Assembly (NCBI RefSeq): GCF_014303395.1 | Contig: NZ_CP060298.1 | Coordinates: forward strand, 5,351,001 to 5,415,000 | DNA length: 64,000 nt | Reading direction: 5' to 3' | Origin: Nakamurella sp. PAMC28650 | Lineage (GTDB): Bacteria; Actinomycetota; Actinomycetes; Mycobacteriales; Nakamurellaceae | Part shown: piece by piece, positions 1 to 64,000 of the stretch | Position numbering within the stretch: the first letter of the stretch is position 1 | Layout: every line of letters begins with the position of its first letter | Made by a program: the position numbers and the translations under genes | Notes under the pieces: generated by a model | Databases searched by the model: none | What the model was told of the DNA's origin: nothing | The model's input: the letters and a program-made list of their open reading frames with translations, nothing else

Positions 1-1
1 G

Positions 2-1985
2 AAGTACGACCTGACCGAGCGTGATGCCTTCGTCTGGCACGGGTATCTGCCGCACGTGGGTCCCGGTCAGCGCTACGGCTTCCGGGTGCACGGCCCCTAC
101 GAGCCCGAGAACGGCCATCGCTGCAACCCGAGCAAGCTGCTGCTCGACCCCTACGCGAAAGCCATCGAGGGCGACATCGACTGGGCCCAGGCGTGCTTCT
201 CCTACACGTGGGGGGAGGAGGACTCGTTGAACGAGGAGGACTCCGCCCCGCACATGAGCAAGTCGGTGGTGATCAGCCCGTTCTTCGATTGGGAGAACGA
301 CCGGCCGCCGCGGACGCCGTACCAGAACACGGTCATCTACGAGGCCCACGTCAAGGGACTCACCCAGACGCACCCTGACATCCCCGAGGACATCCGGGGG
401 ACCTACGCGGCCATCTCCCACCCGGTGATGATCGAGCACTACAGGAAGCTGGGCATCACCGCCGTCGAGTTGATGCCAGTGCACCAGTTCGTGCACGACA
501 GCCACCTGGCCGACCGCGGACAGCGGAACTACTGGGGCTACAACACCATCGGGTTCTTCGCCCCTCACAACGACTACTGCTCGCAGGGCCAGAACGGCCA
601 GCAGGTCCAGGAGTTCAAGGCCACCGTCAAGGCGCTGCACGAAGCGGGCCTGGAGGTGATCCTGGACGTCGTCTACAACCACACGGCCGAGGGCAACCAG
701 CTGGGCCCGACGCTCTCCTTCCGCGGCATCGACAATGCCGCTTACTACCGGCTGGTGGACGGCGACGCCGGTCACTACTACGACACCACCGGAACCGGCA
801 ACACGCTGCTGATGAAGCACCCCCACGTGCTGCAGCATGATCATGGATTCGCTGCGGTACTGGGTGACCGACATGCATGTCGACGGTTTCCGGTTCGACC
901 TGGCCAGTTCGCTGGCCCGCCAGTTCCACGAGGTGGACCGGCTCTCCGCCTTCTTCGACCTGGTCCAGCAGGACCCGATCGTCAGCCAGGTCAAGCTCAT
1001 CGCCGAACCGTGGGACATCGGCGAGAACGGTTACAACGTCGGCGGGTTCCCGCCGTTGTGGACGGAGTGGAACGGCAAGTTCCGCGACACGGTGCGCGAC
1101 TTCTGGCGCGGCGAGGAAGCCACTCTCGGCGAGTTCGCCTCCCGTTTCACCGGGTCTGCGGATCTCTACGAGCAGGACGGGCGACGCCCCTACGCCTCGA
1201 TCAACTTCGTCACCGCCCATGACGGGTTCACCATGCACGACCTGGTGTCCTACAACGAGAAGCACAACGACGCCAACGGCGAGGGTGGCAACGACGGCGA
1301 GAGCAACAACTCGTCGTGGAACTGCGGCGCCGAGGGCGAGACCGACGATCCCGAGGTCAACGCCCTGCGGGAGCAGCAGAAGCGCAACATGCTCACCACC
1401 CTGTTCCTGTCCCAGGGCGTCCCGATGCTCCTGCACGGCGACGAACTGGGCCGCACCCAGCAGGGCAACAACAACGTCTACGCCCAGAACAACGAACTGG
1501 CCTGGATCGACTGGAGTCGCGCCGAGGGCTTCACCGAGCTGACCAGTTTCGTGGAGCGCCTCGGCGCCCTTCGTCATGCCCACCCGATCTTCCAGCGGCG
1601 CAGGCACTTCCGGGGCAGAGGGCTCAAGGCGGACGGCCTGAGCGACATCGGCTGGTTCACCCCGGGCGGCGACTGGATGAGCGACGAGGACTGGGACACC
1701 GCCCACATCAAATCGGTCGCCGTCTTCCTCAACGGGGCGGCCATCCGTGAGCCTGACGACCGCGGCGAGCACATCGTCGACGACTCGTTCTTCGTCCTGT
1801 TCAACGCCCACTACGAGCCGATCGACTTCGTGCTGCCCGACATCGGGGTCAGCGACGAGTGGGTCCTGGAGATCTACACGGCCCTGGGCGAGGCGTCGGA
1901 CGCCGACGCCCGTACCGAGCGGACCGGCGAGAAATTCCCGATGGCCGCCCGTTCCGTCGCGGTGCTGCGCGGCGTGGCGAGCTGA
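2..1985 (+). pseudogene. glgX: Glycogen debranching enzyme GlgX, 5' partial, frameshifted
   Basis: GH13 isoamylase-type enzyme that removes alpha-1,6 branches from glycogen. The window opens inside the gene: the reading frame starts at base 2 with FVWHGYLPHVGPGQRYGFRV, roughly 50 residues into a family member of about 700. The frame runs to HVLQ, then an extra C at 836 shifts it. The next frame (from 837) reads MIMDSLRYWVTDMHVDGFRF, the expected continuation with the GH13 nucleophile region (GFRFDLAS), and runs to TGA at 1983-1985. Skipping base 836 restores one continuous protein. Either the gene is inactivated or there is a one-base sequence error; the rest is well conserved, which favours a very recent mutation or an error. 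The rhodanese gene starts 1 base downstream. Confidence 0.9.
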
Positions 1986-1986
1986 C

Positions 1987-2415
1987 GTGGCCTCTTCCCC
2001 GACGGGTCTCCTGCGCACCGGCGACGGCATCGCCGGTGCGTTGGCCCGCGCACGGGAATCGCTCCAGCGGCTGACCCCCCGGGAGGTGCTCGACGCGCTG
2101 GCCGACGGCGCCCTGGTGATCGACACCCGCACCTACGTGGAGCGCGCGGAGCAGGGCAACCTGTCCGGGGCGCTGGTGATCGACCGGACCGTACTGGAGT
2201 GGCGGCTGGACCCGGCGAGCCCCGACCGGATCCCGGAGGCCGATCAGGACGCCCTGATCATCGTCATCTGCCGTCAGGGGTACAGCTCCTCGTTGGCGGC
2301 CGCCGGGCTCAGGGCCATCGGACTGCACCGCGCTACCGACATGATCGGTGGGGTGGAGAGTTGGCTGGAGCAGCGGCTTCCGGTGACCTGGCAGCCGGCG
2401 GACGTCAGACGCTGA
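1987..2415 (+). CDS. Rhodanese-like domain protein
   Basis: Single-domain rhodanese homologue of 142 residues, beginning at GTG 1987 directly after the glgX stop. The catalytic loop CRQGYSS carries the cysteine that forms the persulfide in this family, and the start of the fold (VIDTRTYVERAEQGNLSGAL) is also typical. Its start spacing suggests co-transcription with glgX. Its 3' end overlaps the convergent selB by 11 bases. Rhodaneses transfer sulfane sulfur and some can carry selenium, so the position beside a complete selenocysteine module is suggestive, but nothing in the sequence proves a role in selenium delivery. Confidence 0.85.
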   Translation: MASSPTGLLRTGDGIAGALARARESLQRLTPREVLDALADGALVIDTRTYVERAEQGNLSGALVIDRTVLEWRLDPASPDRIPEADQDALIIVICRQGYSSSLAAAGLRAIGLHRATDMIGGVESWLEQRLPVTWQPADVRR

Positions 2416-4183
2416 CGGTCGGGGCCGAGGGCGTCAGCGTCCTCAGCCCCGGCTGCAGCTGCCTGGTCCATCCGATCCGGTCCAGATGCTCCAGCAGCGG
2501 GATGGCCACGCGTCTGGTGGTGCTCATCGCGGCCCTGGCCTGACTGGTGGTGAACGGCTGGGGCAGCGCGGCCAGGAGTCCGACCGCGCGGGCCGGAGCA
2601 TCGGGCAGCACGACGACCTCGTCGCCGAGCCGTAGGATCCGGCCGATCTTCTCGGCCGCCGCCAGTTGCGCCCGGCCGAGGCCGAGCCGGTCCAGATCCG
2701 GACGCTCCGGGGCGGCGAAAGGTGAGGCGAGCAAAGTCTTCTCGATTTCCTTGACGCCGCGTTCGGCCGGCCCGAGCGAGGGCGCAGCACCTGGCCGCTG
2801 CACTCGCGGACCGACGATTTCCAGCCCCGCGGCGATCGCCAATTCTCTCAGCATGGAACCATCGGGAAGGTCGACCGCCCGCCGGGCGTTCGGCAGGGAG
2901 AGGCCGGGCTGCAGCGGGTGGGCGAGATCATTGCGCTGGACTGCAGCGGTCAGATCCGACGCCCACCGACGCCAGGTCGACGGGGACACCAACCAGTCAC
3001 CCACCCGGAGAACGTCGGCTGGGTCTTGGATGTCGACCCCCAGACGGGCCATCTCGGCGACCGGCACGGCGCCTCGCCGCTCCACCTGCTCGCCCACCCC
3101 CTGCGCCTGATCTGCGGCGGACAGCTGCGCGGCCCGCCGCCCGGCGGCTCCTCGCCGCTGCAGCAGGGGTGGTGCGACGTCGAGGATCTCGACTCCGCCC
3201 TCGAGCCGCCCGAGACCCGGGTTGCGCAGGATGCCGCGATCCCCTGGTTGCAGCGGGAGGGCGACCGGCAGCGTCAATCGGACGACGCCCGCGCCCATCG
3301 GCCGGACGTGCACGGGGAAGGCGCCGGCGCCCAGGTGCAGGACCGCCTCGGCCGGGAGGGCGTCGACCTCCGTCCGGATCCGGGCCTCCACCAGATTCGT
3401 GCTCGCCCAGGCGTCCGGGGTGATCAGCGGATCACCTCGCCGGATCTCGTGGGGCGTCACACCTCTGAGGTTGATCGCCACCCTGGCCACCGCCTGCACC
3501 CGGTGCTGCGGACGACCCAGGCTCTGCAGACCCCTGATGCGCACCGGTCGATCACGCAGCATCAACGTGTCACCGACTTCGAGCGAGCCCGAGCCCAGCG
3601 TCCCGGTGACCACCGTGCCACTGCCTCTGATGGTGAACGCCCGGTCGACCCAGAGACGCACCCGCCCGTCGACCGTCGGGGCCGGCAACCGGTCGACGAG
3701 TTCGGCCAGAGCCTGCCGCAACGCGGGCAGCCCGAGCCCGGTGATCCCGGAGACGGCCACCGCACGGACGTCTCGAAGGGTGCTCCCGTCGATGTGATGC
3801 AGCGCCTGTGCTGTCGCAGCTGCCGGATCGGCGAGGTCGGACCGGGTGACGGCCAGTACCCCGTGCTGCAGACCCAGCGCGTCGATCGCGGCCAGATGTT
3901 CCGCGCTCTGCGCGCGCCAACCCTCGTCGGCGCTGACCACCATCATCACCGCCGGTGCCGGGCCGAGGCCGGCCAGCATGTTGCCGATGAATCGTTCGTG
4001 CCCCGGGACGTCGACGAAGGCCAGGGTCGGCCCCTGCGGCAACGTGGTCCAGGCGTAGCCGAGGTCGATCGTCATGCCGCGGGCACGTTCTTCGGCCCAC
4101 CGGTCCGGTTCCATTCCGGTCAGCGCCCGCACCAAGGTCGACTTCCCGTGGTCGACGTGGCCGGCCGTGGCGATCACGAACAT
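2405..4183 (-). CDS. selB: Selenocysteine-specific elongation factor SelB
   Basis: GTPase that delivers Sec-tRNA to a UGA codon marked by a SECIS hairpin. The 592-residue product begins [16 protein letters not shown] (ATG 4183), giving the G1 loop at the N-terminus. [13 protein letters not shown] is the G3 motif and TRSD occupies the G4 position. The C-terminal ~250 residues are the winged-helix part that binds SECIS RNA in this family. It lies 34 bases downstream of selA on the same strand, so the two are probably one transcript. The 3' end overlaps the convergent rhodanese gene. Length agrees with the family (about 590-620). Confidence 0.95.
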
Positions 4184-4217
4184 CAGGCGACCGCGACCGG
4201 GTCGATCCGGGCCCGGA

Positions 4218-5555
4218 TCACGGGATGCGCTGCGCAGCGGGAGGTCCGAGGGCCAGCAGCACGGCATCACGCAACCGTTCGTCGTCGGCCGGCGGTACGC
4301 ATCGCAGATCGAGGAGCAGGTGCCCACCGGAGACCCGACCGACCACCGGCGTCGGCCCGGTGCGCAGCGCGGCCGCCAGTGCGCTGTCCAGCGCCACCGC
4401 CCACCCCGGAAGCGGAACGCCCGGCGCACCACCGCCCCCGACCGTCCCCTGGCTGGGCACCACCTGCGCCCCCAGCGCGGCGGCCAGCAGGTCGCACCGT
4501 TGCCGGAGCCGCTGCGGGTCCGCATGCAGGGACTCGGAAGTCGGCGTCCGCGGTCCTCGCAGGGTGGCCTCCAGGGCGGCCAGCGTCAGCTTGTCGCAGC
4601 GCAGCGCTCTGGCCAGCGGATGCGCTCTCATCCGCTCCACCAGATCGGCCCGGCCGAAGATCAGACCGGTCTGCGGCCCACCGAGCAGTTTGTCGCCGCT
4701 GCAGGTCACCACGTCGGCTCCGGCGCCCAGGCTACCGGCGACATCCGGCTCGTCCGGCAACAACTGGTCGGGCAGGAGCAGGCCACTGCCGACGTCGGCG
4801 ATCACCGGGACCCCGAGGGTGGCCAGTTCCGCCACGCCCACCGACGAGGTGAACCCGGTGATGAGAAAGTTGCTGGGATGGATCTTCACCACGCAGCCGG
4901 TCTCGGGGCCGACGGCGCGGGCGTAGTCGGAAAGGCTGGTCCGGTTCGTGGTGCCGACCTCGCGAATCACCGCGCCGGTCACCGTCATCAGGTCGGGAAG
5001 TCGGAAGTTGTCGCCGATCTCGACCATCTCACCCCGGCTGATCACCACTTCACGCCCGGACGCCAGCGTGGTGACGGCCAACAGCAGGGCGGCTGCGCCG
5101 TTGTTGACCGCCAGCGCCTGCTCGGCGCCGGGCACGGCGGCTCGCAGCGCCGACAGCACACCCCGCCCGCGGCGGGCCCGACTTCCGTCGGCCAGGTCGA
5201 ACTCCACGTCGACGTACCCGGCGGCGGCCACCATCGCCTCGACGGCGGCGGCGGACAGCGGGGCGCGACCGAGGTTGGTGTGCAGCACCACCCCGGTGGC
5301 ATTGATCACCGCGCGCATCTCGGTCGCCAGCGCGGGGAGCAGATCGTGGGCCCGGTCGGCGATCCCGTCGATGGGGAGGGCGCCGGACCGGGCTTCGGCC
5401 AGCGCGGTGACCACGGCGTTCTTCACCACCGCAGTACCCAACCGGCCGGTCGCCGCCCGTAACCGGGCATCGCCGAGGATCACGTCGGTCCGCGGAAGCG
5501 ACCGTCGCGGATCCGCACTCACCGGGTGATCCACGTCGCCGCCGTTCCTCGCCAC
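4218..5555 (-). CDS. selA: L-seryl-tRNA(Sec) selenium transferase SelA
   Basis: PLP enzyme that converts Ser-tRNA(Sec) to Sec-tRNA(Sec) using selenophosphate. I place the start at GTG 5555 because GGAGG lies 8 bases upstream; GTG 5519 is an alternative. This gives 445 residues (E. coli 463). [12 protein letters not shown] contains the PLP-binding lysine, and [17 protein letters not shown] is the family signature near residue 90. The gene follows tRNA-Sec by about 120 bases and precedes selB on the same strand, so selC-selA-selB probably form one unit. Confidence 0.94.
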
Positions 5556-5673
5556 TGCTGCTGCCTCCGACCATCGACGACCGCGCTCGGACCGCCTGCT
5601 GCGTCGGTCGTCTGCCGCGTCCGACCGTTCGCCGGAGCGGACCCGGCCCAGACCCGCGATCGAAGGAATGTGC

Positions 5674-5772
5674 CGGCGGAGGCGGACGGGAATCGAACCC
5701 GCCGAACCGAGATACTCGGCTCCACCGGTTTTGAAGACCGGGAGGGCCACCAGACGCCTTTACGCCTCCGCC
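5674..5772 (-). tRNA. selC: tRNA-Sec (anticodon TCA)
   Basis: A 99-nt tRNA with the selenocysteine shape. There is an 8-bp acceptor stem (5' GGCGGAGG, 3' CCTCCGCC, perfectly complementary) and a 5-bp anticodon stem CCGGT/ACCGG around CTTCAAA with anticodon TCA at 5732-5734. A long variable arm (GAGCCGAG/CTCGGTTC) is followed by a T arm containing GGTTCGATTCCC. The discriminator base is G and CCA is not encoded. It lies upstream of selA on the same strand and is divergent from selD. The 8+5 acceptor/T geometry and UCA anticodon leave little doubt. Confidence 0.95.
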
Positions 5773-5847
5773 TGCCACCGTAGGCCCCGGAGGTCCCGAT
5801 TGGCGAAATTGGCGCATGGCCACGCTCTGCAGGGGTACAACGGGTGC

Positions 5848-6897
5848 ATGACCGCACCATCGACCCGCCCTCTCGGCCAACTCCGCGCCGTCGGTTCTGC
5901 CGCTACCGATCTCGTGATCAGGTTGACCCAGTTCGCACACGGCGGTGGCTGCGCCTGCAAGATCCCACCGGGCGACCTGGAGGAGATCGTCCGCGGCCTG
6001 ACCGGTGCACCGTCGCCCGACCTGCTGGTCGGACTGGACGACGGTGACGACGCGGCGGTCGTGCGGATCGACGCGCACACCGCGATCGTGCACACGGCAG
6101 ACTTCTTCACCCCGGTCGTCGACGACGCCTACGACTGGGGCCGGATCGCTGCCGCCAACGCACTCTCGGACGTCTACGCGATGGGTGGCCGCCCGATCGT
6201 GGCGGTCAATCTGCTCGGCTGGCCGCGGGACCTGCTGCCGCTGGAACTGCTCCGCGAGGTGCTCCGGGGTGGGCTCGACATCGCACGCCTGGCCGGCTGC
6301 CACGTGGGCGGCGGGCACAGCATCGACGCACCGGAACCGCTCTACGGCATGGCGGTGACCGGGCTGGTCGACCCGGAACACCTGCTGCGCAACGACTCCG
6401 CCCGGGCCGGAACGCCGATCAGCCTGACCAAACCGCTGGGTGTCGGGGTGCTCAACAACCGGCACAAGGTGACCGGAGAGCACTTCCCCCAGGCCGTGGC
6501 CTCTATGGTGGCCCTCAACGCCGCGGCGGGCGCTGACGCGGTGGCGGCCGGCATCGTGGCGGCCACCGACGTCACCGGGTTCGGACTGCTCGGCCACCTG
6601 CACAAGATGGCAAGGGCCTCCGGCGTGGAGGCGCACATCGAGGCGGCCGCGGTGCCCTACCTGGAGGGCGCGCGGGAGGCGTTGCGCGACGGGTTCGTCA
6701 GCGGGGGAACCCGTCGCAACCTCGACTGGGTCCGGCCCTTCCTGGACTCGCAGGTCTCCGACGACGAACTGCTCCTGCTGGCCGACGCACAGACCAGTGG
6801 AGGACTGCTCGTGGCCGGCGAGATACCCGGAGCGCCCGTGATCGGCGAGTTCGTGGCGAGTACACCGGCAAGCCACCGGACGATCACCGTCCGATAG
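5848..6897 (+). CDS. selD: Selenide, water dikinase SelD
   Basis: Makes selenophosphate from selenide and ATP for SelA. The 349-residue product has the glycine-rich catalytic loop HGGGCACKI near residues 31-39. The catalytic position, often Cys or Sec in this family, is Cys35 here, and Lys38 is the conserved lysine. DGDDAAVV and HTADFFTPVVDDAYDWG are the metal/ATP-binding segments expected after it. It is divergent from tRNA-Sec/selA and convergent with the formate dehydrogenase operon (38-base gap). Start ATG 5848 was chosen from family length. Confidence 0.95.
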   Translation: MTAPSTRPLGQLRAVGSAATDLVIRLTQFAHGGGCACKIPPGDLEEIVRGLTGAPSPDLLVGLDDGDDAAVVRIDAHTAIVHTADFFTPVVDDAYDWGRIAAANALSDVYAMGGRPIVAVNLLGWPRDLLPLELLREVLRGGLDIARLAGCHVGGGHSIDAPEPLYGMAVTGLVDPEHLLRNDSARAGTPISLTKPLGVGVLNNRHKVTGEHFPQAVASMVALNAAAGADAVAAGIVAATDVTGFGLLGHLHKMARASGVEAHIEAAAVPYLEGAREALRDGFVSGGTRRNLDWVRPFLDSQVSDDELLLLADAQTSGGLLVAGEIPGAPVIGEFVASTPASHRTITVR

Positions 6898-6935
6898 CGG
6901 CCAGGGCCGACCCCAGGGTCCAGCGGATGCGTCGG

Positions 6936-8006
6936 TCAGCGCCGGGCGGCCGCCGCCGCCTTCCGGGCTTCGAGACGTTCACGCTGCGGGACGACGGTGT
7001 ACTTGGGGTCCCTGGCCGACTCCTGGCCGGCGTCGAAGATGCCGAAGCGGGTGAAGGCCGAACCGGCGAGCAGTGCGACACCGGCCGCCGCAGAAGCGAT
7101 CCGACTGCGCCGACCGACCACCGCCGTCACTGCGCCGACGGCGGTCAGCAGGTGGCTGGCCCGCATCAGCTTTCCCGGAGTGCCCTGGTGCAACGGCTCC
7201 GCCGTGATGCCCATCGACTTCTCCATCACCCGGCCCGCCGCCAGTTCCAGCAGCGCACCGCCGACGGCCAGTTTCCGGGCCGGCCCGGCGTCCTTCGCGG
7301 AGCCACCGAGCAGGCCGAGACCACCGGCCGCGGCCGCCGCAGACCCGACGAAGACGAATGGCATCTCGCGGTAGGCCTCGTGCCAACTCGGTGTCGCCGT
7401 GTCGGACAGCAGCACGGCCGTGTAGGACGCGACCGCCGGTGCCAGCAGCGCGGCTGCAATGCCGGCCGGCCGGGCCAGGAACGTGGCGATTCCGACCACC
7501 GGACGCGGCAGGACCCGGACCAGGGGGGCCAGTTCGGCGGCGCCGGCCAGCATCGCCAAGGGCCCGTACCCGGTCAGCACCCAGGTGCCCACCGACATCG
7601 GCGACGTCGGTTTGGCGACCCGGAGCATGTTCACGAAACGCGACGGGCGGCCGAGATCGTGGACCAGGGCGGCGAAGCTCAATCCGATGCCGACCAGCGC
7701 ACCGATCCGGCCGGTGCGGCGCAGCGTCGACCGTCCGGTCAGATCGGCGCCGGCCGCCACGAGCGATGATCCGGCGGCGACCCCACCGAGGAACAGGTAG
7801 GCCGGGATGTCCGCCTCCCACGGCGACGCCTTGACCACCGGCCGGCCGTAGTACGACGTGAAGGTGGCGTCGGGCACCATCTTCTGTTCGCCGCCACCGC
7901 CCCGGCGACCCCCGCCGCGCCGGTGGTGACCACGACGGGCCCCCGATCCGGCCTTCGCCCGGGTGAGGTCGTTCGGCGAGGCGAAACCGTTCTCGGCGGC
8001 GCTCAT
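6936..8006 (-). CDS. Formate dehydrogenase membrane subunit, NrfD-like
   Basis: Polytopic membrane protein of the NrfD/PsrC family, 356 residues, the third gene of the formate dehydrogenase operon. After a basic N-terminal tail of about 60 residues come many hydrophobic helices, beginning with the family segment WEADIPAYLFLGGVAAGSSL. The protein probably passes electrons from the iron-sulfur subunit to the quinone pool. Its ATG (8006) overlaps the stop of the beta subunit gene as ATGA, so translation is likely coupled. It converges on selD. Confidence 0.88.
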   Translation of the reverse strand: MSAAENGFASPNDLTRAKAGSGARRGHHRRGGGRRGGGGEQKMVPDATFTSYYGRPVVKASPWEADIPAYLFLGGVAAGSSLVAAGADLTGRSTLRRTGRIGALVGIGLSFAALVHDLGRPSRFVNMLRVAKPTSPMSVGTWVLTGYGPLAMLAGAAELAPLVRVLPRPVVGIATFLARPAGIAAALLAPAVASYTAVLLSDTATPSWHEAYREMPFVFVGSAAAAAGGLGLLGGSAKDAGPARKLAVGGALLELAAGRVMEKSMGITAEPLHQGTPGKLMRASHLLTAVGAVTAVVGRRSRIASAAAGVALLAGSAFTRFGIFDAGQESARDPKYTVVPQRERLEARKAAAAARR

Positions 8007-8911
8007 CTGCGTCCACCGAGGAACGACATCGCCGCTCCGGCCAGCAGCGCGCCGGCGGCCAGGGCGGCCCGGCGCCACATGTCGGGCAGATCGCGGGTGG
8101 TGACGATCGGGTCCGGCGGAAGCCCGTAGACCTCCGGCTCGTCGAGCAGCAGGAACATCGCACCGGCGCCGCCGACGCCGTCGTTCGGGTCCTCGCCGTA
8201 GAGGCGGGCCTCGGTGACACCGTCGGCGTGCAGGGCCGCCAGCCGGGTGGCCGCGCGTTCGCGCAGTTCGTCGACGTCACCGAACTGGATGGATTCGGTC
8301 GGGCAGGCCTGCGCGCAGGCCGGGGTCTGGCCGTGACCGATGCGGTCGTAGCACAGGGTGCACTTCTGGGCGACACCCACGTTCTTGACGGTCTTGTCGC
8401 CGATCCGGCGGTCGATCACCCCGTACGGGCAGGCGGGCACGCAGTACCCGCACCCGTTGCAGATGTCCTCCTGCACCACGACGGTGCCGAACTCCGTCCG
8501 GAACAGCGAACCCGTCGGGCAGACGTCCAGGCAGGCGGCACTGGTGCAGTGCTTGCACACGTCCGAGGACATCAGCCAGCGGAAGTCCGTCCGGTCGCCC
8601 ACCTCGGCCTGCTGACCGGGAAGGTCGAAGGACGGCATGCCGAGATCGACTGCGGGAGTGGTGGTCGCCGGACGCGCCGGCTGCTCGATGAAGGCCACGT
8701 GCCGCCAGGTGCTGGCCCCCAGCGCGCCGGTGTTGTCGTAGGAGGAGCCCAGCAGCTCGAGCCCGTCCTCTGGCACCCCGTTCCACTCCTTGCACGCCAC
8801 CTCGCACGCCTTGCAACCGATGCAGATCGACGTGTCGGTGAAGAAACCCTTGCGCGCCGGCGGGTCCGACCATCCCGAGCGGGTCGCCGGATCAGGTAGC
8901 GAGGTGGTCAC
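8003..8911 (-). CDS. fdhB: Formate dehydrogenase iron-sulfur (beta) subunit
   Basis: Electron-transfer subunit of 302 residues with ferredoxin-type cysteine clusters: CIGCKACEVACKEWNG near residue 31, CKHCTSAACLDVCPTG, CNGCGYCVPACPYGV, and CTLCYDRI with CAQACP. The pattern fits four [4Fe-4S] clusters as in FdnH/FdoH. A C-terminal hydrophobic stretch (near residues 280-296) may anchor it to the membrane. Start and stop overlap both neighbours by 4 bases (ATGA), placing it as the middle gene of alpha-beta-membrane. Confidence 0.93.
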   Translation of the reverse strand: MTTSLPDPATRSGWSDPPARKGFFTDTSICIGCKACEVACKEWNGVPEDGLELLGSSYDNTGALGASTWRHVAFIEQPARPATTTPAVDLGMPSFDLPGQQAEVGDRTDFRWLMSSDVCKHCTSAACLDVCPTGSLFRTEFGTVVVQEDICNGCGYCVPACPYGVIDRRIGDKTVKNVGVAQKCTLCYDRIGHGQTPACAQACPTESIQFGDVDELRERAATRLAALHADGVTEARLYGEDPNDGVGGAGAMFLLLDEPEVYGLPPDPIVTTRDLPDMWRRAALAAGALLAGAAMSFLGGRR

Positions 8912-11900
8912 TGTTCACCGTTCTCTGCGGGGGCATTCTTTGCGGGGGCACTCTGTATGGGGGCATTCTTTGCGGGGGCACCCGGGTGGTCGGACGAGCC
9001 GTTCGACGAACCTGTCGCCAATGGGCTCGGTTGATCGCCCGGTGGAGTGCGTTGCTGGTTGCCGGTCGCCAGCGTGACGCCGGCCCGCTCACGGTACGAG
9101 CGCACGTACTCCAGCAGCGCCGGGCCTCTCGGGCGTCGTCCGGGCTGGATGTCGCAGGAGGACACCTTGCTCTCCTGGATGTGCACGTTCGGATCAAGCG
9201 TGACACCGAACAGGTCGTTCGCCGAGTCCCCGCTGACCAGCGCGTCGCCGCCGACGCCCCAGTGGTAGGGCAGACCGATCTGGTGGATGGTGTGACCGTC
9301 GACGACCAGCGGGACCACCCGGTCGGTGACCATCACCTTGGCCTCGATCGCACTGCGAGCCGTCACGATGGTGGCCCACCCCATGTGTTCGAGGCCTCGC
9401 TCGGCCGCCAGCGCCGGGGAGATCTCGCAGAAGAAGAACGGCTGGAGTTCCGACAGGTAGGGCAGCCAGCGACTCATCCCGCCGGCCGTGTGATGCTCGG
9501 TCAGCCGATGGGTGCTGAAGACGTACGGATAGATCTCGGACCCAGGGGTCGCCCCCGAGGGGTTCGAGTAGTTGTCGGTGCGGGGGAACACCTGTCGGGT
9601 CGGATTGGCCTGCTGCCGGTAGAACGGATTGGTGACCGGCGATTCGTGCGGCTCGTAGTGCGCCGGCATCGGACCGTCCAGCAGACCGGTCGGCGCGAAC
9701 AGCCAGGCCTTGCCGTCCCCCTGCATGATGAAGGGATCGTTGCCGGCAAGTCCATCCGGGCCACCGGTTCCCGGCTCGGGCCGGTAGTCCGGAGCCGTGG
9801 TCGGCGGGAAGTCCGGGATGTCGTGGCCGGTCCACTTCTTCGCGTCGGCATCCCACCAGACCAGCGCCTTGGCCTCGCTCCACGGTTTGCCGTCGGGATC
9901 GGCCGAGGCACGGTTGTAGAGGACACGACGGTTCGCCGGCCAGGCCCAGCCCCATTCCGGCGCCACCCAGGACTGCTGCGTGCCGGGCTTGCGGCGCGCG
10001 GACTGGTTGACATCGTCGGCATAGACGCCGGTGTAGATCCAGCAACCGCCGGCCGTCGAACCGTCGGCCTTCATCTCGGTGTAGGAGCTGAGCAACTGCC
10101 CGGCCTTCTCACCGGTCAGGTGCGATCCGTTGATCTCCCGCAGCACCGCGTCGGCCGAGGCCTCCTCCGACCCTTCGGTGCCGTAGTTCCAGGTCATGTC
10201 CTGCAGCGGCCGATCCCGCCTGAGCCCGGAATCACGGACACCCTCCTGCATCAACTGTCCGAGCCGGTAGAAGAAGTCGAGATCGCTCTCGCAGTCTCCG
10301 GGTGGCTCGACAGCCTTGTGGTGCCACTGCAGCAGACGCTGGGTCTGGGTAAAAGTGCCGTCCTTCTCCACGTGGGAGGCCGCCGGGAAGAAGAAGACCT
10401 CGGTGGCGATGTCCTTGGTGACCAGCTCACCGGTCTCGATCTCCGGTGAATCCTTCCAGAAGGTGGCCGTCTCGATCATGTTGAGGTCCCGCACCACCAG
10501 GTACTTCAGGTGTGCCATCGCCAGTCGCTGCATCTTGCCGTGCGCGGAGCCGACGGCCGGATTCTGGCCGAGCACCAGGTAGCCCTCGATCTTGTCCGCC
10601 AGCATGTCCATCACGGTCTGGTACGTACCGTGGTCGCCGGTCAGCTTGGGCAGATAGTCGAAGCAGTAGTCGTTCTCGGCCGTCGCGGCGTCGCCCCAGT
10701 AGGCCTTGAGCAAACTGACGGTGTACGTGTCGGCCTTCGTCCAGAAGCCCTTCTGCTCCGGGTGCGAGATCGTCTTCAGGTACGCCGCCAGATTCTCGTG
10801 CATGCCGACCTTGGGCATCGGAAGGTATCCCGGGAGCAGGTTGAACAGGGTCGGGATGTCGGTCGAGCCCTGGATGCTCGCGTGTCCGCGCAACGCGAGG
10901 ATCCCGCCGCCCGGCCGGCCCATGTTGCCCAGCAGCAATTGGACGATGGCCGCTCCGCGGATGTACTGCGCACCGACGGAATGGTGCGTCCAGCCCACCG
11001 AGTAGACCCAGGCCGTGGTCTTGTCGCGACCACTGTTCTCCACCACTGCACGGCAGACCTTCTCGAAGGCCTCCGGCGGGACACCGCAGGTCTGGTGGAC
11101 CATTTCCGGGGTGTACCGGGCGTAGTGACGCTTCAGCACCTGGAAGACGGACCGGGGATGCTGCAACGTCTCGTCACGCTGGATCCGCGCGGGGTCCACG
11201 CTCGCCGAGGTGTCCGAGTTCTGGATGTCGTTCTCCGTGCCACTGGCCGCCGAGGTCTCGCGAACGCCCTCGTACTGCCAGGAGGCCGTGTCATACGTCG
11301 CCGTCTCCGGGTCGTATCCGGAGAACACGCCGTCGAGGTCGTCGACGTCCTGGAAATCCTCCCGCAGGATGGTCGCCGCGTTGGTGTAGGCGACGACGTA
11401 GTCCCGGAAGTAGGCCTTGTTGGACAAGATGTAGTGCACGATCCCGCCCAGGAAGGCGATGTCGCTACCGGCCCGCAACGGGACGTGCTGATCCGACACC
11501 GCCGAGGTACGGGTGTACCGCGGGTCGACGTGGATGATCTTGGCGCCACGCGCCTTCGCTTCCATCACCCACTGGAATCCAACCGGATGACATTCGGCCA
11601 TGTTGGAACCCTGGATGACGATGCAATCCGCGTTGGCCAGATCCTGCTGGAATCCGGTGGCACCACCGCGGCCGAGAGAGGCTCCCAGACTGGGAACCGT
11701 GGCGCTGTGTCAAATACGCGCCTGGTTTTCGATCTGTACCGCGCCCATCGCGGTGAACAGCTTCTTGATGATGTAGTTCTCTTCGTTGTCCAGGGTGGCG
11801 CCGCCGAGGCCGGCGATGCCCATCGTCCGGTTGAGCGGACGGCCCCGGTCGTCGGCGTCCTGCCAGGTGCGGTCCCGGGTGTCGAGCATCCGCTCGGCCA

Positions 11901-12279
11901 GCATCCTGGTCGCCACGTGCAGGTCGAGCGTCTCCCACTCGGTACCGAAAGGCTTGCGGTACAGCACCTTCTTCTGACGTCCGGGAGAGTTCACCAGCTG
12001 CTCGCTGGCCGACCCCTTGGGGCAGAGGCGACCCCGCGAGATGGGAGAGTCCGGATCGCCCTCGATCTGCACCACGTGCTCGTCCTTGACGAAGACCTTC
12101 TGCCCGCACCCCACGGCGCAGTAGGGGCAGATGCTCTTCACGACGCGGTCGGCCGTGGAGGTCCGCGGGGTGATGGCTTCGGTGTGGGCGGAGGTCACGG
12201 CGGAGCCCTTGCCCAGCCCGTCCGGGCCGCTGAGCTGCCTGACCAACGGCCAGGACAAGAAGGTCCGTTTGATGCTCAC
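8908..12279 (-). CDS. fdhA: Formate dehydrogenase alpha subunit, selenoprotein (Sec190)
   Basis: Molybdopterin catalytic subunit that oxidises formate. The gene is one frame of 1123 residues interrupted only by TGA at 11710-11712, read here as selenocysteine in the context ENQARI-Sec-HSATVP. The N-terminus binds [4Fe-4S] through CPYCAVGCG (Cys51, 54, 58) and GRLCPKG (Cys86). The downstream part has the molybdopterin-enzyme motifs QGSNMAECHP and QNPAVGSAHG. The start is GTG 12279, eight bases after GAGG; GTG 12288 is possible. The N-terminus (SIKRTFLSWPLVRQL) has only a degenerate Tat-like motif. The C-terminus carries near-repeats of PAKNAP. Without recoding, a gene caller would split it into two fragments at the UGA. 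Confidence 0.94.
11680..11698 (-). promoter_or_regulatory. SECIS hairpin of fdhA
   Basis: Eleven bases after the UGA, the coding strand reads GGTTCCCAGTCTGGGAGCC. This folds into a 7-bp stem (one G-U pair) closed by the loop AGTCT. From memory, the E. coli fdhF SECIS has the same spacing and a similar GGTCT loop, which SelB binds. The element lies inside the reading frame, as bacterial SECIS elements do. Confidence 0.85.
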
Positions 12280-12373
12280 TGCCACCACCTCACGTCATGC
12301 GGATCTGTCGATTCACGATCTTGGCACTCAGATGCCCAGTCCCGGACCGTCCAAACGATGCGAAACCGAGGAC

Positions 12374-12475
12374 TCATCTGTCTTCGTGCACCAGTCGGTA
12401 GACGACGTAGACGGCAAACCATGTGATCAGCGCGCCGACCACCACATCCAGCGCTCCGTAGACAAGATTCAGCAT
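12374..12475 (-). CDS. Small single-helix membrane peptide upstream of fdhA
   Basis: A 33-residue frame from ATG 12475 to TGA 12374-12376, on the same strand as the formate dehydrogenase operon and about 95 bases upstream of it. It begins MLNLVYGALDVVVGALITWF, continues with a VYVVY stretch and ends in charged residues (RLVHEDR), so it would form one membrane helix. GAGG sits only two bases before the ATG, a poor ribosome site. I do not recognise the family. It could be a small accessory peptide or a chance frame in the leader. Confidence 0.45.
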   Translation of the reverse strand: MLNLVYGALDVVVGALITWFAVYVVYRLVHEDR

Positions 12476-12711
12476 GACCTCACGGTACCCGCGGTCCCTC
12501 GCGGTGGTGTGCGCAGCCTGCGCGAGACCCTCGGGAACCGCACCTGACCAGTGAACGCCGGCCGGAGGGAGGGAGCCGGTACCCAGGTGTGGACTGCGTC
12601 AAAGGTGTGACTGATGGGGCGGAAGTGAACCACATTCCCTCGGGCCGGCCATCGACAGATATCGTGACCATTCTGTGACCTGGGGGTGGCTCGAAATGAT
12701 GCTTAGGACGT

Positions 12712-14008
12712 GCCGGGTAATTACGTAGGTTTGACTGGTTCTTTTCGCTAGAATTGTTCTATGCCCCTACCCACCACCGATGTGGAAGTCCTCACGTCAC
12801 GGTTGTTGCTGATCAGACCCCATCTGGATGAGCGGGCCTGGCGGTTGTTGCTCGGCTCGGAAGCCAAGGCGCTGGGCCGGGGCGGGATCAAAGTGGTCGC
12901 CGGGGCGATCGGTGCGCACCCGGACACCGTGGCCCAAGGAGTCCGCGAATTGGACTACCCCGACCAGATCCCGGGCCGGGTCCGGCGCCCCGGCGCCGGC
13001 CGGCCCAGCGCGGCGGTGACCGACCCCACCCTGTGGGAAGCGTTGGATGCCCTGGTGGATCCGGTGACCCGCGGCGATCCGATGTCGATGCTGCGGTGGA
13101 CAACGAAATCGACGTCGAAACTAGCCGCCACGCTGACCACCAACGGCCACCCGGTGTCGGCATCCACAGTGGGAAACTTGTTGAAGGCCAACGGATACAG
13201 CCTGCAAGCCAACGTCAAGACCCTCGAGGGCAACCAACACCCCGACCGCGACGCCCAGTTCAACTATCTCAACGATCAGGCCACCGCGTTCAGCGCCGCC
13301 GGTGAACCGGTCATCAGCGTCGACACCAAGAAAAAGGAGCTGATCGGGAATTTCAGCATCGGCGGCAAGGAATGGGAACCCCAGGGTGAACCCACCCGGA
13401 CCAGCGTCCACGACTTCATGGACAAAACCCTGGGCAAGGTCGCCCCGTACGGGGTGTACGACATCGCCGCGAACACCGGATGGATCAACGTCGGCACCGA
13501 CGCCGACACCGGGCAGTTCGCCGTGGAATCCATCCGCCGATGGTGGAACACTGTGGGCACCAACACTTATCCAAGCGCAACAAGGTTGATGATCACCGCT
13601 GATTCCGGCGGGTCCAACGGCTCCCGGCTACGGTTGTGGAAAACCGAACTCGCCGCGCTGGCCACCGAAACCGGACTGGCGATCACCGTGTGCCACCTTC
13701 CGCCGGGCACCTCGAAATGGAACAAGATCGAGCATCGCCTCTTCTCCGCGATCAGCCGTAGCTGGCGGGCCCGACCCCTGACCTCCCACGAAGTCGTCAT
13801 CGAAACCATCAAAGCCACAACCACCACCACCGGGCTCAGCGTCCACGCCGAACTGGACCTGGGCATCTACGAGAGGGGAATCAAGATCAGCGACCGCCAG
13901 ATCAAAGAACTTGAAAGCAGCCAGCTACACCGCCATGACTTCCACGGCGACTGGAACTACAGCCTGCACCCCGCGACACGCCCGGACACACCCAAATAAT
14001 TCGCGGGC
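12712..14008 (+). mobile_element. ISAzo13-family insertion sequence
   Basis: The ends are tentative. GCCGGGTAATTA at 12712-12723 and the complement of 13997-14008 (GCCCGCGAATTA) match at 9 of 12 positions and flank the transposase closely. I found no clear target duplication. The right end overlaps the transposase stop codon. The element sits between the fdh operon leader and an ISL3 element. Confidence 0.55.
12761..13999 (+). CDS. ISAzo13-family transposase
   Basis: Transposase of 412 residues, full-length for the ISAzo13 (Rhodopirellula-type) family. It has an N-terminal helix-turn-helix segment, then a DDE core with VISVDTKKKELIGNF (first Asp), LMITADSGGSNGSR (second Asp) and a later acidic residue in SKWNKIEHRLFSAIS. 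The C-terminus (GDWNYSLHP) is also typical. The frame is intact, so the element could be active. Codon use includes more A/T-ending codons than the neighbouring fdh genes. Confidence 0.9.
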   Translation: MPLPTTDVEVLTSRLLLIRPHLDERAWRLLLGSEAKALGRGGIKVVAGAIGAHPDTVAQGVRELDYPDQIPGRVRRPGAGRPSAAVTDPTLWEALDALVDPVTRGDPMSMLRWTTKSTSKLAATLTTNGHPVSASTVGNLLKANGYSLQANVKTLEGNQHPDRDAQFNYLNDQATAFSAAGEPVISVDTKKKELIGNFSIGGKEWEPQGEPTRTSVHDFMDKTLGKVAPYGVYDIAANTGWINVGTDADTGQFAVESIRRWWNTVGTNTYPSATRLMITADSGGSNGSRLRLWKTELAALATETGLAITVCHLPPGTSKWNKIEHRLFSAISRSWRARPLTSHEVVIETIKATTTTTGLSVHAELDLGIYERGIKISDRQIKELESSQLHRHDFHGDWNYSLHPATRPDTPK

Positions 14009-14104
14009 GGGCCCTTATTTCGGGGTCGGCTGTCGGTGCCCGCCGATAAAAGTTCTCGATATGGGGACGGCCGGATTCGTCGATTCCGACCAGGCCAAAC
14101 AATT

Positions 14105-15485
14105 GGCTCTTGTGACGTTCTCGTGGGTGGTTTGACCCCTGGTTGTGGGCGACACACCGTGCCCGGTATAGCTTCTGGATTATCTAGAAACAGTCACTAT
14201 CCAGGAGCACGGTGTGCGCGGTGTAACGATATGGCGAAAGCTGCTCGGTGTCGAGCAACTGCAGGTGTGCGATGTGGCGTGGGAGGAGGCCGACGACCGG
14301 CAGGTGCTGGTCGTCTCGGTGCGTGCGACGAAGGGCGCCCGGAGTAGGTGCAGTCGATGCCGGCGTAGACGGCCGGGCTATGACCAGGGCGGCGGAACCC
14401 GGCGGTGGCGGTCGCTGGACTGGGGGTCGACGATGGTATTCCTGCAGGCTGCGGCCCCGCGGGTGAACTGCCGGACGCACGGGGTGGTCGTCGCGGCGGT
14501 GCCGTGGGCCCGACCCGGCGCGCGGGCAACCCGAGCGTTTGAAGACCAGTGCGCGTGGTTGGCGGCGCACACCGCTTCGTCGGTGGTGGCGCAGTTGATG
14601 CGGACGTCGTGGCGGCACGTGAGCGCAATCATCGAGCACGTCGTCGCCGACGGTTTGGCCGGCCGGGACGTGCTCGCGGGGCTGCAGCGGATCGGCATCG
14701 ATGAAATCTCCCACCGCAAAGGCCAGCGGTATCTGACGTGCGTGGTCGATCAAGACTCCGGCAGATTGGTGTGGGCCGCACCGGGCCGCAACAGCGACAC
14801 CCTGGGTCGGTTCTTCGACCAACTCGGCCCAGAACGGGCGGCGGCGTTGACGCACGTCTCGGCCGACGGGGCGCAGTGGATCCACGACACCGTGACGGCC
14901 CGCGCGCCGCAGGCGGTGCTGGGATTGGATCCGTTTCATATCGTGGGGTGGGCCACCCGGGAGTTGGACAAGGTCCGTCGTCAGACGTGGAACACGCTGC
15001 GGGGTAGGAGTAGCTCTGCGCAGGCGTCGTCGGTGAAGGGCAGCCGCTGGGCATTGCTGAAAAACCCGGCGGACCTGTCCCCGGAGCAACGCGGGTCGGT
15101 CGCCTCGATCGCCCAGACCAACCGGCATCTGTATCGGGCGTATCTGCTGAAGGAGCAACTGCGCGCGGTGTTCCAGGTCAAGGGCCAGGCCGGCCGTGAA
15201 CTGCTGGCCGGGTGGATCGCCTGGGCCCGCCGCTCCCAACTGCCCGGGTTCATCGCCTTGGCAAAGACGTTGAAGCGGTTCCAGCAGCTGATCTGGAACA
15301 CCCTGATCCACCACATGAGCAACGCCCAATCCGAGGCCACCAACACCCACCTACGGGCCTTGACCCGCAGGTCGTACGGCTTTCACAGCCCAGAAGCGTT
15401 GATAGCCATGGCAATGCTCACCCGCGGCGGGTTATGCCCGCCGCTACCAGGCCGCTAACTGGCCCACGAAAACGTCAGGAGACCC
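14105..15485 (+). mobile_element. ISL3-family insertion sequence with TIRs and 8-bp target duplication
   Basis: The element is 1381 bp. Left end 14105-14127 and right end 15463-15485 are inverted repeats matching at 19 of 23 positions, both containing the core TGACGTT and TCGTGGG. The flanks are direct repeats AAACAATT at 14097-14104 and 15486-15493, the 8-bp duplication expected for ISL3. Perfect flanks and an intact transposase point to a recent insertion. Confidence 0.93.
14214..15458 (+). CDS. ISL3-family transposase
   Basis: Transposase of 414 residues, start GTG 14214. The N-terminal zinc-binding region contains CSRC and CRTHG. The catalytic core has GIDEISHRKGQRYLTCVVD (first Asp), LGLDPFHIVGWA (second Asp) and the C-terminal SNAQSEATNTHLR (Glu). 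These are the ISL3 family signatures. The frame is complete and lies wholly between the inverted repeats. Confidence 0.94.
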   Translation: MRGVTIWRKLLGVEQLQVCDVAWEEADDRQVLVVSVRATKGARSRCSRCRRRRPGYDQGGGTRRWRSLDWGSTMVFLQAAAPRVNCRTHGVVVAAVPWARPGARATRAFEDQCAWLAAHTASSVVAQLMRTSWRHVSAIIEHVVADGLAGRDVLAGLQRIGIDEISHRKGQRYLTCVVDQDSGRLVWAAPGRNSDTLGRFFDQLGPERAAALTHVSADGAQWIHDTVTARAPQAVLGLDPFHIVGWATRELDKVRRQTWNTLRGRSSSAQASSVKGSRWALLKNPADLSPEQRGSVASIAQTNRHLYRAYLLKEQLRAVFQVKGQAGRELLAGWIAWARRSQLPGFIALAKTLKRFQQLIWNTLIHHMSNAQSEATNTHLRALTRRSYGFHSPEALIAMAMLTRGGLCPPLPGR

Positions 15486-15659
15486 AAACAATTGGTCCGG
15501 TCGGTGATGAACGCCGTCACCGATTTGCGGGACGGCGAGGTTACGTCTGCACGGTTCCACACACGCCTTCGATGAGATCGTCCGGCGAAAGCCGCCCGCC
15601 GACGGCGCGCCACGACGTAGCCTCACAGACGACGCCTCCCCGACGGCGCCCCACAGGCA

Positions 15660-15697
15660 GTCGACCATGCGGGATGTGGTCGACCATGCGGGATGCG
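15660..15697. repeat. Two 19-bp tandem copies
   Basis: Copies at 15660-15678 and 15679-15697 differ only at one T/C position. The unit is GTCGACCATGCGGGATGTG. They end just before the ribosome site of the ligase gene at 15714. Confidence 0.85.
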
Positions 15698-15713
15698 GCA
15701 GGAGGTGCGAGGA

Positions 15714-17384
15714 ATGCCGGACGCGCAGACGACGTCGGAGCCGGGCCAGGACCTGCTCGACCGCATCCTGAAGGCCGCCGCGACCCACCCGAACCGCCCG
15801 GCGCTGTCCGGCCACCGTGGCCGCACCCTGCGCTACCGCGAGTTGGCGGTCTCGATCGTCGCCACGGCGAAAGGGCTACGGCGCAACGGGTTCAGCAGTG
15901 GCGATCGGCTGCTGTTCTCGGTGCGCCCCGACCCGGAGGGCATCGTCCTGGCGTTGGGCGTCGTGGCGGCCGGCGGTTCGGTCGTCTTCGTGGATCCCGG
16001 TGTCGGCAGTGAAACATTCGTCGCCAGAGTTGCGCTGGCGAAGCCTCGGTGGGCCGCCGCTGAATCGGTGGTCTACGCCGGAGCGTCGCTCCGCCCGCTG
16101 AAGGCCCTCACCCGGCGGGCGGGTCTGGTCCTGCCCGACTACACCGCATCGGGTATCCGGACGCTGCGGGCCGGTCCGTGGCTGCCCGGTGTACCCGCGG
16201 GAACCATCTCGATCAGCGCCCTGGCCAAGGGTCGCGGCCCGATCGACGCGGTTCCGCTACCCGGACTTCGGGACGACCCGGACGCCGAGGCCACCGTGGT
16301 CTTCACCTCGGGCGCCACCGGGTCACCGAGGGCAGTCGTGCACACCAGGGGGTCGTTGGGTGCCGCACTGTCCGTACTCGCCTACCGGTACGAGATCGAC
16401 CAGCACGCGCAGGTCTACACCGACCAGTTCATGCTGGGCCTGCCCGCACTGGCGGCCGGGGCGCACTGGCAACTACCCCCGCTCGGATTCGCCCCGCGCA
16501 CGGACCCGGCACGGTTCGCCAAGGGCATGGGGCAGGCCACCCACACCTTTCTGACGCCGGCCGACCTGGCGGCGGTCCTGACCGCGGTCTCCGAGCATCT
16601 GGCGGCGGTACCCACTGCGCTGCAGCAGATTCTGGTCGGCGGTGCACCTGTGCTGCCACCACTGGTCAACCGAGCCGCCGCCGTCCTGCCCCGGGTGCGC
16701 GTACTGGCCGTCTACGGCATGACGGAGATCGTCCCGATCGCGATCGCGGACGGCGCCGACAAGCTCGTCGCCGATCCGGACGGCGACCTGGTCGGCCGGC
16801 TGCTCCCGGGGGTCACCGCACGGCTGACGGCCGATGACGAGCTGATCGTCTCGGGTCCGCACCTGGCCAAGGGATACCTCGGTGAGCCGCCACTGCAGGA
16901 ACATGCCACCGGAGACCGAGCCCTGCTGCGGGGCGACGCCGTCATCCTGCTGGGACGCCGGAAGGACAGGATCATCCGCGGTCGCACGTCCATCTACCCT
17001 GCGTCCTACGAATCCGCGATCGAGGCCATCCCGGGGGTCGGCCACGCCGTCATGGTGGGTGTTCCGGACGAGACCGGTGACGAGCGGGTCGTCCTGGCGC
17101 TCCAACCGGCCGGACAGCACGTCGAGGAGCATCCGCTGGCCGGGGTTCCGAAGGAGTCGAACACGCGCGACGAGCCACTCCTGGCCGCCCCGGCACCGGC
17201 GCTGCTGCTCGACCATCCACTTGCCGCCGCCGTCACCGCGGCCCTTCCGGAGCTCATCGACGCCGCGTCGCTCCCCGATCAGGTCGTCGTGATCAGCGCG
17301 ATCCCCACGTCCGGCCGCGCTCGTCTGCCTGACCGGACGATGCTCCGCCGTTTGCTCGTCGAGCTGGCCGAGACGACGGGCTGA
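15714..17384 (+). CDS. ANL-superfamily AMP-dependent ligase/acyl-CoA synthetase-like protein
   Basis: Adenylate-forming enzyme of 556 residues; start ATG 15714, with GGAGG 9 bases upstream. Visible ANL motifs are the phosphate loop VFTSGATGSPRAVVHTRG, the YGMTE motif and the hinge LGRRKDRIIRG. The C-terminal lysine used for adenylation is not evident: the region reads PTSGRARLPDRTML, with Arg or Ala where TPSGK is usual. The enzyme may therefore have altered chemistry. The overall pattern suggests an OleC-like or FadD-like ligase; the substrate is unknown. It stands alone downstream of the IS region. Confidence 0.8.
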   Translation: MPDAQTTSEPGQDLLDRILKAAATHPNRPALSGHRGRTLRYRELAVSIVATAKGLRRNGFSSGDRLLFSVRPDPEGIVLALGVVAAGGSVVFVDPGVGSETFVARVALAKPRWAAAESVVYAGASLRPLKALTRRAGLVLPDYTASGIRTLRAGPWLPGVPAGTISISALAKGRGPIDAVPLPGLRDDPDAEATVVFTSGATGSPRAVVHTRGSLGAALSVLAYRYEIDQHAQVYTDQFMLGLPALAAGAHWQLPPLGFAPRTDPARFAKGMGQATHTFLTPADLAAVLTAVSEHLAAVPTALQQILVGGAPVLPPLVNRAAAVLPRVRVLAVYGMTEIVPIAIADGADKLVADPDGDLVGRLLPGVTARLTADDELIVSGPHLAKGYLGEPPLQEHATGDRALLRGDAVILLGRRKDRIIRGRTSIYPASYESAIEAIPGVGHAVMVGVPDETGDERVVLALQPAGQHVEEHPLAGVPKESNTRDEPLLAAPAPALLLDHPLAAAVTAALPELIDAASLPDQVVVISAIPTSGRARLPDRTMLRRLLVELAETTG

Positions 17385-17490
17385 CCGGAGCCAACGCCCG
17401 CCCAGGACCGCAGCAACTCCGGGACGCACCGTTCCGCGCACGGCCGGTCCGCGCAAGGCTGGTCAGCGCACGGCTGGTCCGCGCACCGCT

Positions 17491-18333
17491 CTACTGCGGC
17501 GACGGCACCGCGGTGATCAACAGGTTGGAGTCGTAGCTGCGGGTGGAGTAGTCGAAGCTGCCGATGCAGGTCACGAGCAACAGGTCGGAAGCGTTGGTGG
17601 TGTGCTGCAGCAGCCGGGGATCGAGTTGCGTTTTCTCGATCTGCTGCCGGGCGGTCACCTTGAAGTGCAGTACCCGTCCATCTGCTTCGTCGAGTGCGAT
17701 CGTGTCTCCGCTGCGGAGCAGGTCGAGGGCGGCGAAGGCTCCGAGACCGGCGGTGGAATCGATGTGCCCGGTGATGACGGCGCGGCCCGGCGTACCGGGA
17801 CGGGGCCCGGATACCCACCACCCTGCGGTGGAGATGTCCGATGGCGGCTCCAGCACTCCGGCGGCGGACACGCCGATCGGCACGACGCGAATCGGATTCC
17901 GCGAACCGGCCAATTCGATGGACGTCGGAACCGAGGGCGGCGCGACCACCGCCGATGGATGCCCGCTCCGATCAGGGCGGCTTCGTTCGGTCGACGAGCC
18001 CACGACCGCGGGTGTCGAGACACCATGAGCTGCAGTCTGTCCCGGCGTCGCGACCAACGGCGGCGAGGTCGAGCCGCTGACCGGCTCGGACGGAGCCAGG
18101 GCCGGGCTCGGCCCCGACGTCAGGGGCGCAGAGGTGGGAGCGAAGTATTTCTGTTCGGCCAGAACAACCTGTTGCCGGGCGGAGGATGCAGAGATCAACG
18201 TGGTGGTCGCCACCACGATGACCACTACCCCTGCCAGGAGCAGAGCAATCCAGAGCACCATTCCCCGGCGCGGCCGGGGGCGGCGTCGGGTGGTTTCCCG
18301 ACGCCGCCCACCGAATTGGTCCGTTGGTGCCAT
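17491..18333 (-). CDS. Class F sortase
   Basis: Cysteine transpeptidase of 280 residues. A basic N-terminus and one membrane helix (near residues 25-50) precede a Ser/Pro-rich linker of about 90 residues, then the sortase domain. The catalytic residues are His in VITGHIDST, Cys in LLVTCIGSFD and Arg in STRSYDSN. It lies 10 bases downstream of a gene for a CHRD protein that ends in a sorting signal, so that protein is the likely substrate. Class F is typical of Actinobacteria. Confidence 0.9.
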   Translation of the reverse strand: MAPTDQFGGRRRETTRRRPRPRRGMVLWIALLLAGVVVIVVATTTLISASSARQQVVLAEQKYFAPTSAPLTSGPSPALAPSEPVSGSTSPPLVATPGQTAAHGVSTPAVVGSSTERSRPDRSGHPSAVVAPPSVPTSIELAGSRNPIRVVPIGVSAAGVLEPPSDISTAGWWVSGPRPGTPGRAVITGHIDSTAGLGAFAALDLLRSGDTIALDEADGRVLHFKVTARQQIEKTQLDPRLLQHTTNASDLLLVTCIGSFDYSTRSYDSNLLITAVPSPQ

Positions 18334-18343
18334 CTGCTGGGTG

Positions 18344-18958
18344 TCAGATGCTCCGCTTGCGGACGGTGTAGACGCCGGCCACAGCCACGAGAACCATGAC
18401 GGAGCCGATCAGCAGCGCGACGATGGATCCGTCGAGCCCGGTCTGCGATGCTGCGAACTGCCCGCCATTTCCGGCATTGACTGCGGTCGGAGCGGTACCG
18501 CTTCCGGCGGTCAGCTGACCACGTGCGGCTCCGGAGAGGTGGGACTTCGTGTGCACGTTGACGTAGTAGCCCGCCGGGTCGGCCACGATCGCGGCCGCGA
18601 GGGACTTCGCGACGGTGACCGTCGCGGTTCCATGGGCATTGATCACGGCGGCATCGAACATGACGACGACCGGACCGCTGACGCCCGCTGCGCCCTTGTG
18701 GATGTGACCGGCCGCCACGGGCTCCGAGCCCTGGAAGGACACGGTGTACGTGATGGTCCCGGCCTGCGGATCGATGTCAACGGTCGCAGCAATGGTGTCG
18801 CTGGCCGAGGCCGCGGCAGGGACTTCCGAGGATCCGCTGCCCGAAGCGGTCAGGCTGGTGGTGGCCGCCGAGGCCGGCGACACCACGGTGAACAGCATGA
18901 GACCGCAGACACCCGCGACGGCCAGCACGCGAGCGGCGGTGATGCGAAAACGCGTCAT
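18344..18958 (-). CDS. CHRD-domain surface protein with sortase sorting signal
   Basis: Exported protein of 204 residues, start ATG 18958. The signal peptide ends near SPASA. A CHRD domain follows, with the hallmark segments GHIHKGAAGVSGPVVV and YVNVHTKSHLSGAARGQL. The C-terminus has an SQTG motif, a hydrophobic helix and the tail RKRSI, the layout of a sortase substrate with a non-canonical LPXTG. It precedes the class F sortase gene by 10 bases, probably in one operon. Confidence 0.87.
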   Translation of the reverse strand: MTRFRITAARVLAVAGVCGLMLFTVVSPASAATTSLTASGSGSSEVPAAASASDTIAATVDIDPQAGTITYTVSFQGSEPVAAGHIHKGAAGVSGPVVVMFDAAVINAHGTATVTVAKSLAAAIVADPAGYYVNVHTKSHLSGAARGQLTAGSGTAPTAVNAGNGGQFAASQTGLDGSIVALLIGSVMVLVAVAGVYTVRKRSI

Positions 18959-19132
18959 CTCAACTCTTTCCGGTTGTGCACCGACGCCAGTCGCCGGGGC
19001 TTGAAATACCTCTCCTTGATACACCTATCTGTGAGTTGCCCCATAAATCTGTGAGTTGACCCCCGACCGGATCGGACCACCACCATTTCCGGCCCGCCGT
19101 GGACGCGACCGGATGCCTGGTTCAATGGGTGG

Positions 19133-19444
19133 ATGACCCTGTCCCTGTGCGCGCTGCTGGCGTTGATTTCGGCGGGGGTGTGGACTGCGATGAGCCACCG
19201 GGTCGCGGCGGCCCTGGCGCTCGTCGCCGTCTCGGTCCTGTGGCCGTTCGTCAACTCGTCGATCGAGGGCCCCGTGCTGTGGGTGGTGGGCCGTGGACAC
19301 GGATTGACCGCCTCAGATCTGCTCAGCCCGGTCGGTGTGGCGGCTGCGGCCGTTCGACTGTGGCTGCGTCCCCGCGACATCGATCCGGGCACCCGGAGGC
19401 TCGGCGGCGATTCCGGCACCGCTGCGCCGAATCCGGACCTCTGA
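19133..19444 (+). CDS. Small membrane protein of unknown function
   Basis: Protein of 103 residues from ATG 19133 with GGGTGG just upstream. Two or three hydrophobic segments (residues 3-18, 24-40 and about 60-75) and a charged C-terminus point to the inner membrane. I do not recognise a family. It is convergent with the secreted hydrolase gene 11 bases away and divergent from the CHRD-sortase operon. Confidence 0.6.
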   Translation: MTLSLCALLALISAGVWTAMSHRVAAALALVAVSVLWPFVNSSIEGPVLWVVGRGHGLTASDLLSPVGVAAAAVRLWLRPRDIDPGTRRLGGDSGTAAPNPDL

Positions 19445-19455
19445 GCTCGGCCTCG

Positions 19456-20367
19456 TCAGGAGATCAGACCGGCGACCTGCAGAACGTGACGGGTCATTCC
19501 CTGCAGCTGCGACACGATGGACACCGCACTGACCCGAATGGAGGCCGCCGTCTGCTCGGCGGCGATTTCACTCTGCGACTGCAGACCTTCGATGAGATCG
19601 GCCGTCACGGTGGAATCGTCACGCATGGCGTCGTACCGGGGTGTCGCCGAGGTCTCCAGAATTGCGCCGAAGTACTGGTCGGTCCAGCCGACGGAATGGA
19701 CGTTGATGGCCTGCGAGGAGTTCAGATCGGTCCAGCCCTGTTTGGAGCCATGGTCTCCGTCCAGTGAATTGAACCCGAAATCCTGGTCGAAGCCGTCGGC
19801 GCCGACAGAGGCGACATTGGCCATCGCGTCCATCAGGAACGGCCCGACGATCGGATCGTTGGAGGCCTTGAAGAGGAACATCGCCTCGTCGTCCGCGGTG
19901 ATGTACTCCCAGCCCCAGTCGTGCGGGCCGGTCTTCGGGCCGTTGGCCGTGTGCCGGAGGCCGTAACGGGCGGCCATCGCCGGCACAGCAGCCGTCGTCC
20001 AGTATTCCGATTCGATCCGGTCGTTGGAGTGCACGATCATCTCGTGGAGGTCCGTCGCCAGCGAGGTCGGCACCGTGCCGTTGTACTTGACCAGGTAGTA
20101 GCTGACCGTGAAGAGCTTGACGATGGACTCGGAGATCACCTGGGTGTTGCCGCCGCTGGCGGCCACCAGTTCACCCGTCGACCGATCGACGAGAGCCGCG
20201 TACTGATTCACTCCGTCGCCCACGGCATCGGCCACGCCCTGGTCGAGGGCCTGCTGCGGCGTCAGAGTGTTCGACGGAGCTGCCGTGGCGGTAGCAGGGG
20301 TCAAACCGACGATCAGGACGGCCGAGGCCAAGACCGCTGCGACCCGCCTTCGTGTCCCGTTGACCAC
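19456..20367 (-). CDS. Secreted beta-lactamase-fold serine hydrolase
   Basis: Protein of 303 residues with an N-terminal signal peptide (RRRVAAVLASAVLIVGL, cleavage near TATAA). SIVK fits the SxxK catalytic motif and HSND the SxN motif of the class A beta-lactamase/penicillin-binding fold. The third motif (KTG-like) is not clear; HGSKQGW may fill that place. It may act on peptidoglycan or be non-catalytic, as many such actinobacterial exported proteins are. Confidence 0.7.
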   Translation of the reverse strand: MVNGTRRRVAAVLASAVLIVGLTPATATAAPSNTLTPQQALDQGVADAVGDGVNQYAALVDRSTGELVAASGGNTQVISESIVKLFTVSYYLVKYNGTVPTSLATDLHEMIVHSNDRIESEYWTTAAVPAMAARYGLRHTANGPKTGPHDWGWEYITADDEAMFLFKASNDPIVGPFLMDAMANVASVGADGFDQDFGFNSLDGDHGSKQGWTDLNSSQAINVHSVGWTDQYFGAILETSATPRYDAMRDDSTVTADLIEGLQSQSEIAAEQTAASIRVSAVSIVSQLQGMTRHVLQVAGLIS

Positions 20368-20462
20368 GCGTCGAACCCTCCCTGTGCCCTACTGGAGCAC
20401 CCGCTGCCCTCCCACCAGCCACGATACCGGGCCGACCCCGGTGGGGCGACGACGAATTGCGG

Positions 20463-20642
20463 TCAGACGTCAGGCTGATCACTCAACGCCGACTTGGCCG
20501 CGTCTTTCGCGTCGTCGATGGTCTGCTGCAGATGGTCGAGCTTCGGGCTGCTGACCTCCGGTGCCGCCGGCTCCCGGTCATCCCCGTGATCGGTCGGCTC
20601 GTCGCTCTGGTCGCTCTCGACTGGGACGTTCTGCTCCGCCAT
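20463..20642 (-). CDS. Small acidic hypothetical protein
   Basis: Fifty-nine residues from ATG 20642, chosen because GGAGG lies 8 bases upstream. The first half is acidic and disordered-looking (DQSDEPTDHGDD). The second half forms a likely amphipathic helix (KLDHLQQTIDDAKDAAKSAL). No function is recognised. The 227 bases between it and the tRNA hold no other gene. Confidence 0.65.
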   Translation of the reverse strand: MAEQNVPVESDQSDEPTDHGDDREPAAPEVSSPKLDHLQQTIDDAKDAAKSALSDQPDV

Positions 20643-20869
20643 GATCATGTCCTCCGTATCGGGCTGCGGTGACCTCTCACAAGCGGTACCCGCGCGCCAT
20701 CGGCCCAAACGCCCCGTCCGCGGGACCGGCGGCGGCCGGGCTCATTGGTACGGTTTTCCAGGCGCGGCGCGGACCGTTACCCTGAACGGGCTCGATGAGA
20801 AGGCTGCAGATCCTAGGATCGACCAGCTGGACCGTCGGGCGACGACCCGGGCAGCGATGCCCCGGATCG

Positions 20870-20942
20870 GCCTCTATAGCTCAGGGGATAGAGCATTGGT
20901 TTCCTAAACCATGTGTCGCAGGTTCGAATCCTGCTAGGGGCA
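20870..20942 (+). tRNA. tRNA-Arg (anticodon CCT)
   Basis: A 73-nt cloverleaf. Acceptor GCCTCTA pairs with TAGGGGC (one G-U). The D arm is GCTCAGGGGATAGAGC, the anticodon loop TTCCTAA gives anticodon CCT at 20903-20905, and the T arm contains GGTTCGAATCC. CCA is not encoded. It reads AGG codons, rare in a high-GC genome. Confidence 0.95.
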
Positions 20943-20950
20943 CTTCTTTC

Positions 20951-20979
20951 CAGTTCAGAGTGCTCTGCGCTCTGAACTG
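20951..20979 (+). terminator. Hairpin after tRNA-Arg
   Basis: CAGTTCAGAG and CTCTGAACTG form a perfect 10-bp stem with a 9-nt loop, starting 9 bases after the tRNA. No T-run follows, as is common in actinobacteria. It probably ends tRNA transcription. Confidence 0.65.
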
Positions 20980-21336
20980 ACGTCATGGGCAGACGAACGG
21001 CACGCCTTGTGCATGTCTTTCAGTCGCACAGTTGATGTGGGCCGTTCACGGCGCTGCCGTGGGTCCATGCCGAGTCAACGCATTGACCCGAACACGGTTG
21101 GTACGGTCTCGGCCCTGCTGGTGGCCCGTCCGGTGGGCGCGACGACCGGGAGGCTCACGATTCGATCTACGCGAGGAAGAGCGGACGCCGCGGGTGGCGG
21201 CCGGGGGATCGGCAGCTGACGACATCGCCGGCGAGCAGGTGTCCTGCCGCGTGACGCGATGGAGAGTCCGCCTTGCCTGCGTCGAGGGAAGCACCGACAT
21301 CCTCTGGTACCCGCGACGGTCCTGACGGCCGACGGA
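20980..21336. other. Intergenic region without a recognised gene
   Basis: This stretch of 357 bases lies between the tRNA hairpin and the stop of the ABM-domain gene. Short frames cross it but none has a convincing start or family. I see no integrase gene or clear copy of the tRNA 3' end, so no evidence of an attachment site. Confidence 0.5.
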
Positions 21337-21909
21337 TCAGTTGCCCGCGAACAGCCAGCGGCGGAAAACTCGTGTCAGCAGCGGCAGAATCACGTAGCTG
21401 AGCAACGTGGTCAACACCACCGGCAACACCAGATTGGAGAGCAGCAGGGGCCAGGAGTAGAACAGGCGCGCCGCCCACTCGACATACCCGAGCACCAGCA
21501 GATAGATCACGATGACGGTGAGCAGCCACATCTTCCAGGCGGCAGGCCGTGAGGCCGGCGTGTCCTCACCCGGTAGCCGGAACCAGGTTTCCAGGCCGGC
21601 TGCGTTCTGGGTCCGGTGCGGACTACCTGCGACGTCCACCTCCTCGGCGAGCAGGGTCGCCCGCTCCGGTGAATCCATCCACCGGTCCAGGTGTTCCTGA
21701 TCGACGAAATGGTGGATGAACAAGTATTCGGCTCGACCATCCTGTTTGATCGCGCTCCCGGCCAGATGCCCCGGGAACGCGGACGCAGTCGACAGGAACC
21801 GTCGACCCCAGTTCTCGAACTCTGTTTCGCGGCCGGGTCTGGCCGCACGACCGACGACGATGGCGACGGGCTCGGGTCGGTCGTCCCCGGGACCGAGAGG
21901 ACGGTTCAC
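21337..21909 (-). CDS. Antibiotic biosynthesis monooxygenase (ABM)-domain membrane protein
   Basis: Protein of 190 residues, GTG start 21909. Residues 15-110 resemble the ABM dimeric alpha/beta-barrel (FLSTASAFPGHLAGS, EYLFIHHFVDQEHLDRWM). Residues 120-175 hold two membrane helices (WLLTVIVIYLLVLGYVEW and LVLPVVLTTLLSYVILPLL). The fusion ties a small oxygenase-like or quinone-binding domain to the membrane. It starts 7 bases after the P450 stop, so it is probably the last gene of the P450 operon. Confidence 0.75.
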   Translation of the reverse strand: MNRPLGPGDDRPEPVAIVVGRAARPGRETEFENWGRRFLSTASAFPGHLAGSAIKQDGRAEYLFIHHFVDQEHLDRWMDSPERATLLAEEVDVAGSPHRTQNAAGLETWFRLPGEDTPASRPAAWKMWLLTVIVIYLLVLGYVEWAARLFYSWPLLLSNLVLPVVLTTLLSYVILPLLTRVFRRWLFAGN

Positions 21910-21916
21910 GCGGTGC

Positions 21917-23110
21917 TCATCCGGACACCGGTGCGGGGATCAGCGTGACGGGAAGTGCAGCCAGCGCCCGGATGACGTTGTTCATGGCCATGGTGGGCGT
22001 GCCGATGTCGAACCTGGCCACCCTGGTGGCCAGTGCGCCGAGAATGGCGTGGCCCTCCAGTCGGGCGAGGCCTTGTCCGGCGCAACCGTGCACCCCGAAA
22101 CCGAAGGCCACGTGCGCGTTGGCGTTGAGCCTCGTGACATCGAATTCTTCCGGGCGTTCGAACATCCTCTCGTCACGGTTTGCCGAGGCCCACAGCAGCA
22201 GCACACGCTGGCCGGCCGGGATGGTCGTTCCGGCGATGGTGACCGGCTCGGTGGTGACACGTGAGAACGCCCGCGCGGGGGATTCCATCCGCAGGACTTC
22301 GTTGAACGCGTTGGGGATGATGGTGAGGTCCTGACGTATCCGGTCCCATTGCTCGGGGTACCGCCCGAACAGCCAGACCGCACTGCCGACCGCGCTGATC
22401 GTGGTGTCGAGCGCCGGTGCCAGGTAGTCCAGCAGCAGGGCCGGGCACTGGGCCGGCTCCACGTCGCCACGGTCGAGGGCATCCAGCACCCCGGCACCGA
22501 GACTGCCGGGCACCACATTGCGGGATTCGGTCAGGCCGACGGCGTACTCGAACATCGAACGACGGCCGCCCATGGATGCCTTGCAACGCTCGTTCGGGGG
22601 TTCCATGGTGTCGAAAGCTGCGGCGGCCCAGGGTAATAGCTTGTCGTGGACGTCATCGGGCCAGCCGACGAACGCCGGTACGATGCCCATCGGAAGCACT
22701 CTGGCCAGGTCGGTGACGGCGTCGAAGGAACCACGCCGCAACAGCGTTGTGACGAGATCCTCGGCGATGCTCTGGATCTGCGCGCGCATGGGTCGAAGCG
22801 AACGGGGGGTCAACCGCTCCCCCACCACGCTGCGCAGGTGATCGTGCAGGGGCGGGTCACTGGCCAAGATGGTGCCGCGAAGGGTCTCGTTGGTGAACGG
22901 CGTGAGACTGACCCCCTCGGCGGAGGAGAAAATCTGCCAGTTCTCGGTGGCGGCCTTCACCTCTGCATATCGGGTCAGAGCCCAGGCATGGGAAGCTTCC
23001 AACCAGACCACCGGCCCGATCCCGCGGAGTTCTCGGTAGGCCTCGTACGGCTCCCGGATCAGTTCGTCGCAGTAGAGGTCGAGATCGGAACTGGGAATGG
23101 TGGTGGTCAT
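21917..23110 (-). CDS. Cytochrome P450
   Basis: Soluble bacterial P450 of 397 residues. The heme loop FGFGVHGCAGQGLAR gives the axial ligand Cys343. The K-helix ExxR is in NEVLRMESP, and the I-helix reads LAPALDTTIS in place of the common AGxDT. It sits with its own redox chain: ferredoxin reductase and ferredoxin lie directly upstream with 4-base overlaps. The ring-cleavage dioxygenase heads the same operon, so the P450 probably hydroxylates an aromatic or related substrate before cleavage. The substrate cannot be told from the sequence. Confidence 0.93.
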   Translation of the reverse strand: MTTTIPSSDLDLYCDELIREPYEAYRELRGIGPVVWLEASHAWALTRYAEVKAATENWQIFSSAEGVSLTPFTNETLRGTILASDPPLHDHLRSVVGERLTPRSLRPMRAQIQSIAEDLVTTLLRRGSFDAVTDLARVLPMGIVPAFVGWPDDVHDKLLPWAAAAFDTMEPPNERCKASMGGRRSMFEYAVGLTESRNVVPGSLGAGVLDALDRGDVEPAQCPALLLDYLAPALDTTISAVGSAVWLFGRYPEQWDRIRQDLTIIPNAFNEVLRMESPARAFSRVTTEPVTIAGTTIPAGQRVLLLWASANRDERMFERPEEFDVTRLNANAHVAFGFGVHGCAGQGLARLEGHAILGALATRVARFDIGTPTMAMNNVIRALAALPVTLIPAPVSG

Positions 23111-24297
23111 GCGGTCACCTCGGATGTGCGAGCGGGATCAATTCGTGCCAGCCGTTTGAGCCTGACCAGTGACAGGCGGTGGTTGATGGACGCCGCCGCC
23201 CGGGGTTGGCCGTCGACGATCCACTGCAGCACCGCGCACCGGTCGGGCAACGATCCTTCGATCACCAGGGGGGCAATACCGGATGGGATCTCACCGGTGA
23301 TCTTGATGTCCAGCCCGAATCCCTCGGTCCAGAAATAGGCGGTCTCGAACTCCTGCGTCTGCGGGGCGCCGTGGAGCAGAGTTCTGGCCGCCGAACGACC
23401 CTGACTGATCGCGCTGTGCCAGTGGGGGGTCCGCCGGAGCCGCCCGGTGGCAAGGTCCCTGGTGCCCGTGATGTCACCGGCTGCGACCACTCCGGGACGG
23501 CAGAAGCCACCGGCTCCCACTTCCAGCGGCCCGTCGGCCGGAAGACCGGATCCGGCCAGCCACTCCACGTTCGGTACATCCCCCACCGCGGTGATCACCA
23601 CATCCGCCTCGACCAGACGACCGTCTGCCAGGCCGATGCCGCCGATTTCGCGATCCCCGGTCAGCTCGGCCCCGGCCGGGCTGATCAGGAATCGAACACC
23701 CGCCTCGCGGGCCCGGCCGACGATCAGGTCGGCCAGATCGGGACCGAGTTGACGCAGCAGTGGCGGCGAGATGTCGACGACGGTGACGTCGAGCCCGAGG
23801 GCTCGTGCGCTGGAGGCCAGCTCCATACCCAGGAAACCGCCGCCGAGAATGGCCACCGTCTTCGCGCAGGAGAACGAGGACGCCAACCGGTGTGCGTCGT
23901 CCAGGGTGCGGAGGACATGTTCGCCCCGCTGCCCTCGTTCGGCCAACCGGCGCGCCCGGGATCCGGTGGCCAGGACGATTCCGTCGAACGGCAGGGATTC
24001 CCGTGCACCGTCGGAGTCGACGGACAACAGACCGGCGGCGAGGTCGAGGGCCACCGCGGTGGTGCCCCGGCGGACCGAGATGTCAGCGTCAAGAGCCAGC
24101 AGTGCAATGGATTCCGGTGTTTCCGTACCGACGAGCATGGCCTTGGACAGTGGTGGTCTGGCGTAGGCGAGGTGCTGTTCGGTGCCCACCACCGTGATTT
24201 CGCCGGTGACACCCTCCACGCGGAGGGTGTCGGCGGCACTGATCCCGGCCGCCGACCCACCCACCACCAAGACCTTGGAACGTGGTCCCAGGTTCAC
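23107..24297 (-). CDS. FAD-dependent ferredoxin reductase
   Basis: NAD(P)H-ferredoxin reductase of 396 residues of the rubredoxin/putidaredoxin reductase type. It has a FAD-binding VVGGSAAGISAADTLR near the N-terminus, LATGSRARRL, a NAD-binding AILGGGFLGMELAS near the middle and a C-terminal FAD site at VVAAGDITG. GTG 24297 overlaps the ferredoxin stop as GTGA. The 3' end overlaps the P450 start as ATGA. It would pass electrons to the adjacent ferredoxin and then to the P450. Confidence 0.92.
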   Translation of the reverse strand: MNLGPRSKVLVVGGSAAGISAADTLRVEGVTGEITVVGTEQHLAYARPPLSKAMLVGTETPESIALLALDADISVRRGTTAVALDLAAGLLSVDSDGARESLPFDGIVLATGSRARRLAERGQRGEHVLRTLDDAHRLASSFSCAKTVAILGGGFLGMELASSARALGLDVTVVDISPPLLRQLGPDLADLIVGRAREAGVRFLISPAGAELTGDREIGGIGLADGRLVEADVVITAVGDVPNVEWLAGSGLPADGPLEVGAGGFCRPGVVAAGDITGTRDLATGRLRRTPHWHSAISQGRSAARTLLHGAPQTQEFETAYFWTEGFGLDIKITGEIPSGIAPLVIEGSLPDRCAVLQWIVDGQPRAAASINHRLSLVRLKRLARIDPARTSEVTA

Positions 24298-24488
24298 GGC
24301 TCGACCACGGACAGGGCGGCGACCGGACACAGCCGCGCACCGGATCTGGCCTTCGCAGCCAACGCCGCCGGAATCTCGTCGTGCAGGATCTCCAGTTCGC
24401 CGTCGTCGTCGAGCCGGTAGATCTCCGGGGCTATCTCCTCGCACACGCCGTGGCCCTCGCACCGGCCGCGGTCAACGGTGATCTTCAT
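24294..24488 (-). CDS. P450-type [3Fe-4S] ferredoxin
   Basis: Small ferredoxin of 64 residues, start ATG 24488. Cysteines in RCEGHGVCEEIAPEIY and RLCPVAAL fit the three-cysteine pattern of ferredoxins that feed actinobacterial P450s. It is translationally coupled to the reductase (GTGA overlap). A TTG at 24506 is a less likely start. Confidence 0.9.
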   Translation of the reverse strand: MKITVDRGRCEGHGVCEEIAPEIYRLDDDGELEILHDEIPAALAAKARSGARLCPVAALSVVEP

Positions 24489-24531
24489 GGATTTCTCATT
24501 TCCCAATTGTTGCCGACCATCGATCTGGATC

Positions 24532-25491
24532 TCAGACTGGTGAGGGTGTCCACAGCAGCCGATCGGGTTGATTGATGCCGTACGGCAGGAACTCCTCGAT
24601 CAGACCGCCGGTGCCCCATTGGTCGTTGTCCTGCGCCGATGGCGTCCACACCGCGCCGCAGTAGGGATCGCCGGGCACGAGCTGCTGCAATTCCGAGGTG
24701 TATTCCGCGACATTGCCATTCGGATCGACGAAATACGAGAACGTGTTGTTTCCCGGCCCGTGACGGCCGGGGCCCCAGACCGGCGTGACTCCGTGACGCA
24801 TCATCCGCCCGGTGCCCCGCATGTACTCGTCCAGCCCCCGCATGTCGTAGGCGATGTGGTTGAACGAGGAATGCGGTGCCGCCGTGATGGCCAGCACATG
24901 ATGGTCGACACCCACCCGGAGGAACGCCATGAAATCGCCGAGCCAGTCGATCACCTGGAACCCGAGCATTCCCTCGTAGAACGCCACCAGGGAATGGATG
25001 TCGGCGCTGTTGATGACAGCGTGGCTGACCTTGCGCGGGATCGACTCGCCCGGCTCCAGTTCCCGCGCAGCGCGTGGTGACAGATCGGTGGACAGTTCCA
25101 CGAGGCGCCCGTCCGGGTCGAAGAGCCGGAGGCCGTAGCCACCATCGGGTGTCGTCAGCCGCTGCGGCAGTCGGTCGACCCGGACCCCCGCGGCCAGCAG
25201 GGTCTCGGCGATCGAGTCGATGCTCGCGGCATCCCGCACCCCGAAGGAAATGAGATCCAGGTGCTTCTCCTCCGCAGCCCGAAGGCGCAGCACGTAGGGC
25301 TCCGTACTGCCCTGCGCAGCGAAGAACACCACGTCGCCGTCCCGGTCGACCTCCGTCAGACCCCAGATGCCGCCGTAGAAGTCCACCGACGCGCGCAGGT
25401 CGGGGACGGCTTCGGCGACGTAACGGACGTGAGTGACCGCGGTGTCCGGAAGCGTGCGGGCCGAGGGGTGGAAATCAGCGGAGCTCTTCAT
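24532..25491 (-). CDS. Extradiol ring-cleavage dioxygenase-like VOC protein
   Basis: Two-domain vicinal-oxygen-chelate protein of 319 residues, related to 2,3-dihydroxybiphenyl-type extradiol dioxygenases. The N-terminal domain begins TAVTHVRYVAEAVPDLRASV. The C-terminal domain carries the expected metal triad: His in RKVSHAVINS, His in SFNHIAYDM and Glu in GNVAEYTSEL. This suggests an iron- or manganese-dependent catechol cleavage enzyme. It is the first gene of the operon with ferredoxin (43 bases on), reductase and P450. A GntR-site palindrome lies about 230 bases upstream. Confidence 0.85.
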   Translation of the reverse strand: MKSSADFHPSARTLPDTAVTHVRYVAEAVPDLRASVDFYGGIWGLTEVDRDGDVVFFAAQGSTEPYVLRLRAAEEKHLDLISFGVRDAASIDSIAETLLAAGVRVDRLPQRLTTPDGGYGLRLFDPDGRLVELSTDLSPRAARELEPGESIPRKVSHAVINSADIHSLVAFYEGMLGFQVIDWLGDFMAFLRVGVDHHVLAITAAPHSSFNHIAYDMRGLDEYMRGTGRMMRHGVTPVWGPGRHGPGNNTFSYFVDPNGNVAEYTSELQQLVPGDPYCGAVWTPSAQDNDQWGTGGLIEEFLPYGINQPDRLLWTPSPV

Positions 25492-25911
25492 GTCCTCATC
25501 TTGTCGTCTGCACTGTGCCGGCATTGGTGGCCGTGACGACTTCACCTGGTCGGCCATCATTCTGCCGTCTGCGAGGGCGGCCTCGGCCGACGACAGGGAT
25601 CCGTGTGGGTCTCGGAGGGAAACCGGGCGGCCGATGAACTCTCAGCTGGGTTCGGACATCTCGCTGTCCACCTGCTTCGACTGCACGCCAGGGCCACCTC
25701 GCCATCCGAACCCCCTTGAGCATTATGCATAATTGATATCCAGTCAACCCGAGCCACCGAACATCCCCGCATCCAGGCGCGCCAACGCTGGGGCACAGTC
25801 CGGGCTTCTGCGCGTCATCCACCCCGACCGGCTGCAACATCCGCATCGTCCGCCGGTCCACGTGAGCCGCGCGCTGGAGCGGGTAGGGACCCCGGCGGGA
25901 CTCGGGAAGCC
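25492..25911. other. Intergenic region upstream of the dioxygenase operon
   Basis: These 420 bases separate the dioxygenase start from the FAH-family stop. The region contains the palindrome at 25722-25733 and is likely the promoter of the dioxygenase-P450 operon. No other gene is convincing. Confidence 0.6.
25722..25733. promoter_or_regulatory. Probable GntR operator, site 1
   Basis: Perfect 12-bp palindrome ATTATGCATAAT, strikingly A/T-rich in this DNA. The same core occurs at two other promoters of the island. Its position upstream of the dioxygenase operon fits control by the GntR protein encoded at 28159-28833. Confidence 0.75.
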
Positions 25912-26997
25912 TCACGCGACGGCCCCCCGAACCGAGCTGAGCGACGACCGGACGATCTGATTGCGGATCACACCCAGACCCTGCACCTCGGCTTCCACCA
26001 CATCGCCAGGTGAGAGAAAACTGTTGGTGCCCTGACCGACCCCGCCCGGTGTGCCGGTGGCCAGGATGTCACCGGGAATGAGTGTGGTCATGCGGGAGGC
26101 GAACTCGATCTGCTCCTCCGGGGTGAAGATGAGGTTGGAGGTGTTGCCGTCCTGCCGGGTCTGGCCGTTGACGGTCAACCGCAGCCGCAGGTCCAGATGG
26201 TCCGGCACGAACATGGCGGGCACGAGAACGGGTCCCATCGGCGCGAAGCCGTCGTGGCTCTTGCCGCCGAACCAATCCGAACGCAGGCGCTCCCGGTCGG
26301 GTCGGAACAGCAGGTTCCGAGCGGAGAAGTCGTTGGTGCTCATGTATCCGGCCACGTGGTGCAGTGCATCAGCTGACGAGACCCGCGTCGCGCGTCGACC
26401 GATGACGACGGCCAGCTCGACCTCCCAGTCCATCTCGGTGACCTCGGGTGGTATCTCGATGTCGTCGTACGGCCCGGTCAGCGAACTGGGCGCTTTCAGG
26501 AAGACGTAGGGGTGGGTGCCCTCACGCAACCCGTTGAATTCCCTGGACTGCGCCACCTCCCCCGGGTTGAAACCGAATCTCTGCGCGTCACGCATCTCCT
26601 TGACGTGATCGGCGTAGTTCTGCGCGGCGTACACCATCTTCGACGGCCGGGTGATCGGTGGCAGCAGCCGGACCCCGGAGCGCAGGACCCGCAGTCGCTC
26701 GTCGTCCAGGCCGACCTGCTCGATGAATGCGGCCACGAGGCAGAGCTTGTCGAGCGACCGATCCCAGTCCTCGAGCAGATCCATCATCCCGTAACGCGGT
26801 TCGTCCGGAGCCGGCGCCACACCCGCGGACTCGGCCGCCGAGCGGAGGTCGACGAGTTCGCCGCCGACGACCAGCGCGGGCCGTCCCCGATCACCCGGGA
26901 CACCCGGTCCCTGTGCCGCCACGGTGGCCAGGGCGAACCCGCTCAGCGGGTGCTCCCCCATCGACAGTGGCCGGCTCTGCCGGTCGGTGGTGGTCAT
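25912..26997 (-). CDS. Fumarylacetoacetate hydrolase-family protein
   Basis: FAH-family hydrolase of 361 residues, ATG 26997 with AGGAG 8 bases upstream. The C-terminal catalytic part shows KMVYAAQNYADHVKEM, the metal-binding EVELAVVIGRRA, GYMSTNDFSARNL and ATGTPGGVGQG. Members cleave C-C bonds of ring-fission products or hydrate and decarboxylate dienoates. Its start overlaps the amidohydrolase stop by one base (TGATG), so the two form an operon. It likely acts after the extradiol dioxygenase. Confidence 0.88.
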   Translation of the reverse strand: MTTTDRQSRPLSMGEHPLSGFALATVAAQGPGVPGDRGRPALVVGGELVDLRSAAESAGVAPAPDEPRYGMMDLLEDWDRSLDKLCLVAAFIEQVGLDDERLRVLRSGVRLLPPITRPSKMVYAAQNYADHVKEMRDAQRFGFNPGEVAQSREFNGLREGTHPYVFLKAPSSLTGPYDDIEIPPEVTEMDWEVELAVVIGRRATRVSSADALHHVAGYMSTNDFSARNLLFRPDRERLRSDWFGGKSHDGFAPMGPVLVPAMFVPDHLDLRLRLTVNGQTRQDGNTSNLIFTPEEQIEFASRMTTLIPGDILATGTPGGVGQGTNSFLSPGDVVEAEVQGLGVIRNQIVRSSLSSVRGAVA

Positions 26998-28043
26998 CAA
27001 GCGCTCCTGAGGATCTCGGTGGGTTGTCCGGCGGTCTCGGCAATCGGCAGGCGGAACAGACTGCGGGCATTGCCTTCCAGAACCTGCTGCCGGTCGGCAG
27101 CCGGCAGGTCGAGAGCATCGATCGCAGCGAGCGTCTCGGCCACGAACGTCGGGCCTCCGTCCTGGCAGAACGGCGCATCGGTTCCGAAGACGGATCGGTC
27201 GGGTCCGAAGAAGTCGTATCCGGCGCGGACTGCGGACTTGGAGCCGTTGAGTGCGGTGTCGGCGTAGAAGCGCCGATAGTGCTCGACGACCGGGGTGGTG
27301 ATCCCGGCCCGTACGGCCACCGGATTCGGGCCGCCGGGACCGGTGAAGATCTGCTGGAAACCCAACTCGATGCGCGCACCGAACGAGGGGATCATCCCGC
27401 CGAAATGGTGCAGGACGATCTTGATGTCCGGGAGCTCGTTGAAAATTCCGGAGTAGACCATCCGCGCCGCGAAGGCACTGGTCTCGTAGGGCCAGCCGAA
27501 GGTGAACCACACCTCGTCCGGTGAATCCAATTCGGTCGCGTAATCGGCCACCGCCGCGGTGCGAAACGGATGGACCAGCACCGGCAGGTCGCGCTGCGCC
27601 ATCTGCTGGAAGATCGGGCGGTAGAGCGGCCCGCTGACCGGAGCTCCCAGCACATTGGTGTAGATCTGGATGCCACGCGCTCCGAGCTCGGCATGCGCAT
27701 ACTCGAGTTCGGCCATGGCCAGTTCGAGGTCCGACATCGGCAGCACGGCCGTGAACGCCGGGAAACGGTCCGGATACCTGGCGCACAGTTTCGCCATCTC
27801 CTCGTTGGCGAGCCTGGCCAATTCGGCCGCCACTACCGGCGTTCCGAAGGTCTCCACCGGTGGATTCCCGAAGTTCAGGATCTGCTGCACACCGGGAAAC
27901 GGGGCCAACGATCGGAGTCTGGCGTCGATGTCCCACAGCTCCGGCAACCCGCCGAAGGCGGACAGTGCCGGAAGTCCTGGCTTCAGCTCCAGGAAGCGGG
28001 CCAGCACGGCCGGTGGCACGAAGTGGCTGAAGACATCGATCAT
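26997..28043 (-). CDS. Amidohydrolase-2 family protein (ACMSD-like)
   Basis: TIM-barrel metal-dependent hydrolase/decarboxylase of 348 residues. Candidate metal ligands are His in DVFSHFVPP near the N-terminus, His in LPVLVHPF, His-His in KIVLHHFGG and Asp in FGTDAPF. The usual first motif DxHxH is reduced to DVFSH, so one canonical His is absent. Relatives include aminocarboxymuconate semialdehyde decarboxylase and resorcylate decarboxylases. It heads a two-gene operon with the FAH protein; operator site 2 lies 41-54 bases upstream. Confidence 0.85.
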   Translation of the reverse strand: MIDVFSHFVPPAVLARFLELKPGLPALSAFGGLPELWDIDARLRSLAPFPGVQQILNFGNPPVETFGTPVVAAELARLANEEMAKLCARYPDRFPAFTAVLPMSDLELAMAELEYAHAELGARGIQIYTNVLGAPVSGPLYRPIFQQMAQRDLPVLVHPFRTAAVADYATELDSPDEVWFTFGWPYETSAFAARMVYSGIFNELPDIKIVLHHFGGMIPSFGARIELGFQQIFTGPGGPNPVAVRAGITTPVVEHYRRFYADTALNGSKSAVRAGYDFFGPDRSVFGTDAPFCQDGGPTFVAETLAAIDALDLPAADRQQVLEGNARSLFRLPIAETAGQPTEILRSA

Positions 28044-28083
28044 GGACAACCCGTCGGATCGGAAGCGGAGGAGACCCTACTGA

Positions 28084-28097
28084 CATTATGCATAATG
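28084..28097. promoter_or_regulatory. Probable GntR operator, site 2
   Basis: Perfect 14-bp palindrome CATTATGCATAATG between the amidohydrolase start and the end of the GntR gene. It is the longest of three related sites and lies where a repressor would block the amidohydrolase-FAH promoter. Confidence 0.8.
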
Positions 28098-28158
28098 CGC
28101 CGCAATGGCAAGAGGGTGTCGAGCCGCCATCGAAACTCATTCTTGAACGGGCGGAGCG

Positions 28159-28833
28159 TTACTTCCGGACGTGCGCGCGGCCACGCGCGCCCAGGCGCGC
28201 CTGCAGGGCCGAGACCCGGGTGGCCAGGTGCGCCAGCATGGCCTCGCCGGCCGCGTCGGCGTCCCTGGCCGCGATGGCCGCCACGATGGCGGCGTGCTCC
28301 CCGTGCGCCTCGCGGGCGCTGCTGGCGTCCACGCCCAGGAATGCGACGAATGAGGTGGTGGAGGACTGTTCGGCGACGATGAGTTCGGCGAGTCGCGCAT
28401 TGCCCGAAGCGGTCCCGATCTGCGCGTGGAACTGGGCGTTCAACTGCAGGAACGTCTTCTGCGACACCCGAGGCGCGTGCATCACCCTCATGGTGTCGGC
28501 GATAGCGGCCAGTTCCGGCTCGGACAGCCGGAGCGCAGCCATCCGGGCCGCCATCGACTCCAGTGCCCCGCGCACCTCGTACCCGTTCACCAGATCCTGC
28601 ATCGAGGGGCGGAACACCCGCACACCGCGGCGCCCCTCCCTCACCACCAGGCCCATGCGCTCCAGGATCTGGAACGCCTCGCGCACCGGCGTGCTGCTGA
28701 CGCCGAGGCGGGAGGCGATCTCGTTCTGCCGCAACGGCATTCCAGCGTCCAGGGCGCCCTGACGGATCTCGGCGCGCAATTGATCGGCCACTCTGGCGGC
28801 GACCGTCATCTGAAGCGCAGGTACGTCTGCCAT
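28159..28833 (-). CDS. GntR-family (FCD) transcriptional regulator
   Basis: Regulator of 224 residues, start ATG 28833 with GGAAAGG upstream. An N-terminal winged helix has IASRLGVSSTPVREAFQILERMGLV, cited here in two parts: IASRLGVSSTPVREAF and the wing VVREGRRGVRVF. The C-terminal helical FCD domain includes LNAQFHAQIG, where the His can take part in metal or effector binding. It lies in the middle of the catabolic island, downstream of the cyclase gene on the same strand. It probably binds the ATTATGCATAAT sites at all three island promoters. Confidence 0.9.
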   Translation of the reverse strand: MADVPALQMTVAARVADQLRAEIRQGALDAGMPLRQNEIASRLGVSSTPVREAFQILERMGLVVREGRRGVRVFRPSMQDLVNGYEVRGALESMAARMAALRLSEPELAAIADTMRVMHAPRVSQKTFLQLNAQFHAQIGTASGNARLAELIVAEQSSTTSFVAFLGVDASSAREAHGEHAAIVAAIAARDADAAGEAMLAHLATRVSALQARLGARGRAHVRK

Positions 28834-28905
28834 CGTCATCCTTTCCCGCACGTTCGGCGGCCGCTGCGGGTCCTGTCCGGCATCTGTCGGTCCGTTGAGC
28901 CTAGG

Positions 28906-29901
28906 TCAGGCGGCGGGCGTCCCGAGCGCGCCGGGCCGGATGGGAAAGGCCAGTGGCCTCATCGGCGCGGCCGTCGCGCCGCGCAGACGCAGGCCGGCAC
29001 CCACGAACACGAATTCCCAGAGCTTCGCCCGCGCCAGTTCTTCCAGATACGCGTTCTCCATGATGGGCACCCCGCACTCGCCGAGCAGGTAGGTGTGCAC
29101 CGGGTGCCAATTCTCCGGGTCCACCGTCGGCATCACCTCCAGCGCCACGTTGTCCGCGCCCACGATCATCGCCCCGGCCTCGGCCAGCAGGACCGCAGCC
29201 TCGCGGTCCAGGCCCGGTTCGTTCGCCAGGTACGCAGCGCCGCCCTGGTGCCAGCGCAACATCCGGCCGGTCCGGATCAGCACGACGTCACCGATGCGCA
29301 CCTGCGTACTCTGCGAGTCCAGCACCGATTGGATCTCGGCCGCGGTGATGCGGTGCGAATCCGGTAGGACGTCCACGCCGGCTGCCGCTGCGACATCCAA
29401 CAGGATCCCGCGTGCGATGACCGGCGGCTGCTTCTCGGCGCCGTTCTTCAGCCAGGTCCTGCTGCCCAGATCCCTGCCCGCCGTAAAACGGTTCCACACT
29501 GCGCCGTTCAGGCCGAAGTGATTGAGCGCGTCCAGGTGGGTACCGGTATGCGTGTACATCGAGATGCAGTCGCCCGAGTACGTCACCAGCTGGTTGTGCT
29601 GCTCCCCCAGACCCAGCACATTCTCGTTGACGCTGCCAGGCGGGGTGTGCGACATCCAGATCTGGTAGGTGGGATCACCCAGACCTGCCCAGGAAGGCAT
29701 ACCGACGTGATAGTCGACCGACAGGTCGAAGACGGTGCCGGCGTCGGCCGCCGCCAGCGCATCTGCCCGGGACCGATCGGTCATCAGATTCAGCATGCCG
29801 ATCTCGTCCTGCTCACCGAACGGACTCGAACTGACCCGATGCCGGGTGCTGCTCCGCGCGGCGATCTGGTCGAACCCGCAGTCGTAGGTCGGATTATGCA
29901 T
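28906..29901 (-). CDS. Cyclase-family (kynurenine formamidase-like) hydrolase
   Basis: PF04199-type metal hydrolase of 331 residues. The signature HTGTHLDALNHF is intact and supplies the metal-binding His and Asp residues. Relatives hydrolyse cyclic amides, lactones or formyl-kynurenine. I choose ATG 29901, which lies inside operator site 3. There is no ribosome site upstream, so the mRNA may be leaderless; GTG 29919 is an alternative. The GntR gene follows 72 bases on, possibly co-transcribed. Confidence 0.86.
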   Translation of the reverse strand: MHNPTYDCGFDQIAARSSTRHRVSSSPFGEQDEIGMLNLMTDRSRADALAAADAGTVFDLSVDYHVGMPSWAGLGDPTYQIWMSHTPPGSVNENVLGLGEQHNQLVTYSGDCISMYTHTGTHLDALNHFGLNGAVWNRFTAGRDLGSRTWLKNGAEKQPPVIARGILLDVAAAAGVDVLPDSHRITAAEIQSVLDSQSTQVRIGDVVLIRTGRMLRWHQGGAAYLANEPGLDREAAVLLAEAGAMIVGADNVALEVMPTVDPENWHPVHTYLLGECGVPIMENAYLEELARAKLWEFVFVGAGLRLRGATAAPMRPLAFPIRPGALGTPAA

Positions 29902-29904
29902 TAT
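29893..29904. promoter_or_regulatory. Probable GntR operator, site 3
   Basis: ATTATGCATTAT shares 10 of 12 bases with site 1 and keeps the palindromic core ATGCAT. It lies in the short gap between the divergent cyclase and enoyl-CoA hydratase genes and overlaps the cyclase start codon. It could control both directions. Confidence 0.72.
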
Positions 29905-29953
29905 GCTTTTGTAACACACCTGTCAACGGTGACACAGCTGGAAGGACTCCCCC

Positions 29954-30736
29954 GTGCCGGATCTCGAATACGACGTCAGCGAGCACATCGCCACCATCCG
30001 ACTCAATCGACCGCACAGGCGCAACGCGTTCACCCTTCCGATGGTCGATGAGTGGGCCGACCGCCTGATCCAGGCCCAGCGGGACGATTCGGTCCACGTC
30101 ATCGTGGTCACCGGAACGGGCGACGGCTTCTGCTCGGGGATCGACCTGTCGTGGCTGGACGACCAGGAACAGACTCCCCTGCAACACAAATTGACCCTCA
30201 CCGAACACATCCACCGCGTGCCGCTGGCCCTGGAATCGGTCGACAAGCCGGTGATCGCGGCCATCAACGGGCCCGCCGTCGGTGCCGGCCTGGACATGGC
30301 GCTGATGTGCGACCTGCGTCTGGCGTCCACCACCGCCAAGATGGCCATGACGTACGTCAAGGTCGGACTCGTGCCCGGTGACGGCGGTTGCTGGCTGCTG
30401 CCACGCCTGATCGGACTGCCCCGCGCCATGGAACTGCTGCTGACCGGCGACACCATCACCGCCGAACGCGCCGAACACCTCGGCATGATCAACAGCGTGC
30501 ACCAGCCGCAAGACCTGATGGACGCCACCTATGCCCTGGCGGCCAGGTTGGCTGCGGGACCGCAGATCGCGATGCGAATGATCAAGCGAGCCACCATCCA
30601 GTCGCAGCGGATCGACTTCCGCACCAGCCTGGACCTGGTGTCCTCCCACATGGGCGTCATCCGGAGCACACACGACTCCGTCGAGTCCTACCGGGCGGTC
30701 CTCGAGAAGCGAACCCCGGTGTTCCTGAACCGATGA
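29954..30736 (+). CDS. Enoyl-CoA hydratase/isomerase
   Basis: Crotonase-fold enzyme of 260 residues. NRPHRRNAFTLPMVDEW and GDGFCSGIDLSWL mark the N-terminal half. AAINGPAVGAGLDMALMCDLR forms the oxyanion hole and is followed by KVGLVPGDGGCWLLPRL, where the usual catalytic Glu position is Asp. It heads a two-gene operon, overlapping the CoA-transferase gene as ATGA. It is divergent from the cyclase gene across operator site 3. Confidence 0.92.
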   Translation: MPDLEYDVSEHIATIRLNRPHRRNAFTLPMVDEWADRLIQAQRDDSVHVIVVTGTGDGFCSGIDLSWLDDQEQTPLQHKLTLTEHIHRVPLALESVDKPVIAAINGPAVGAGLDMALMCDLRLASTTAKMAMTYVKVGLVPGDGGCWLLPRLIGLPRAMELLLTGDTITAERAEHLGMINSVHQPQDLMDATYALAARLAAGPQIAMRMIKRATIQSQRIDFRTSLDLVSSHMGVIRSTHDSVESYRAVLEKRTPVFLNR

Positions 30737-31875
30737 ACTCACCAGCCGGCACCGGGTTCCCATCCACCCCTACCCCAGCAGCACTTTCCGGACTGATGAT
30801 CGCCGACTTCTCCCGCATCCTCGCCGGGCCACTTGCCACCATGGTCCTGGCCGATCTGGGCGCCGAGGTGATCAAGATCGAACGACCCGACGGCGGGGAC
30901 GACACCCGCTCCTGGGGTCCGCCGTACGACAATGTCGGCAGGGCAACCTATTTCCTCAGCGTCAATCGCAACAAGACAAGGGAGACCATCGATCTCCGTT
31001 CGGCGGAGGGACGTGCCCGCGCACAGGGGATCGCGGTGGAAGCCGGCATCGTCGTGGAGAACTTCCGTCCGGGCGTGATGAGCCGCCTGGGCCTCGGCTA
31101 CGAAGAACTCCGCGCCCATCGGCCCGACCTGATCTATTGCTCCATCAGTGCTTTCGGATCCGGCCTTGGCGCAGATCTGCCTGGCTACGACCTCATCGTG
31201 CAGGCCGTCGGCGGGTTGATGAGCATCACCGGGGACCCCCTGGGCGAGCCCCAGAAAGTGGGGGTGGCAGTCGTCGACGTGATGGCCGGCCTCTATGCGA
31301 CGGTCGGCATCCTCGCCGCCGTCAGGCACCGCGAGCAGACCGGCCAGGGGCAGAAGGTCGAGGTCAACCTGCTCAGCGCACTCCTGGCCGGGTTGGTCAA
31401 CCAGTCCTCGGCCTACGTCGCAGGCGGGGTGATCGCGCAACGGCGCGGGAACGAGCACCCATCCATCGCACCGTATGAAACGCTGCCGACCGCCGACGGT
31501 CAGCTCGCCGTCGCCGTCGGCAACGACCGGCAGTTCGCCGCGCTCTGCTCCGTACTGGGTGCAGCCGAATTGGTCTCCGATCCACGATTCCTGACCAACA
31601 CTTCCCGGGTCGGCAACCGCGCCGCACTTCGCAGGGAGCTGAGTGGAAGGCTCGCCGAGCGCGGACGGCTTTCCTGGGCGGAAGCGTTGAGTGCAGCAGG
31701 TGTCCCAGCCGGACCTGTCAACGACATCGCCGGGGCCTTCGCACTGGCCGAATCCCTCGGACTGTCCCCCACCCACCCGCTGGAGGGGCAACAGACGGTC
31801 AGCAGCCCCATCGGGCTGTCTGTCACACCGGTCGCCTACCGACTGGCACCCCCGCCGAGTGGCGGCGCGCTGTAG
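30733..31875 (+). CDS. CaiB/BaiF-family CoA transferase
   Basis: Class III CoA transferase of 380 residues, ATG 30733. Typical segments are IADFSRILAGPLATMVLADL, GAEVIKIERPDGGDDTR, NRNKTRETIDLRS and LPGYDLIVQAVGGLMSITG, the last holding the catalytic Asp position. It probably loads a carboxylic acid of this pathway with CoA so that the adjacent hydratase can act. The 237 bases after it hold no recognised gene. Confidence 0.92.
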   Translation: MNSPAGTGFPSTPTPAALSGLMIADFSRILAGPLATMVLADLGAEVIKIERPDGGDDTRSWGPPYDNVGRATYFLSVNRNKTRETIDLRSAEGRARAQGIAVEAGIVVENFRPGVMSRLGLGYEELRAHRPDLIYCSISAFGSGLGADLPGYDLIVQAVGGLMSITGDPLGEPQKVGVAVVDVMAGLYATVGILAAVRHREQTGQGQKVEVNLLSALLAGLVNQSSAYVAGGVIAQRRGNEHPSIAPYETLPTADGQLAVAVGNDRQFAALCSVLGAAELVSDPRFLTNTSRVGNRAALRRELSGRLAERGRLSWAEALSAAGVPAGPVNDIAGAFALAESLGLSPTHPLEGQQTVSSPIGLSVTPVAYRLAPPPSGGAL

Positions 31876-32112
31876 GTCGGTGCTCGCCGTTGAGACGATT
31901 TCGGGGCCTCCTGGCTCAACCGCCGATGCGCTCGACGTAAAACCTGCTGGTTTCCCTCCGGTGCCGACTCTCTGCAGACTGCAAGCCTGCCACACGTTTT
32001 CACACCATCTGCAAGGGGTTCTGGACGCACCGTCAGGACCCCGCCACAGTATCGCTGGAGGTCAGACGGTAACCCATTCCGTGTCGCCTGCCACCCCGTC
32101 GCCGAGCAGGTC

Positions 32113-32673
32113 TCAACCAACCACGAGGCGCAGGGGATGCTCGAGCAGCGCCAACAGTGCTGCCATCCATTCCGCCGCCTGGGCCCCGTCGACGGCCCGG
32201 TGATCGACGGACAGGGTCAGATGCATCATGTTCGCGGGTCGCACCTTCCCTTTGCGAACGGTGACCTCCGGACGGATCGCCCCGACCGCCAGGATGGAGG
32301 CCTGCGGCGGATTGATGATCGCGGCGAATTCCTGGACGCCGTAAATTCCGAGGTTGCTCACGGTGATGCTGCCCCCTTCCAACTGGTGCTGACGCAATTG
32401 ACCGGAGGCGGCCTGACCGACGAACTGCCTGACCGTCGCTCCGATCTCGCGGATCGAGCGGGCGTCTGCGGCACGGACCACCGGAGTGAGCAACCCGGTG
32501 GGAGCGGCAATCGCCACCGCAACGTCGACATCGGTGTAATGCCTGATCGTCTCGTCGTGGTAGCTCACGTTCAGCACCGGTACCAGCATGTGCGCCCGAG
32601 CCACCGCCTTGATGACGAAATCGTTGACCGAGACACGTCCCGAAACGTCCTGATTGATCTGGGCGCGAAGGTC
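32113..32673 (-). pseudogene. Dihydrolipoamide acyltransferase (E2), C-terminal fragment
   Basis: C-terminal catalytic half of a 2-oxo-acid dehydrogenase E2 subunit. It runs from DLRAQINQDVSGRVSVNDF to the stop and includes the catalytic motif DHRAVDGAQAAEW. The fragment ends abruptly at 32673 (in LLDLR), where plus-strand GH26 sequence begins 3 bases on. The matching upstream part is found on the plus strand ending at 35970. Joining the two there gives VDKLL-DLRAQ without any gap, so the gene was cut by an inversion. Lipoyl and subunit-binding domains are missing entirely. Confidence 0.88.
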
Positions 32674-32676
32674 TAG

Positions 32677-33237
32677 AAGTGGGGCAAGCCCGTCACCCTG
32701 CGGTTCGCGCACGAGATGAACGGCGACTGGTATCCGTGGGACGAGGGCGTCAACGGAAACACGGCCGGGCAGTACGTGCAGGCCTGGCGTCACGTCCACG
32801 ACCTGTTCGTCAGGGCCAGGGCGACGAACGTCTCGTGGATGTGGAGCCCGAACGTTCCGTACCAGGGTTCGCGTGCGCTCGCCGGCCTCTACCCGGGCGC
32901 AGCGTACGTCGACACGGTGGCGCTGGACGGCTACAACTTCGGCACCAGCCAGTCCGGGACGACCTGGATCGAACCCGACACCCTGTTCGCCGGCGGACTG
33001 TCCCAGCTGCGGGCGCTCGCGCCGCACAAGCCCATCGTCATCGGGGAGACCGCGTCGGCCGAAGCAGGCGGCGCCAAGAACAACTGGATCTCCAGCCTGG
33101 TGCCCTACCTGGCTGCACAATCGGACGTCACGGGCTTCTTCTGGTTCGACCAGAACAAGGAAACCGACTGGCGCATCGACAGTTCCAGCGCCTCGTCGGC
33201 CGCTTTCAATGCGGCCTTGGCCGCTCGCCGGCGGTAG
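32677..33237 (+). pseudogene. GH26 glycoside hydrolase, C-terminal fragment
   Basis: C-terminal 186 codons of a family 26 glycanase (mannanase-like). KWGKPVTLRFAHEMNGDWYP carries the acid/base Glu, and PIVIGETASAEAGG carries the nucleophile Glu. No start or signal peptide precedes it; the frame begins at the junction with E2. The N-terminal part with signal peptide lies on the minus strand at 35971-36417. Joining them gives WATALQ-KWGKPV in frame. Confidence 0.88.
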
Positions 33238-33243
33238 TACCGA

Positions 33244-33323
33244 TCACCGGTCACCCGGTCACCGGTCACCGGTCACCGGTCACCGGTCACCGGTCACCGG
33301 TCACCCGGTCACCCGGTCACCGG
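33244..33323. repeat. Tandem repeat of TCACCGG / TCACCCGG, 11 units
   Basis: Eight 7-bp and three 8-bp units run head to tail right after the GH26 stop. The stop codon and last residues of the TetR gene (33301) lie inside the array, so unit changes would alter its C-terminus. Each junction contains the palindrome ACCGGT. Confidence 0.92.
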
Positions 33324-33927
33324 TCGAGCGGTGCGGGGCCAGGCCGGCGACGTAGATGACCTTCAGTCGGTGGGCGGTGGTGGCCCAGTCCGGATCGGTC
33401 CCCAGTGGCTGGGCCAGCATCGCAGCGAACATGACGATGTCGACGGTGTCGGCGTCGGTCCGAATGGTGCCGTCATCGTGGCCGCGAGCCACGATCCGCC
33501 CCAGCGTGTCGTGGACCTGCCCGCGGAGCGCGAAGGTCTCGGCCGTGGTGATGGCCGGCCCGCCGTGCAGGGGGAGGGCCAGCTCGCCGTGTCTTGCGAT
33601 CGCACCGTCGAAGAACCGGGTGACGCTGTCGACACCGGACATGCCGGTGGATTCGGCTGTTCTGGCGTTGTCCAGCACCAGGTTGAACGACCGGCGGCTG
33701 ATCGCATCCAGCAGTGCCTCGCGAGCCGGGTAGGAGCGGTAGAGGGTGCCGATTCCGATCCCGGCATCGGCGGCGATGGTCGCCATCGGAACCCGGACAC
33801 CCTCACGCAGGACGGCGCTGGTCGCCGCAGCCAGTAACCTCTCCTGGTTGACCAGGGCGTCGGTTCGGTGCTGACGACGGGATTCCAGTGCCGACACCAC
33901 CCCGCTGCTGTCCACCATGGTGTTCAT
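33301..33927 (-). CDS. TetR-family transcriptional regulator
   Basis: Regulator of 208 residues, ATG 33927. The DNA-binding part is near residues 25-70: RLLAAATSAVLREGVRVPMA and AGIGIGTLYRSYPAREAL. A helical ligand domain follows. The last residues (RSTGDRVTG) are encoded by the tandem repeat. No target or effector is evident; the lipoprotein gene lies 72 bases upstream on the same strand. No clear ribosome site precedes the start. Confidence 0.85.
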   Translation of the reverse strand: MNTMVDSSGVVSALESRRQHRTDALVNQERLLAAATSAVLREGVRVPMATIAADAGIGIGTLYRSYPAREALLDAISRRSFNLVLDNARTAESTGMSGVDSVTRFFDGAIARHGELALPLHGGPAITTAETFALRGQVHDTLGRIVARGHDDGTIRTDADTVDIVMFAAMLAQPLGTDPDWATTAHRLKVIYVAGLAPHRSTGDRVTG

Positions 33928-33999
33928 TTTGCACTGATGGCTGACGCCCGCGTGACGAAACTTGCAGAATGATGACGATTACTGCCTGGCGGGTGTGGC

Positions 34000-34785
34000 T
34001 CAGGGTCCTGAGGTCACCGGGGCCGAAACGGCCGGGGGGATATGGGTGGGCATTGCACCACTGGCAAATGGCGGTGGCGTGATCCGCTGGTGGTCCTCGT
34101 GGATGTGAAAGCTCTTCTTCGCACGCGGACCGGTGCCACCGACCGAATAGAGTTCGATGTCCTGGGTGCGATCCCCCTGGTAGCAACCGAGTTCGGAGAG
34201 ATCCTGGGAGCCGTGCCAGGTGTAGGTCCCGTAGGAGCCCACCAATCCCGGGTTGTCCACCGAGAGAGCGAGACCGGTGGCATTGGCCAGTTCCCAGGAG
34301 ACGATCAGGTGATAGGTGCCGTCATCAGAGCTCAGGACGCATCCGGCCGACGCCGACACGAAACGTGGATTCGACGAGCTGCCTGATCCGCCGCCCCCTG
34401 ATCCGCCGCTCGATCCTGAGCCACCGCCGGATCCCCCGCCTGATTGCGAACGACGGGTGGTGGTCACGCCATCGGCAGTCGCCGTGCTCGAGGTCGGCGT
34501 GGTCGACGTCTGGGTGGTCGATGTCTCCGTTGTCGAATTCGCCGCGGCGGGAATCATCGTGCTCAGGGCAACGGAAGCAGTTGCGCTGCCCAGGGTCTCA
34601 CCCGCGGCGGCCCCACTGACCGGCGTCGAGCCAAGTGCGCTCAACGAGGCGGATGCACCGCCGGAAGCGGTGCCGAGCGACTGCTGGCCCGCCACGGTCG
34701 TGCCGCAGGCGGCCAGAGCGAGAATGGTCAGGACCCCGATGGTGAGGCCACCGAACGTACGTATCATGCGGTCTGTGCGGTTCAT
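34000..34785 (-). CDS. Secreted lipoprotein with Thr/Ser- and Gly/Ser-rich linkers
   Basis: Protein of 261 residues, ATG 34785 with AGGAG 8 bases upstream. The signal peptide ends in the lipobox LAAC, predicting a lipid anchor. A Ser/Thr-rich stretch (TTETSTTQTSTTPTSST) and a Gly/Ser-rich stretch lead to a compact C-terminal domain of about 110 residues. That domain contains two cysteines (AGCVLSSDDG, LGCYQGDRTQ) and resembles an Ig-like or carbohydrate-binding fold, though I cannot name the family. Confidence 0.7.
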   Translation of the reverse strand: MNRTDRMIRTFGGLTIGVLTILALAACGTTVAGQQSLGTASGGASASLSALGSTPVSGAAAGETLGSATASVALSTMIPAAANSTTETSTTQTSTTPTSSTATADGVTTTRRSQSGGGSGGGSGSSGGSGGGGSGSSSNPRFVSASAGCVLSSDDGTYHLIVSWELANATGLALSVDNPGLVGSYGTYTWHGSQDLSELGCYQGDRTQDIELYSVGGTGPRAKKSFHIHEDHQRITPPPFASGAMPTHIPPAVSAPVTSGP

Positions 34786-35130
34786 CAATCGCTCCTGGGC
34801 TGAAGGGTTGGAGACGGGTCATCAAGGTGTCATCGATGGCAGGGGCAGAAAATGAGTGTGGCAGCGCAACGGTCGTCGGGACGGTGGAACCGTCGTATCC
34901 GATGGAACTCCGATGACGTATCGGATGCTGTGTTGATGCACCTCGAGCAGATCCGGCCGGGACCTTTGTTGTGATGGACGCCGCTGGCCGTTGCGGGTTG
35001 CGGAGGGGTCGGCAATTTCGGTGGCTCGCGGGACGGCTGGCCCTCGAGGACGGCCGGGATGTCCCTGCTGCTCGTGATGAAGCGTTCGACCATCGCCCCA
35101 GGCGTGCCCCAGAACGGGCGGCGCGAAGTC
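34786..35130. other. Intergenic region without a recognised gene
   Basis: These 345 bases between the lipoprotein start and the LacI stop contain no frame with family signatures. The region lies inside the inverted segment. It probably holds the lipoprotein promoter. Confidence 0.5.
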
Positions 35131-35781
35131 CTACGGTGAAGTGGCCGGCCCGGTGGTACCGCGGACCACCAGCTCGACCGGAATCATGGCCGGCGTGGCA
35201 GGAACGGCATCCGGCGTGCCGATCCACGCCAGAAGCGTCCGGGCTGCCGCTGCGCCCATGTCGGTGAGGGGCACGTGCACGGTGGTCAGCGGAGGGCTCA
35301 GCTTGCGCATGAACGGGAGGTCGTTGAAGCCGGTGATCGAGTAGTCCGCAGGACAGCGCAGTCCGACCGTCGCCAGGAGATCCATCGCCCCGAGGGCGAG
35401 CAGGTCGTTGGCTGCAACGATGGCGGTGAAAGATCTGCGCGCGTCGAGCAGCCGTTGCGCGCCACCGATACCGGCCTCCTCGGAATAGCCAGAGCATTCG
35501 ATCACGGCGGAGCGTCGGGGCGGTACCTCGTACTCGCGCAGGGCCGACCGGAAAGCGCTGACCCGGGCCCGGCCGGTCGACGTGTCGGACGGGCCGGCCA
35601 GGTGCACGATGTCGCGGTGTCCCGAGCGCACCAGGTGCTCGACGCACAGACGTGCGCCGCGCTGGTCGTCCGCGCCGACGAACGGCAACGCGGTGCGGGC
35701 CGTCCGACGGTTGACCAGTACCGTCGGAACGCCCGAGACGGCGATCGCGGCAATGGCGGCGATGGCCGGCGCGCAGTTCTC
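35131..35781 (-). pseudogene. LacI-family regulator lacking its N-terminal half
   Basis: Sugar-binding half of a LacI-type regulator. Recognisable segments are VSGVPTVLVNRR, GADDQRGARLCVEHLVRSGH, FTAIVAANDLLALGAMDLL, ITGFNDLPFMRKLSPPLTTV and MGAAAARTLLAWI. The helix-turn-helix and the first part of the effector domain, about 120 residues, are absent. The frame continues upstream to about 35859 but into sequence that reads as an E2 linker on the other strand. The upper boundary given is approximate. It cannot bind DNA as it stands. Confidence 0.78.
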
Positions 35782-35970
35782 TGCGCCGACGGACGGGGGC
35801 CCATCCGAACCTCTCCAGCCGGTGATCGGATCGGCCCCGCCCACCCCGGTGGGGTACACCGACCGGGCTCTGTCCCGTCAACGCCGGATGATGCTGCGCG
35901 GCTGTCCACGAGCAAGCAGACGATTCCGCATTTCTACCTGCGTGGGGTCGCCCGCGTCGACAAGCTGCTA
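35782..35970 (+). pseudogene. Dihydrolipoamide acyltransferase (E2), upstream fragment
   Basis: Plus-strand remnant of the E2 gene whose 3' part is at 32113-32673. It begins in Pro/Ala linker-like sequence (left edge approximate) and reads YTDRALSRQRRM. After a one-base deletion following 35892 it continues AARLSTSKQTIPHFYLRG and VDKLL, the start of the acyltransferase domain. It ends at CTA 35968-35970, exactly where GH26 minus-strand sequence begins. The frameshift shows decay beyond the inversion itself, unless it is a sequence error. Confidence 0.8.
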
Positions 35971-36417
35971 CTGCAGCGCCGTCGCCCAGGAGTTCAGATG
36001 GGAGTCGAGACGCCCGGCGATGATGTTGCGCAGCGCGTACGGCGACTGGTCGGTGGCGCCCCACTTCCACGGTTCCCAGGTGATGACGACCGACTGGCCC
36101 CGCTTGCTCATCGCATCCAGGCCCGCGATGGGCGCTGCCTGCACGAAATCGCTGTAGTCCAGCACCATCGACGGGCTCTCGCCGACCGTCTTGGCGAGGG
36201 CGTCCAGTTCGGCGGCGCCGCCCAGACCGTTGGGCGTGGTGACGCCGAACCTCAGCCGGGCGGTGCTGATGCGAGCGGGCTGGACCTGTGCGGTCCGGGC
36301 CGAGGTCGTCCTGGCGGCCGGCCCCGGCGTGACAGCGGCCGCGGTGCCGGCGATGGTGGACGTCAAACCGACTGCCAGCGCCAGGATCACGAGGGGCTTG
36401 AGGAGTGAAATGCGCAT
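35971..36417 (-). pseudogene. GH26 glycoside hydrolase, N-terminal fragment
   Basis: N-terminal 149 codons: signal peptide (LLKPLVILALAVGL, cleavage near GTAAA), then GH26-type sequence FGVTTPNGLGG, VLDYSDFVQAAPIAG and VVITWEPWKWGA. It stops at TAG (35968-35970), supplied by the inversion junction. The missing catalytic half is on the plus strand at 32677-33237. Both active-site glutamates are in that other half, so this fragment alone cannot be active. Confidence 0.88.
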
Positions 36418-36844
36418 GGTTCAAGTATCGCCGAACTGGGCAGATCGCCCAGAGTTAACATTTGGGCCTCTAATGTTGCTCTCCGTCAACAGCGAGCAAT
36501 GAGAGGCGGCGCGTGCCTCGTCCGGGCGACCGTCATGCCCGCACCGTTACTTTCCGGCATGTCGCGGACCGCACGCGCACGGTCGGCGAGAGGTCTCGAG
36601 GCGACCCTGTGCCCGCGGGCGCCGGCCTGATGGACGTGCCGAACTCCGCCGCCGTCGCCCTCCCGCGTCCGGATACGGCAGAATCGTCACCGGATGGGAC
36701 AGAGCGGTGCGCATCCGATCCACCACAGCCACGACAGCGACGACGGCAATGACAGCCACGAGCGGTGCGTTGCACCACCGGCCCGGGCCTGCACCACCCG
36801 CGGCACACACCGCATGTTCGACACGACAAGAGCAGGAGTCCTGT
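36418..36844. other. Intergenic region between divergent GH26 fragment and GT2 gene
   Basis: A stretch of 427 bases that must hold the promoter of the glycosyltransferase gene. AGGAG at about 36835 is its ribosome site. No further gene or strong repeat was recognised. Confidence 0.5.
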
Positions 36845-38005
36845 ATGAGTGCCGCTCATTCCGAACCCACCCCGCCGATGAACGGTTCCGTCGTCTCCAA
36901 CGGAGGCCCGGAGCACCGGCCGTCCACCCCGGCGTCGACGGAGACGTCTCCGCGCCGGCCGGCTCCGGGCGTCCGGCTCGTCGTGCAGGTGCCGTGTCTG
37001 AACGAAGAGGAAACCATCGGCCTCGTCCTGTCGAGCATCCCCCGGCAGATCGATGGCGTGGCCGAGATCCTGGTGCTGATCATCGACGACGGCTCCACCG
37101 ATCGGACCGTGGAGGTGGCCAAGTCACACGGGGTGACCCACTTCGTCCGTCACGCGCGCAACCGCGGTCTCGGCCGGTCGTTCCACGACGGTGTCCAGCG
37201 TGCGCTGGAGCTGGGTGCCGACATCGTGGTCAACACCGACGGCGACAACCAGTACCCGCAGGAACGCATCGGCGATCTCGTCCAGCCCATCCTGCGCGGT
37301 GAGGCAGAGATCGTCATCGCCGACCGTCAGGTGCATCTCGTCGAACATTTCTCCCGGACGAAGAAGGCCCTGCAGAAGTTCGGCAGCGGTGTGGTCAACC
37401 GGGCCGCCGGCACGAAGCTCCCCGATGCGGCCAGCGGGTTCCGGGCCTACTCGCGGGACAGCCTGATGTTGCTCAACACGATCACCCGCTTCTCCTACTG
37501 CATGGAGACCATCATCCAGGCGGGCAACAAGAAGCTCAAGATCGTCAGCATCCCGATCGTCACCAACCCGAAGACCCGGGAGTCACGACTGTTCGGATCG
37601 ATGCGCGAGCACATGATGAAGTCGGCCGGCGCGATCATCCGTTCCTACATCATGTACAAGCCGTATGCGATCTTCTCGTTCTTCGCCGCGATCTTCGGCC
37701 TGGTCGGGGCGTTCTTCTTCGCGCGCTACGGCATCCTGCTCCTGGCCGGCGACCGTGGCGGGCACCTGCAGTCGATCCTGGTCGGTGCCGTCTCGCTGAT
37801 CGTGGCCTTCCTGTCGGTGATCATCGGCATCACCGCCGACCTCATCCGCACGAACCGCATGTTGATCGAGGACACCCTCGAACACACGAAGAAGATGCGC
37901 TTCGGCCGGATCAACGAGTACGTCCCCCTGGACGAGTCCTACGGCGTCGGCCTGGACGGCGGCGCGGTCCCCCTGGTCACCCAACGCGCGCGCGCCCCAC
38001 GTTGA
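36845..38005 (+). CDS. Family 2 glycosyltransferase, dolichol-phosphate mannosyltransferase-like
   Basis: Protein of 386 residues, ATG 36845 with AGGAG 8 bases upstream. The GT-A domain starts near residue 40 (VVQVPCLNEEETIGLVL) and contains IIDDGSTDRTVEVA and the nucleotide/metal motif VNTDGDNQYP. Two C-terminal membrane helices follow (near residues 275-300 and 310-335). This layout is that of polyprenyl-phosphate sugar transferases acting at the inner membrane face in cell-wall or glycoprotein synthesis. Confidence 0.88.
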   Translation: MSAAHSEPTPPMNGSVVSNGGPEHRPSTPASTETSPRRPAPGVRLVVQVPCLNEEETIGLVLSSIPRQIDGVAEILVLIIDDGSTDRTVEVAKSHGVTHFVRHARNRGLGRSFHDGVQRALELGADIVVNTDGDNQYPQERIGDLVQPILRGEAEIVIADRQVHLVEHFSRTKKALQKFGSGVVNRAAGTKLPDAASGFRAYSRDSLMLLNTITRFSYCMETIIQAGNKKLKIVSIPIVTNPKTRESRLFGSMREHMMKSAGAIIRSYIMYKPYAIFSFFAAIFGLVGAFFFARYGILLLAGDRGGHLQSILVGAVSLIVAFLSVIIGITADLIRTNRMLIEDTLEHTKKMRFGRINEYVPLDESYGVGLDGGAVPLVTQRARAPR

Positions 38006-38314
38006 TTGCCGCAGTACGGCGGACGATCATCGCCCGGGTCACCCCCGGCCGGCCCGTGTGACGGGACCGCTCCCTCTGCACGGCAAGTCCCACCCCTGCG
38101 CGACCCGCCTGCGGGCCCGAGGCCACCTTTCGCACACGGAAGGGGAAGGGAGGTCACCCGAAAGGATGGAGTTGGTCCGATTGCGCGAGCGAACCGTTCG
38201 AATTGATCACAGCCCGCTATCGTGATGGCACCTGCAGCCTGATCCGACGGTGCAGTACTGGTCCAGCGCGATAGGTGCGCGACGAGTTCGATCGGCCACG
38301 GGGCGGGGGTAGCA
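38006..38314. other. Intergenic region upstream of the secreted propeller protein
   Basis: This 309-base gap has no recognised gene. It ends with a G-rich segment just before the GTG start at 38315 and probably holds the promoter of that gene. Confidence 0.45.
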
Positions 38315-41116
38315 GTGCATCGGTCCTACCGCTCCGCGTCCCGGCGCCTGGTTGCCACGCTGAGCGCCGTCGCCCTGACGGCCACCGCCCTTGCTTCCTC
38401 TTTGGGCACTGCACCAACGGCGGGGGCTGCAGCCACCACCACTTCGGTGGCCCGGACCGCTGCCACGGTGACGGCCGGCCCGGCCGCCGTCAGCCAGGCG
38501 TCGCCCACCACCGTGTCGGCGGACGCGCTGCCGACGGTGCAGATCAACGGTGTCGTCTGGACCCAGGCCATCTCGGGGAACACCGTCTACGCCGGTGGCG
38601 AGTTCAGTGCGGCCCGCCCGGCCGGCGCGGCCCCGGGCACCGCCCAGACCCGCCGGGACAACCTGCTGTCCTACAATCTGACCACCGGGGTCCTGCTGAC
38701 CAACTTCGCGCCCGTTCTCAACGGTCGGGTGCTGGCCGTGGCGGTCACCCCGGACGGCAGCACGCTGGTAGTCGCCGGTACGTTCACCAGAGCCAACAGC
38801 ACTCCGCGCGCGCACCTGGCGGCGTTCAGCACCGCGAACGGCAAGCTCATCAGCACCTTCGCGCCCACCTTCGACGGTGACGTCCGGGCGCTGGCCGTCA
38901 CCAACACGACGGTGTACGTGGGCGGAAGCTTCCATCGGGTCAGCGGCGTGGCCCGCTCCGCCCTGGCCGCCGTCAGCCTGTCGAAGGGCGCCCTGACCGG
39001 GTGGCAGCCGACCGCCGACGCCGGCGTCCGTGCACTGGTCCTCACGCCTGACCGTTCGATGGTCATCGCGGGGGGTTCGTTCACGATCGCCAACGGCAGA
39101 CCTGCCTACGGTCTCGCCGCCTTCGGTGCGTTCGACGGCAGAACCCGCCCCTGGGCGGCCGGGTCACAGGTCCGCGACGCCGGACCCAATGCGGCGATCA
39201 CGAGCCTGACCACGGACGGGAAGGCCGTCTACGGAACGGGATACGTCTACTCCCCGTCCGGTGCAGGCAACCTGGAGGGCACCTTCTCGGCGAGCCCGGA
39301 CTCCGGCGTCCTGAACTGGGTCGAAGACTGTCACGGAGACACCTACGGCGCCTACTCCGACGGCTCCACCGTCTACACGGTGAGCCACGCCCACTACTGC
39401 ACTCCCGTCGGAGGGTTTCCCCAACCACCGGTCGGATCCGCGAACATGCGGCACGCGTTGGCCTTCACGGCGGCCGCAGCCGGAACCATGGGACACGACG
39501 AGTACGCCGGTCCCAAGTATCACGACTGGTTCGGGACCAGGAGTCCGGCGCTGGTCAACTGGTTCCCCGCGCTGGCGCAGGGCACCTACACGGGCGTGGG
39601 ACAGGCCGCATGGTCGGTCACCGGCAACGGCAGGTACGTGGTCATGGGTGGCGAGTTCCCGTCGGTGAACGGTGTCGGGCAGCAGGGGCTGGTCCGATTC
39701 GCGGCCAAGAGCACGACGTCCCGCCAGGGACCCACCTACGCCGGTGCCGCGCTCGCACCGCGACTGCTGTCGGTGCGTGCCGGAACGGTGCGGGTCGCCT
39801 TCCAGGCCGACTCGGACCCGGACGACACCCGCCTGACCTACCGGGTGATCCGGGACGGCGACACCGCCCACCCGATCTTCGCCCAGACGCTGACATCGAC
39901 GTTCTGGAACCGGCCGACCGTTGTGCTCCCCGAGGAGAAACTCGTCCCCGGATCCGTGCACGACTACCAGGTCCTGGCGAACGATCCGTCGGGCAACCTG
40001 GCCGTCGGCTCGATCGTGGCGGTGCAGGTGGCGGCCGTCGACGCGCCCAGCCCCTACGCCGCGACGGTGCTCGCCGACGGCGCCTCGAACTTCTGGCGGC
40101 TCGGCAGCAACCGCGTGAAGGACTACGCCGGATTCAGCGACCTGGCCATCACCAGCAGCAGCACCGTCGCGGCGGTGGCCGGTCCGTTGGCCGCAGACAG
40201 CACCGCGGCCACCACCTTCGATGGCAGCAGCTCGTTGGCCACCACCAGGACCCAGCTCACCAGCCCGACCACCTTCACCGCCGAAGCCTGGTTCTCCACG
40301 ACCTCGACCGTCGGCGGGAAGATCATCGGATTCAGTGACTCGACCAGCGGCACCAGCACCCGCTACGACCGCCACCTCTTCCTGAACCCCAACGGCATGC
40401 TGTCGTTCGGCGTGGCCAGGAACAACGGCCGCGACCAGATCAACACCGTCCGCAGCTACAACGACGGCCAGTGGCACCAGGTCGTCGGCACCCTGTCACC
40501 CTCCGGAATGGCCCTGTACGTCGACGGCACCTGGATCGCCAGCATCCACGGCACCGCGCCGGTCAATCCCTACTCCGGTTTCTGGCAGGTCGGCGGCGAT
40601 CGCAGCTGGATCGCGAGCCTGCACCTGCAGGCCGCCATCGGCGATGTCGCGATCTACCCGACCGCGCTCACCGGCGTGCAGGTCGCCAGCCACTTCATCG
40701 CAGCGAGAGCGGTGAACCAGCCTCCGTCGTCCTCGTTCGGCGCGCAGGTCACCGGATCGGACGCCAATTTCGACGCGTCGGCATCGAGCGACCCGAACGG
40801 CGCCATCTCCTCCTACGCCTGGAACTTCGGGGACGGCTCGGCGCCGGCCACCACGGTGACCACAACGCACACCTACGCCAGTGCCGGGACCTACCGGGTG
40901 ACGCTGAAGGTGACCGACAACCAGGGCGCGACAACGTCTTCGACACAGATCCTGGAGGTCAGCGCTCCGGTCACCACGACGCCGCCGCCCACTGCACCCG
41001 CCAGCACGACCGATACCACCAGCACGACCTGTACCGCCAGCACGACCGACACCACCGGCACCGGCGCTGTCACCACCACCGACCCGACCACCAGCCTGCC
41101 GCCGCCCGGACCGTAG
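38315..41116 (+). CDS. Large secreted beta-propeller / LamG / PKD protein
   Basis: Exported protein of 933 residues, GTG 38315. After a signal peptide (ending near TAGAA) residues 70-460 contain repeated blade-like units such as NTVYAGGEFSAA, TLVVAGTFTRAN, TVYVGGSFHRVSG and MVIAGGSFTIANG. Residues 480-570 look like a fibronectin/Ig spacer. Residues 580-780 form a concanavalin-like LamG domain (FTAEAWFSTTSTVGGKIIGF, WHQVVGTLSP). A PKD domain follows (NFDASASSDPNG, YAWNFGDGSAP). The tail is Thr/Pro-rich and has no sorting signal. It is probably a cell-surface or matrix protein with sugar-binding capacity. Confidence 0.82.
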   Translation: MHRSYRSASRRLVATLSAVALTATALASSLGTAPTAGAAATTTSVARTAATVTAGPAAVSQASPTTVSADALPTVQINGVVWTQAISGNTVYAGGEFSAARPAGAAPGTAQTRRDNLLSYNLTTGVLLTNFAPVLNGRVLAVAVTPDGSTLVVAGTFTRANSTPRAHLAAFSTANGKLISTFAPTFDGDVRALAVTNTTVYVGGSFHRVSGVARSALAAVSLSKGALTGWQPTADAGVRALVLTPDRSMVIAGGSFTIANGRPAYGLAAFGAFDGRTRPWAAGSQVRDAGPNAAITSLTTDGKAVYGTGYVYSPSGAGNLEGTFSASPDSGVLNWVEDCHGDTYGAYSDGSTVYTVSHAHYCTPVGGFPQPPVGSANMRHALAFTAAAAGTMGHDEYAGPKYHDWFGTRSPALVNWFPALAQGTYTGVGQAAWSVTGNGRYVVMGGEFPSVNGVGQQGLVRFAAKSTTSRQGPTYAGAALAPRLLSVRAGTVRVAFQADSDPDDTRLTYRVIRDGDTAHPIFAQTLTSTFWNRPTVVLPEEKLVPGSVHDYQVLANDPSGNLAVGSIVAVQVAAVDAPSPYAATVLADGASNFWRLGSNRVKDYAGFSDLAITSSSTVAAVAGPLAADSTAATTFDGSSSLATTRTQLTSPTTFTAEAWFSTTSTVGGKIIGFSDSTSGTSTRYDRHLFLNPNGMLSFGVARNNGRDQINTVRSYNDGQWHQVVGTLSPSGMALYVDGTWIASIHGTAPVNPYSGFWQVGGDRSWIASLHLQAAIGDVAIYPTALTGVQVASHFIAARAVNQPPSSSFGAQVTGSDANFDASASSDPNGAISSYAWNFGDGSAPATTVTTTHTYASAGTYRVTLKVTDNQGATTSSTQILEVSAPVTTTPPPTAPASTTDTTSTTCTASTTDTTGTGAVTTTDPTTSLPPPGP

Positions 41117-41177
41117 TCCGGTGGACGTGCCCGTCGCCGGAAGGGCGACCCCGGCGCCAGCGGGATACGGTCGCGGG

Positions 41178-41609
41178 ATGCCGAGCGACTTCGCCCTGAA
41201 GATGATGAACCTGGTGCACCGGACGGGGATCCGGCTCAGCTTCGGCCGGATCGGCTGGCGCGTGAGGCAGATGCCGGTCGTCGAACTGACCACCGTCGGC
41301 CGGCGGACCGGGCTCCCCCGCACCGTGCTGCTGACCTCACCACTGCAACTCGGCGCCACCTATCTCGTGGTGGCCTCCCGTGGCGGCGACGACGAACCAC
41401 CGTCATGGCTCGGCAACCTGCGGGCTCACCCGAAGGTCTCCGTGTCGGTCGGGGGCGCCCCGAAGGAGGCGATGACCGCCCGGGTGGCCACCCCGCAGGA
41501 GCGGGCGGACTTCTGGCCCCGGATCGTCGCTGCACAACCGTTCTACGGGGACTACCAGAAGAGCACGACCAGGCAGATCGCGCTGGTGCTCCTGGAGCCG
41601 GACGCCTGA
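41178..41609 (+). CDS. Deazaflavin (F420)-dependent nitroreductase-family protein
   Basis: Protein of 143 residues of the DUF385/Ddn family, start ATG 41178. VELTTVGRRTGLPRTVLL and WLGNLRAHPKVSV are the family signatures around the F420-binding split beta-barrel. Such proteins are typical of F420-using actinobacteria and reduce diverse quinones or nitro compounds. It converges with a small gene 25 bases downstream. Confidence 0.87.
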   Translation: MPSDFALKMMNLVHRTGIRLSFGRIGWRVRQMPVVELTTVGRRTGLPRTVLLTSPLQLGATYLVVASRGGDDEPPSWLGNLRAHPKVSVSVGGAPKEAMTARVATPQERADFWPRIVAAQPFYGDYQKSTTRQIALVLLEPDA

Positions 41610-41634
41610 ACGAACGGTCGGACGGATCTTCTGC

Positions 41635-41829
41635 TCAGACAGATCCGCTGCTCTGGCGGATGCGGCGCCACCGGTGCAGGCGGCCGGTGCAACGCGCCCG
41701 GAGACCACCCAGCCGAAACGGGTCGGGGAGCTGCGGGATAGGCCTCTGAGCTGCCAGAACAGCATCCGCGACCGCACGGCGGCGGTCGAATTCGGCCAGG
41801 CGGGCGTCCAATTCTTCGCGCGTCGTCAT
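41635..41829 (-). CDS. Small hypothetical protein
   Basis: Sixty-four residues from ATG 41829. The N-terminal half is a likely charged helix (TTREELDARLAEFDRRRAV), and the C-terminus is rich in Arg (RCTGRLHRWRRIRQ). No family is recognised. Confidence 0.5.
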   Translation of the reverse strand: MTTREELDARLAEFDRRRAVADAVLAAQRPIPQLPDPFRLGGLRARCTGRLHRWRRIRQSSGSV

Positions 41830-42119
41830 CTGGTTCTCTCTTCGTTCGTGCCGGGTCCGGGCGGGCCATCTGGTCGTGAGACGAACGGAGGCGATCCACG
41901 TCACGCCGAATCGACATCTTTTTCCGTCAGGGCCGGGAACGACCGCACCGCGTCCCGGCCGCCGGATGTTTCCCGGCGGCCGGGCGTGGGTATCCATTCC
42001 TTGCAGCGAACCACCGAGGTCTGCAGTGACGGCGATCCGCCGACGACATACGGGTGGATCAATCGCCGCCCATCGTGCCTCCCACGCTGGTCAAGTCCCA
42101 CGCGGGTGGAGGACTCATC

Positions 42120-42965
42120 ATGCTCGGATCGAGTGCGCTGTCGGGTTGGCGCGATCCACTGCGCCGCCCGGTGGAGAGCATCGGTCTGGTCGTCGTCATT
42201 CCGGTGCGCAACGAGGAGTTGCGACTCCGCCGATGTCTGGCCGCCCTCGACCGGGCACGCCGTCGTGTCCGTTCCCTCCCCGGTGCCGCCGGTCCCGTCC
42301 GCGTGGTGCTCGTGCTGGATCGATGCACCGACCGTTCGGCCGAGATCGCCACGACCCGGGACTGGGTCGAGGTCGTGGTCACCGACCACGGGAGGGTCGG
42401 GGCCGCCCGCGCCGCCGGCGTCTCCTACGCCCTGGCCACCTCGGAGCACTCCGTGCCGAGCACCTGGATCGCCTGCACCGACGGGGATTCGGCCGTCCCG
42501 GCGGACTGGCTCCAGACCCATCGCAGCCATGCCGCGTCGGGTGCCGATCTCCTGCTGGGGACCGTCCGCCCAGATCCTCGCGAACTCGCCCCTTCGGCTC
42601 TGCGGCTCTGGAACGCGCAGCACTCGCTGGTCGACGGGCACCGCCATGTGTTCGGCGCGAACCTGGGGATCAATGCCGAGATGTATCTGCGGACAGGTGG
42701 TTTCGCGGACGTGAAAGCTCACGAGGACCACCGGCTCGCCCAGGCGGTCCGGCAACTGCACGGCCGGGTCGTCAGCATCTCCTCGTCCCCCGTCCTGACC
42801 AGCGGTCGGTTGCTGGGTCGCACCGGGGCCGGGTTCGCGGAGTACCTGGGGGCCATGGGCGGCCCGGTCCGGTCGGTCGGCGCGGACGGCCTGGCCGATC
42901 CGGTACCGGTTCAGCCGAGAAGGCCCGCGGCCCCGGCAACCGAGATGGCCGGCGGGCGCACGTAG
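42120..42965 (+). CDS. Family 2 glycosyltransferase
   Basis: Protein of 281 residues; ATG 42120 is chosen because GGAGG lies 7 bases upstream. VVVIPVRNEELRLRRCLAAL is the nucleotide-sugar loop, and IACTDGDSAVPADWL contains the metal motif. AHEDHRLAQAVRQL supplies the later conserved ED motif. No membrane helix is seen. The 3' end overlaps the convergent PIG-L/methyltransferase gene by 55 bases. With that gene and the ACAD-like gene it forms an uncharacterised cluster. Confidence 0.86.
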   Translation: MLGSSALSGWRDPLRRPVESIGLVVVIPVRNEELRLRRCLAALDRARRRVRSLPGAAGPVRVVLVLDRCTDRSAEIATTRDWVEVVVTDHGRVGAARAAGVSYALATSEHSVPSTWIACTDGDSAVPADWLQTHRSHAASGADLLLGTVRPDPRELAPSALRLWNAQHSLVDGHRHVFGANLGINAEMYLRTGGFADVKAHEDHRLAQAVRQLHGRVVSISSSPVLTSGRLLGRTGAGFAEYLGAMGGPVRSVGADGLADPVPVQPRRPAAPATEMAGGRT

Positions 42966-44341
42966 ACCTCCAGCAGGAAGTCCGCCTCCCGATGTTCGGC
43001 CAGCACCACCAGTCCCGAATGGGACCGGAGCGCCTCGTGCACGTCGTCGCCGCGCAGGGGATATTCCTGCACCGGATGACGCCAGTGGCAGGCCAGCAGC
43101 ACCCCGTCGCGGGTGAGCGAGGCCGAGGCCTTCTGCACCAGCGTCCGGAGATCCTCTGCGTCGCAGTAGTAACCGATCTCGGACAGGACGATCAGGTCGA
43201 ACTGCTCGTCCGGCCACTCCTGCGGCACCCGGCGTTGTTCGAAGCGGGCGCCGGGGGCGCCGGCCAGTCGCCTACGCGCGATCCGCAGCGGGGTGTCCGA
43301 GATGTCGGTGGCCAGCAGTCGACCGCACCGCGGCGCCAGGGCGGCGGTGAGCACACCGATCGAGCAACCCGGTTCGTAGGCGCTGGGAAACCTCTCCGCG
43401 GGTAGGCAGGCCAGTGTGAGTGCACGCTTTCGTTTTTCGTACCAACGTGTTTCGAAGCCCCAGGGGTCCGTTTCCGCACCGTAGAAGTCGTCGAAGAACT
43501 CCATGGTCAGACTGCGGCCACCGTCGCCAGGCTCGGGCGCATCGCTCCGACGCACGGTCGTCGTCACCGCATCGTCGTCCGGAGGTGTTGCGGTGACGAA
43601 GATCTCGTAATCACGTTCGAAGTGGGCCGCGAACGCGGGCGGAACGATCGCCTCGTCTCCGGGCAGATCCGACAGCGGGTGCGTCTGGCTTCGATGACAA
43701 TCGAGCGCTGCTCTCTTGACCCGGACGTCCTGCGGGCCGAGGTCCAGGCGGACCAGGCCTGCCGGCAGCGCCTCGGGCGAGCCCCAGTGCCACATCCAGA
43801 TCGGGTACTCGAGTGATGTCGCGCCGGCGGCACCCGCCACGTGGGCACTCACCGCGCCGATCGAGTCGTGGTCCGGGTGTCCGTCAGCGACGAACGGAGA
43901 CACCAGCAGGGTCGAGGGTCCGTCGACGCAGTCGCCGATGGCGGCGAGCAGTTCCTCGCGGTGTCCTGCCAGCTCGCCGTCCGGCAGTCCCAGGATCCGG
44001 ACCTGCGCGGCCGGGGCCAGCACACCGACGGCCGCAAGGACCTCGGCTCTGCGCAGCAGGGCCAGCTCGGACGGGGTGTGGGTGCTCGACGCCGGGTGCG
44101 ATTTCTCGCCCAGGGTGGCGATCAGCACCGTCACCGACAGTCCGGAATAGGCGGCGATGGCGAGAAGGCCACCAGCGCCGAGGGTCTCGTCGTCCGGGTG
44201 TGCGGCGACGACCACCAGTTGCCGGTACCGGGAGAGCTCGAGGCTCTGCGACTCGGCGGCGGCCAACGCCGGGGACCACTGGTCCTCGGTGGTACCGGAA
44301 TCACGATGGTCGAACTCCGGAGCCCCGTCGCGCAGGTTCAC
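42911..44341 (-). CDS. Fused PIG-L deacetylase and SAM-dependent methyltransferase
   Basis: Bifunctional protein of 476 residues. Residues 40-230 are a PIG-L (LmbE-like) zinc deacetylase with AAHPDDETLGAGG and DGHPDHDSIGA. Residues 280-460 are a class I methyltransferase of the NodS type: WGFETRWYEKRKRALTLACL, then the SAM loop YEPGCSIGVLTAAL and LIVLSEIGYY. I take GTG 44341, which overlaps the ACAD stop as GTGA; GTG 44344 is equivalent. The pairing of N-deacetylation and methylation with a GT2 suggests modification of an amino-sugar-containing product. Confidence 0.9.
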   Translation of the reverse strand: MNLRDGAPEFDHRDSGTTEDQWSPALAAAESQSLELSRYRQLVVVAAHPDDETLGAGGLLAIAAYSGLSVTVLIATLGEKSHPASSTHTPSELALLRRAEVLAAVGVLAPAAQVRILGLPDGELAGHREELLAAIGDCVDGPSTLLVSPFVADGHPDHDSIGAVSAHVAGAAGATSLEYPIWMWHWGSPEALPAGLVRLDLGPQDVRVKRAALDCHRSQTHPLSDLPGDEAIVPPAFAAHFERDYEIFVTATPPDDDAVTTTVRRSDAPEPGDGGRSLTMEFFDDFYGAETDPWGFETRWYEKRKRALTLACLPAERFPSAYEPGCSIGVLTAALAPRCGRLLATDISDTPLRIARRRLAGAPGARFEQRRVPQEWPDEQFDLIVLSEIGYYCDAEDLRTLVQKASASLTRDGVLLACHWRHPVQEYPLRGDDVHEALRSHSGLVVLAEHREADFLLEVYVRPPAISVAGAAGLLG

Positions 44342-45435
44342 CACGGCAGACCCCCGGCCAGGATGGCGCGGCCCAGGGCGGCGTCGTCACGTTCGGCGTG
44401 ATGCTGTCGGACGTAGACCGTGAGATCGGCGACGCGCCGGGCATGTACCTCGTCCTGTGTCAACGGCGCGGGCCCGAGCACGTGACCGACCCGGGTGATG
44501 ATCTGTTCGGCCGCTCCGGCCACCACGCCACGCACGCGACCGGCCACGACCGAGCCCCAGTCGCCGTCCGCGCGGCCGCTGTCGACGGCCTCCGCTGCGG
44601 CTCGCAGCACCTCACGGGCTCCGTGCAGGGCGAGATCGACCGCGCCCAGCTGCATCTGGGCGATCTGATCGGGTTCCCGGGCGGCCAGCGCGCCCCAGAG
44701 CGACCGGGCCAGGCCGATGGCGCCGCCGTACCAGCAGGCCGCGACACCGGCACCGCCCCAGCCGAATCCGGGCCGTTCGAGGTACCACTGGTCCTCCCCG
44801 ACCGGCACCGCGGGAGCGTCGTGGAGTGCGATCGGACCCGACTCGACCGCAGACAACCCACGGGACACCCAGGTCCCGTGCACGATCTCCACCGTCGGGT
44901 GCTGCAACGCCACGGCGAACAGGCGCCGACGGCCGGGCGAGGTGTGGGCGGTGATCAGGGCGTGGCTCAGGCGGCCGGCCAGCGAGCACCACGGCTTCGC
45001 TCCGTCCAGGACCCAACCGTGCTGGGTGGTGGGCTCCCGGGCCTGCAATCGCACCGCGGGTCCTTCGGCCGCGAACACCCCCCAGGTGGAATCCGGCCCG
45101 GCGCCCAGGATCGAGAGGTCACGTCCGGATTCGATCCCGGCCTCGGACAGAATGGCCAGCGCATCCAGATGGCCTTCGGCGACCCTTGCCGCGGTCAGAT
45201 CGGCCGCCGCCAGGCTGGCCAGCATGGCCCACCGGTCCAACGTCCGACCCAGACCCGGCCGCGGCGCCGAACTCCCGATGGCACGGGCGAGATCGATGGC
45301 CGCGTCGGCATTCCCGTCGACCCGCCGGCCCCGGGCGGCGAATTCGTCCCACGTCGATCGGTGCTCGCCGAGAGGTTCCGGCCCGAGATCGACGCCACGG
45401 GCGCCGTGGTCCGGCGACAAGACTGGTGGGGACAC
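44338..45435 (-). CDS. Acyl-CoA dehydrogenase-like protein
   Basis: Protein of 365 residues resembling the ACAD flavoprotein family; start GTG 45435 chosen after AGGAG. Recognisable are LAAADLTAARVAEGHLDAL in the N-terminal helical domain, GWVLDGAKPWCSLAGRLSHA in the middle beta domain (the family FAD-binding W/S segment) and a C-terminal helical bundle. No convincing catalytic Glu position was found. It is translationally coupled to the PIG-L/methyltransferase gene (GTGA). Confidence 0.78.
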   Translation of the reverse strand: MSPPVLSPDHGARGVDLGPEPLGEHRSTWDEFAARGRRVDGNADAAIDLARAIGSSAPRPGLGRTLDRWAMLASLAAADLTAARVAEGHLDALAILSEAGIESGRDLSILGAGPDSTWGVFAAEGPAVRLQAREPTTQHGWVLDGAKPWCSLAGRLSHALITAHTSPGRRRLFAVALQHPTVEIVHGTWVSRGLSAVESGPIALHDAPAVPVGEDQWYLERPGFGWGGAGVAACWYGGAIGLARSLWGALAAREPDQIAQMQLGAVDLALHGAREVLRAAAEAVDSGRADGDWGSVVAGRVRGVVAGAAEQIITRVGHVLGPAPLTQDEVHARRVADLTVYVRQHHAERDDAALGRAILAGGLPW

Positions 45436-45582
45436 CTGGAGAACATCTCCTGACGAGGACGACCGGCTCCCCGTGTCGGGAACCCTGCAGACCGGGTACC
45501 CGAGGCAGGCCGTGCGAAACCCGCCGGCCCGCGGCGCGGAAGCCGCCGACGGTCCGTGCACGGGGCCACCGACCGGAGGTGC

Positions 45583-46137
45583 TCAGTCCGGCTGGACCAA
45601 CATGCCGACCATGGCCAGATCCACACTCCGGCGCATGGCGGCGGCCAGGTCCGACGGACGGCCGGCCGCTACCGGCGAGCCCCACCGGACCAGAGCACCC
45701 ACCGCGCAGTCGAAGAGCACGAGACCGGCTGTCTCACTGCTGATGTCGGCACGCACCTCACCGGCGAGCTGACCGTCCCGCATGACCTCGCTCAGCAGGT
45801 CCGCGGTCGCGGCCGCGTCGGCAAGGTGTGGGCCACCGGCCTGGATCCAGGCCCGCACCAGCGCAACGCCCTTGGCTGCATCGAGCTGGTAGCCGGCGGC
45901 CCATCTCTCCAGCGCGTCATCGATCCGGGCCTTCGTGCTCAACGTGCCCCGACTCGACCGCAGCCGATCCGCGACGAGGTCACGACGGCCGGCCAGACCG
46001 GCTCGTAGCAATTCGTCCTTGCGGGCGAAGTGGTTGAATACGGTGGTCCGTGCGACGCCGGCCTCGGCAGCGATGATCTCCATGGAGGCCTGGTCGTAAC
46101 CACGGGTGGCGAAGAGCTCCACGGCGACCGCGATCAA
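45583..46137 (-). CDS. TetR-family transcriptional regulator
   Basis: Regulator of about 184 residues with a clear helix-turn-helix: AVELFATRGYDQASMEIIAA and VARTTVFNHFARKDELL. The first codon TTG 46137 is tentative. The same frame is open upstream to about 46240 (reading RRREITRERL just before), as expected for a TetR N-terminal arm, but contains no ATG or GTG. The start may be a rare codon or the frame may be altered. A CGGTAC/GTACCG palindrome lies about 125 bases upstream and is the likely operator. Confidence 0.78.
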   Translation of the reverse strand: MIAVAVELFATRGYDQASMEIIAAEAGVARTTVFNHFARKDELLRAGLAGRRDLVADRLRSSRGTLSTKARIDDALERWAAGYQLDAAKGVALVRAWIQAGGPHLADAAATADLLSEVMRDGQLAGEVRADISSETAGLVLFDCAVGALVRWGSPVAAGRPSDLAAAMRRSVDLAMVGMLVQPD

Positions 46138-46261
46138 CCTCTCGCGGGTGATCTCACGTCGCCGTTGGGTCCGACGTGGGGGAGCTGAATCTGCAGACCC
46201 GGCCGGGTGGAGGTCTGTCGCGGTCTCGGTGGTGTGCGCACCGGGACTCTATCCTGTACCT

Positions 46262-46278
46262 CGGTACGAAGTGTACCG
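46262..46278. promoter_or_regulatory. Probable TetR operator
   Basis: CGGTAC-GAAGT-GTACCG is a perfect 6+6 inverted repeat with a 5-nt spacer; a third GTAC follows at 46281-46284. It sits between the TetR gene and the end of the dedA gene and fits autoregulation. Confidence 0.6.
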
Positions 46279-46289
46279 AAGTACAGTTT

Positions 46290-46931
46290 TCACCCGGTGG
46301 AGGCCTCCGCCTTCTCGCTCCGCCGGCGGCGGATGACCAGGAATGCCACCACGGCCACCACCAGGGCCAGGACCACCCAGCTGAATGTGCCCGCGTAACT
46401 CTCCAGAGTCGTATAGCTGGCACCGGCCAGGAAGCCCAGGAGCGTGAAGCCGGCGCCCCAGACGAGGCCGCCGGCCGCATTCCAGACCAGGAACTTCCGG
46501 TACCGGAGCCCGACGGTGCCCGCCATCCCTGGCATCACCGCACGGAGGAAGGCAGTGAACCGGCCGATGAAGACGGCCCGTCCACCCATCCGGTGCAGCC
46601 GTTCCTTGCCACCGTCGATCGCCTTCTGGTGCTTGGCGAAGATTTTCAGAGCGAGCAGTCGACCGCCGAACAGCCGGCCGACCTCGTACCCGACGCTGTC
46701 GCCGATGATCGCGGACAGGACCACCACGATGGCCATCAACGGCAACGAGACCGAGTGCCGGTAGGCGAGCACTCCTCCGATGATCACCGCGGTCTCCCCC
46801 GGGAGCACGAATCCCACGAACAGGGCCGCCTCTGCGAACACCAGACCGCCGACGACCGCGTAGGCCGGCCAGCCGTGGAAATTCAGGACCGGGTCGATGA
46901 TCGAACTGACGATGCTCACTTCGATGTCCAA
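46290..46931 (-). CDS. DedA-family membrane protein
   Basis: Integral membrane protein of 213 residues. Typical DedA segments are FAEAALFVGFVLPGETAVII, IIGDSVGYEVGRLFG and FIGRFTAFLRAVMPGMAG, the last with the conserved Arg and Pro. A basic C-terminal tail (RRRRSEKAE) faces the cytoplasm. DedA proteins flip or recycle lipid carriers and phospholipids. Direction and spacing place it upstream of the TetR gene. Confidence 0.92.
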   Translation of the reverse strand: MDIEVSIVSSIIDPVLNFHGWPAYAVVGGLVFAEAALFVGFVLPGETAVIIGGVLAYRHSVSLPLMAIVVVLSAIIGDSVGYEVGRLFGGRLLALKIFAKHQKAIDGGKERLHRMGGRAVFIGRFTAFLRAVMPGMAGTVGLRYRKFLVWNAAGGLVWGAGFTLLGFLAGASYTTLESYAGTFSWVVLALVVAVVAFLVIRRRRSEKAEASTG

Positions 46932-47097
46932 ATCTGTGAAAGGTCTGATGAAACCCTCACGGTACGTGGACGCCGGGATCGTGGTGGCCCGACGTCATCA
47001 GCTCTACACATAGGGTGATGGGGCCGAGACACGGGTCTTCGTGCTCGACACGTCATGGTTACCCGGAACAAGTCAGCAGAAACTCAGGAGGACATCG

Positions 47098-47826
47098 GTG
47101 TCAGCAGCGCAGCCGTTCGGCGACCTGGCGTGGAGTGCGACGGCAGAGGTCAGGGCGGCCATCGACACCCACCCGTTCCTGCTCGGACTGCGGGACGGAA
47201 CGCTGCCCAGGGCAACCTTTGTCGGGTATCTGGTCCAGGACGCCCACTACCTCGTCGGATACGCCCGCGCGCTGGCCGCCTGCGCTGCACAGGCCACCGA
47301 GATCGATGACATCTCCTTCTGGGCCTGGAGCGCTCACGATGCGATCGTCGTCGAGAGATCACTTCACGAAGCCCAACTGGCAGATGTTCCCGCCGTCGAA
47401 GCGTCGCCCACGTGCACCGCGTACCTCTCGTTCCTGGGCGCCACTGCCGGCCGTGGGTGCTACCCGGTGCTGGCGGCCGCCCTGTTGCCCTGCTTCTGGA
47501 TCTACCAGGACGTCGGGCTGCGCCTGACGGAGGACCTCGCGCCGTCCGGGCATTCCTACCAGGAGTGGATCGCGACCTATGGCGATCCCCTCTTCACCGC
47601 GGCCACCGAGCGGGCCAGGAACATCGTGGACAAGGTGGCGGAGGACGTCTCCCCCGACGTCAGGGACGGGATGAAGACTGCATTCGCCACCGCCTGCCGT
47701 TACGAGTGGATGTTCTTCGACGCGGCGTGGCGGGGGGAGACCTGGCCCGCCTTCGGACCGACGAACGGCAGGGCCACCACGACTGCGACCACGAACGACG
47801 CGATCGAGGCCGACAGCCACGGGTGA
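47098..47826 (+). CDS. tenA: TenA-family thiaminase II
   Basis: Protein of 242 residues; GTG 47098 with AGGAGG 6 bases upstream is the best start. The fold begins THPFLLGLRDGTLPRATFVG, and LQDAHYL-like sequence YLVQDAHYLVGYARAL follows. ALLPCFWIYQDVG carries the catalytic Cys of TenA_C enzymes. It hydrolyses thiamin breakdown products to recover the pyrimidine moiety. The 3' end overlaps the convergent NCS1 permease gene by 127 bases; that gene has a TPP riboswitch, supporting a joint thiamin-salvage role. Confidence 0.9.
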   Translation: MSAAQPFGDLAWSATAEVRAAIDTHPFLLGLRDGTLPRATFVGYLVQDAHYLVGYARALAACAAQATEIDDISFWAWSAHDAIVVERSLHEAQLADVPAVEASPTCTAYLSFLGATAGRGCYPVLAAALLPCFWIYQDVGLRLTEDLAPSGHSYQEWIATYGDPLFTAATERARNIVDKVAEDVSPDVRDGMKTAFATACRYEWMFFDAAWRGETWPAFGPTNGRATTTATTNDAIEADSHG

Positions 47827-49088
47827 CCCTGGGTGTGCAATCGCCGGGCGGCCTCGCTCCAGAGGGTGGACCAGCCGGGTATCGCACCGGGATTGATCAA
47901 CTGGTAGACCACGAAGCCGAGCACCCAGGAGGCCACCAGGCCGGGGCGCAGCGGGGCGTCGGCACCGACGTTCCAGCCGACGCCCCTGGTGCGCCACCAG
48001 AGAGTCACGAGCGCACCTGACAGCGGGATGAACACCGCGCCGATCAGGTAGAGGAAATTCTGGTACTGCGCGATGTCGACGGTCAGCGCCAGGATGGTGG
48101 TGACCGTCCCGATCAGCAAGGTCAGCACCCGTCGATCCCACCGCGGAGCCATGTTCTGGATGGACACGGCGGTGGAGTAGACGTTGGCGAACGACTGGTC
48201 GGTCTCCCGCAGCACCAGCACGGCGAAGGCGGCCGACCCCAGTGGCAGCGAGAGGAACAGGTCGAAGATCTTCTCGGGCTGCTGCTGCAGCTGTGCCAGC
48301 GCCACCACTCCGATGAGCAGGCAGGCGATCTGGGTCACGCCGTAGCCCACGAAGCCGCCGGCAAAGGCCGCCCGCGCACTGCGGGAATGCCGCGAGTAGT
48401 CGGCCCCGAGCGGGACCCAGGAGATGGTCAGGGCGATGGCGGCGTCCACGGCCGGCCAGAATCCCGACCACGAACCCGTCACCGCTCCCATCGGATGCCG
48501 CAGCAGCCCGACGACCAGCACGACCATGGCCAGCACCACCAGGGCCGACACGTACTTGCGCAGCACCCTGATCGCGCCGAGCGGCCTGATCGTCAGCGCC
48601 GTCGTCACGAGCCCGGCCACCAGCACGCACACCCACGACGGCAGGTGTCCGCGGGTCGACGCCTGCAGTCCCTGGGAGATGACCACCAGCTCGAAGACGG
48701 ACCAGCCGAGGCACTGGGCGATGTTGAGCACCGTCGGCACGAAGGACGCCCTGGCCCCCAGCAACCCGCGGAGCAGGACCATCGCCGGTGCGCCGGTGCG
48801 GGCCCCGAGAACCAGGGTGGCGCCGAGGACCAGACCGCCGAGGACGGACCCCACCACGATGGCCGTGATGGCGGCCCCCAGGCTCATCGGCCCCGACCCG
48901 GACGGGGCCAGGATTGCCAGGGCACCCGCGAACCCGAGCAGACTGACACCGAGATTGCCCCAGAGGCCCAGCTGATCGAACAGGCCGAGCGTGCGGGGTG
49001 CGGCTTCCAGGAGGGTGGCCGGGACCTCTCGATCGGCCTTTGGCTGCGATGATCCCTGCGCGCCGGGGGAAACGGAGATGGACACCAC
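47700..49088 (-). CDS. NCS1-family permease, probable thiamin-precursor importer
   Basis: Cytosine/purine-type permease of 462 residues with about 12 membrane helices. FDQLGLWGNLGVSLLGFAGA is the N-terminal family signature, and WVPLGADYSRHSRSARAAF resembles the substrate region. The start is GTG 49088 or 49085, directly after a TPP riboswitch, so the gene is controlled by thiamin pyrophosphate. This and the neighbouring tenA point to uptake of hydroxymethylpyrimidine (CytX-like). It shares its last 127 bases with tenA on the other strand. Confidence 0.88.
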   Translation of the reverse strand: MVSISVSPGAQGSSQPKADREVPATLLEAAPRTLGLFDQLGLWGNLGVSLLGFAGALAILAPSGSGPMSLGAAITAIVVGSVLGGLVLGATLVLGARTGAPAMVLLRGLLGARASFVPTVLNIAQCLGWSVFELVVISQGLQASTRGHLPSWVCVLVAGLVTTALTIRPLGAIRVLRKYVSALVVLAMVVLVVGLLRHPMGAVTGSWSGFWPAVDAAIALTISWVPLGADYSRHSRSARAAFAGGFVGYGVTQIACLLIGVVALAQLQQQPEKIFDLFLSLPLGSAAFAVLVLRETDQSFANVYSTAVSIQNMAPRWDRRVLTLLIGTVTTILALTVDIAQYQNFLYLIGAVFIPLSGALVTLWWRTRGVGWNVGADAPLRPGLVASWVLGFVVYQLINPGAIPGWSTLWSEAARRLHTQGHPWLSASIASFVVAVVVALPFVGPKAGQVSPRHAASKNIHS

Positions 49089-49093
49089 TACCT

Positions 49094-49222
49094 ACCCTTC
49101 CTGCGCCGGTACTGGCCGGATCAGGTTCAAGCGGTCGGTGGCCTTGACGGGGCGGCACCGACGGTGCCGTCGAATCGGTCCACCCTCTCAGCTCGATCTG
49201 CGAGCTCCCGCGGGACGGGCAC
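49094..49222 (-). promoter_or_regulatory. TPP riboswitch (THI element)
   Basis: The minus-strand leader has the THI-box core in order: GAGCTGAGAGGGTGG, a variable stem, then CTTGAACCTGATCCGG and ACCGGCGCAGGAAGGG. These are the conserved pyrimidine- and pyrophosphate-binding parts of the TPP aptamer. The 3' edge runs into the ribosome site of the permease gene, fitting translational control. Edges are approximate. Confidence 0.93.
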
Positions 49223-49280
49223 AGTGTAGGTGCTCGTCCGGCGGTACCCCGGCGCCGGTGCAGGCGCGTCTGGGTGTCGA

Positions 49281-49306
49281 TCGAGGGCGCAGGCCTGCGC
49301 CCTCGA
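49281..49306. repeat. Perfect 26-bp palindrome
   Basis: The 13-base arm TCGAGGGCGCAGG is followed at once by its exact complement, with no loop. It lies in the 363-base gap (49223-49585) between the riboswitch and the GAF-GGDEF-EAL gene. It may be a dimeric-protein binding site or cruciform-forming element; a terminator is less likely without a loop. The rest of the gap shows no gene. Confidence 0.85.
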
Positions 49307-49585
49307 CCGAGCTGGGCAGAGCTGGTTGACCCGAACGGTTCTCCGGTACACCCGATACGGTGTACTAGAGATCGCTCGGCGGCAGCGCGTCTGCAGAAGC
49401 AGCACAATGTGACCAGCGCCCCCAAGGTTGGCTCCCGATTGCATCGTGTGGATTCGCGCATGGTGCGCAAGGGACGGTGGCGGCTTCGGTTCGAAGCCCG
49501 TTGCACTGTGATCCAACGTCCGACAGCCATTCCGGCGGTTCGAGTTTCTTCCTCACGAGATCGCCGGGCGATCGATGGGGGCCCC

Positions 49586-51523
49586 ATGCATCCGATTTCG
49601 CGGCAACCTCCGCACGAAGAGGTTTTTCATTCCCAGACCAAGGCGAAAATGGCCGACGTGCTGGCCGACTTCGCGCGCACGATGCTGACGGACTTTCCCA
49701 TCCAGGCCATTCTCGATCAATTGGTCGGGCGAATCGTCGACGTCCTCCCGGTGGCCGCGGCGGGTGTCACCCTCATCTCCGGCGACGAGGCACCGATCTA
49801 CGTGGCCGGGTCCAACCAGGCCGCCTGGCGCTTCGAACAGCTGCAGACCACCTACGGCGAAGGTCCGTGCCTGACGGCCTACCACCACGGCGCGGCCGTC
49901 AGCGTCGCCGATCTCCTGACGGAAGAACGCTTCCCCCGCTTCACCGCCCACGCGCTGACGCTCGGCCTGGCCGCCGTCCTCACGTTCCCCCTTCGTCATG
50001 GCGACCATCAACTGGGCGCCCTCGATCTGTACAACGACGTGCCGGGCCCGCTACCGGAAGAGGCGATGACGGCCGCCCAGACCCTGGCCGACGTGGCCAG
50101 CGCCTATCTGATCAACGCCCAGGGTCGAGCCGATCTGCAGGAGTCGTGGCAGCGGTCGCGCCAGGCCGCTCTGCACGATCCGCTGACCGGCCTGGCCAAC
50201 CGGGTCCTGATGCTGGATCGTCTGGAGAACGCGCTCCAGCGGAACCACCGGACCAGCCGACACTGTGCGGCCCTGTTCATCGATCTCGATCGGCTCAAGG
50301 CCGTCAACGACAGCTACGGCCACGCGGTGGGTGACGAGCTGCTGGTGGCGGTGGCGCAGCGGTTGAGCCTGCTCATCCGACCCGGTGACACGGTGGCCCG
50401 CCTCTCCGGGGACGAGTTCGCGGTGCTGTGCGACTCGCTGAACTCACCGGCCGAGGCCGAGTCGATCGGCGCCCGGCTGACCCACGAGATGGCCAGGACC
50501 TTCGAGCTGTCCACCATCCGGCTGGACGTCACCACCAGCATCGGGATCTCCTACAGCGATTCCACCGAGCAGCTGCTCCGGGAGGCCGACGCGGCGATGT
50601 ACCAGGCGAAGCGCAACGGCGGCAACCAGTACCAGCTCATCGACACCCGGCAGCAGTCCGACGCATACGCCCGTCTCGGCCTGGAGCTGGACCTGAACGG
50701 GGTGGTGCTGCGCGGCGAGCTGCACAACGAGTACCAACCCATCGTCGCGGCCGCCGACGGCACGATCAGCGGATTCGAGGCGTTGCTGCGGTGGAAGCAC
50801 CCGGTCTGGGGCGCCGTGCCGCCCAGCACCCTGGTTCCCATCGCCGAACGCACGGGTCAGATCGCCGAGATCGGCGCGTGGGTGCTCCGACAGGCCTGGA
50901 CCGACCGGCTGCGGTGGTGCCGACCCGAGGCCGATCAGGATCCGGACATGTCGGTGAACATCTCACCGAACCAGCTGATCGCACCGAATTTCCTGGACAT
51001 GGTCCAGGCGGTGCTGGTGGCCGGGTCCACCTCGGCGGAGAGGCTGACCCTGGAGATCACCGAGAGCGTGATCATCATCGATGCCCCCCGCGCACTGACC
51101 GCCTTGGACGAACTCCGCCGGCTCGGGGTCAGGATCGCGCTGGACGACTTCGGCACCGGCTACTCGTCGTTGAGCTACCTCAAGCGGCTACCGGTCGACA
51201 TCCTCAAGATCGACCAGAGTTTCATCGCCGACATCCGCGACGAGCCGGCCAGCCGGGCCATCGTCAAGTCGGTGGTCACCTTGGCCCACGACCTCGGCAT
51301 CAGCGTCATCGCCGAAGGGGTCGAGACCGCGGACCAACACGCCCTGGTCAGCGAACTCGGCTGCGATGCCTGCCAGGGCTATCACTTCGGCCGCCCGATG
51401 CGGGCGGCCAAGGTGGACGGGCTGGTGCGTCGGGGTCAACGCCCGGGCATGGCCAGGGCGATCCCCGCGCCCCGTCCACGGTCGGGCTCCGAAGTGTTCG
51501 CCGGCCCGCCGAGCCACCCCTAG
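49586..51523 (+). CDS. GAF-GGDEF-EAL cyclic-di-GMP enzyme
   Basis: Protein of 645 residues, ATG 49586. Residues 20-190 form a GAF sensor domain. Residues 205-350 form a GGDEF domain with RLSGDEFAVL; an RxxD product-inhibition site (RPGD) lies 5 residues before it. Residues 380-620 form an EAL domain with FEALLRWKHP, LEITESVI and ALDDFGTGYSS, the metal and catalytic residues of a phosphodiesterase. It may both make and break c-di-GMP. The catalytic loop starts with Ser instead of Gly, which is tolerated in some enzymes. Confidence 0.92.
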   Translation: MHPISRQPPHEEVFHSQTKAKMADVLADFARTMLTDFPIQAILDQLVGRIVDVLPVAAAGVTLISGDEAPIYVAGSNQAAWRFEQLQTTYGEGPCLTAYHHGAAVSVADLLTEERFPRFTAHALTLGLAAVLTFPLRHGDHQLGALDLYNDVPGPLPEEAMTAAQTLADVASAYLINAQGRADLQESWQRSRQAALHDPLTGLANRVLMLDRLENALQRNHRTSRHCAALFIDLDRLKAVNDSYGHAVGDELLVAVAQRLSLLIRPGDTVARLSGDEFAVLCDSLNSPAEAESIGARLTHEMARTFELSTIRLDVTTSIGISYSDSTEQLLREADAAMYQAKRNGGNQYQLIDTRQQSDAYARLGLELDLNGVVLRGELHNEYQPIVAAADGTISGFEALLRWKHPVWGAVPPSTLVPIAERTGQIAEIGAWVLRQAWTDRLRWCRPEADQDPDMSVNISPNQLIAPNFLDMVQAVLVAGSTSAERLTLEITESVIIIDAPRALTALDELRRLGVRIALDDFGTGYSSLSYLKRLPVDILKIDQSFIADIRDEPASRAIVKSVVTLAHDLGISVIAEGVETADQHALVSELGCDACQGYHFGRPMRAAKVDGLVRRGQRPGMARAIPAPRPRSGSEVFAGPPSHP

Positions 51524-51604
51524 TGCGGAGCCCGTAACTCTGCAAGAACCCCGCAGGACGGCTGTGCCGGTTTGGGGGTGTGAGAGCCGGGTACCGGTCG
51601 AATC

Positions 51605-53365
51605 ATGGGTGACTATGAAAATTCGACGACGGTGGAGCCGGTGCCGCCGCACCGCCCGGCCCACGAGGCTCCCGGGGTCGCCGCCGCGCACCCCGAACAT
51701 CGGCCTGCGCACCTGCGGGAAGCGCCGGCCCACCTCCGGGTGACCGAGGACCAGGCGGCGAACGGCAGGCCCGGGAACGGCCGTGGACCGGACGAGAGCA
51801 CCCGTGCCGGGGCCGCCGGACGGGCAGATGAAGATCGGACCGGACCGGAACCGCACAAGTGGTGGACGCTGGTGGCGGTCTGCCTCGGTACGTTCATGCT
51901 GCTGCTCGACGTCACGATCGTCAACGTCGCCCTCCCCGACATCCAGAACAACCTGCATGCCTCGTTCTCGGACCTGCAATGGGTGGTCGACGCCTACGCC
52001 CTGACCCTGGCCGCCCTGCTCCTGACGGCCGGCAGCCTCGCCGACCTGTTCGGCCGCCGCCGGCTGTACGTCGTCGGACTGGCGTTGTTCACGGTCGCCT
52101 CCCTGCTGTGCGGAGTGGCCGGGGACACCCTGCTGCTACAGCTCTCCCGGGGCCTGCAGGGCATCGGTGGCGCCGTGATGTTCTCCGTCTCCCTCGCGCT
52201 GTTGGCCGACGCCTTCCGGGGCAAGGACCGCGGCACGGCCTTCGGCATCTGGGGAGCGATCACCGGGTTGGCCGTTGCGATCGGACCACTGCTCGGCGGC
52301 GCACTGACCTCCGGCCTCTCCTGGCGGTGGATCTTCTTCGTCAACCTGCCGATCGGCGTGATCGCGGTGCTCATCACGCTGGCCAAGGTCGCCGAGTCGA
52401 AGGCCCAGCAGGCCCGCCGGCCCGACTGGGCCGGGGTCGTCGTGTTCACGGTGGCGTTGTCGGCACTGGTCTACGGGCTGATCGAGTCCAACCAGAGATC
52501 GTTCTCGGACGGCCTGGTACTGGGCTGCCTGATCGGGGCGGCCGCCCTGCTGATCCTGTTCGTCGTCATCGAACTTCGCGGGAAGGCCCCGATGTTCGAC
52601 CTCTCGCTGTTCCGTCTGCCCACCTTCACCGGCGGTTCGGTCGCGGCGTTCGGTATGAGCGCGTCGATCTTCGCCGTACTGCTGTACCTGGTGCTCTACA
52701 TCCAGGACGTGCTGGGCTTCGACGCGCTCGCGACCGGGGTGCGGTTGCTGGTGCTGTCCGGCGGGATCCTGATCACCTCGACCATCGCGGGGAGGCTGAC
52801 CTCGAAGGTGCCCGTCCGGTTCCTGATCGGTCCCGGACTGCTGCTGGTGGGCGTCGGGTTGCTGCTGATGCGGGGCCTCGACGCGCACTCGACCTGGACC
52901 CATCTGATCCCAGGGTTGATCATCACCGGCTTCGGCGTCGGGATGGTGAACCCGCCGCTGGCCTCGACCGCAGTCGGAGTGGTCAAGCCGCAACAGGCGG
53001 GCATGGCCTCCGGCATCAGTTCGACCTTCCGGCAGGTGGGGATCGCGACCGGCATCGCGCTGCTCGGGACACTGTTCTCCAGCAAGGTCACCAGCGAGGT
53101 GACCTCCGCGGTGTCCGGCATCCCGGGCTTGTCCGGCCAAGCGGGCAGGATCGCGACGGCCGTGCAGTCCGGCGCCGTCGGCCAGACGCTGCAGAACCTG
53201 CCGGTCGCAGTGAGGGGGCAGGTCGCCGAGCTCACCAAGACCGCCTTCACCACCGGTCTCGACCGCATCCTGCTGGTCGCGGCCGTCATCGTGCTGGTCG
53301 CGGCCGTCATCTCCTTCAGCACCATCCGGACCAAGGATTTCGCACACCAGCAGGGTGCCCACTGA
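51605..53365 (+). CDS. MFS multidrug transporter, DHA2 (EmrB/QacA) type
   Basis: Membrane protein of 586 residues. An unusual hydrophilic N-terminal extension of about 85 residues rich in His, Pro and Ala precedes the first helix (WWTLVAVCLGTFMLLLDVTI). The motif DVTIVNVALPDI and the loop LADLFGRRRLYVVGL are typical of 14-helix drug exporters. A second short gap separates it from the upstream GGDEF-EAL gene (81 bases), but no co-function is evident. The start is ATG 51605. Confidence 0.9.
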   Translation: MGDYENSTTVEPVPPHRPAHEAPGVAAAHPEHRPAHLREAPAHLRVTEDQAANGRPGNGRGPDESTRAGAAGRADEDRTGPEPHKWWTLVAVCLGTFMLLLDVTIVNVALPDIQNNLHASFSDLQWVVDAYALTLAALLLTAGSLADLFGRRRLYVVGLALFTVASLLCGVAGDTLLLQLSRGLQGIGGAVMFSVSLALLADAFRGKDRGTAFGIWGAITGLAVAIGPLLGGALTSGLSWRWIFFVNLPIGVIAVLITLAKVAESKAQQARRPDWAGVVVFTVALSALVYGLIESNQRSFSDGLVLGCLIGAAALLILFVVIELRGKAPMFDLSLFRLPTFTGGSVAAFGMSASIFAVLLYLVLYIQDVLGFDALATGVRLLVLSGGILITSTIAGRLTSKVPVRFLIGPGLLLVGVGLLLMRGLDAHSTWTHLIPGLIITGFGVGMVNPPLASTAVGVVKPQQAGMASGISSTFRQVGIATGIALLGTLFSSKVTSEVTSAVSGIPGLSGQAGRIATAVQSGAVGQTLQNLPVAVRGQVAELTKTAFTTGLDRILLVAAVIVLVAAVISFSTIRTKDFAHQQGAH

Positions 53366-53542
53366 CATGCACCGCCGAACTGCCGACACCCTCGGGGCCG
53401 TGACCGGATCTGTGGTGGCTTCACTGCGTCCCATGCCCTGGCCGGACTCGCTATCGTGGGGGCCAGGCGCCCATCCGGGCGGAGATCCTGTCGATCGTTT
53501 CGGCGTCGGGCGGGCTCCCGGCGCGGGGAAAGTAGATACCTG

Positions 53543-54367
53543 ATGACTCAACCGATCGAAGCGCTCGAACCCATCACCCAGTCCGTACTGGTCGTCGTAC
53601 CGGCCTACGGCTCCGCCCATCTGACCGACACCGTCGTGACGGACCTGCTGCAGTGCGACGCGCTCGCGTTGCCCCATTTCCGGATCGTCGTCGTCGACAA
53701 CATGGGCGACTACCGGTCGGCGCACGACGACGAACGGGTGACGATCCACCGTCCGGGTAGCAACACCCGCTGGATCGGGGCCACCAACTGGGGTCTGACC
53801 GAGGCGCTGGACCGTCACGACGACATCTTCGTGGTGATCAACAACGACACCCGGCTCTCGCGCGACTTCCTCTACTGGATGGCCCTTTCCATCACCGAGA
53901 ACACCGACATCGCGATCGCGGCGGCCTGCTACGACGACTTCTGGCTGCACCAGCGGGTCTGGACGCCCCAGAAGAGCGCCGCCGACTTCGTACCCCGCCG
54001 TGCCTACCGGGAGGTGCCGTTCTGCGACGGCACCGCACTGGCCTTCCGGATGGAGACCGTTCGCACGATCGGCACCCTGAACATCGAAGCCTTCCCCCGG
54101 CACGGCTACGGGGCCGACGTGGACTTCGCCATCCGGGCCCGGGAGCAGGGTCAGCGGTGCCTGGTCACCGAGACGGCCTACCTGACGCACCTCGGCCGCG
54201 GCACGATGGACCAGTTCCCCGAGGAGACGCACGACGTGGCCAGGTCCGAGATCGTCGGCGGCCTGAACAAGCTCTGGGGAGATCAGTGGCGCAAGGTCGC
54301 CGGGCTCACCGAGTTGGCCTTCGAACCGAACAACACCGGCAGCACCCCTGCCTGGTACACCCGCTGA
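53543..54367 (+). CDS. Family 2 glycosyltransferase
   Basis: Protein of 274 residues, start ATG 53543. VLVVVPAYGSAHLTDTVVTD is the N-terminal GT2 segment, FVVINNDTRLSRDFLYWM holds the NND metal motif, and HGYGADVDFAIRAREQG carries the later acidic residues. No membrane segment is seen. It resembles rhamnosyltransferase-like proteins; the acceptor is unknown. It converges on the PAS-GGDEF gene across a strong hairpin. Confidence 0.85.
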   Translation: MTQPIEALEPITQSVLVVVPAYGSAHLTDTVVTDLLQCDALALPHFRIVVVDNMGDYRSAHDDERVTIHRPGSNTRWIGATNWGLTEALDRHDDIFVVINNDTRLSRDFLYWMALSITENTDIAIAAACYDDFWLHQRVWTPQKSAADFVPRRAYREVPFCDGTALAFRMETVRTIGTLNIEAFPRHGYGADVDFAIRAREQGQRCLVTETAYLTHLGRGTMDQFPEETHDVARSEIVGGLNKLWGDQWRKVAGLTELAFEPNNTGSTPAWYTR

Positions 54368-54380
54368 CGTCCTTAACTCC

Positions 54381-54416
54381 GCGGACGTCCGGAACCCTGC
54401 GGACGTCCGGGACCCT
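54381..54416. repeat. Two 18-bp tandem copies
   Basis: GCGGACGTCCGGAACCCT (54381-54398) is followed by a copy differing by one base. Each contains the palindrome GGACGTCC. They lie just before the terminator hairpin. Confidence 0.8.
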
Positions 54417-54419
54417 GTC

Positions 54420-54465
54420 GACGTCCTGCACAGTGAGGCCTATTGGCCTCACTCTGCAGGACGTC
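54420..54465. terminator. Long hairpin between convergent genes
   Basis: A near-perfect stem of 20 pairs with one C/C mismatch encloses the loop TATT (54441-54444). The inner arm is AGTGAGGCC, the outer arm GACGTCCTGCA. It sits between the convergent glycosyltransferase and PAS-GGDEF genes and probably terminates both. Confidence 0.8.
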
Positions 54466-54492
54466 AGCGAGGTTTGAGCGGGTAGCGGGGTT

Positions 54493-57126
54493 TTAGCGAG
54501 TGGCGAGCTGATCGCGGCCGGCTTGTTTCGCGTCGTACAGGGCGAGGTCGGCGCGCGCGATGCAGGTGGAGATCCCTTCATCGGAGTCCCACTTCGTCTG
54601 TCCCACCGAACAAGTCGAGCCGTCGGGCAGGCAGCCGCGCACCCGGTCGAGGATTCTGGCCGCCTGCCCGGGTGAGGTATACGGCAGTGCCACGATGAAC
54701 TCCTCGCCGCCCCAGCGCGCGAAGACATCACCGGAGCGCAGGCAGCGGCGGGCGGCCTCGGCGAACTCCTGGAGCAGGACGTCACCGGCATTGTGCCCGT
54801 GCGCGTCGTTGAACGACTTGAAATGGTCCAGGTCGATCAGGGCGATCGTCAGGGCCCCTCCGGTGGACCTGATCTGCTCCAGGATCGCCCCGAGTTCGAT
54901 GTCCCAGGCGCGGCGGTTCAGCGAACCGGTGAGGGGATCGGTCAACGCCGAACGCTCCAGCTCGGCCCGCAGCCGCTTCGCATTGAGGGACACGCCGGCC
55001 TCGTCGGCGATCACCCGTACCGATCGCACGGCGCGGTCCCCGAAGGCGACGACCCGGTCCCGCCAGGTCACGTTCAGGATCGCCTGGACGGTGCCGTGCA
55101 CGACCACGGGTTGCCACATCGCGCTGACGGTGTCGTCCAGATCCAGCAGGTCGGAGTTGACCGCAGGGTGGTCCCGGGCCTCGGCCAGGAACACCGACTC
55201 GCCGCTCCGCCAGACCTGCGCCGTCATCGATTGCTCCTGCAGCGACAGCTCCAGACCGATGTAGTCACCACCCGCGGCCGCCGTGATCACGAGCGCGTCG
55301 GCACCCAGCGGTTCGAGCAGCGCCACCGAGGACGCGCCGGCGAGCTCCAGCACGGAGCGCACCACCACGGGCCGTGGATCCTCGCCGTCCTGCACGCAGC
55401 GCGCGACCGCGGCGATTGCGGCCAGGTCGGATTCCGATTCCTGCAGGGCGTTCTCGGCCGCCTTGCGGGCGGTGACGTCCTGGGCGATCGCCAGCGTCCA
55501 GGTCTGCCCGGCCGGGCCCGGCGTCGGGGTGATCGTCACCCAGGCCCACCTCATGCCGCCGTCGGGACGCAGGAACCTCATCTCCACCCGGTGCACACCA
55601 TCGGGACTGTCCTTCTGGCCCTGTTCGGACTGCGCGATCAGGACGTGGTCGTCCGGATGGGCGAAGCGCTGCGCCGAGTGCCCGATCATCTCGGCCGGCT
55701 CCACCCCCAGGAGTGCGCCGAAAGCGGCGTTGGCGTCCACCCAGAGGCCCTGCCCGTCCGACAGCGCCATCGCCACCGGACTGCCGTTGAACAGCGCGTG
55801 GAAACGGTGCTCGGACTCCCGGAGCGCTTCCTCCGCAGCCGCTTTCACCGTGACGTCCCGCACTTCGACCTGCAGCGCCGGTGCCGCGCGGTAGTTGATC
55901 GGAGCAGCGTTGACCTCGACCGTCAGCAGTTCACCGCCCGGCTGGACGAGGTGCCACCGATGGCCGAGCAGGGCCGGCCCGCCCCCGACCAGAGATCCGT
56001 ACAGGGCGGAGAGCTCCTCGTGTTCACTCGGGTCGACGAAGTCGAGCACCAGACGTTGCTCGATGTGCTCAGGGAAGTCGACACCGAACAGCACCATCGC
56101 CGCCGGATTGGCGTAGCGGAACCTCCTGTCCGTCCCGATCACCGCGACGGCGACCGGCGAATGCTCGACAAGCGCCCGCCAGCGGTCCTCCGCCTCCTCG
56201 TGCGCGGCGCGGGCCGCCATCAGCTCGGTGACGTCGGTCGACACTCCGGCGATCGCGTAGACCTGGTTGTCCCCGTCCAGGAGCGGGAACTTGGTGGAGC
56301 GATACAGGTGTGTCGTGCCGTCGGTGTGGACGATCTCCTCGTCGAAGATCTGGTGGTCGTGCTTGACCAGGATGATCTCGTCGTTCGCCCGGTAGGACGC
56401 GGCCAGCTCCGGCGCGAAGAGGTCGACGTCGAATCCGCCGAGCAGCCCACTGTCCAGATCCAGCACGCGCTCGAGCGCCCGGTTGGCCAGGATGTACCGA
56501 CCCGTCAGATCCTTGGCGTAGACCAGGACATCGGTGTAGCTCAGCACGCCGTCCAGCACCCGCTGGTTCCGACGGAGCGCCTCCTGCGCCTCGGCCCGCG
56601 CGTCGATCTGGGCGGCGAGAACCCCTGCGTGGTAGCGCAGTTCGAGCTGGCTGACGACCTCCGCGGCCAGTACGGTCAGGTCTCGCTGCTGGCCCGCCGA
56701 CAGCTCCCTGGCCACGGTGTCCATGACGCACAGCGTCCCCAGCGCATGTCCGTCCGAGGTGATCAACGGCGCGCCGGCGTAGAAGCGCACGAACGGGTCT
56801 GCCGTGACCAGCGGGTTCGCCGTGAACCTTTCGTCGCTGCGGGCGTCGCGGACGATCATGACCTCGGGACCCGCGAGGGCGTGCGAGCACAGCGACCCCT
56901 CACGTGGTGTCTCCGTCAGCGCCACCCCGACCCGCGCCTTGAACCACTGCCGGTCGCCGTCGGCCAGACTGACCACCGCCATCGGAGTGGCGCAGAGACG
57001 GGCGGCCATCGCGGTGAGGTCGTCGAACAGCGGTTCGGCCGGGGTATCCATCACCTGCAGCCGGGTCAGCGCGCGCAACCGGTCGCTCTCGGAGCCCCCG
57101 CCCTCGGTCATGCCGCCGTTGGTCAT
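54493..57126 (-). CDS. GAF-PAS-GGDEF diguanylate cyclase
   Basis: Protein of 877 residues, ATG 57126 (57111 also possible). Residues 30-170 are a GAF domain (MAVVSLADGDRQWFKARVG). Three PAS domains follow, near residues 190-310, 320-440 and 440-560. A second GAF covers about 575-710. The GGDEF domain covers about 725-870 with ARWGGEEFIVAL. RSGD five residues earlier is an intact inhibitory I-site. No EAL domain or membrane helix is present, so it is a soluble c-di-GMP synthase with many sensors. Confidence 0.92.
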   Translation of the reverse strand: MTNGGMTEGGGSESDRLRALTRLQVMDTPAEPLFDDLTAMAARLCATPMAVVSLADGDRQWFKARVGVALTETPREGSLCSHALAGPEVMIVRDARSDERFTANPLVTADPFVRFYAGAPLITSDGHALGTLCVMDTVARELSAGQQRDLTVLAAEVVSQLELRYHAGVLAAQIDARAEAQEALRRNQRVLDGVLSYTDVLVYAKDLTGRYILANRALERVLDLDSGLLGGFDVDLFAPELAASYRANDEIILVKHDHQIFDEEIVHTDGTTHLYRSTKFPLLDGDNQVYAIAGVSTDVTELMAARAAHEEAEDRWRALVEHSPVAVAVIGTDRRFRYANPAAMVLFGVDFPEHIEQRLVLDFVDPSEHEELSALYGSLVGGGPALLGHRWHLVQPGGELLTVEVNAAPINYRAAPALQVEVRDVTVKAAAEEALRESEHRFHALFNGSPVAMALSDGQGLWVDANAAFGALLGVEPAEMIGHSAQRFAHPDDHVLIAQSEQGQKDSPDGVHRVEMRFLRPDGGMRWAWVTITPTPGPAGQTWTLAIAQDVTARKAAENALQESESDLAAIAAVARCVQDGEDPRPVVVRSVLELAGASSVALLEPLGADALVITAAAGGDYIGLELSLQEQSMTAQVWRSGESVFLAEARDHPAVNSDLLDLDDTVSAMWQPVVVHGTVQAILNVTWRDRVVAFGDRAVRSVRVIADEAGVSLNAKRLRAELERSALTDPLTGSLNRRAWDIELGAILEQIRSTGGALTIALIDLDHFKSFNDAHGHNAGDVLLQEFAEAARRCLRSGDVFARWGGEEFIVALPYTSPGQAARILDRVRGCLPDGSTCSVGQTKWDSDEGISTCIARADLALYDAKQAGRDQLATR

Positions 57127-57285
57127 GCCGCCCGGGGGGCACGGGGCACCTGCGGATCCACCGACACTCCACCCCTGATGTCGATCCTCATCGCCGCGTC
57201 ACCCCTGCTCCCTGGCCAGAGAGATCCCTCATCCGAGCATCATGTCAGGCTCGACGGGTCCCGGGTGTAAGGGAATGCTCCTCCG

Positions 57286-57384
57286 GCATGGATCAACTTC
57301 CCAGGCATGGACGAAAGTGATGACTCCTGTCACTCCAGCCCCAAATCCGCAAAGTTGATCCATGCAGGCGAAGTTGATCCATGC
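57286..57384. repeat. Intergenic inverted and direct repeat cluster
   Basis: GCATGGATCAACTT (57286-57299) is answered by two copies of its exact complement at 57352-57365 and 57371-57384. Between the outer arms, AGTGA and TCACT form a small inner hairpin. The cluster lies in the 350-base gap between the GGDEF start and the stop of the acyl-CoA synthetase gene, which holds no recognised gene. It resembles a short palindromic mobile or regulatory repeat. Confidence 0.8.
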
Positions 57385-57476
57385 AGAAGCGGGGGTCCCG
57401 GGCGTCTGCACGCGCGATCCGCGGCGGCCTCACCAGCGCACAGTGCGGGCTCGTCCGGCGTACCGGCACCGATCCG

Positions 57477-59009
57477 TCAGGAGCCTGCTTTCAGCAGATC
57501 ATCGCGCAGGACCCGCTTGAGCAGCTTTCCACTCTGGTTGCGGGGCAGTTCGGTCACGAGATGCACGTGCTTGGGCACCTTGAACGGTGCCAGCGACAGC
57601 CGGGCGTGCGCGATCAGGGCCGCCTCGTCGGCCAGAGCACCCTCGCGCAGCACCACGACGGCCGTGATGGCCTCGATCCACCGCTCGTCCGGTGTGGCGA
57701 TCACCGCGACCTCGGCCACGTCGGGATGGGTGTAGATGGCATCCTCCACCTCACGCGACGCGACCATCACCCCGCCGGTGTTGATCGCGTCCTTGATGCG
57801 GTCGACGACGGTGATGTACCCCTGCGCGTCGCGGCGGACCAGGTCGCCGGAGTGGAACCACCCGTCCCGGAAGGCTTCTGCGGTCGCCTCGGGGCTGTCC
57901 CAGTAGCCGGTGCACAGCTGCGGCGACCGGTAGAGCAATTCTCCCGGGACGCCCGGCGGGACGTCGGCGCCGGTCTCGTCGACCACCCTGGCCTCGACGA
58001 ACAACACCGTCCGGCCGCAGGCCTCCGGACGCTCGTCGTGCTCGGCCGGTTTGAGAACGGTGGCCAGAGGCCCGATCTCGGACTGCCCGAAGCAGTTGTA
58101 GAAACCCAGCGCGGGCAGCATCGCCTGCAGTCGCTTCAGGACCGGGACAGGCATGATCGACGCCCCGTAGAACGCCTTGCGCAGCGAACCCAGGTCGCTG
58201 GCGGCCAGATCCGGATGATTGGCCAACGGAACCCACACGGTCGGGGCGAGGAACAACGCGCCGATCCGGTCGGAACCGATGCGCCGCAGGATCTCCGGCA
58301 CGTCCGGACGGGCCATCAGGTGATTGGTGGCCCCGACGGCGAGGTAGGGCATCAGGAACACGTGCATCCCGGCGGAGTGGTACAGCGGCATGCAGTGCAG
58401 CGGGTCGTCGTCCTCGGCTGCGTCCAGGGCCAGGATGCTCGAGACGTACTCGTGGACCAGCGCACGGTGCGTCATCATCGCGCCCTTCGGGTTGGACGTG
58501 GTACCCGAGGTGTAGAGGAGTTGCACCAGATCGGTGTCGGCGACGTCGTTCGACAGGACCGGAACCGCACCGGAACTCCACAACGGGAGCACCGCGTCGA
58601 TGGCGCCGTGCAGCACCACGATCTGTTCCAGCGACGTCCCCGAACGCACGGCGGACACCGCCGCGAACAACTCGGAGTCGACCAGGGCGATCCGACTGCC
58701 CGACTGCGCCAGGATGTAGGCGAGCTCGCGGCCCGTCAAGGCGTAGTTCACCGGGACGTGCACGAGTCCCGCGCGCGAGCAGCCGAGAAACGCCAGGAGG
58801 TAGGCATCGGAGTTCGCGCCGACGGTCGCGACCCGGTCGCCACGCGACAGTCCCATGGCCAGCAGGTAGGCGGCCGCCCGGGAGACAGCGTCGTCCAGCG
58901 CGCGATAGGTCCAGTCGCGCCCGGCGAAGATCAGGGCAACGCGGTCGGGCGTACGGACCGCGCTGCGGTGCAGGATGTCGTCGACGGTGCTGGATCGATC
59001 TTGGTTCAC
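57477..59009 (-). CDS. Acyl-CoA synthetase (FadD-like)
   Basis: AMP-forming ligase of 510 residues, GTG 59009. All core ANL motifs are present: LLYTSGTTSNPKGAMMTH, FGQSEIG, GWFHSGDLVRRD, VVDRIKDAINTGG and the C-terminal NQSGKLLKR with the catalytic Lys. It converts a carboxylic acid to its CoA ester. The enoyl-CoA hydratase gene lies 118 bases upstream on the same strand, suggesting a beta-oxidation-like route. Confidence 0.93.
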   Translation of the reverse strand: MNQDRSSTVDDILHRSAVRTPDRVALIFAGRDWTYRALDDAVSRAAAYLLAMGLSRGDRVATVGANSDAYLLAFLGCSRAGLVHVPVNYALTGRELAYILAQSGSRIALVDSELFAAVSAVRSGTSLEQIVVLHGAIDAVLPLWSSGAVPVLSNDVADTDLVQLLYTSGTTSNPKGAMMTHRALVHEYVSSILALDAAEDDDPLHCMPLYHSAGMHVFLMPYLAVGATNHLMARPDVPEILRRIGSDRIGALFLAPTVWVPLANHPDLAASDLGSLRKAFYGASIMPVPVLKRLQAMLPALGFYNCFGQSEIGPLATVLKPAEHDERPEACGRTVLFVEARVVDETGADVPPGVPGELLYRSPQLCTGYWDSPEATAEAFRDGWFHSGDLVRRDAQGYITVVDRIKDAINTGGVMVASREVEDAIYTHPDVAEVAVIATPDERWIEAITAVVVLREGALADEAALIAHARLSLAPFKVPKHVHLVTELPRNQSGKLLKRVLRDDLLKAGS

Positions 59010-59127
59010 GCAGTTCTCGCTTTTCGATTGTCCGGGCCGACCTCGGCGGAAGCCGCACCGGGGCGGACGATCCCACCGACCGGCGCCGGTCACCAGGGAC
59101 CGATGTTGCCCCGGGGTCAGGGCAAAG

Positions 59128-59898
59128 TCAACGGAACTCCGGCGCCCGCTTCGCCAGGAAGGCCCGCACGCCCTCATGCCCGTCCGGGCTGTTCGCGGCG
59201 GCGGAGATGGTCCGTCTCTCGAGGTCCAGATCGTGCTCGGCATCGCCCGTCGCGCGATGGCGGAGCAACCTCTTGGAGGCCACCTGCGCCGACCGGGAAC
59301 CGGCGGCCAGGGTGTCGATGACGTGTTGGACCTCGGAGTCGAACTCCTCGTCGGGGTAGACCGCCGACACCAATCCGGCCTGATGGGCCTGGGCTGCCGT
59401 CATCAGCGGGTTCAGCAGGGCCAGGTACATGGTGCGGTGCAGGCCCAACGTGGAGGTCAGGAGGGAGCTGCCGCCGTCCGGGGTGAGCCCGATCTTGTTG
59501 TAGGCCAACGTGAACGTGGCCGAATCACTGGCCAGGACGAGGTCGGCGGCTGCGGCCAGCGGGAAGCCCGCGCCGGCCGCCACGCCCTTGACCAGGCTGA
59601 CGACGATCGCGTCCATGCCGTGGAGCCGCAGGATCACGTCGTGCAGCGCCTGCGCGAGCTCGTCGATGTAGGCACCCGGATCGGGAGCCGCGGCGAACGC
59701 CTTGATGTCGCCGCCGACCGAGAAGGCCCGGCCGGTCGAGGAGATCACCACGATCCGACAGTCCGCGGCTTCGGCGCTGCCGACGCCGTCGGCCAACCGG
59801 GCCACCGTCTCCAGACTCAACGGCGACCCTCGGTGCGGCTCCGCGAGCTCGATCCGGGCCACCGGCCCGTCGATCCTCACGATGGATCCATCGGTCAT
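59128..59898 (-). CDS. Enoyl-CoA hydratase/isomerase
   Basis: Crotonase-family protein of 256 residues, ATG 59898 after GGGAGG. GRAFSVGGDIKAFAAAPD and VKGVAAGAGFPLAAAADLVL form the oxyanion site, and IGLTPDGGSSLL is the catalytic loop, with Asp where hydratases have Glu. This may favour isomerase or another crotonase reaction. It is followed by the acyl-CoA synthetase gene. Confidence 0.9.
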   Translation of the reverse strand: MTDGSIVRIDGPVARIELAEPHRGSPLSLETVARLADGVGSAEAADCRIVVISSTGRAFSVGGDIKAFAAAPDPGAYIDELAQALHDVILRLHGMDAIVVSLVKGVAAGAGFPLAAAADLVLASDSATFTLAYNKIGLTPDGGSSLLTSTLGLHRTMYLALLNPLMTAAQAHQAGLVSAVYPDEEFDSEVQHVIDTLAAGSRSAQVASKRLLRHRATGDAEHDLDLERRTISAAANSPDGHEGVRAFLAKRAPEFR

Positions 59899-60010
59899 GG
59901 TCCTCCCTCGAGTCCTCTCGACCACGCGATCATCGCACCGGTTTTCACTCCGGTCGAAGACGGGGTCCCCGGATCGGCTCGATCGTCCCGGGCTGCGCGG
60001 TGCAATCGGC

Positions 60011-60427
60011 TCAGCCCTTGGGCGCGAACAGTTCCAGGGCGATGTTGTCCGGGTCCCGGAACTCCAGGATGTAGCCGGCGCCGATGTCCTTGACGCCCGC
60101 GTGGCTCACCCCTCGCGCGTCCAGCACCGCGACGGCGTCGTCCAGATCGGACCGGGAATCGACCGCGAAGCTGACGTGGTCGAGGCCGGTGCGGTTCTCG
60201 AAGAACTCGTCGTCACCGACCGGGCGCAGACCCAGGAGCGAATCACCGAGCTGGTAGATCCCACCGCCGAACAGGAACCACAGCTGTTCCCGGGTGGCCT
60301 CGTCCGCATCCGCTGGGAGGGCGAAGGCGACCGGTAGTCCGAAGACGTCGTCGTAGAAGGCCCGGGACCGGTCGATATCGGTGACGGTCAGACGGATGTG
60401 GGCGAAGGCGCGGGTGGAGATCGGCAT
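60011..60427 (-). CDS. VOC-superfamily (glyoxalase/dioxygenase-like) protein
   Basis: Single-module VOC protein of 138 residues, ATG 60427. FAHIRLTVTDIDRSRAFYDD provides the first metal-site His, GLDHVSFAVDS a second and NIALELFAPKG the terminal Glu. Families include glyoxalase I, fosfomycin resistance and dioxygenases; the precise reaction cannot be assigned. Confidence 0.82.
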   Translation of the reverse strand: MPISTRAFAHIRLTVTDIDRSRAFYDDVFGLPVAFALPADADEATREQLWFLFGGGIYQLGDSLLGLRPVGDDEFFENRTGLDHVSFAVDSRSDLDDAVAVLDARGVSHAGVKDIGAGYILEFRDPDNIALELFAPKG

Positions 60428-60515
60428 AGGACGATGATGCCTGCCCCTGCAGCAGCCCTGCCACACCGGCCCTGGAGGCGGCCGCGATCGCACCCGAGGT
60501 CGCAGGCATCATGAA

Positions 60516-60986
60516 GTGGTGATCGAACAGAGCGAGAGCGGCATCGTCGTGACGGAAACCGTCGGCGCCTCGGCGGCCACGCTGTTCGCCGTCCTGACGG
60601 ACCCGCGTCGGCACGTGGAGATCGACGGATCCGGAATGCTCCAGGCCGACGTCACCAGCCGGCCCATCAGCGGCGTCGGGCAGGTCTTCACCATGGCGAT
60701 GCGGTATCCGTCGCTGGGCGACTACCGCACCGAGAACCACGTCCTCGAGTTCGAGCCGGATCGGCGGATCGTCTGGACCACCGCGCGGGAGGGTCGACCG
60801 CCGGCCGGTGTCCAGTGGGGCTGGACCCTGGAGGCCGTGGGTCCGCAGGAGACTCGAGTCGTGCACTCCTACGACTGGTCGAACGTCGTCGATCCGGCCG
60901 TACTGGCCAGAGTCAGCTTCCCCCGGGTGAGCGCGGCCGATCTGCAGACCAGTGTCCAGCACCTGGCCGCCGCAGCGGGGGCATGA
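60516..60986 (+). CDS. SRPBCC-family (polyketide cyclase-like) protein
   Basis: Protein of 156 residues with the START-like fold: VTETVGASAATLFAVLTDPR, then VLEFEPDRRIVWTTA and TRVVHSYDWS. Such proteins bind small hydrophobic ligands in a central cavity. Start GTG 60516 or 60519. It is divergent from the VOC gene and lies 72 bases before the cyclase-family gene on the same strand. Confidence 0.82.
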   Translation: MVIEQSESGIVVTETVGASAATLFAVLTDPRRHVEIDGSGMLQADVTSRPISGVGQVFTMAMRYPSLGDYRTENHVLEFEPDRRIVWTTAREGRPPAGVQWGWTLEAVGPQETRVVHSYDWSNVVDPAVLARVSFPRVSAADLQTSVQHLAAAAGA

Positions 60987-61058
60987 CGGTTCCACACCGC
61001 GGGTCGGCGCCACGGACGGAGTCGCCGGCGCACCTTCTTCCGAACGTCCCGGCTGTAC

Positions 61059-61994
61059 ATGTCCCTGCGGTACCCCGATCATGAGCCGGTGACCGACTAC
61101 CGCGCCCACTTCGATGCCACCATCACCTTCCTGAACGGCGGTGGCCTCCAGACCCAGGGCTTCCGGCTGGACGTCCCGGACGAGCACCTCGCCGCACCGG
61201 ACCTGGCCGCCCTGCTGGTCAGGCACCTCGGACTGCTGATGGTGGAACGGGTCGAGCTCTCGAACGTGACCGTCGTTGCGGCAGCCCATCTCGGCTCGCG
61301 TGGGTCGGCGCCCGGACCGGACCGGTCGCCTGAGCTGATCGACCTGTCGCACGTCATCGAGGAGGGCATGGTCACCTACCCGGGGCTGCCGGGACCGCAG
61401 TTCCTCCCGCACCTCACGCGGGAGGCCTCCCGGTCGGTGTACGCGCCGGGTACCGAGTTCACCATCGACCGGATCAGCATGCTCGGCAACACCGGCACCT
61501 ACCTGGACAGCCCGTTCCACCGGTACGCCGGTGGGGTCGATCTGGCCGGTCTGCCGCTGGAGCGACTCGCCGATCTACCGATCACCGTCGGCCGCTTGGA
61601 CGACAGCAACGAACGCGGCATCGGCGTACTCGCCCTTGCGGCCCTGGACGTCCGTGGCCGGGCCGTCCTGCTGCAGACCGGATGGGACCGCCATTTCGGC
61701 ACCGCGGCCTATGCCGGTCCGGCCCCGTTCCTGACGCGGGAGGGGGCCACGTACCTGGTCGACCAGGGTGCGGCACTGGTGGGCATCGACTCGGTCAACA
61801 TCGACGACACGGCATCCGGTGGCGAACGGCCGGCGCATTCGCTCCTGCTGGCAGCCGGCATCCCGGTACTGGAGCATTTGACGCATCTGCCCCAGGTGCC
61901 CTCGACGGAGGCCAGGTTGCATGCGGCTCCGCCGAAGATCGCCGGCTTCGGCACCTTCCCGGTCCGCGCCTATGCGGTGGTCACCGCCCGATGA
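61059..61994 (+). CDS. Cyclase-family (kynurenine formamidase-like) protein with N-terminal extension
   Basis: Protein of 311 residues. About 90 N-terminal residues of unknown type (YRAHFDATITFLNGGGLQTQ) precede a PF04199 domain that begins LIDLSHVIEEGMVTYPGLPG. The family motif HxGTHxDxPxH reads NTGTYLDSPFH: two metal-site His positions are Asn and Tyr, while Asp and the last His remain. The enzyme may use a different metal arrangement or be inactive. The upstream SRPBCC gene may share its transcript. Confidence 0.8.
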   Translation: MSLRYPDHEPVTDYRAHFDATITFLNGGGLQTQGFRLDVPDEHLAAPDLAALLVRHLGLLMVERVELSNVTVVAAAHLGSRGSAPGPDRSPELIDLSHVIEEGMVTYPGLPGPQFLPHLTREASRSVYAPGTEFTIDRISMLGNTGTYLDSPFHRYAGGVDLAGLPLERLADLPITVGRLDDSNERGIGVLALAALDVRGRAVLLQTGWDRHFGTAAYAGPAPFLTREGATYLVDQGAALVGIDSVNIDDTASGGERPAHSLLLAAGIPVLEHLTHLPQVPSTEARLHAAPPKIAGFGTFPVRAYAVVTAR

Positions 61995-62001
61995 CGACGC
62001 C

Positions 62002-63729
62002 CTAGCCGCGCAGGGCGGACGCGAAGATTCCCGGCAGTTTCGCCCATCCCGGGTTCGCCGCGAACTGCGTCAACCGGCGTCCGGTGGTGGCCTGCGTCCG
62101 ATTGGTGACGAACCACGGCGGCTTCGGGGACAGGGTGAATTCACCGGCGCCCAGGGAGCGATGGGAGGGCCGGAACGGTCCCCGCACGACGGTCCGCTCG
62201 GCCCTGTCCAGCAGGAAGGCGTTGTGCACGATTCCGATCCCGCTCTGCACGTCGGACAGGATGTGCCCGGGAAAGGCCCCCCAGGTGGCCCGTGCCGTCA
62301 GGAATCCGAAGCCGGTCCAGGCATTGACGGCGACGGCCCCGTAGCGCAGGTCGGCGATGGTCTCGTCGAAGGCGGCGCCGGCCGCGCGCAGCGTGCGGGG
62401 ATGGGCGATGACGTTGACCCCGAGGGTGCCCACCAGGTCGTCGTTGGCCACCGCAACCGCGGCCCGGAGGAACGCCAGACCCGAGCCCGGGAGCTCCGTG
62501 ACGGCCAGCACGGGAGCGAAATACTCCGTGTTCAAAGCCTTTTCGCCCGCCGCCGACCGCACGCCGGTGATCAGCAGACGGCCGCCGTCCAGTGCTTCTG
62601 CCGCCGGGTAGCCGGCCTTGGCCGCGGCCACCCGCTGGTCGCTACCCGGGTAGTACGGCGCACGGTGGGGCGCACGGGACAGCGCCGAGCGCAACTGGGT
62701 CAGGAAGGCCTCCCGCTGCGGCCAGTCCGAGGACAGGATGACCACCTGCCCGGCGATGCAGTTGTAGCCGCCGTTGTGCAGTCGTTGGGTGGCCACGTGT
62801 TCCGCCTGGAAACGGAGGTCGGCCTTCGACCATTTCCCGGGAACGATGATCGTCGGCGAGACCCCGCCCAGCTCGCTGGTGATCTCCTTGTGCAACAACG
62901 GCTCCGCTGCACCGACGCGCACCGCGGCCCGGCGGGCCTCCCCTTCGATACCGGTGCCGAAGACGATCGCGTCGTGGCTCGCTGCGCTCCCGGTGATGTG
63001 CACGTGGGTGACCGACGGGTGATTCACCAGAAATTGGCCGACATCGGCTGCGCCGGTGACGATGCGCAGAAAACCGGCCTCGATCAGCGGGGCGAACGCC
63101 TTGTCGAACACGGGCAGGATCGGGGTGGTCACCGGGTTGAGCTTCAGCACCGTCACCCGGTTGTGGGCGAAGAGTTCGTAGACGACGTCGAGCAGCGGGA
63201 TCGAGGTGATGTTGCCGGCCCCCAGCACCACTCCGACGCCGCCGCCGACCGTGGGATGACGCTGACCCAAACCGGCACCGGAACGGACCTGCTGGGGGCT
63301 CACCCCCGGCTGCATCCAGACGTCGGCGGAGAATCCGTTGAGCAACAACACATCGAAGATGTTGTATGGCAGCGCCTTGACGGTGACCCGACCGCCCGGT
63401 GCGGTACCCAGTTCCACCCCGTCGACCGGGCTCCCACCGGCTTCCAACGCACGGAGACTCTCGGTCAGGGCCGAGAGCGAGGTCAGCACCGCATAGGGGC
63501 CGGACGTCCACTCCTCGCCCAGCAGCGGAGATGTGGCATCCAGGCCCTTGTAGGCGGCCGCCACCGAGACCCATTGCTCTGCGTCGGCCGCGACCGAGAC
63601 GGACAGCGCCTGCAGCAGCTCCCGGCGGCCGGAGAGCGGCAGGGCCGACCACCGCGCCGCGCCGGCGGTCAGCTCGGCCAACGCGGCGTCCGCCTGCGCG
63701 ATGCTCTGCTCGAAGATCTGGGCCGTCAT
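62002..63729 (-). CDS. Aldehyde dehydrogenase-family protein
   Basis: NAD(P)-dependent dehydrogenase of 575 residues, ATG 63729, longer than the usual 480-500. VVLGAGNITSIPLLDVVYEL is a nucleotide-binding segment, HVHITGSAASHDAIVFG corresponds to the FTGS-type loop, and SELGGVSPTII contains the general-base Glu. The catalytic Cys is in NGGYNCIAGQVVIL. The C-terminal 80 residues (RTVVRGPFRPSHRSLGAGEF) go beyond the common core. It converges with the cyclase gene 7 bases away. Confidence 0.87.
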   Translation of the reverse strand: MTAQIFEQSIAQADAALAELTAGAARWSALPLSGRRELLQALSVSVAADAEQWVSVAAAYKGLDATSPLLGEEWTSGPYAVLTSLSALTESLRALEAGGSPVDGVELGTAPGGRVTVKALPYNIFDVLLLNGFSADVWMQPGVSPQQVRSGAGLGQRHPTVGGGVGVVLGAGNITSIPLLDVVYELFAHNRVTVLKLNPVTTPILPVFDKAFAPLIEAGFLRIVTGAADVGQFLVNHPSVTHVHITGSAASHDAIVFGTGIEGEARRAAVRVGAAEPLLHKEITSELGGVSPTIIVPGKWSKADLRFQAEHVATQRLHNGGYNCIAGQVVILSSDWPQREAFLTQLRSALSRAPHRAPYYPGSDQRVAAAKAGYPAAEALDGGRLLITGVRSAAGEKALNTEYFAPVLAVTELPGSGLAFLRAAVAVANDDLVGTLGVNVIAHPRTLRAAGAAFDETIADLRYGAVAVNAWTGFGFLTARATWGAFPGHILSDVQSGIGIVHNAFLLDRAERTVVRGPFRPSHRSLGAGEFTLSPKPPWFVTNRTQATTGRRLTQFAANPGWAKLPGIFASALRG

Positions 63730-63951
63730 CGTCGTCCGCCTCTGCGCGTCGGTGGTACTCCTGGTGGTCCGTCCACCTTGCCACGAGTCCGGACCTCGCC
63801 CGACGATCCCCGAACCGTCCGGGTAGCAGGTGGGCCCCGGCCGGGCGCAGCGGGGCCGGGCGCAGCGGGGGGCCGCAGCGGGGCGCCGCGTCCGGGCCTG
63901 CGGCGTAGGGTTCCGGTCGGACTTCTTTCGAGCTGACAAGGACGGCATCTC

Positions 63952-64000
63952 ATGAGCGCGCAGACCTCCGGCCGGGAATGGCATCTGACCCGACGCCCCC
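63952..64000 (+). CDS. Probable NADPH-dependent oxidoreductase (MDR family), 3' truncated by window
   Basis: The frame from ATG 63952 runs off the end after 16 codons: SGREWHLTRRP. SREWHL-RP openings are typical of medium-chain NADP-dependent oxidoreductases of the curcumin/prostaglandin reductase type. Only this start is visible, so the call is tentative. The 222-base gap before it contains short GC-rich repeats (GGGCGCAGCGG-like) near 63838-63885. Confidence 0.5.
   Translation, partial: MSAQTSGREWHLTRRP

Follow-up and report, generated by a model that had tools for sequence, protein, structure and literature searches.

A 3.3-kb segment of the Nakamurella sp. PAMC28650 chromosome (approximately 32,674-35,970 of the window, the whole stretch of 64,000 nucleotides analysed) is inverted, and its ends fall within the genes encoding a GH26 glycanase and an E2 acyltransferase (Table 1). 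PAMC28650 is a glacier bacterium with a chromosome of 5,629,850 bp sequenced by PacBio. We favour, with a probability of roughly 80%, a history in which a deletion truncated the E2 gene and the gene of a LacI-type regulator, and in which a two-break inversion, following the deletion or joint with it, inactivated GH26. Four points can be read in the nucleotide sequence: the inversion of the order, the form that both genes had ancestrally, the duplication of a triplet and the truncation of E2 and LacI.

Table 1 Features of the rearranged locus (positions in the window).
Feature	Position	Strand	Evidence and remarks
E2 C-terminal 186 codons and stop (2-oxoacid dehydrogenase complex)	32113..32673	-	PF00198, E 5.5e-60, profile 44-231; outside the inverted segment
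TAG, joint 1, second copy of the E2 triplet CTA	32674..32676		3-bp duplication; no extra codon in the E2 relatives examined
GH26 C-terminal part	32677..33237	+	PF02156, E 1.9e-12; inside the inverted segment; continues P0001 after residue 149
7-bp tandem array ACCGGTC, 12 copies	33239..33325		Directly after the GH26 stop codon
TetR-family regulator	33301..33927	-	PF00440, E 4.7e-6; within the inverted segment
Small Ser/Thr-rich lipoprotein, probably secreted	34000..34788	-	ORF within the inverted segment; type judged by eye; no match of the product in the Pfam scan
LacI-type regulator, C-terminal part	35131..35745	-	PF13377, E 3.3e-32; ORF extends to 35859 through antisense E2 sequence
LacI::E2 joint, putative deletion, approximate	35729..35745		E2 match from 35729; LacI match from ORF residue 39, ~35745
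E2 remnant, ~80 codons	35729..35970	+	P0122 residues about 153-233, two frames
CTA, joint 2, first copy of the duplicated E2 triplet	35968..35970		E2 relatives examined
GH26 N-terminal 149 codons	35971..36417	-	P0001 residues 1-149, 1 difference; outside the inverted segment

Joints within the GH26 and E2 genes

The split genes and exact joints reported in the original prediction were confirmed, including its four coordinates (E2 ending at 32673 on the minus strand and at 35970 on the plus strand; GH26 starting from 32677 on the plus strand and from 35971 on the minus strand) and the presence of TAG at 32674-32676 and CTA at 35968-35970. The GH26 halves lie on opposite strands, 2.7 kb apart, and form no single continuous reading frame. 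The two halves come from a single GH26 glycanase (PF02156) with 99% identity to the intact P0001 (335 amino acids, 3 differences); unlike other genes of the family, this one is interrupted by the inversion, and neither half encodes a complete enzyme. The C-terminal half scored 47.6 bits with PF02156 (cut-off 20.2; 55 bits for P0001), and the N-terminal part alone gave no Pfam match. The intact E2 relative, P0122 (419 amino acids), shows 1 difference over the 186 residues of the C-terminal part, which scored 203.1 bits with PF00198 (cut-off 23) in a match starting at profile position 44; the residues preceding this position are encoded in the remnant near 35.9 kb (the domain corresponds to residues 195-417 of P0122).

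The comparison with intact genes in relatives, proposed along with the original prediction, bore it out as regards the continuity of the two genes: proteins were continuous across the joints, with 0 inserted residues, in all 120 GH26 relatives (the best-scoring 120 of 1527 found) and all 118 E2 relatives (the best-scoring 118 of 7305 found). P0001 and P0122 run uninterrupted over the respective joints at 99% identity, which excludes a chance origin of the joints; one inversion with both breakpoints intragenic and exact joints is supported. The inversion looks recent, as had been suggested, because these relatives differ at only 3/335 (GH26) and 1/186 (E2) residues. P0001 and P0122 are found on different contigs (the longest of 80.7 kb and 2.6 kb, respectively) and may come from different strains; a search of 16 further genomes of the genus gave no match above 90% to either. 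The genome search covered 61 genomes, 44 of which gave any match, many of them short, and the stretches of 8 of them and of PAMC28650 itself were examined; the E2 scan of genome contigs considered the best 80 of 554 confirmed relatives, all with identities of 52% or less. An unbroken GH26 paralogue is present elsewhere on the PAMC28650 chromosome, at 3.04 Mb; the main text of the genome paper (PMC9789016) does not mention GH26.

No residue is inserted at the E2 joint in the relatives examined, and CTA/TAG is therefore a 3-bp duplication of E2 sequence. The triplet had been attributed to a staggered break or microhomology; the stagger stands, and microhomology at the inversion joints is ruled out by P0122 and 118 further E2 relatives, all without the extra codon. 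As the intact relatives are near-identical, the break geometry is directly readable from the letters and appears to be a 3-nt stagger in E2 and a blunt end in GH26, joined without inverted repeats. Reversing the segment in the sequence restores GH26 exactly and in frame; the same literal reversal adds one leucine to E2 because the triplet is present twice, so that the restoration without loss originally described applies to GH26 alone.

Truncation of E2 and LacI

The view of E2 as a whole gene cut by the inversion was not sustained: the loss of its N-terminal part traces to another joint, LacI::E2, about 235 bp from the inversion joint at 35.970 kb, and the remnant contains a frameshift. At the locus, matches to P0122 were confined to its residues 153-239 and 231-419; the lipoyl (PF00364) and E3-binding (PF02817) domains, both present in P0122, are missing there, and a search of the own genome revealed no close copy of the E2 N-terminal part elsewhere. 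The frameshift, at about 35.89 kb, divides the remnant between two frames and may be a sequencing indel error. The place of the missing part is taken by the antisense C-terminal part of LacI, whose similarity to the full-length regulator P0242 begins at residue 138 of the latter; the DNA-binding domain (PF00356), present in P0242, is missing from P0241, the product of the LacI fusion ORF. With an upstream part of only about 80 codons, in two frames and adjoining a truncated LacI gene, E2 is not restored as a gene by the reversal. Flipping the segment back would rejoin GH26 without regaining a working E2, and E2 was probably dead before the inversion.

Jatrophihabitans telluris (G032) carries whole LacI (minus) and E2 (plus) genes, divergent and separated by about 12 kb that contains further catabolic ORFs; its E2 near LacI is 60% identical to the PAMC28650 E2 C-terminal part, and its LacI 70% identical to the LacI part. 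In contrast, the PAMC28650 E2 is devoid of the lipoyl and E3-binding domains, frameshifted and split by the inversion, and E1 was not found. Queries of the PAMC28650 genome with the J. telluris LacI, E2 and E1 recovered, beyond the locus, only paralogues (identities of at most 35%, 34% and 34%, respectively). A larger inversion or translocation with its distal breakpoint at the LacI::E2 joint was also considered and rejected, the missing LacI and E2 halves not being found elsewhere with these queries.

Origin of the rearrangement

In the favoured history, an ancestral catabolic module with divergent LacI and E2 genes would have undergone a deletion of roughly 12 kb (size taken from J. telluris) that took the start of both genes and created the LacI::E2 fusion point, the E2 remnant also becoming frameshifted. 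Later, or as part of that event, both strands would have been broken at two places, leaving ends staggered by 3 nt in the E2 remnant and blunt ends in the intact neighbouring GH26 gene. The 3.3-kb segment freed in this way would have been rejoined in reverse once the staggered ends were filled in, thereby inactivating GH26. We infer the nature and size of the truncation (a deletion of roughly 12 kb), the succession of the events, the breaks and the enzymes.

Within 30 bases of the joints, inverted matches reached 7 bp at most, a length that 12 of 60 random pairs matched or surpassed; within 100 and 200 bases the maximum was 10 bp (10 of 60 and 30 of 60, respectively), i.e. there was no inverted homology beyond chance at any of the three distances; a 12-bp direct match was found near the joints, a length reached by only 1/60 and 3/60 random pairs. 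The PAMC28650 genome harbours genes for Ku (8.9e-49) and the LigD polymerase (3.9e-85, searched with the polymerase domain model); of 14 control genomes, only 1 had a match to Ku and only 1 to the LigD polymerase. Given their presence, end joining is the likeliest mechanism, and Ku/LigD the likeliest agent of the rejoining. The joints resemble the products of Ku/LigD non-homologous end joining, in which evident homology is likewise lacking and staggered ends receive short fill-ins, and both genes are present; they differ in that a simple rejoined break is seen there, whereas here there are two breaks and a flipped segment, the mechanism being deduced from the scar.

The LacI::E2 joint and the inversion might have arisen together, in a single multi-break repair or by template switching. 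Both joints lie in the same remnant, about 235 bp apart, which agrees with such an event, to which we assign a small chance; weighing slightly against it, the cluster of the LacI fusion ORF (P0241) contains 4 sequences on 2 contigs and that of the inversion-specific E2 ORF (P0121) 1 sequence on 1 contig, a weak hint that the LacI fusion exists without the inversion. This possibility is a sub-case of the deletion and inversion favoured here, and the likelihoods of the two overlap. Somewhat more doubtful is a shattering-like Ku/LigD repair, in which several breaks spread over about 16 kb (12 kb of them deduced from J. telluris) would have been joined at once; one end of the inversion, the LacI::E2 joint and the frameshift, which share a 250-bp stretch of the remnant, would be its traces.

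PacBio assemblies can contain indel errors, and the frameshift nearby might be taken as a sign that the inverted order is a read chimera or a misassembled segment absent from the cell. Such an artefact is unlikely: according to the genome paper, the chromosome is closed in a single scaffold from a PacBio library with 20-kb inserts (PMC9789016), against a segment of 3.3 kb. The ends are free of inverted repeats, and a 3-bp duplication exact to the base is compatible with a biological joint. Amino-acid substitutions set the intact relatives apart, so that they look like other strains, unlike reads of the isolate assembled otherwise.

IS insertion often yields a short target duplication, and one triplet is duplicated here; an inversion driven by an element later lost is nevertheless very improbable, and we rejected it: none of the six proteins scanned matched a transposase family, inverted matches at the ends were at chance level, and the GH26 codons are exact at the second breakpoint, with no space for remains of an element. 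Least credible of all is a phase-variable inverton, in which a site-specific recombinase flips the segment and switches GH26 on and off: the exact breakpoints, the in-frame rejoining of GH26 and a short segment flipped between two genes are shared with such systems, but invertons are flanked by inverted repeats of 10-40 nt (PMC11892184), repeats beyond chance are absent here, no recombinase family was matched among the six proteins scanned, and flipping again would not remove the additional triplet from E2, so that a clean flip-back is not expected.

Gene decay and small inversions in actinobacteria

The inversion is a very clean, recent-looking instance of ordinary gene loss and decay, and annotators should be warned that the E2, LacI and GH26 ORFs at this locus are gene remains. 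If the shattering-like repair were true, one piece lost and another flipped would make it a small bacterial analogue of chromothripsis. The locus offers a base-resolved scar of a spontaneous inversion for which near-identical intact relatives are available, and such scars could help to estimate the share of small inversions in actinobacterial chromosomes that is due to end joining as opposed to repeats.

Ancestral state of the split genes

Re-examination of the sequence confirmed the positions originally predicted for the four fragments of the GH26 glycanase and E2 acyltransferase genes at the ends of the inverted 3.3-kb segment. The GH26 N-terminal half had no Pfam match on its own; in intact GH26 genes, the region that it matches precedes the one matched by the C-terminal half. 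The 7-bp unit ACCGGTC is repeated 12 times at 33239-33325, directly after the GH26 stop codon (33235-33237), reaching into the end of a TetR gene.

Gene fragments at the inversion joints and end-joining matches in the same genome (G000)
Feature	Position	Strand	Evidence
E2 C-terminal part	32113-32673	minus	PF00198, E 5.5e-60
GH26 C-terminal part	32677-33237	plus	PF02156, E 1.9e-12
E2 upstream piece	35,729-35,970	plus	~ residues 153-233 of P0122
GH26 N-terminal part	35971-36417	minus	matches intact GH26 genes
LigD-polymerase model matches	G000:C1 656413, 1942479, 3803749 (outside the window)		TIGR02778

The query reading through both GH26 halves retrieved P0001, an intact relative (335 aa), at 99% identity over its full length; residue by residue, three positions differed and nothing interrupted the alignment across the joint. 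The search with the C-terminal part of the window's E2 ranked, after its own inversion-specific E2 ORF (P0121), the intact E2 P0122 (419 aa; lipoyl, E3-binding and catalytic domains), with one difference in 186 residues. The next relatives stood at 75% (GH26) and 69% (E2). Both genes have an intact relative that is continuous across the joint, and the main proposal of one inversion splitting GH26 and E2 sequence holds; as far as sequence can tell, the inversion is real. No inserted residue was found at the GH26 joint position in the best-scoring 120 of 1527 relatives (0/120), nor at the E2 joint position in the best-scoring 120 of 7305 (0/118, omitting P0121 and with P0122 as the reference). 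Judged by eye, three genomic GH26 loci (the own paralogue, G001 and G011) and six genomic E2 loci (G003, G010, G032, G036, G040 and G049) were also consistent with an uninserted joint. Within the genus, 17 genomes including the own one were searched: 6 contained GH26 relatives and all 17 E2-type proteins. Matches above 90% to GH26/E2 were confined to the own genome, so none of the others searched showed the uninverted locus.

Scar and possible end joining

The E2 triplet CTA is present at both joints (32674-32676, as TAG, and 35968-35970), and no base was lost or gained at the GH26 breakpoint. CTA/TAG had been ascribed to a staggered break or microhomology; judged from the alignments, it is a 3-bp duplication rather than shared microhomology, because the E2 relatives lack an extra codon at that point, which fits the staggered break. 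The longest inverted matches between the joint surroundings were 7, 10 and 10 bp at 30, 100 and 200 bases each side, equalled or exceeded in 12/60, 10/60 and 30/60 random pairs at the same distance. The longest direct matches (6, 12 and 12 bp) were reached in 42/60, 1/60 and 3/60, the single pair referring to the 12-bp match within 100 bases around 32675 and 35970; direct-repeat recombination does not produce inversions.

Two breaks, one 3-nt staggered and then filled in, the other blunt, with the ends joined in reverse order, would leave exactly the observed scar, with the E2 triplet duplicated and no base lost or gained in GH26. The genome encodes Ku (PF02735, 8.9e-49) and LigD polymerase (three TIGR02778 matches, the strongest at 3.9e-85), so end joining is a possible agent of the inversion, and the simplest one. 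Each of the two models matched 1 of 14 control genomes, that of Bacillus subtilis.

The E2 remnant and the LacI joint

E2 was not, as originally proposed, a whole gene cut in two, the remnant being also reduced by another lesion (the LacI::E2 joint). The remnant occupies two frames (matches to P0122 residues 153-208 and 206-239), which places a frameshift at ~35.89 kb. The opposite strand upstream of the remnant encodes a LacI regulator of which only the C-terminal part is left: it starts abruptly, resembles the full-length relative P0242 from residue 138 onward and lacks the DNA-binding domain. This LacI ORF (35131-35859) is fused to antisense E2 sequence.

Jatrophihabitans telluris (G032) has complete LacI (minus) and E2 (plus) genes, with ~12 kb between them. 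By eye, we take the intervening ORFs to encode a branched-chain amino-acid type ABC transporter, a 3-hydroxyisobutyrate-type dehydrogenase, a peptidase-like protein, an aldehyde dehydrogenase, a glyoxalase-like protein and a fused E1. The region (L027, 4542-18345) resembles a catabolic module, with LacI divergent from a transporter/dehydrogenase/E1-E2 cluster, and a single 726-aa ORF seems to combine E1 alpha and beta. Same-sized contigs (29,388, 50,386, 56,751 and 331,220) occur among the listed relatives of both LacI and E2, a hint that the two genes may often be linked. The LacI::E2 joint would result from a deletion between them. Own-genome searches with the G032 LacI, E2 and E1 found no close copies of the lost LacI/E2 halves outside the locus, the paralogues there reaching at most 35%, 34% and 34%, respectively. 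Beside the E2 remnant, 26997-31875 carries genes for an amidohydrolase, a GntR/FCD regulator, a cyclase, an enoyl-CoA hydratase and a CoA-transferase, perhaps another part of an old catabolic region. The window (5,351,001-5,415,000 on the one 5,629,850-bp contig, 100% complete, CP060298.1) has a GC content of 68.1%; a value of 67.9% is stated for the Nakamurella sp. PAMC28650 genome (PMC9789016).

Order of events and consequences

P0241, the LacI fusion ORF, represents a cluster of four sequences on two contigs, the own one included, and P0121 a cluster of one sequence on one contig. These sizes hint at a LacI fusion that occurs without the inversion and predates it, and a fusion like LacI::E2 may exist outside this record. 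One complex event producing both the LacI::E2 joint and the inversion fits as well, the joints at ~35.735 and ~35.970 kb being only ~235 bp apart. E2 was probably dead before the inversion. Compared with P0001, both GH26 halves are free of stops and frameshifts, so the GH26 gene was probably whole when split and most likely inactivated by the inversion; an unbroken GH26 paralogue lies at 3.04 Mb of the same chromosome. The inversion, clean and probably recent, is an instructive yet ordinary example of genome decay.
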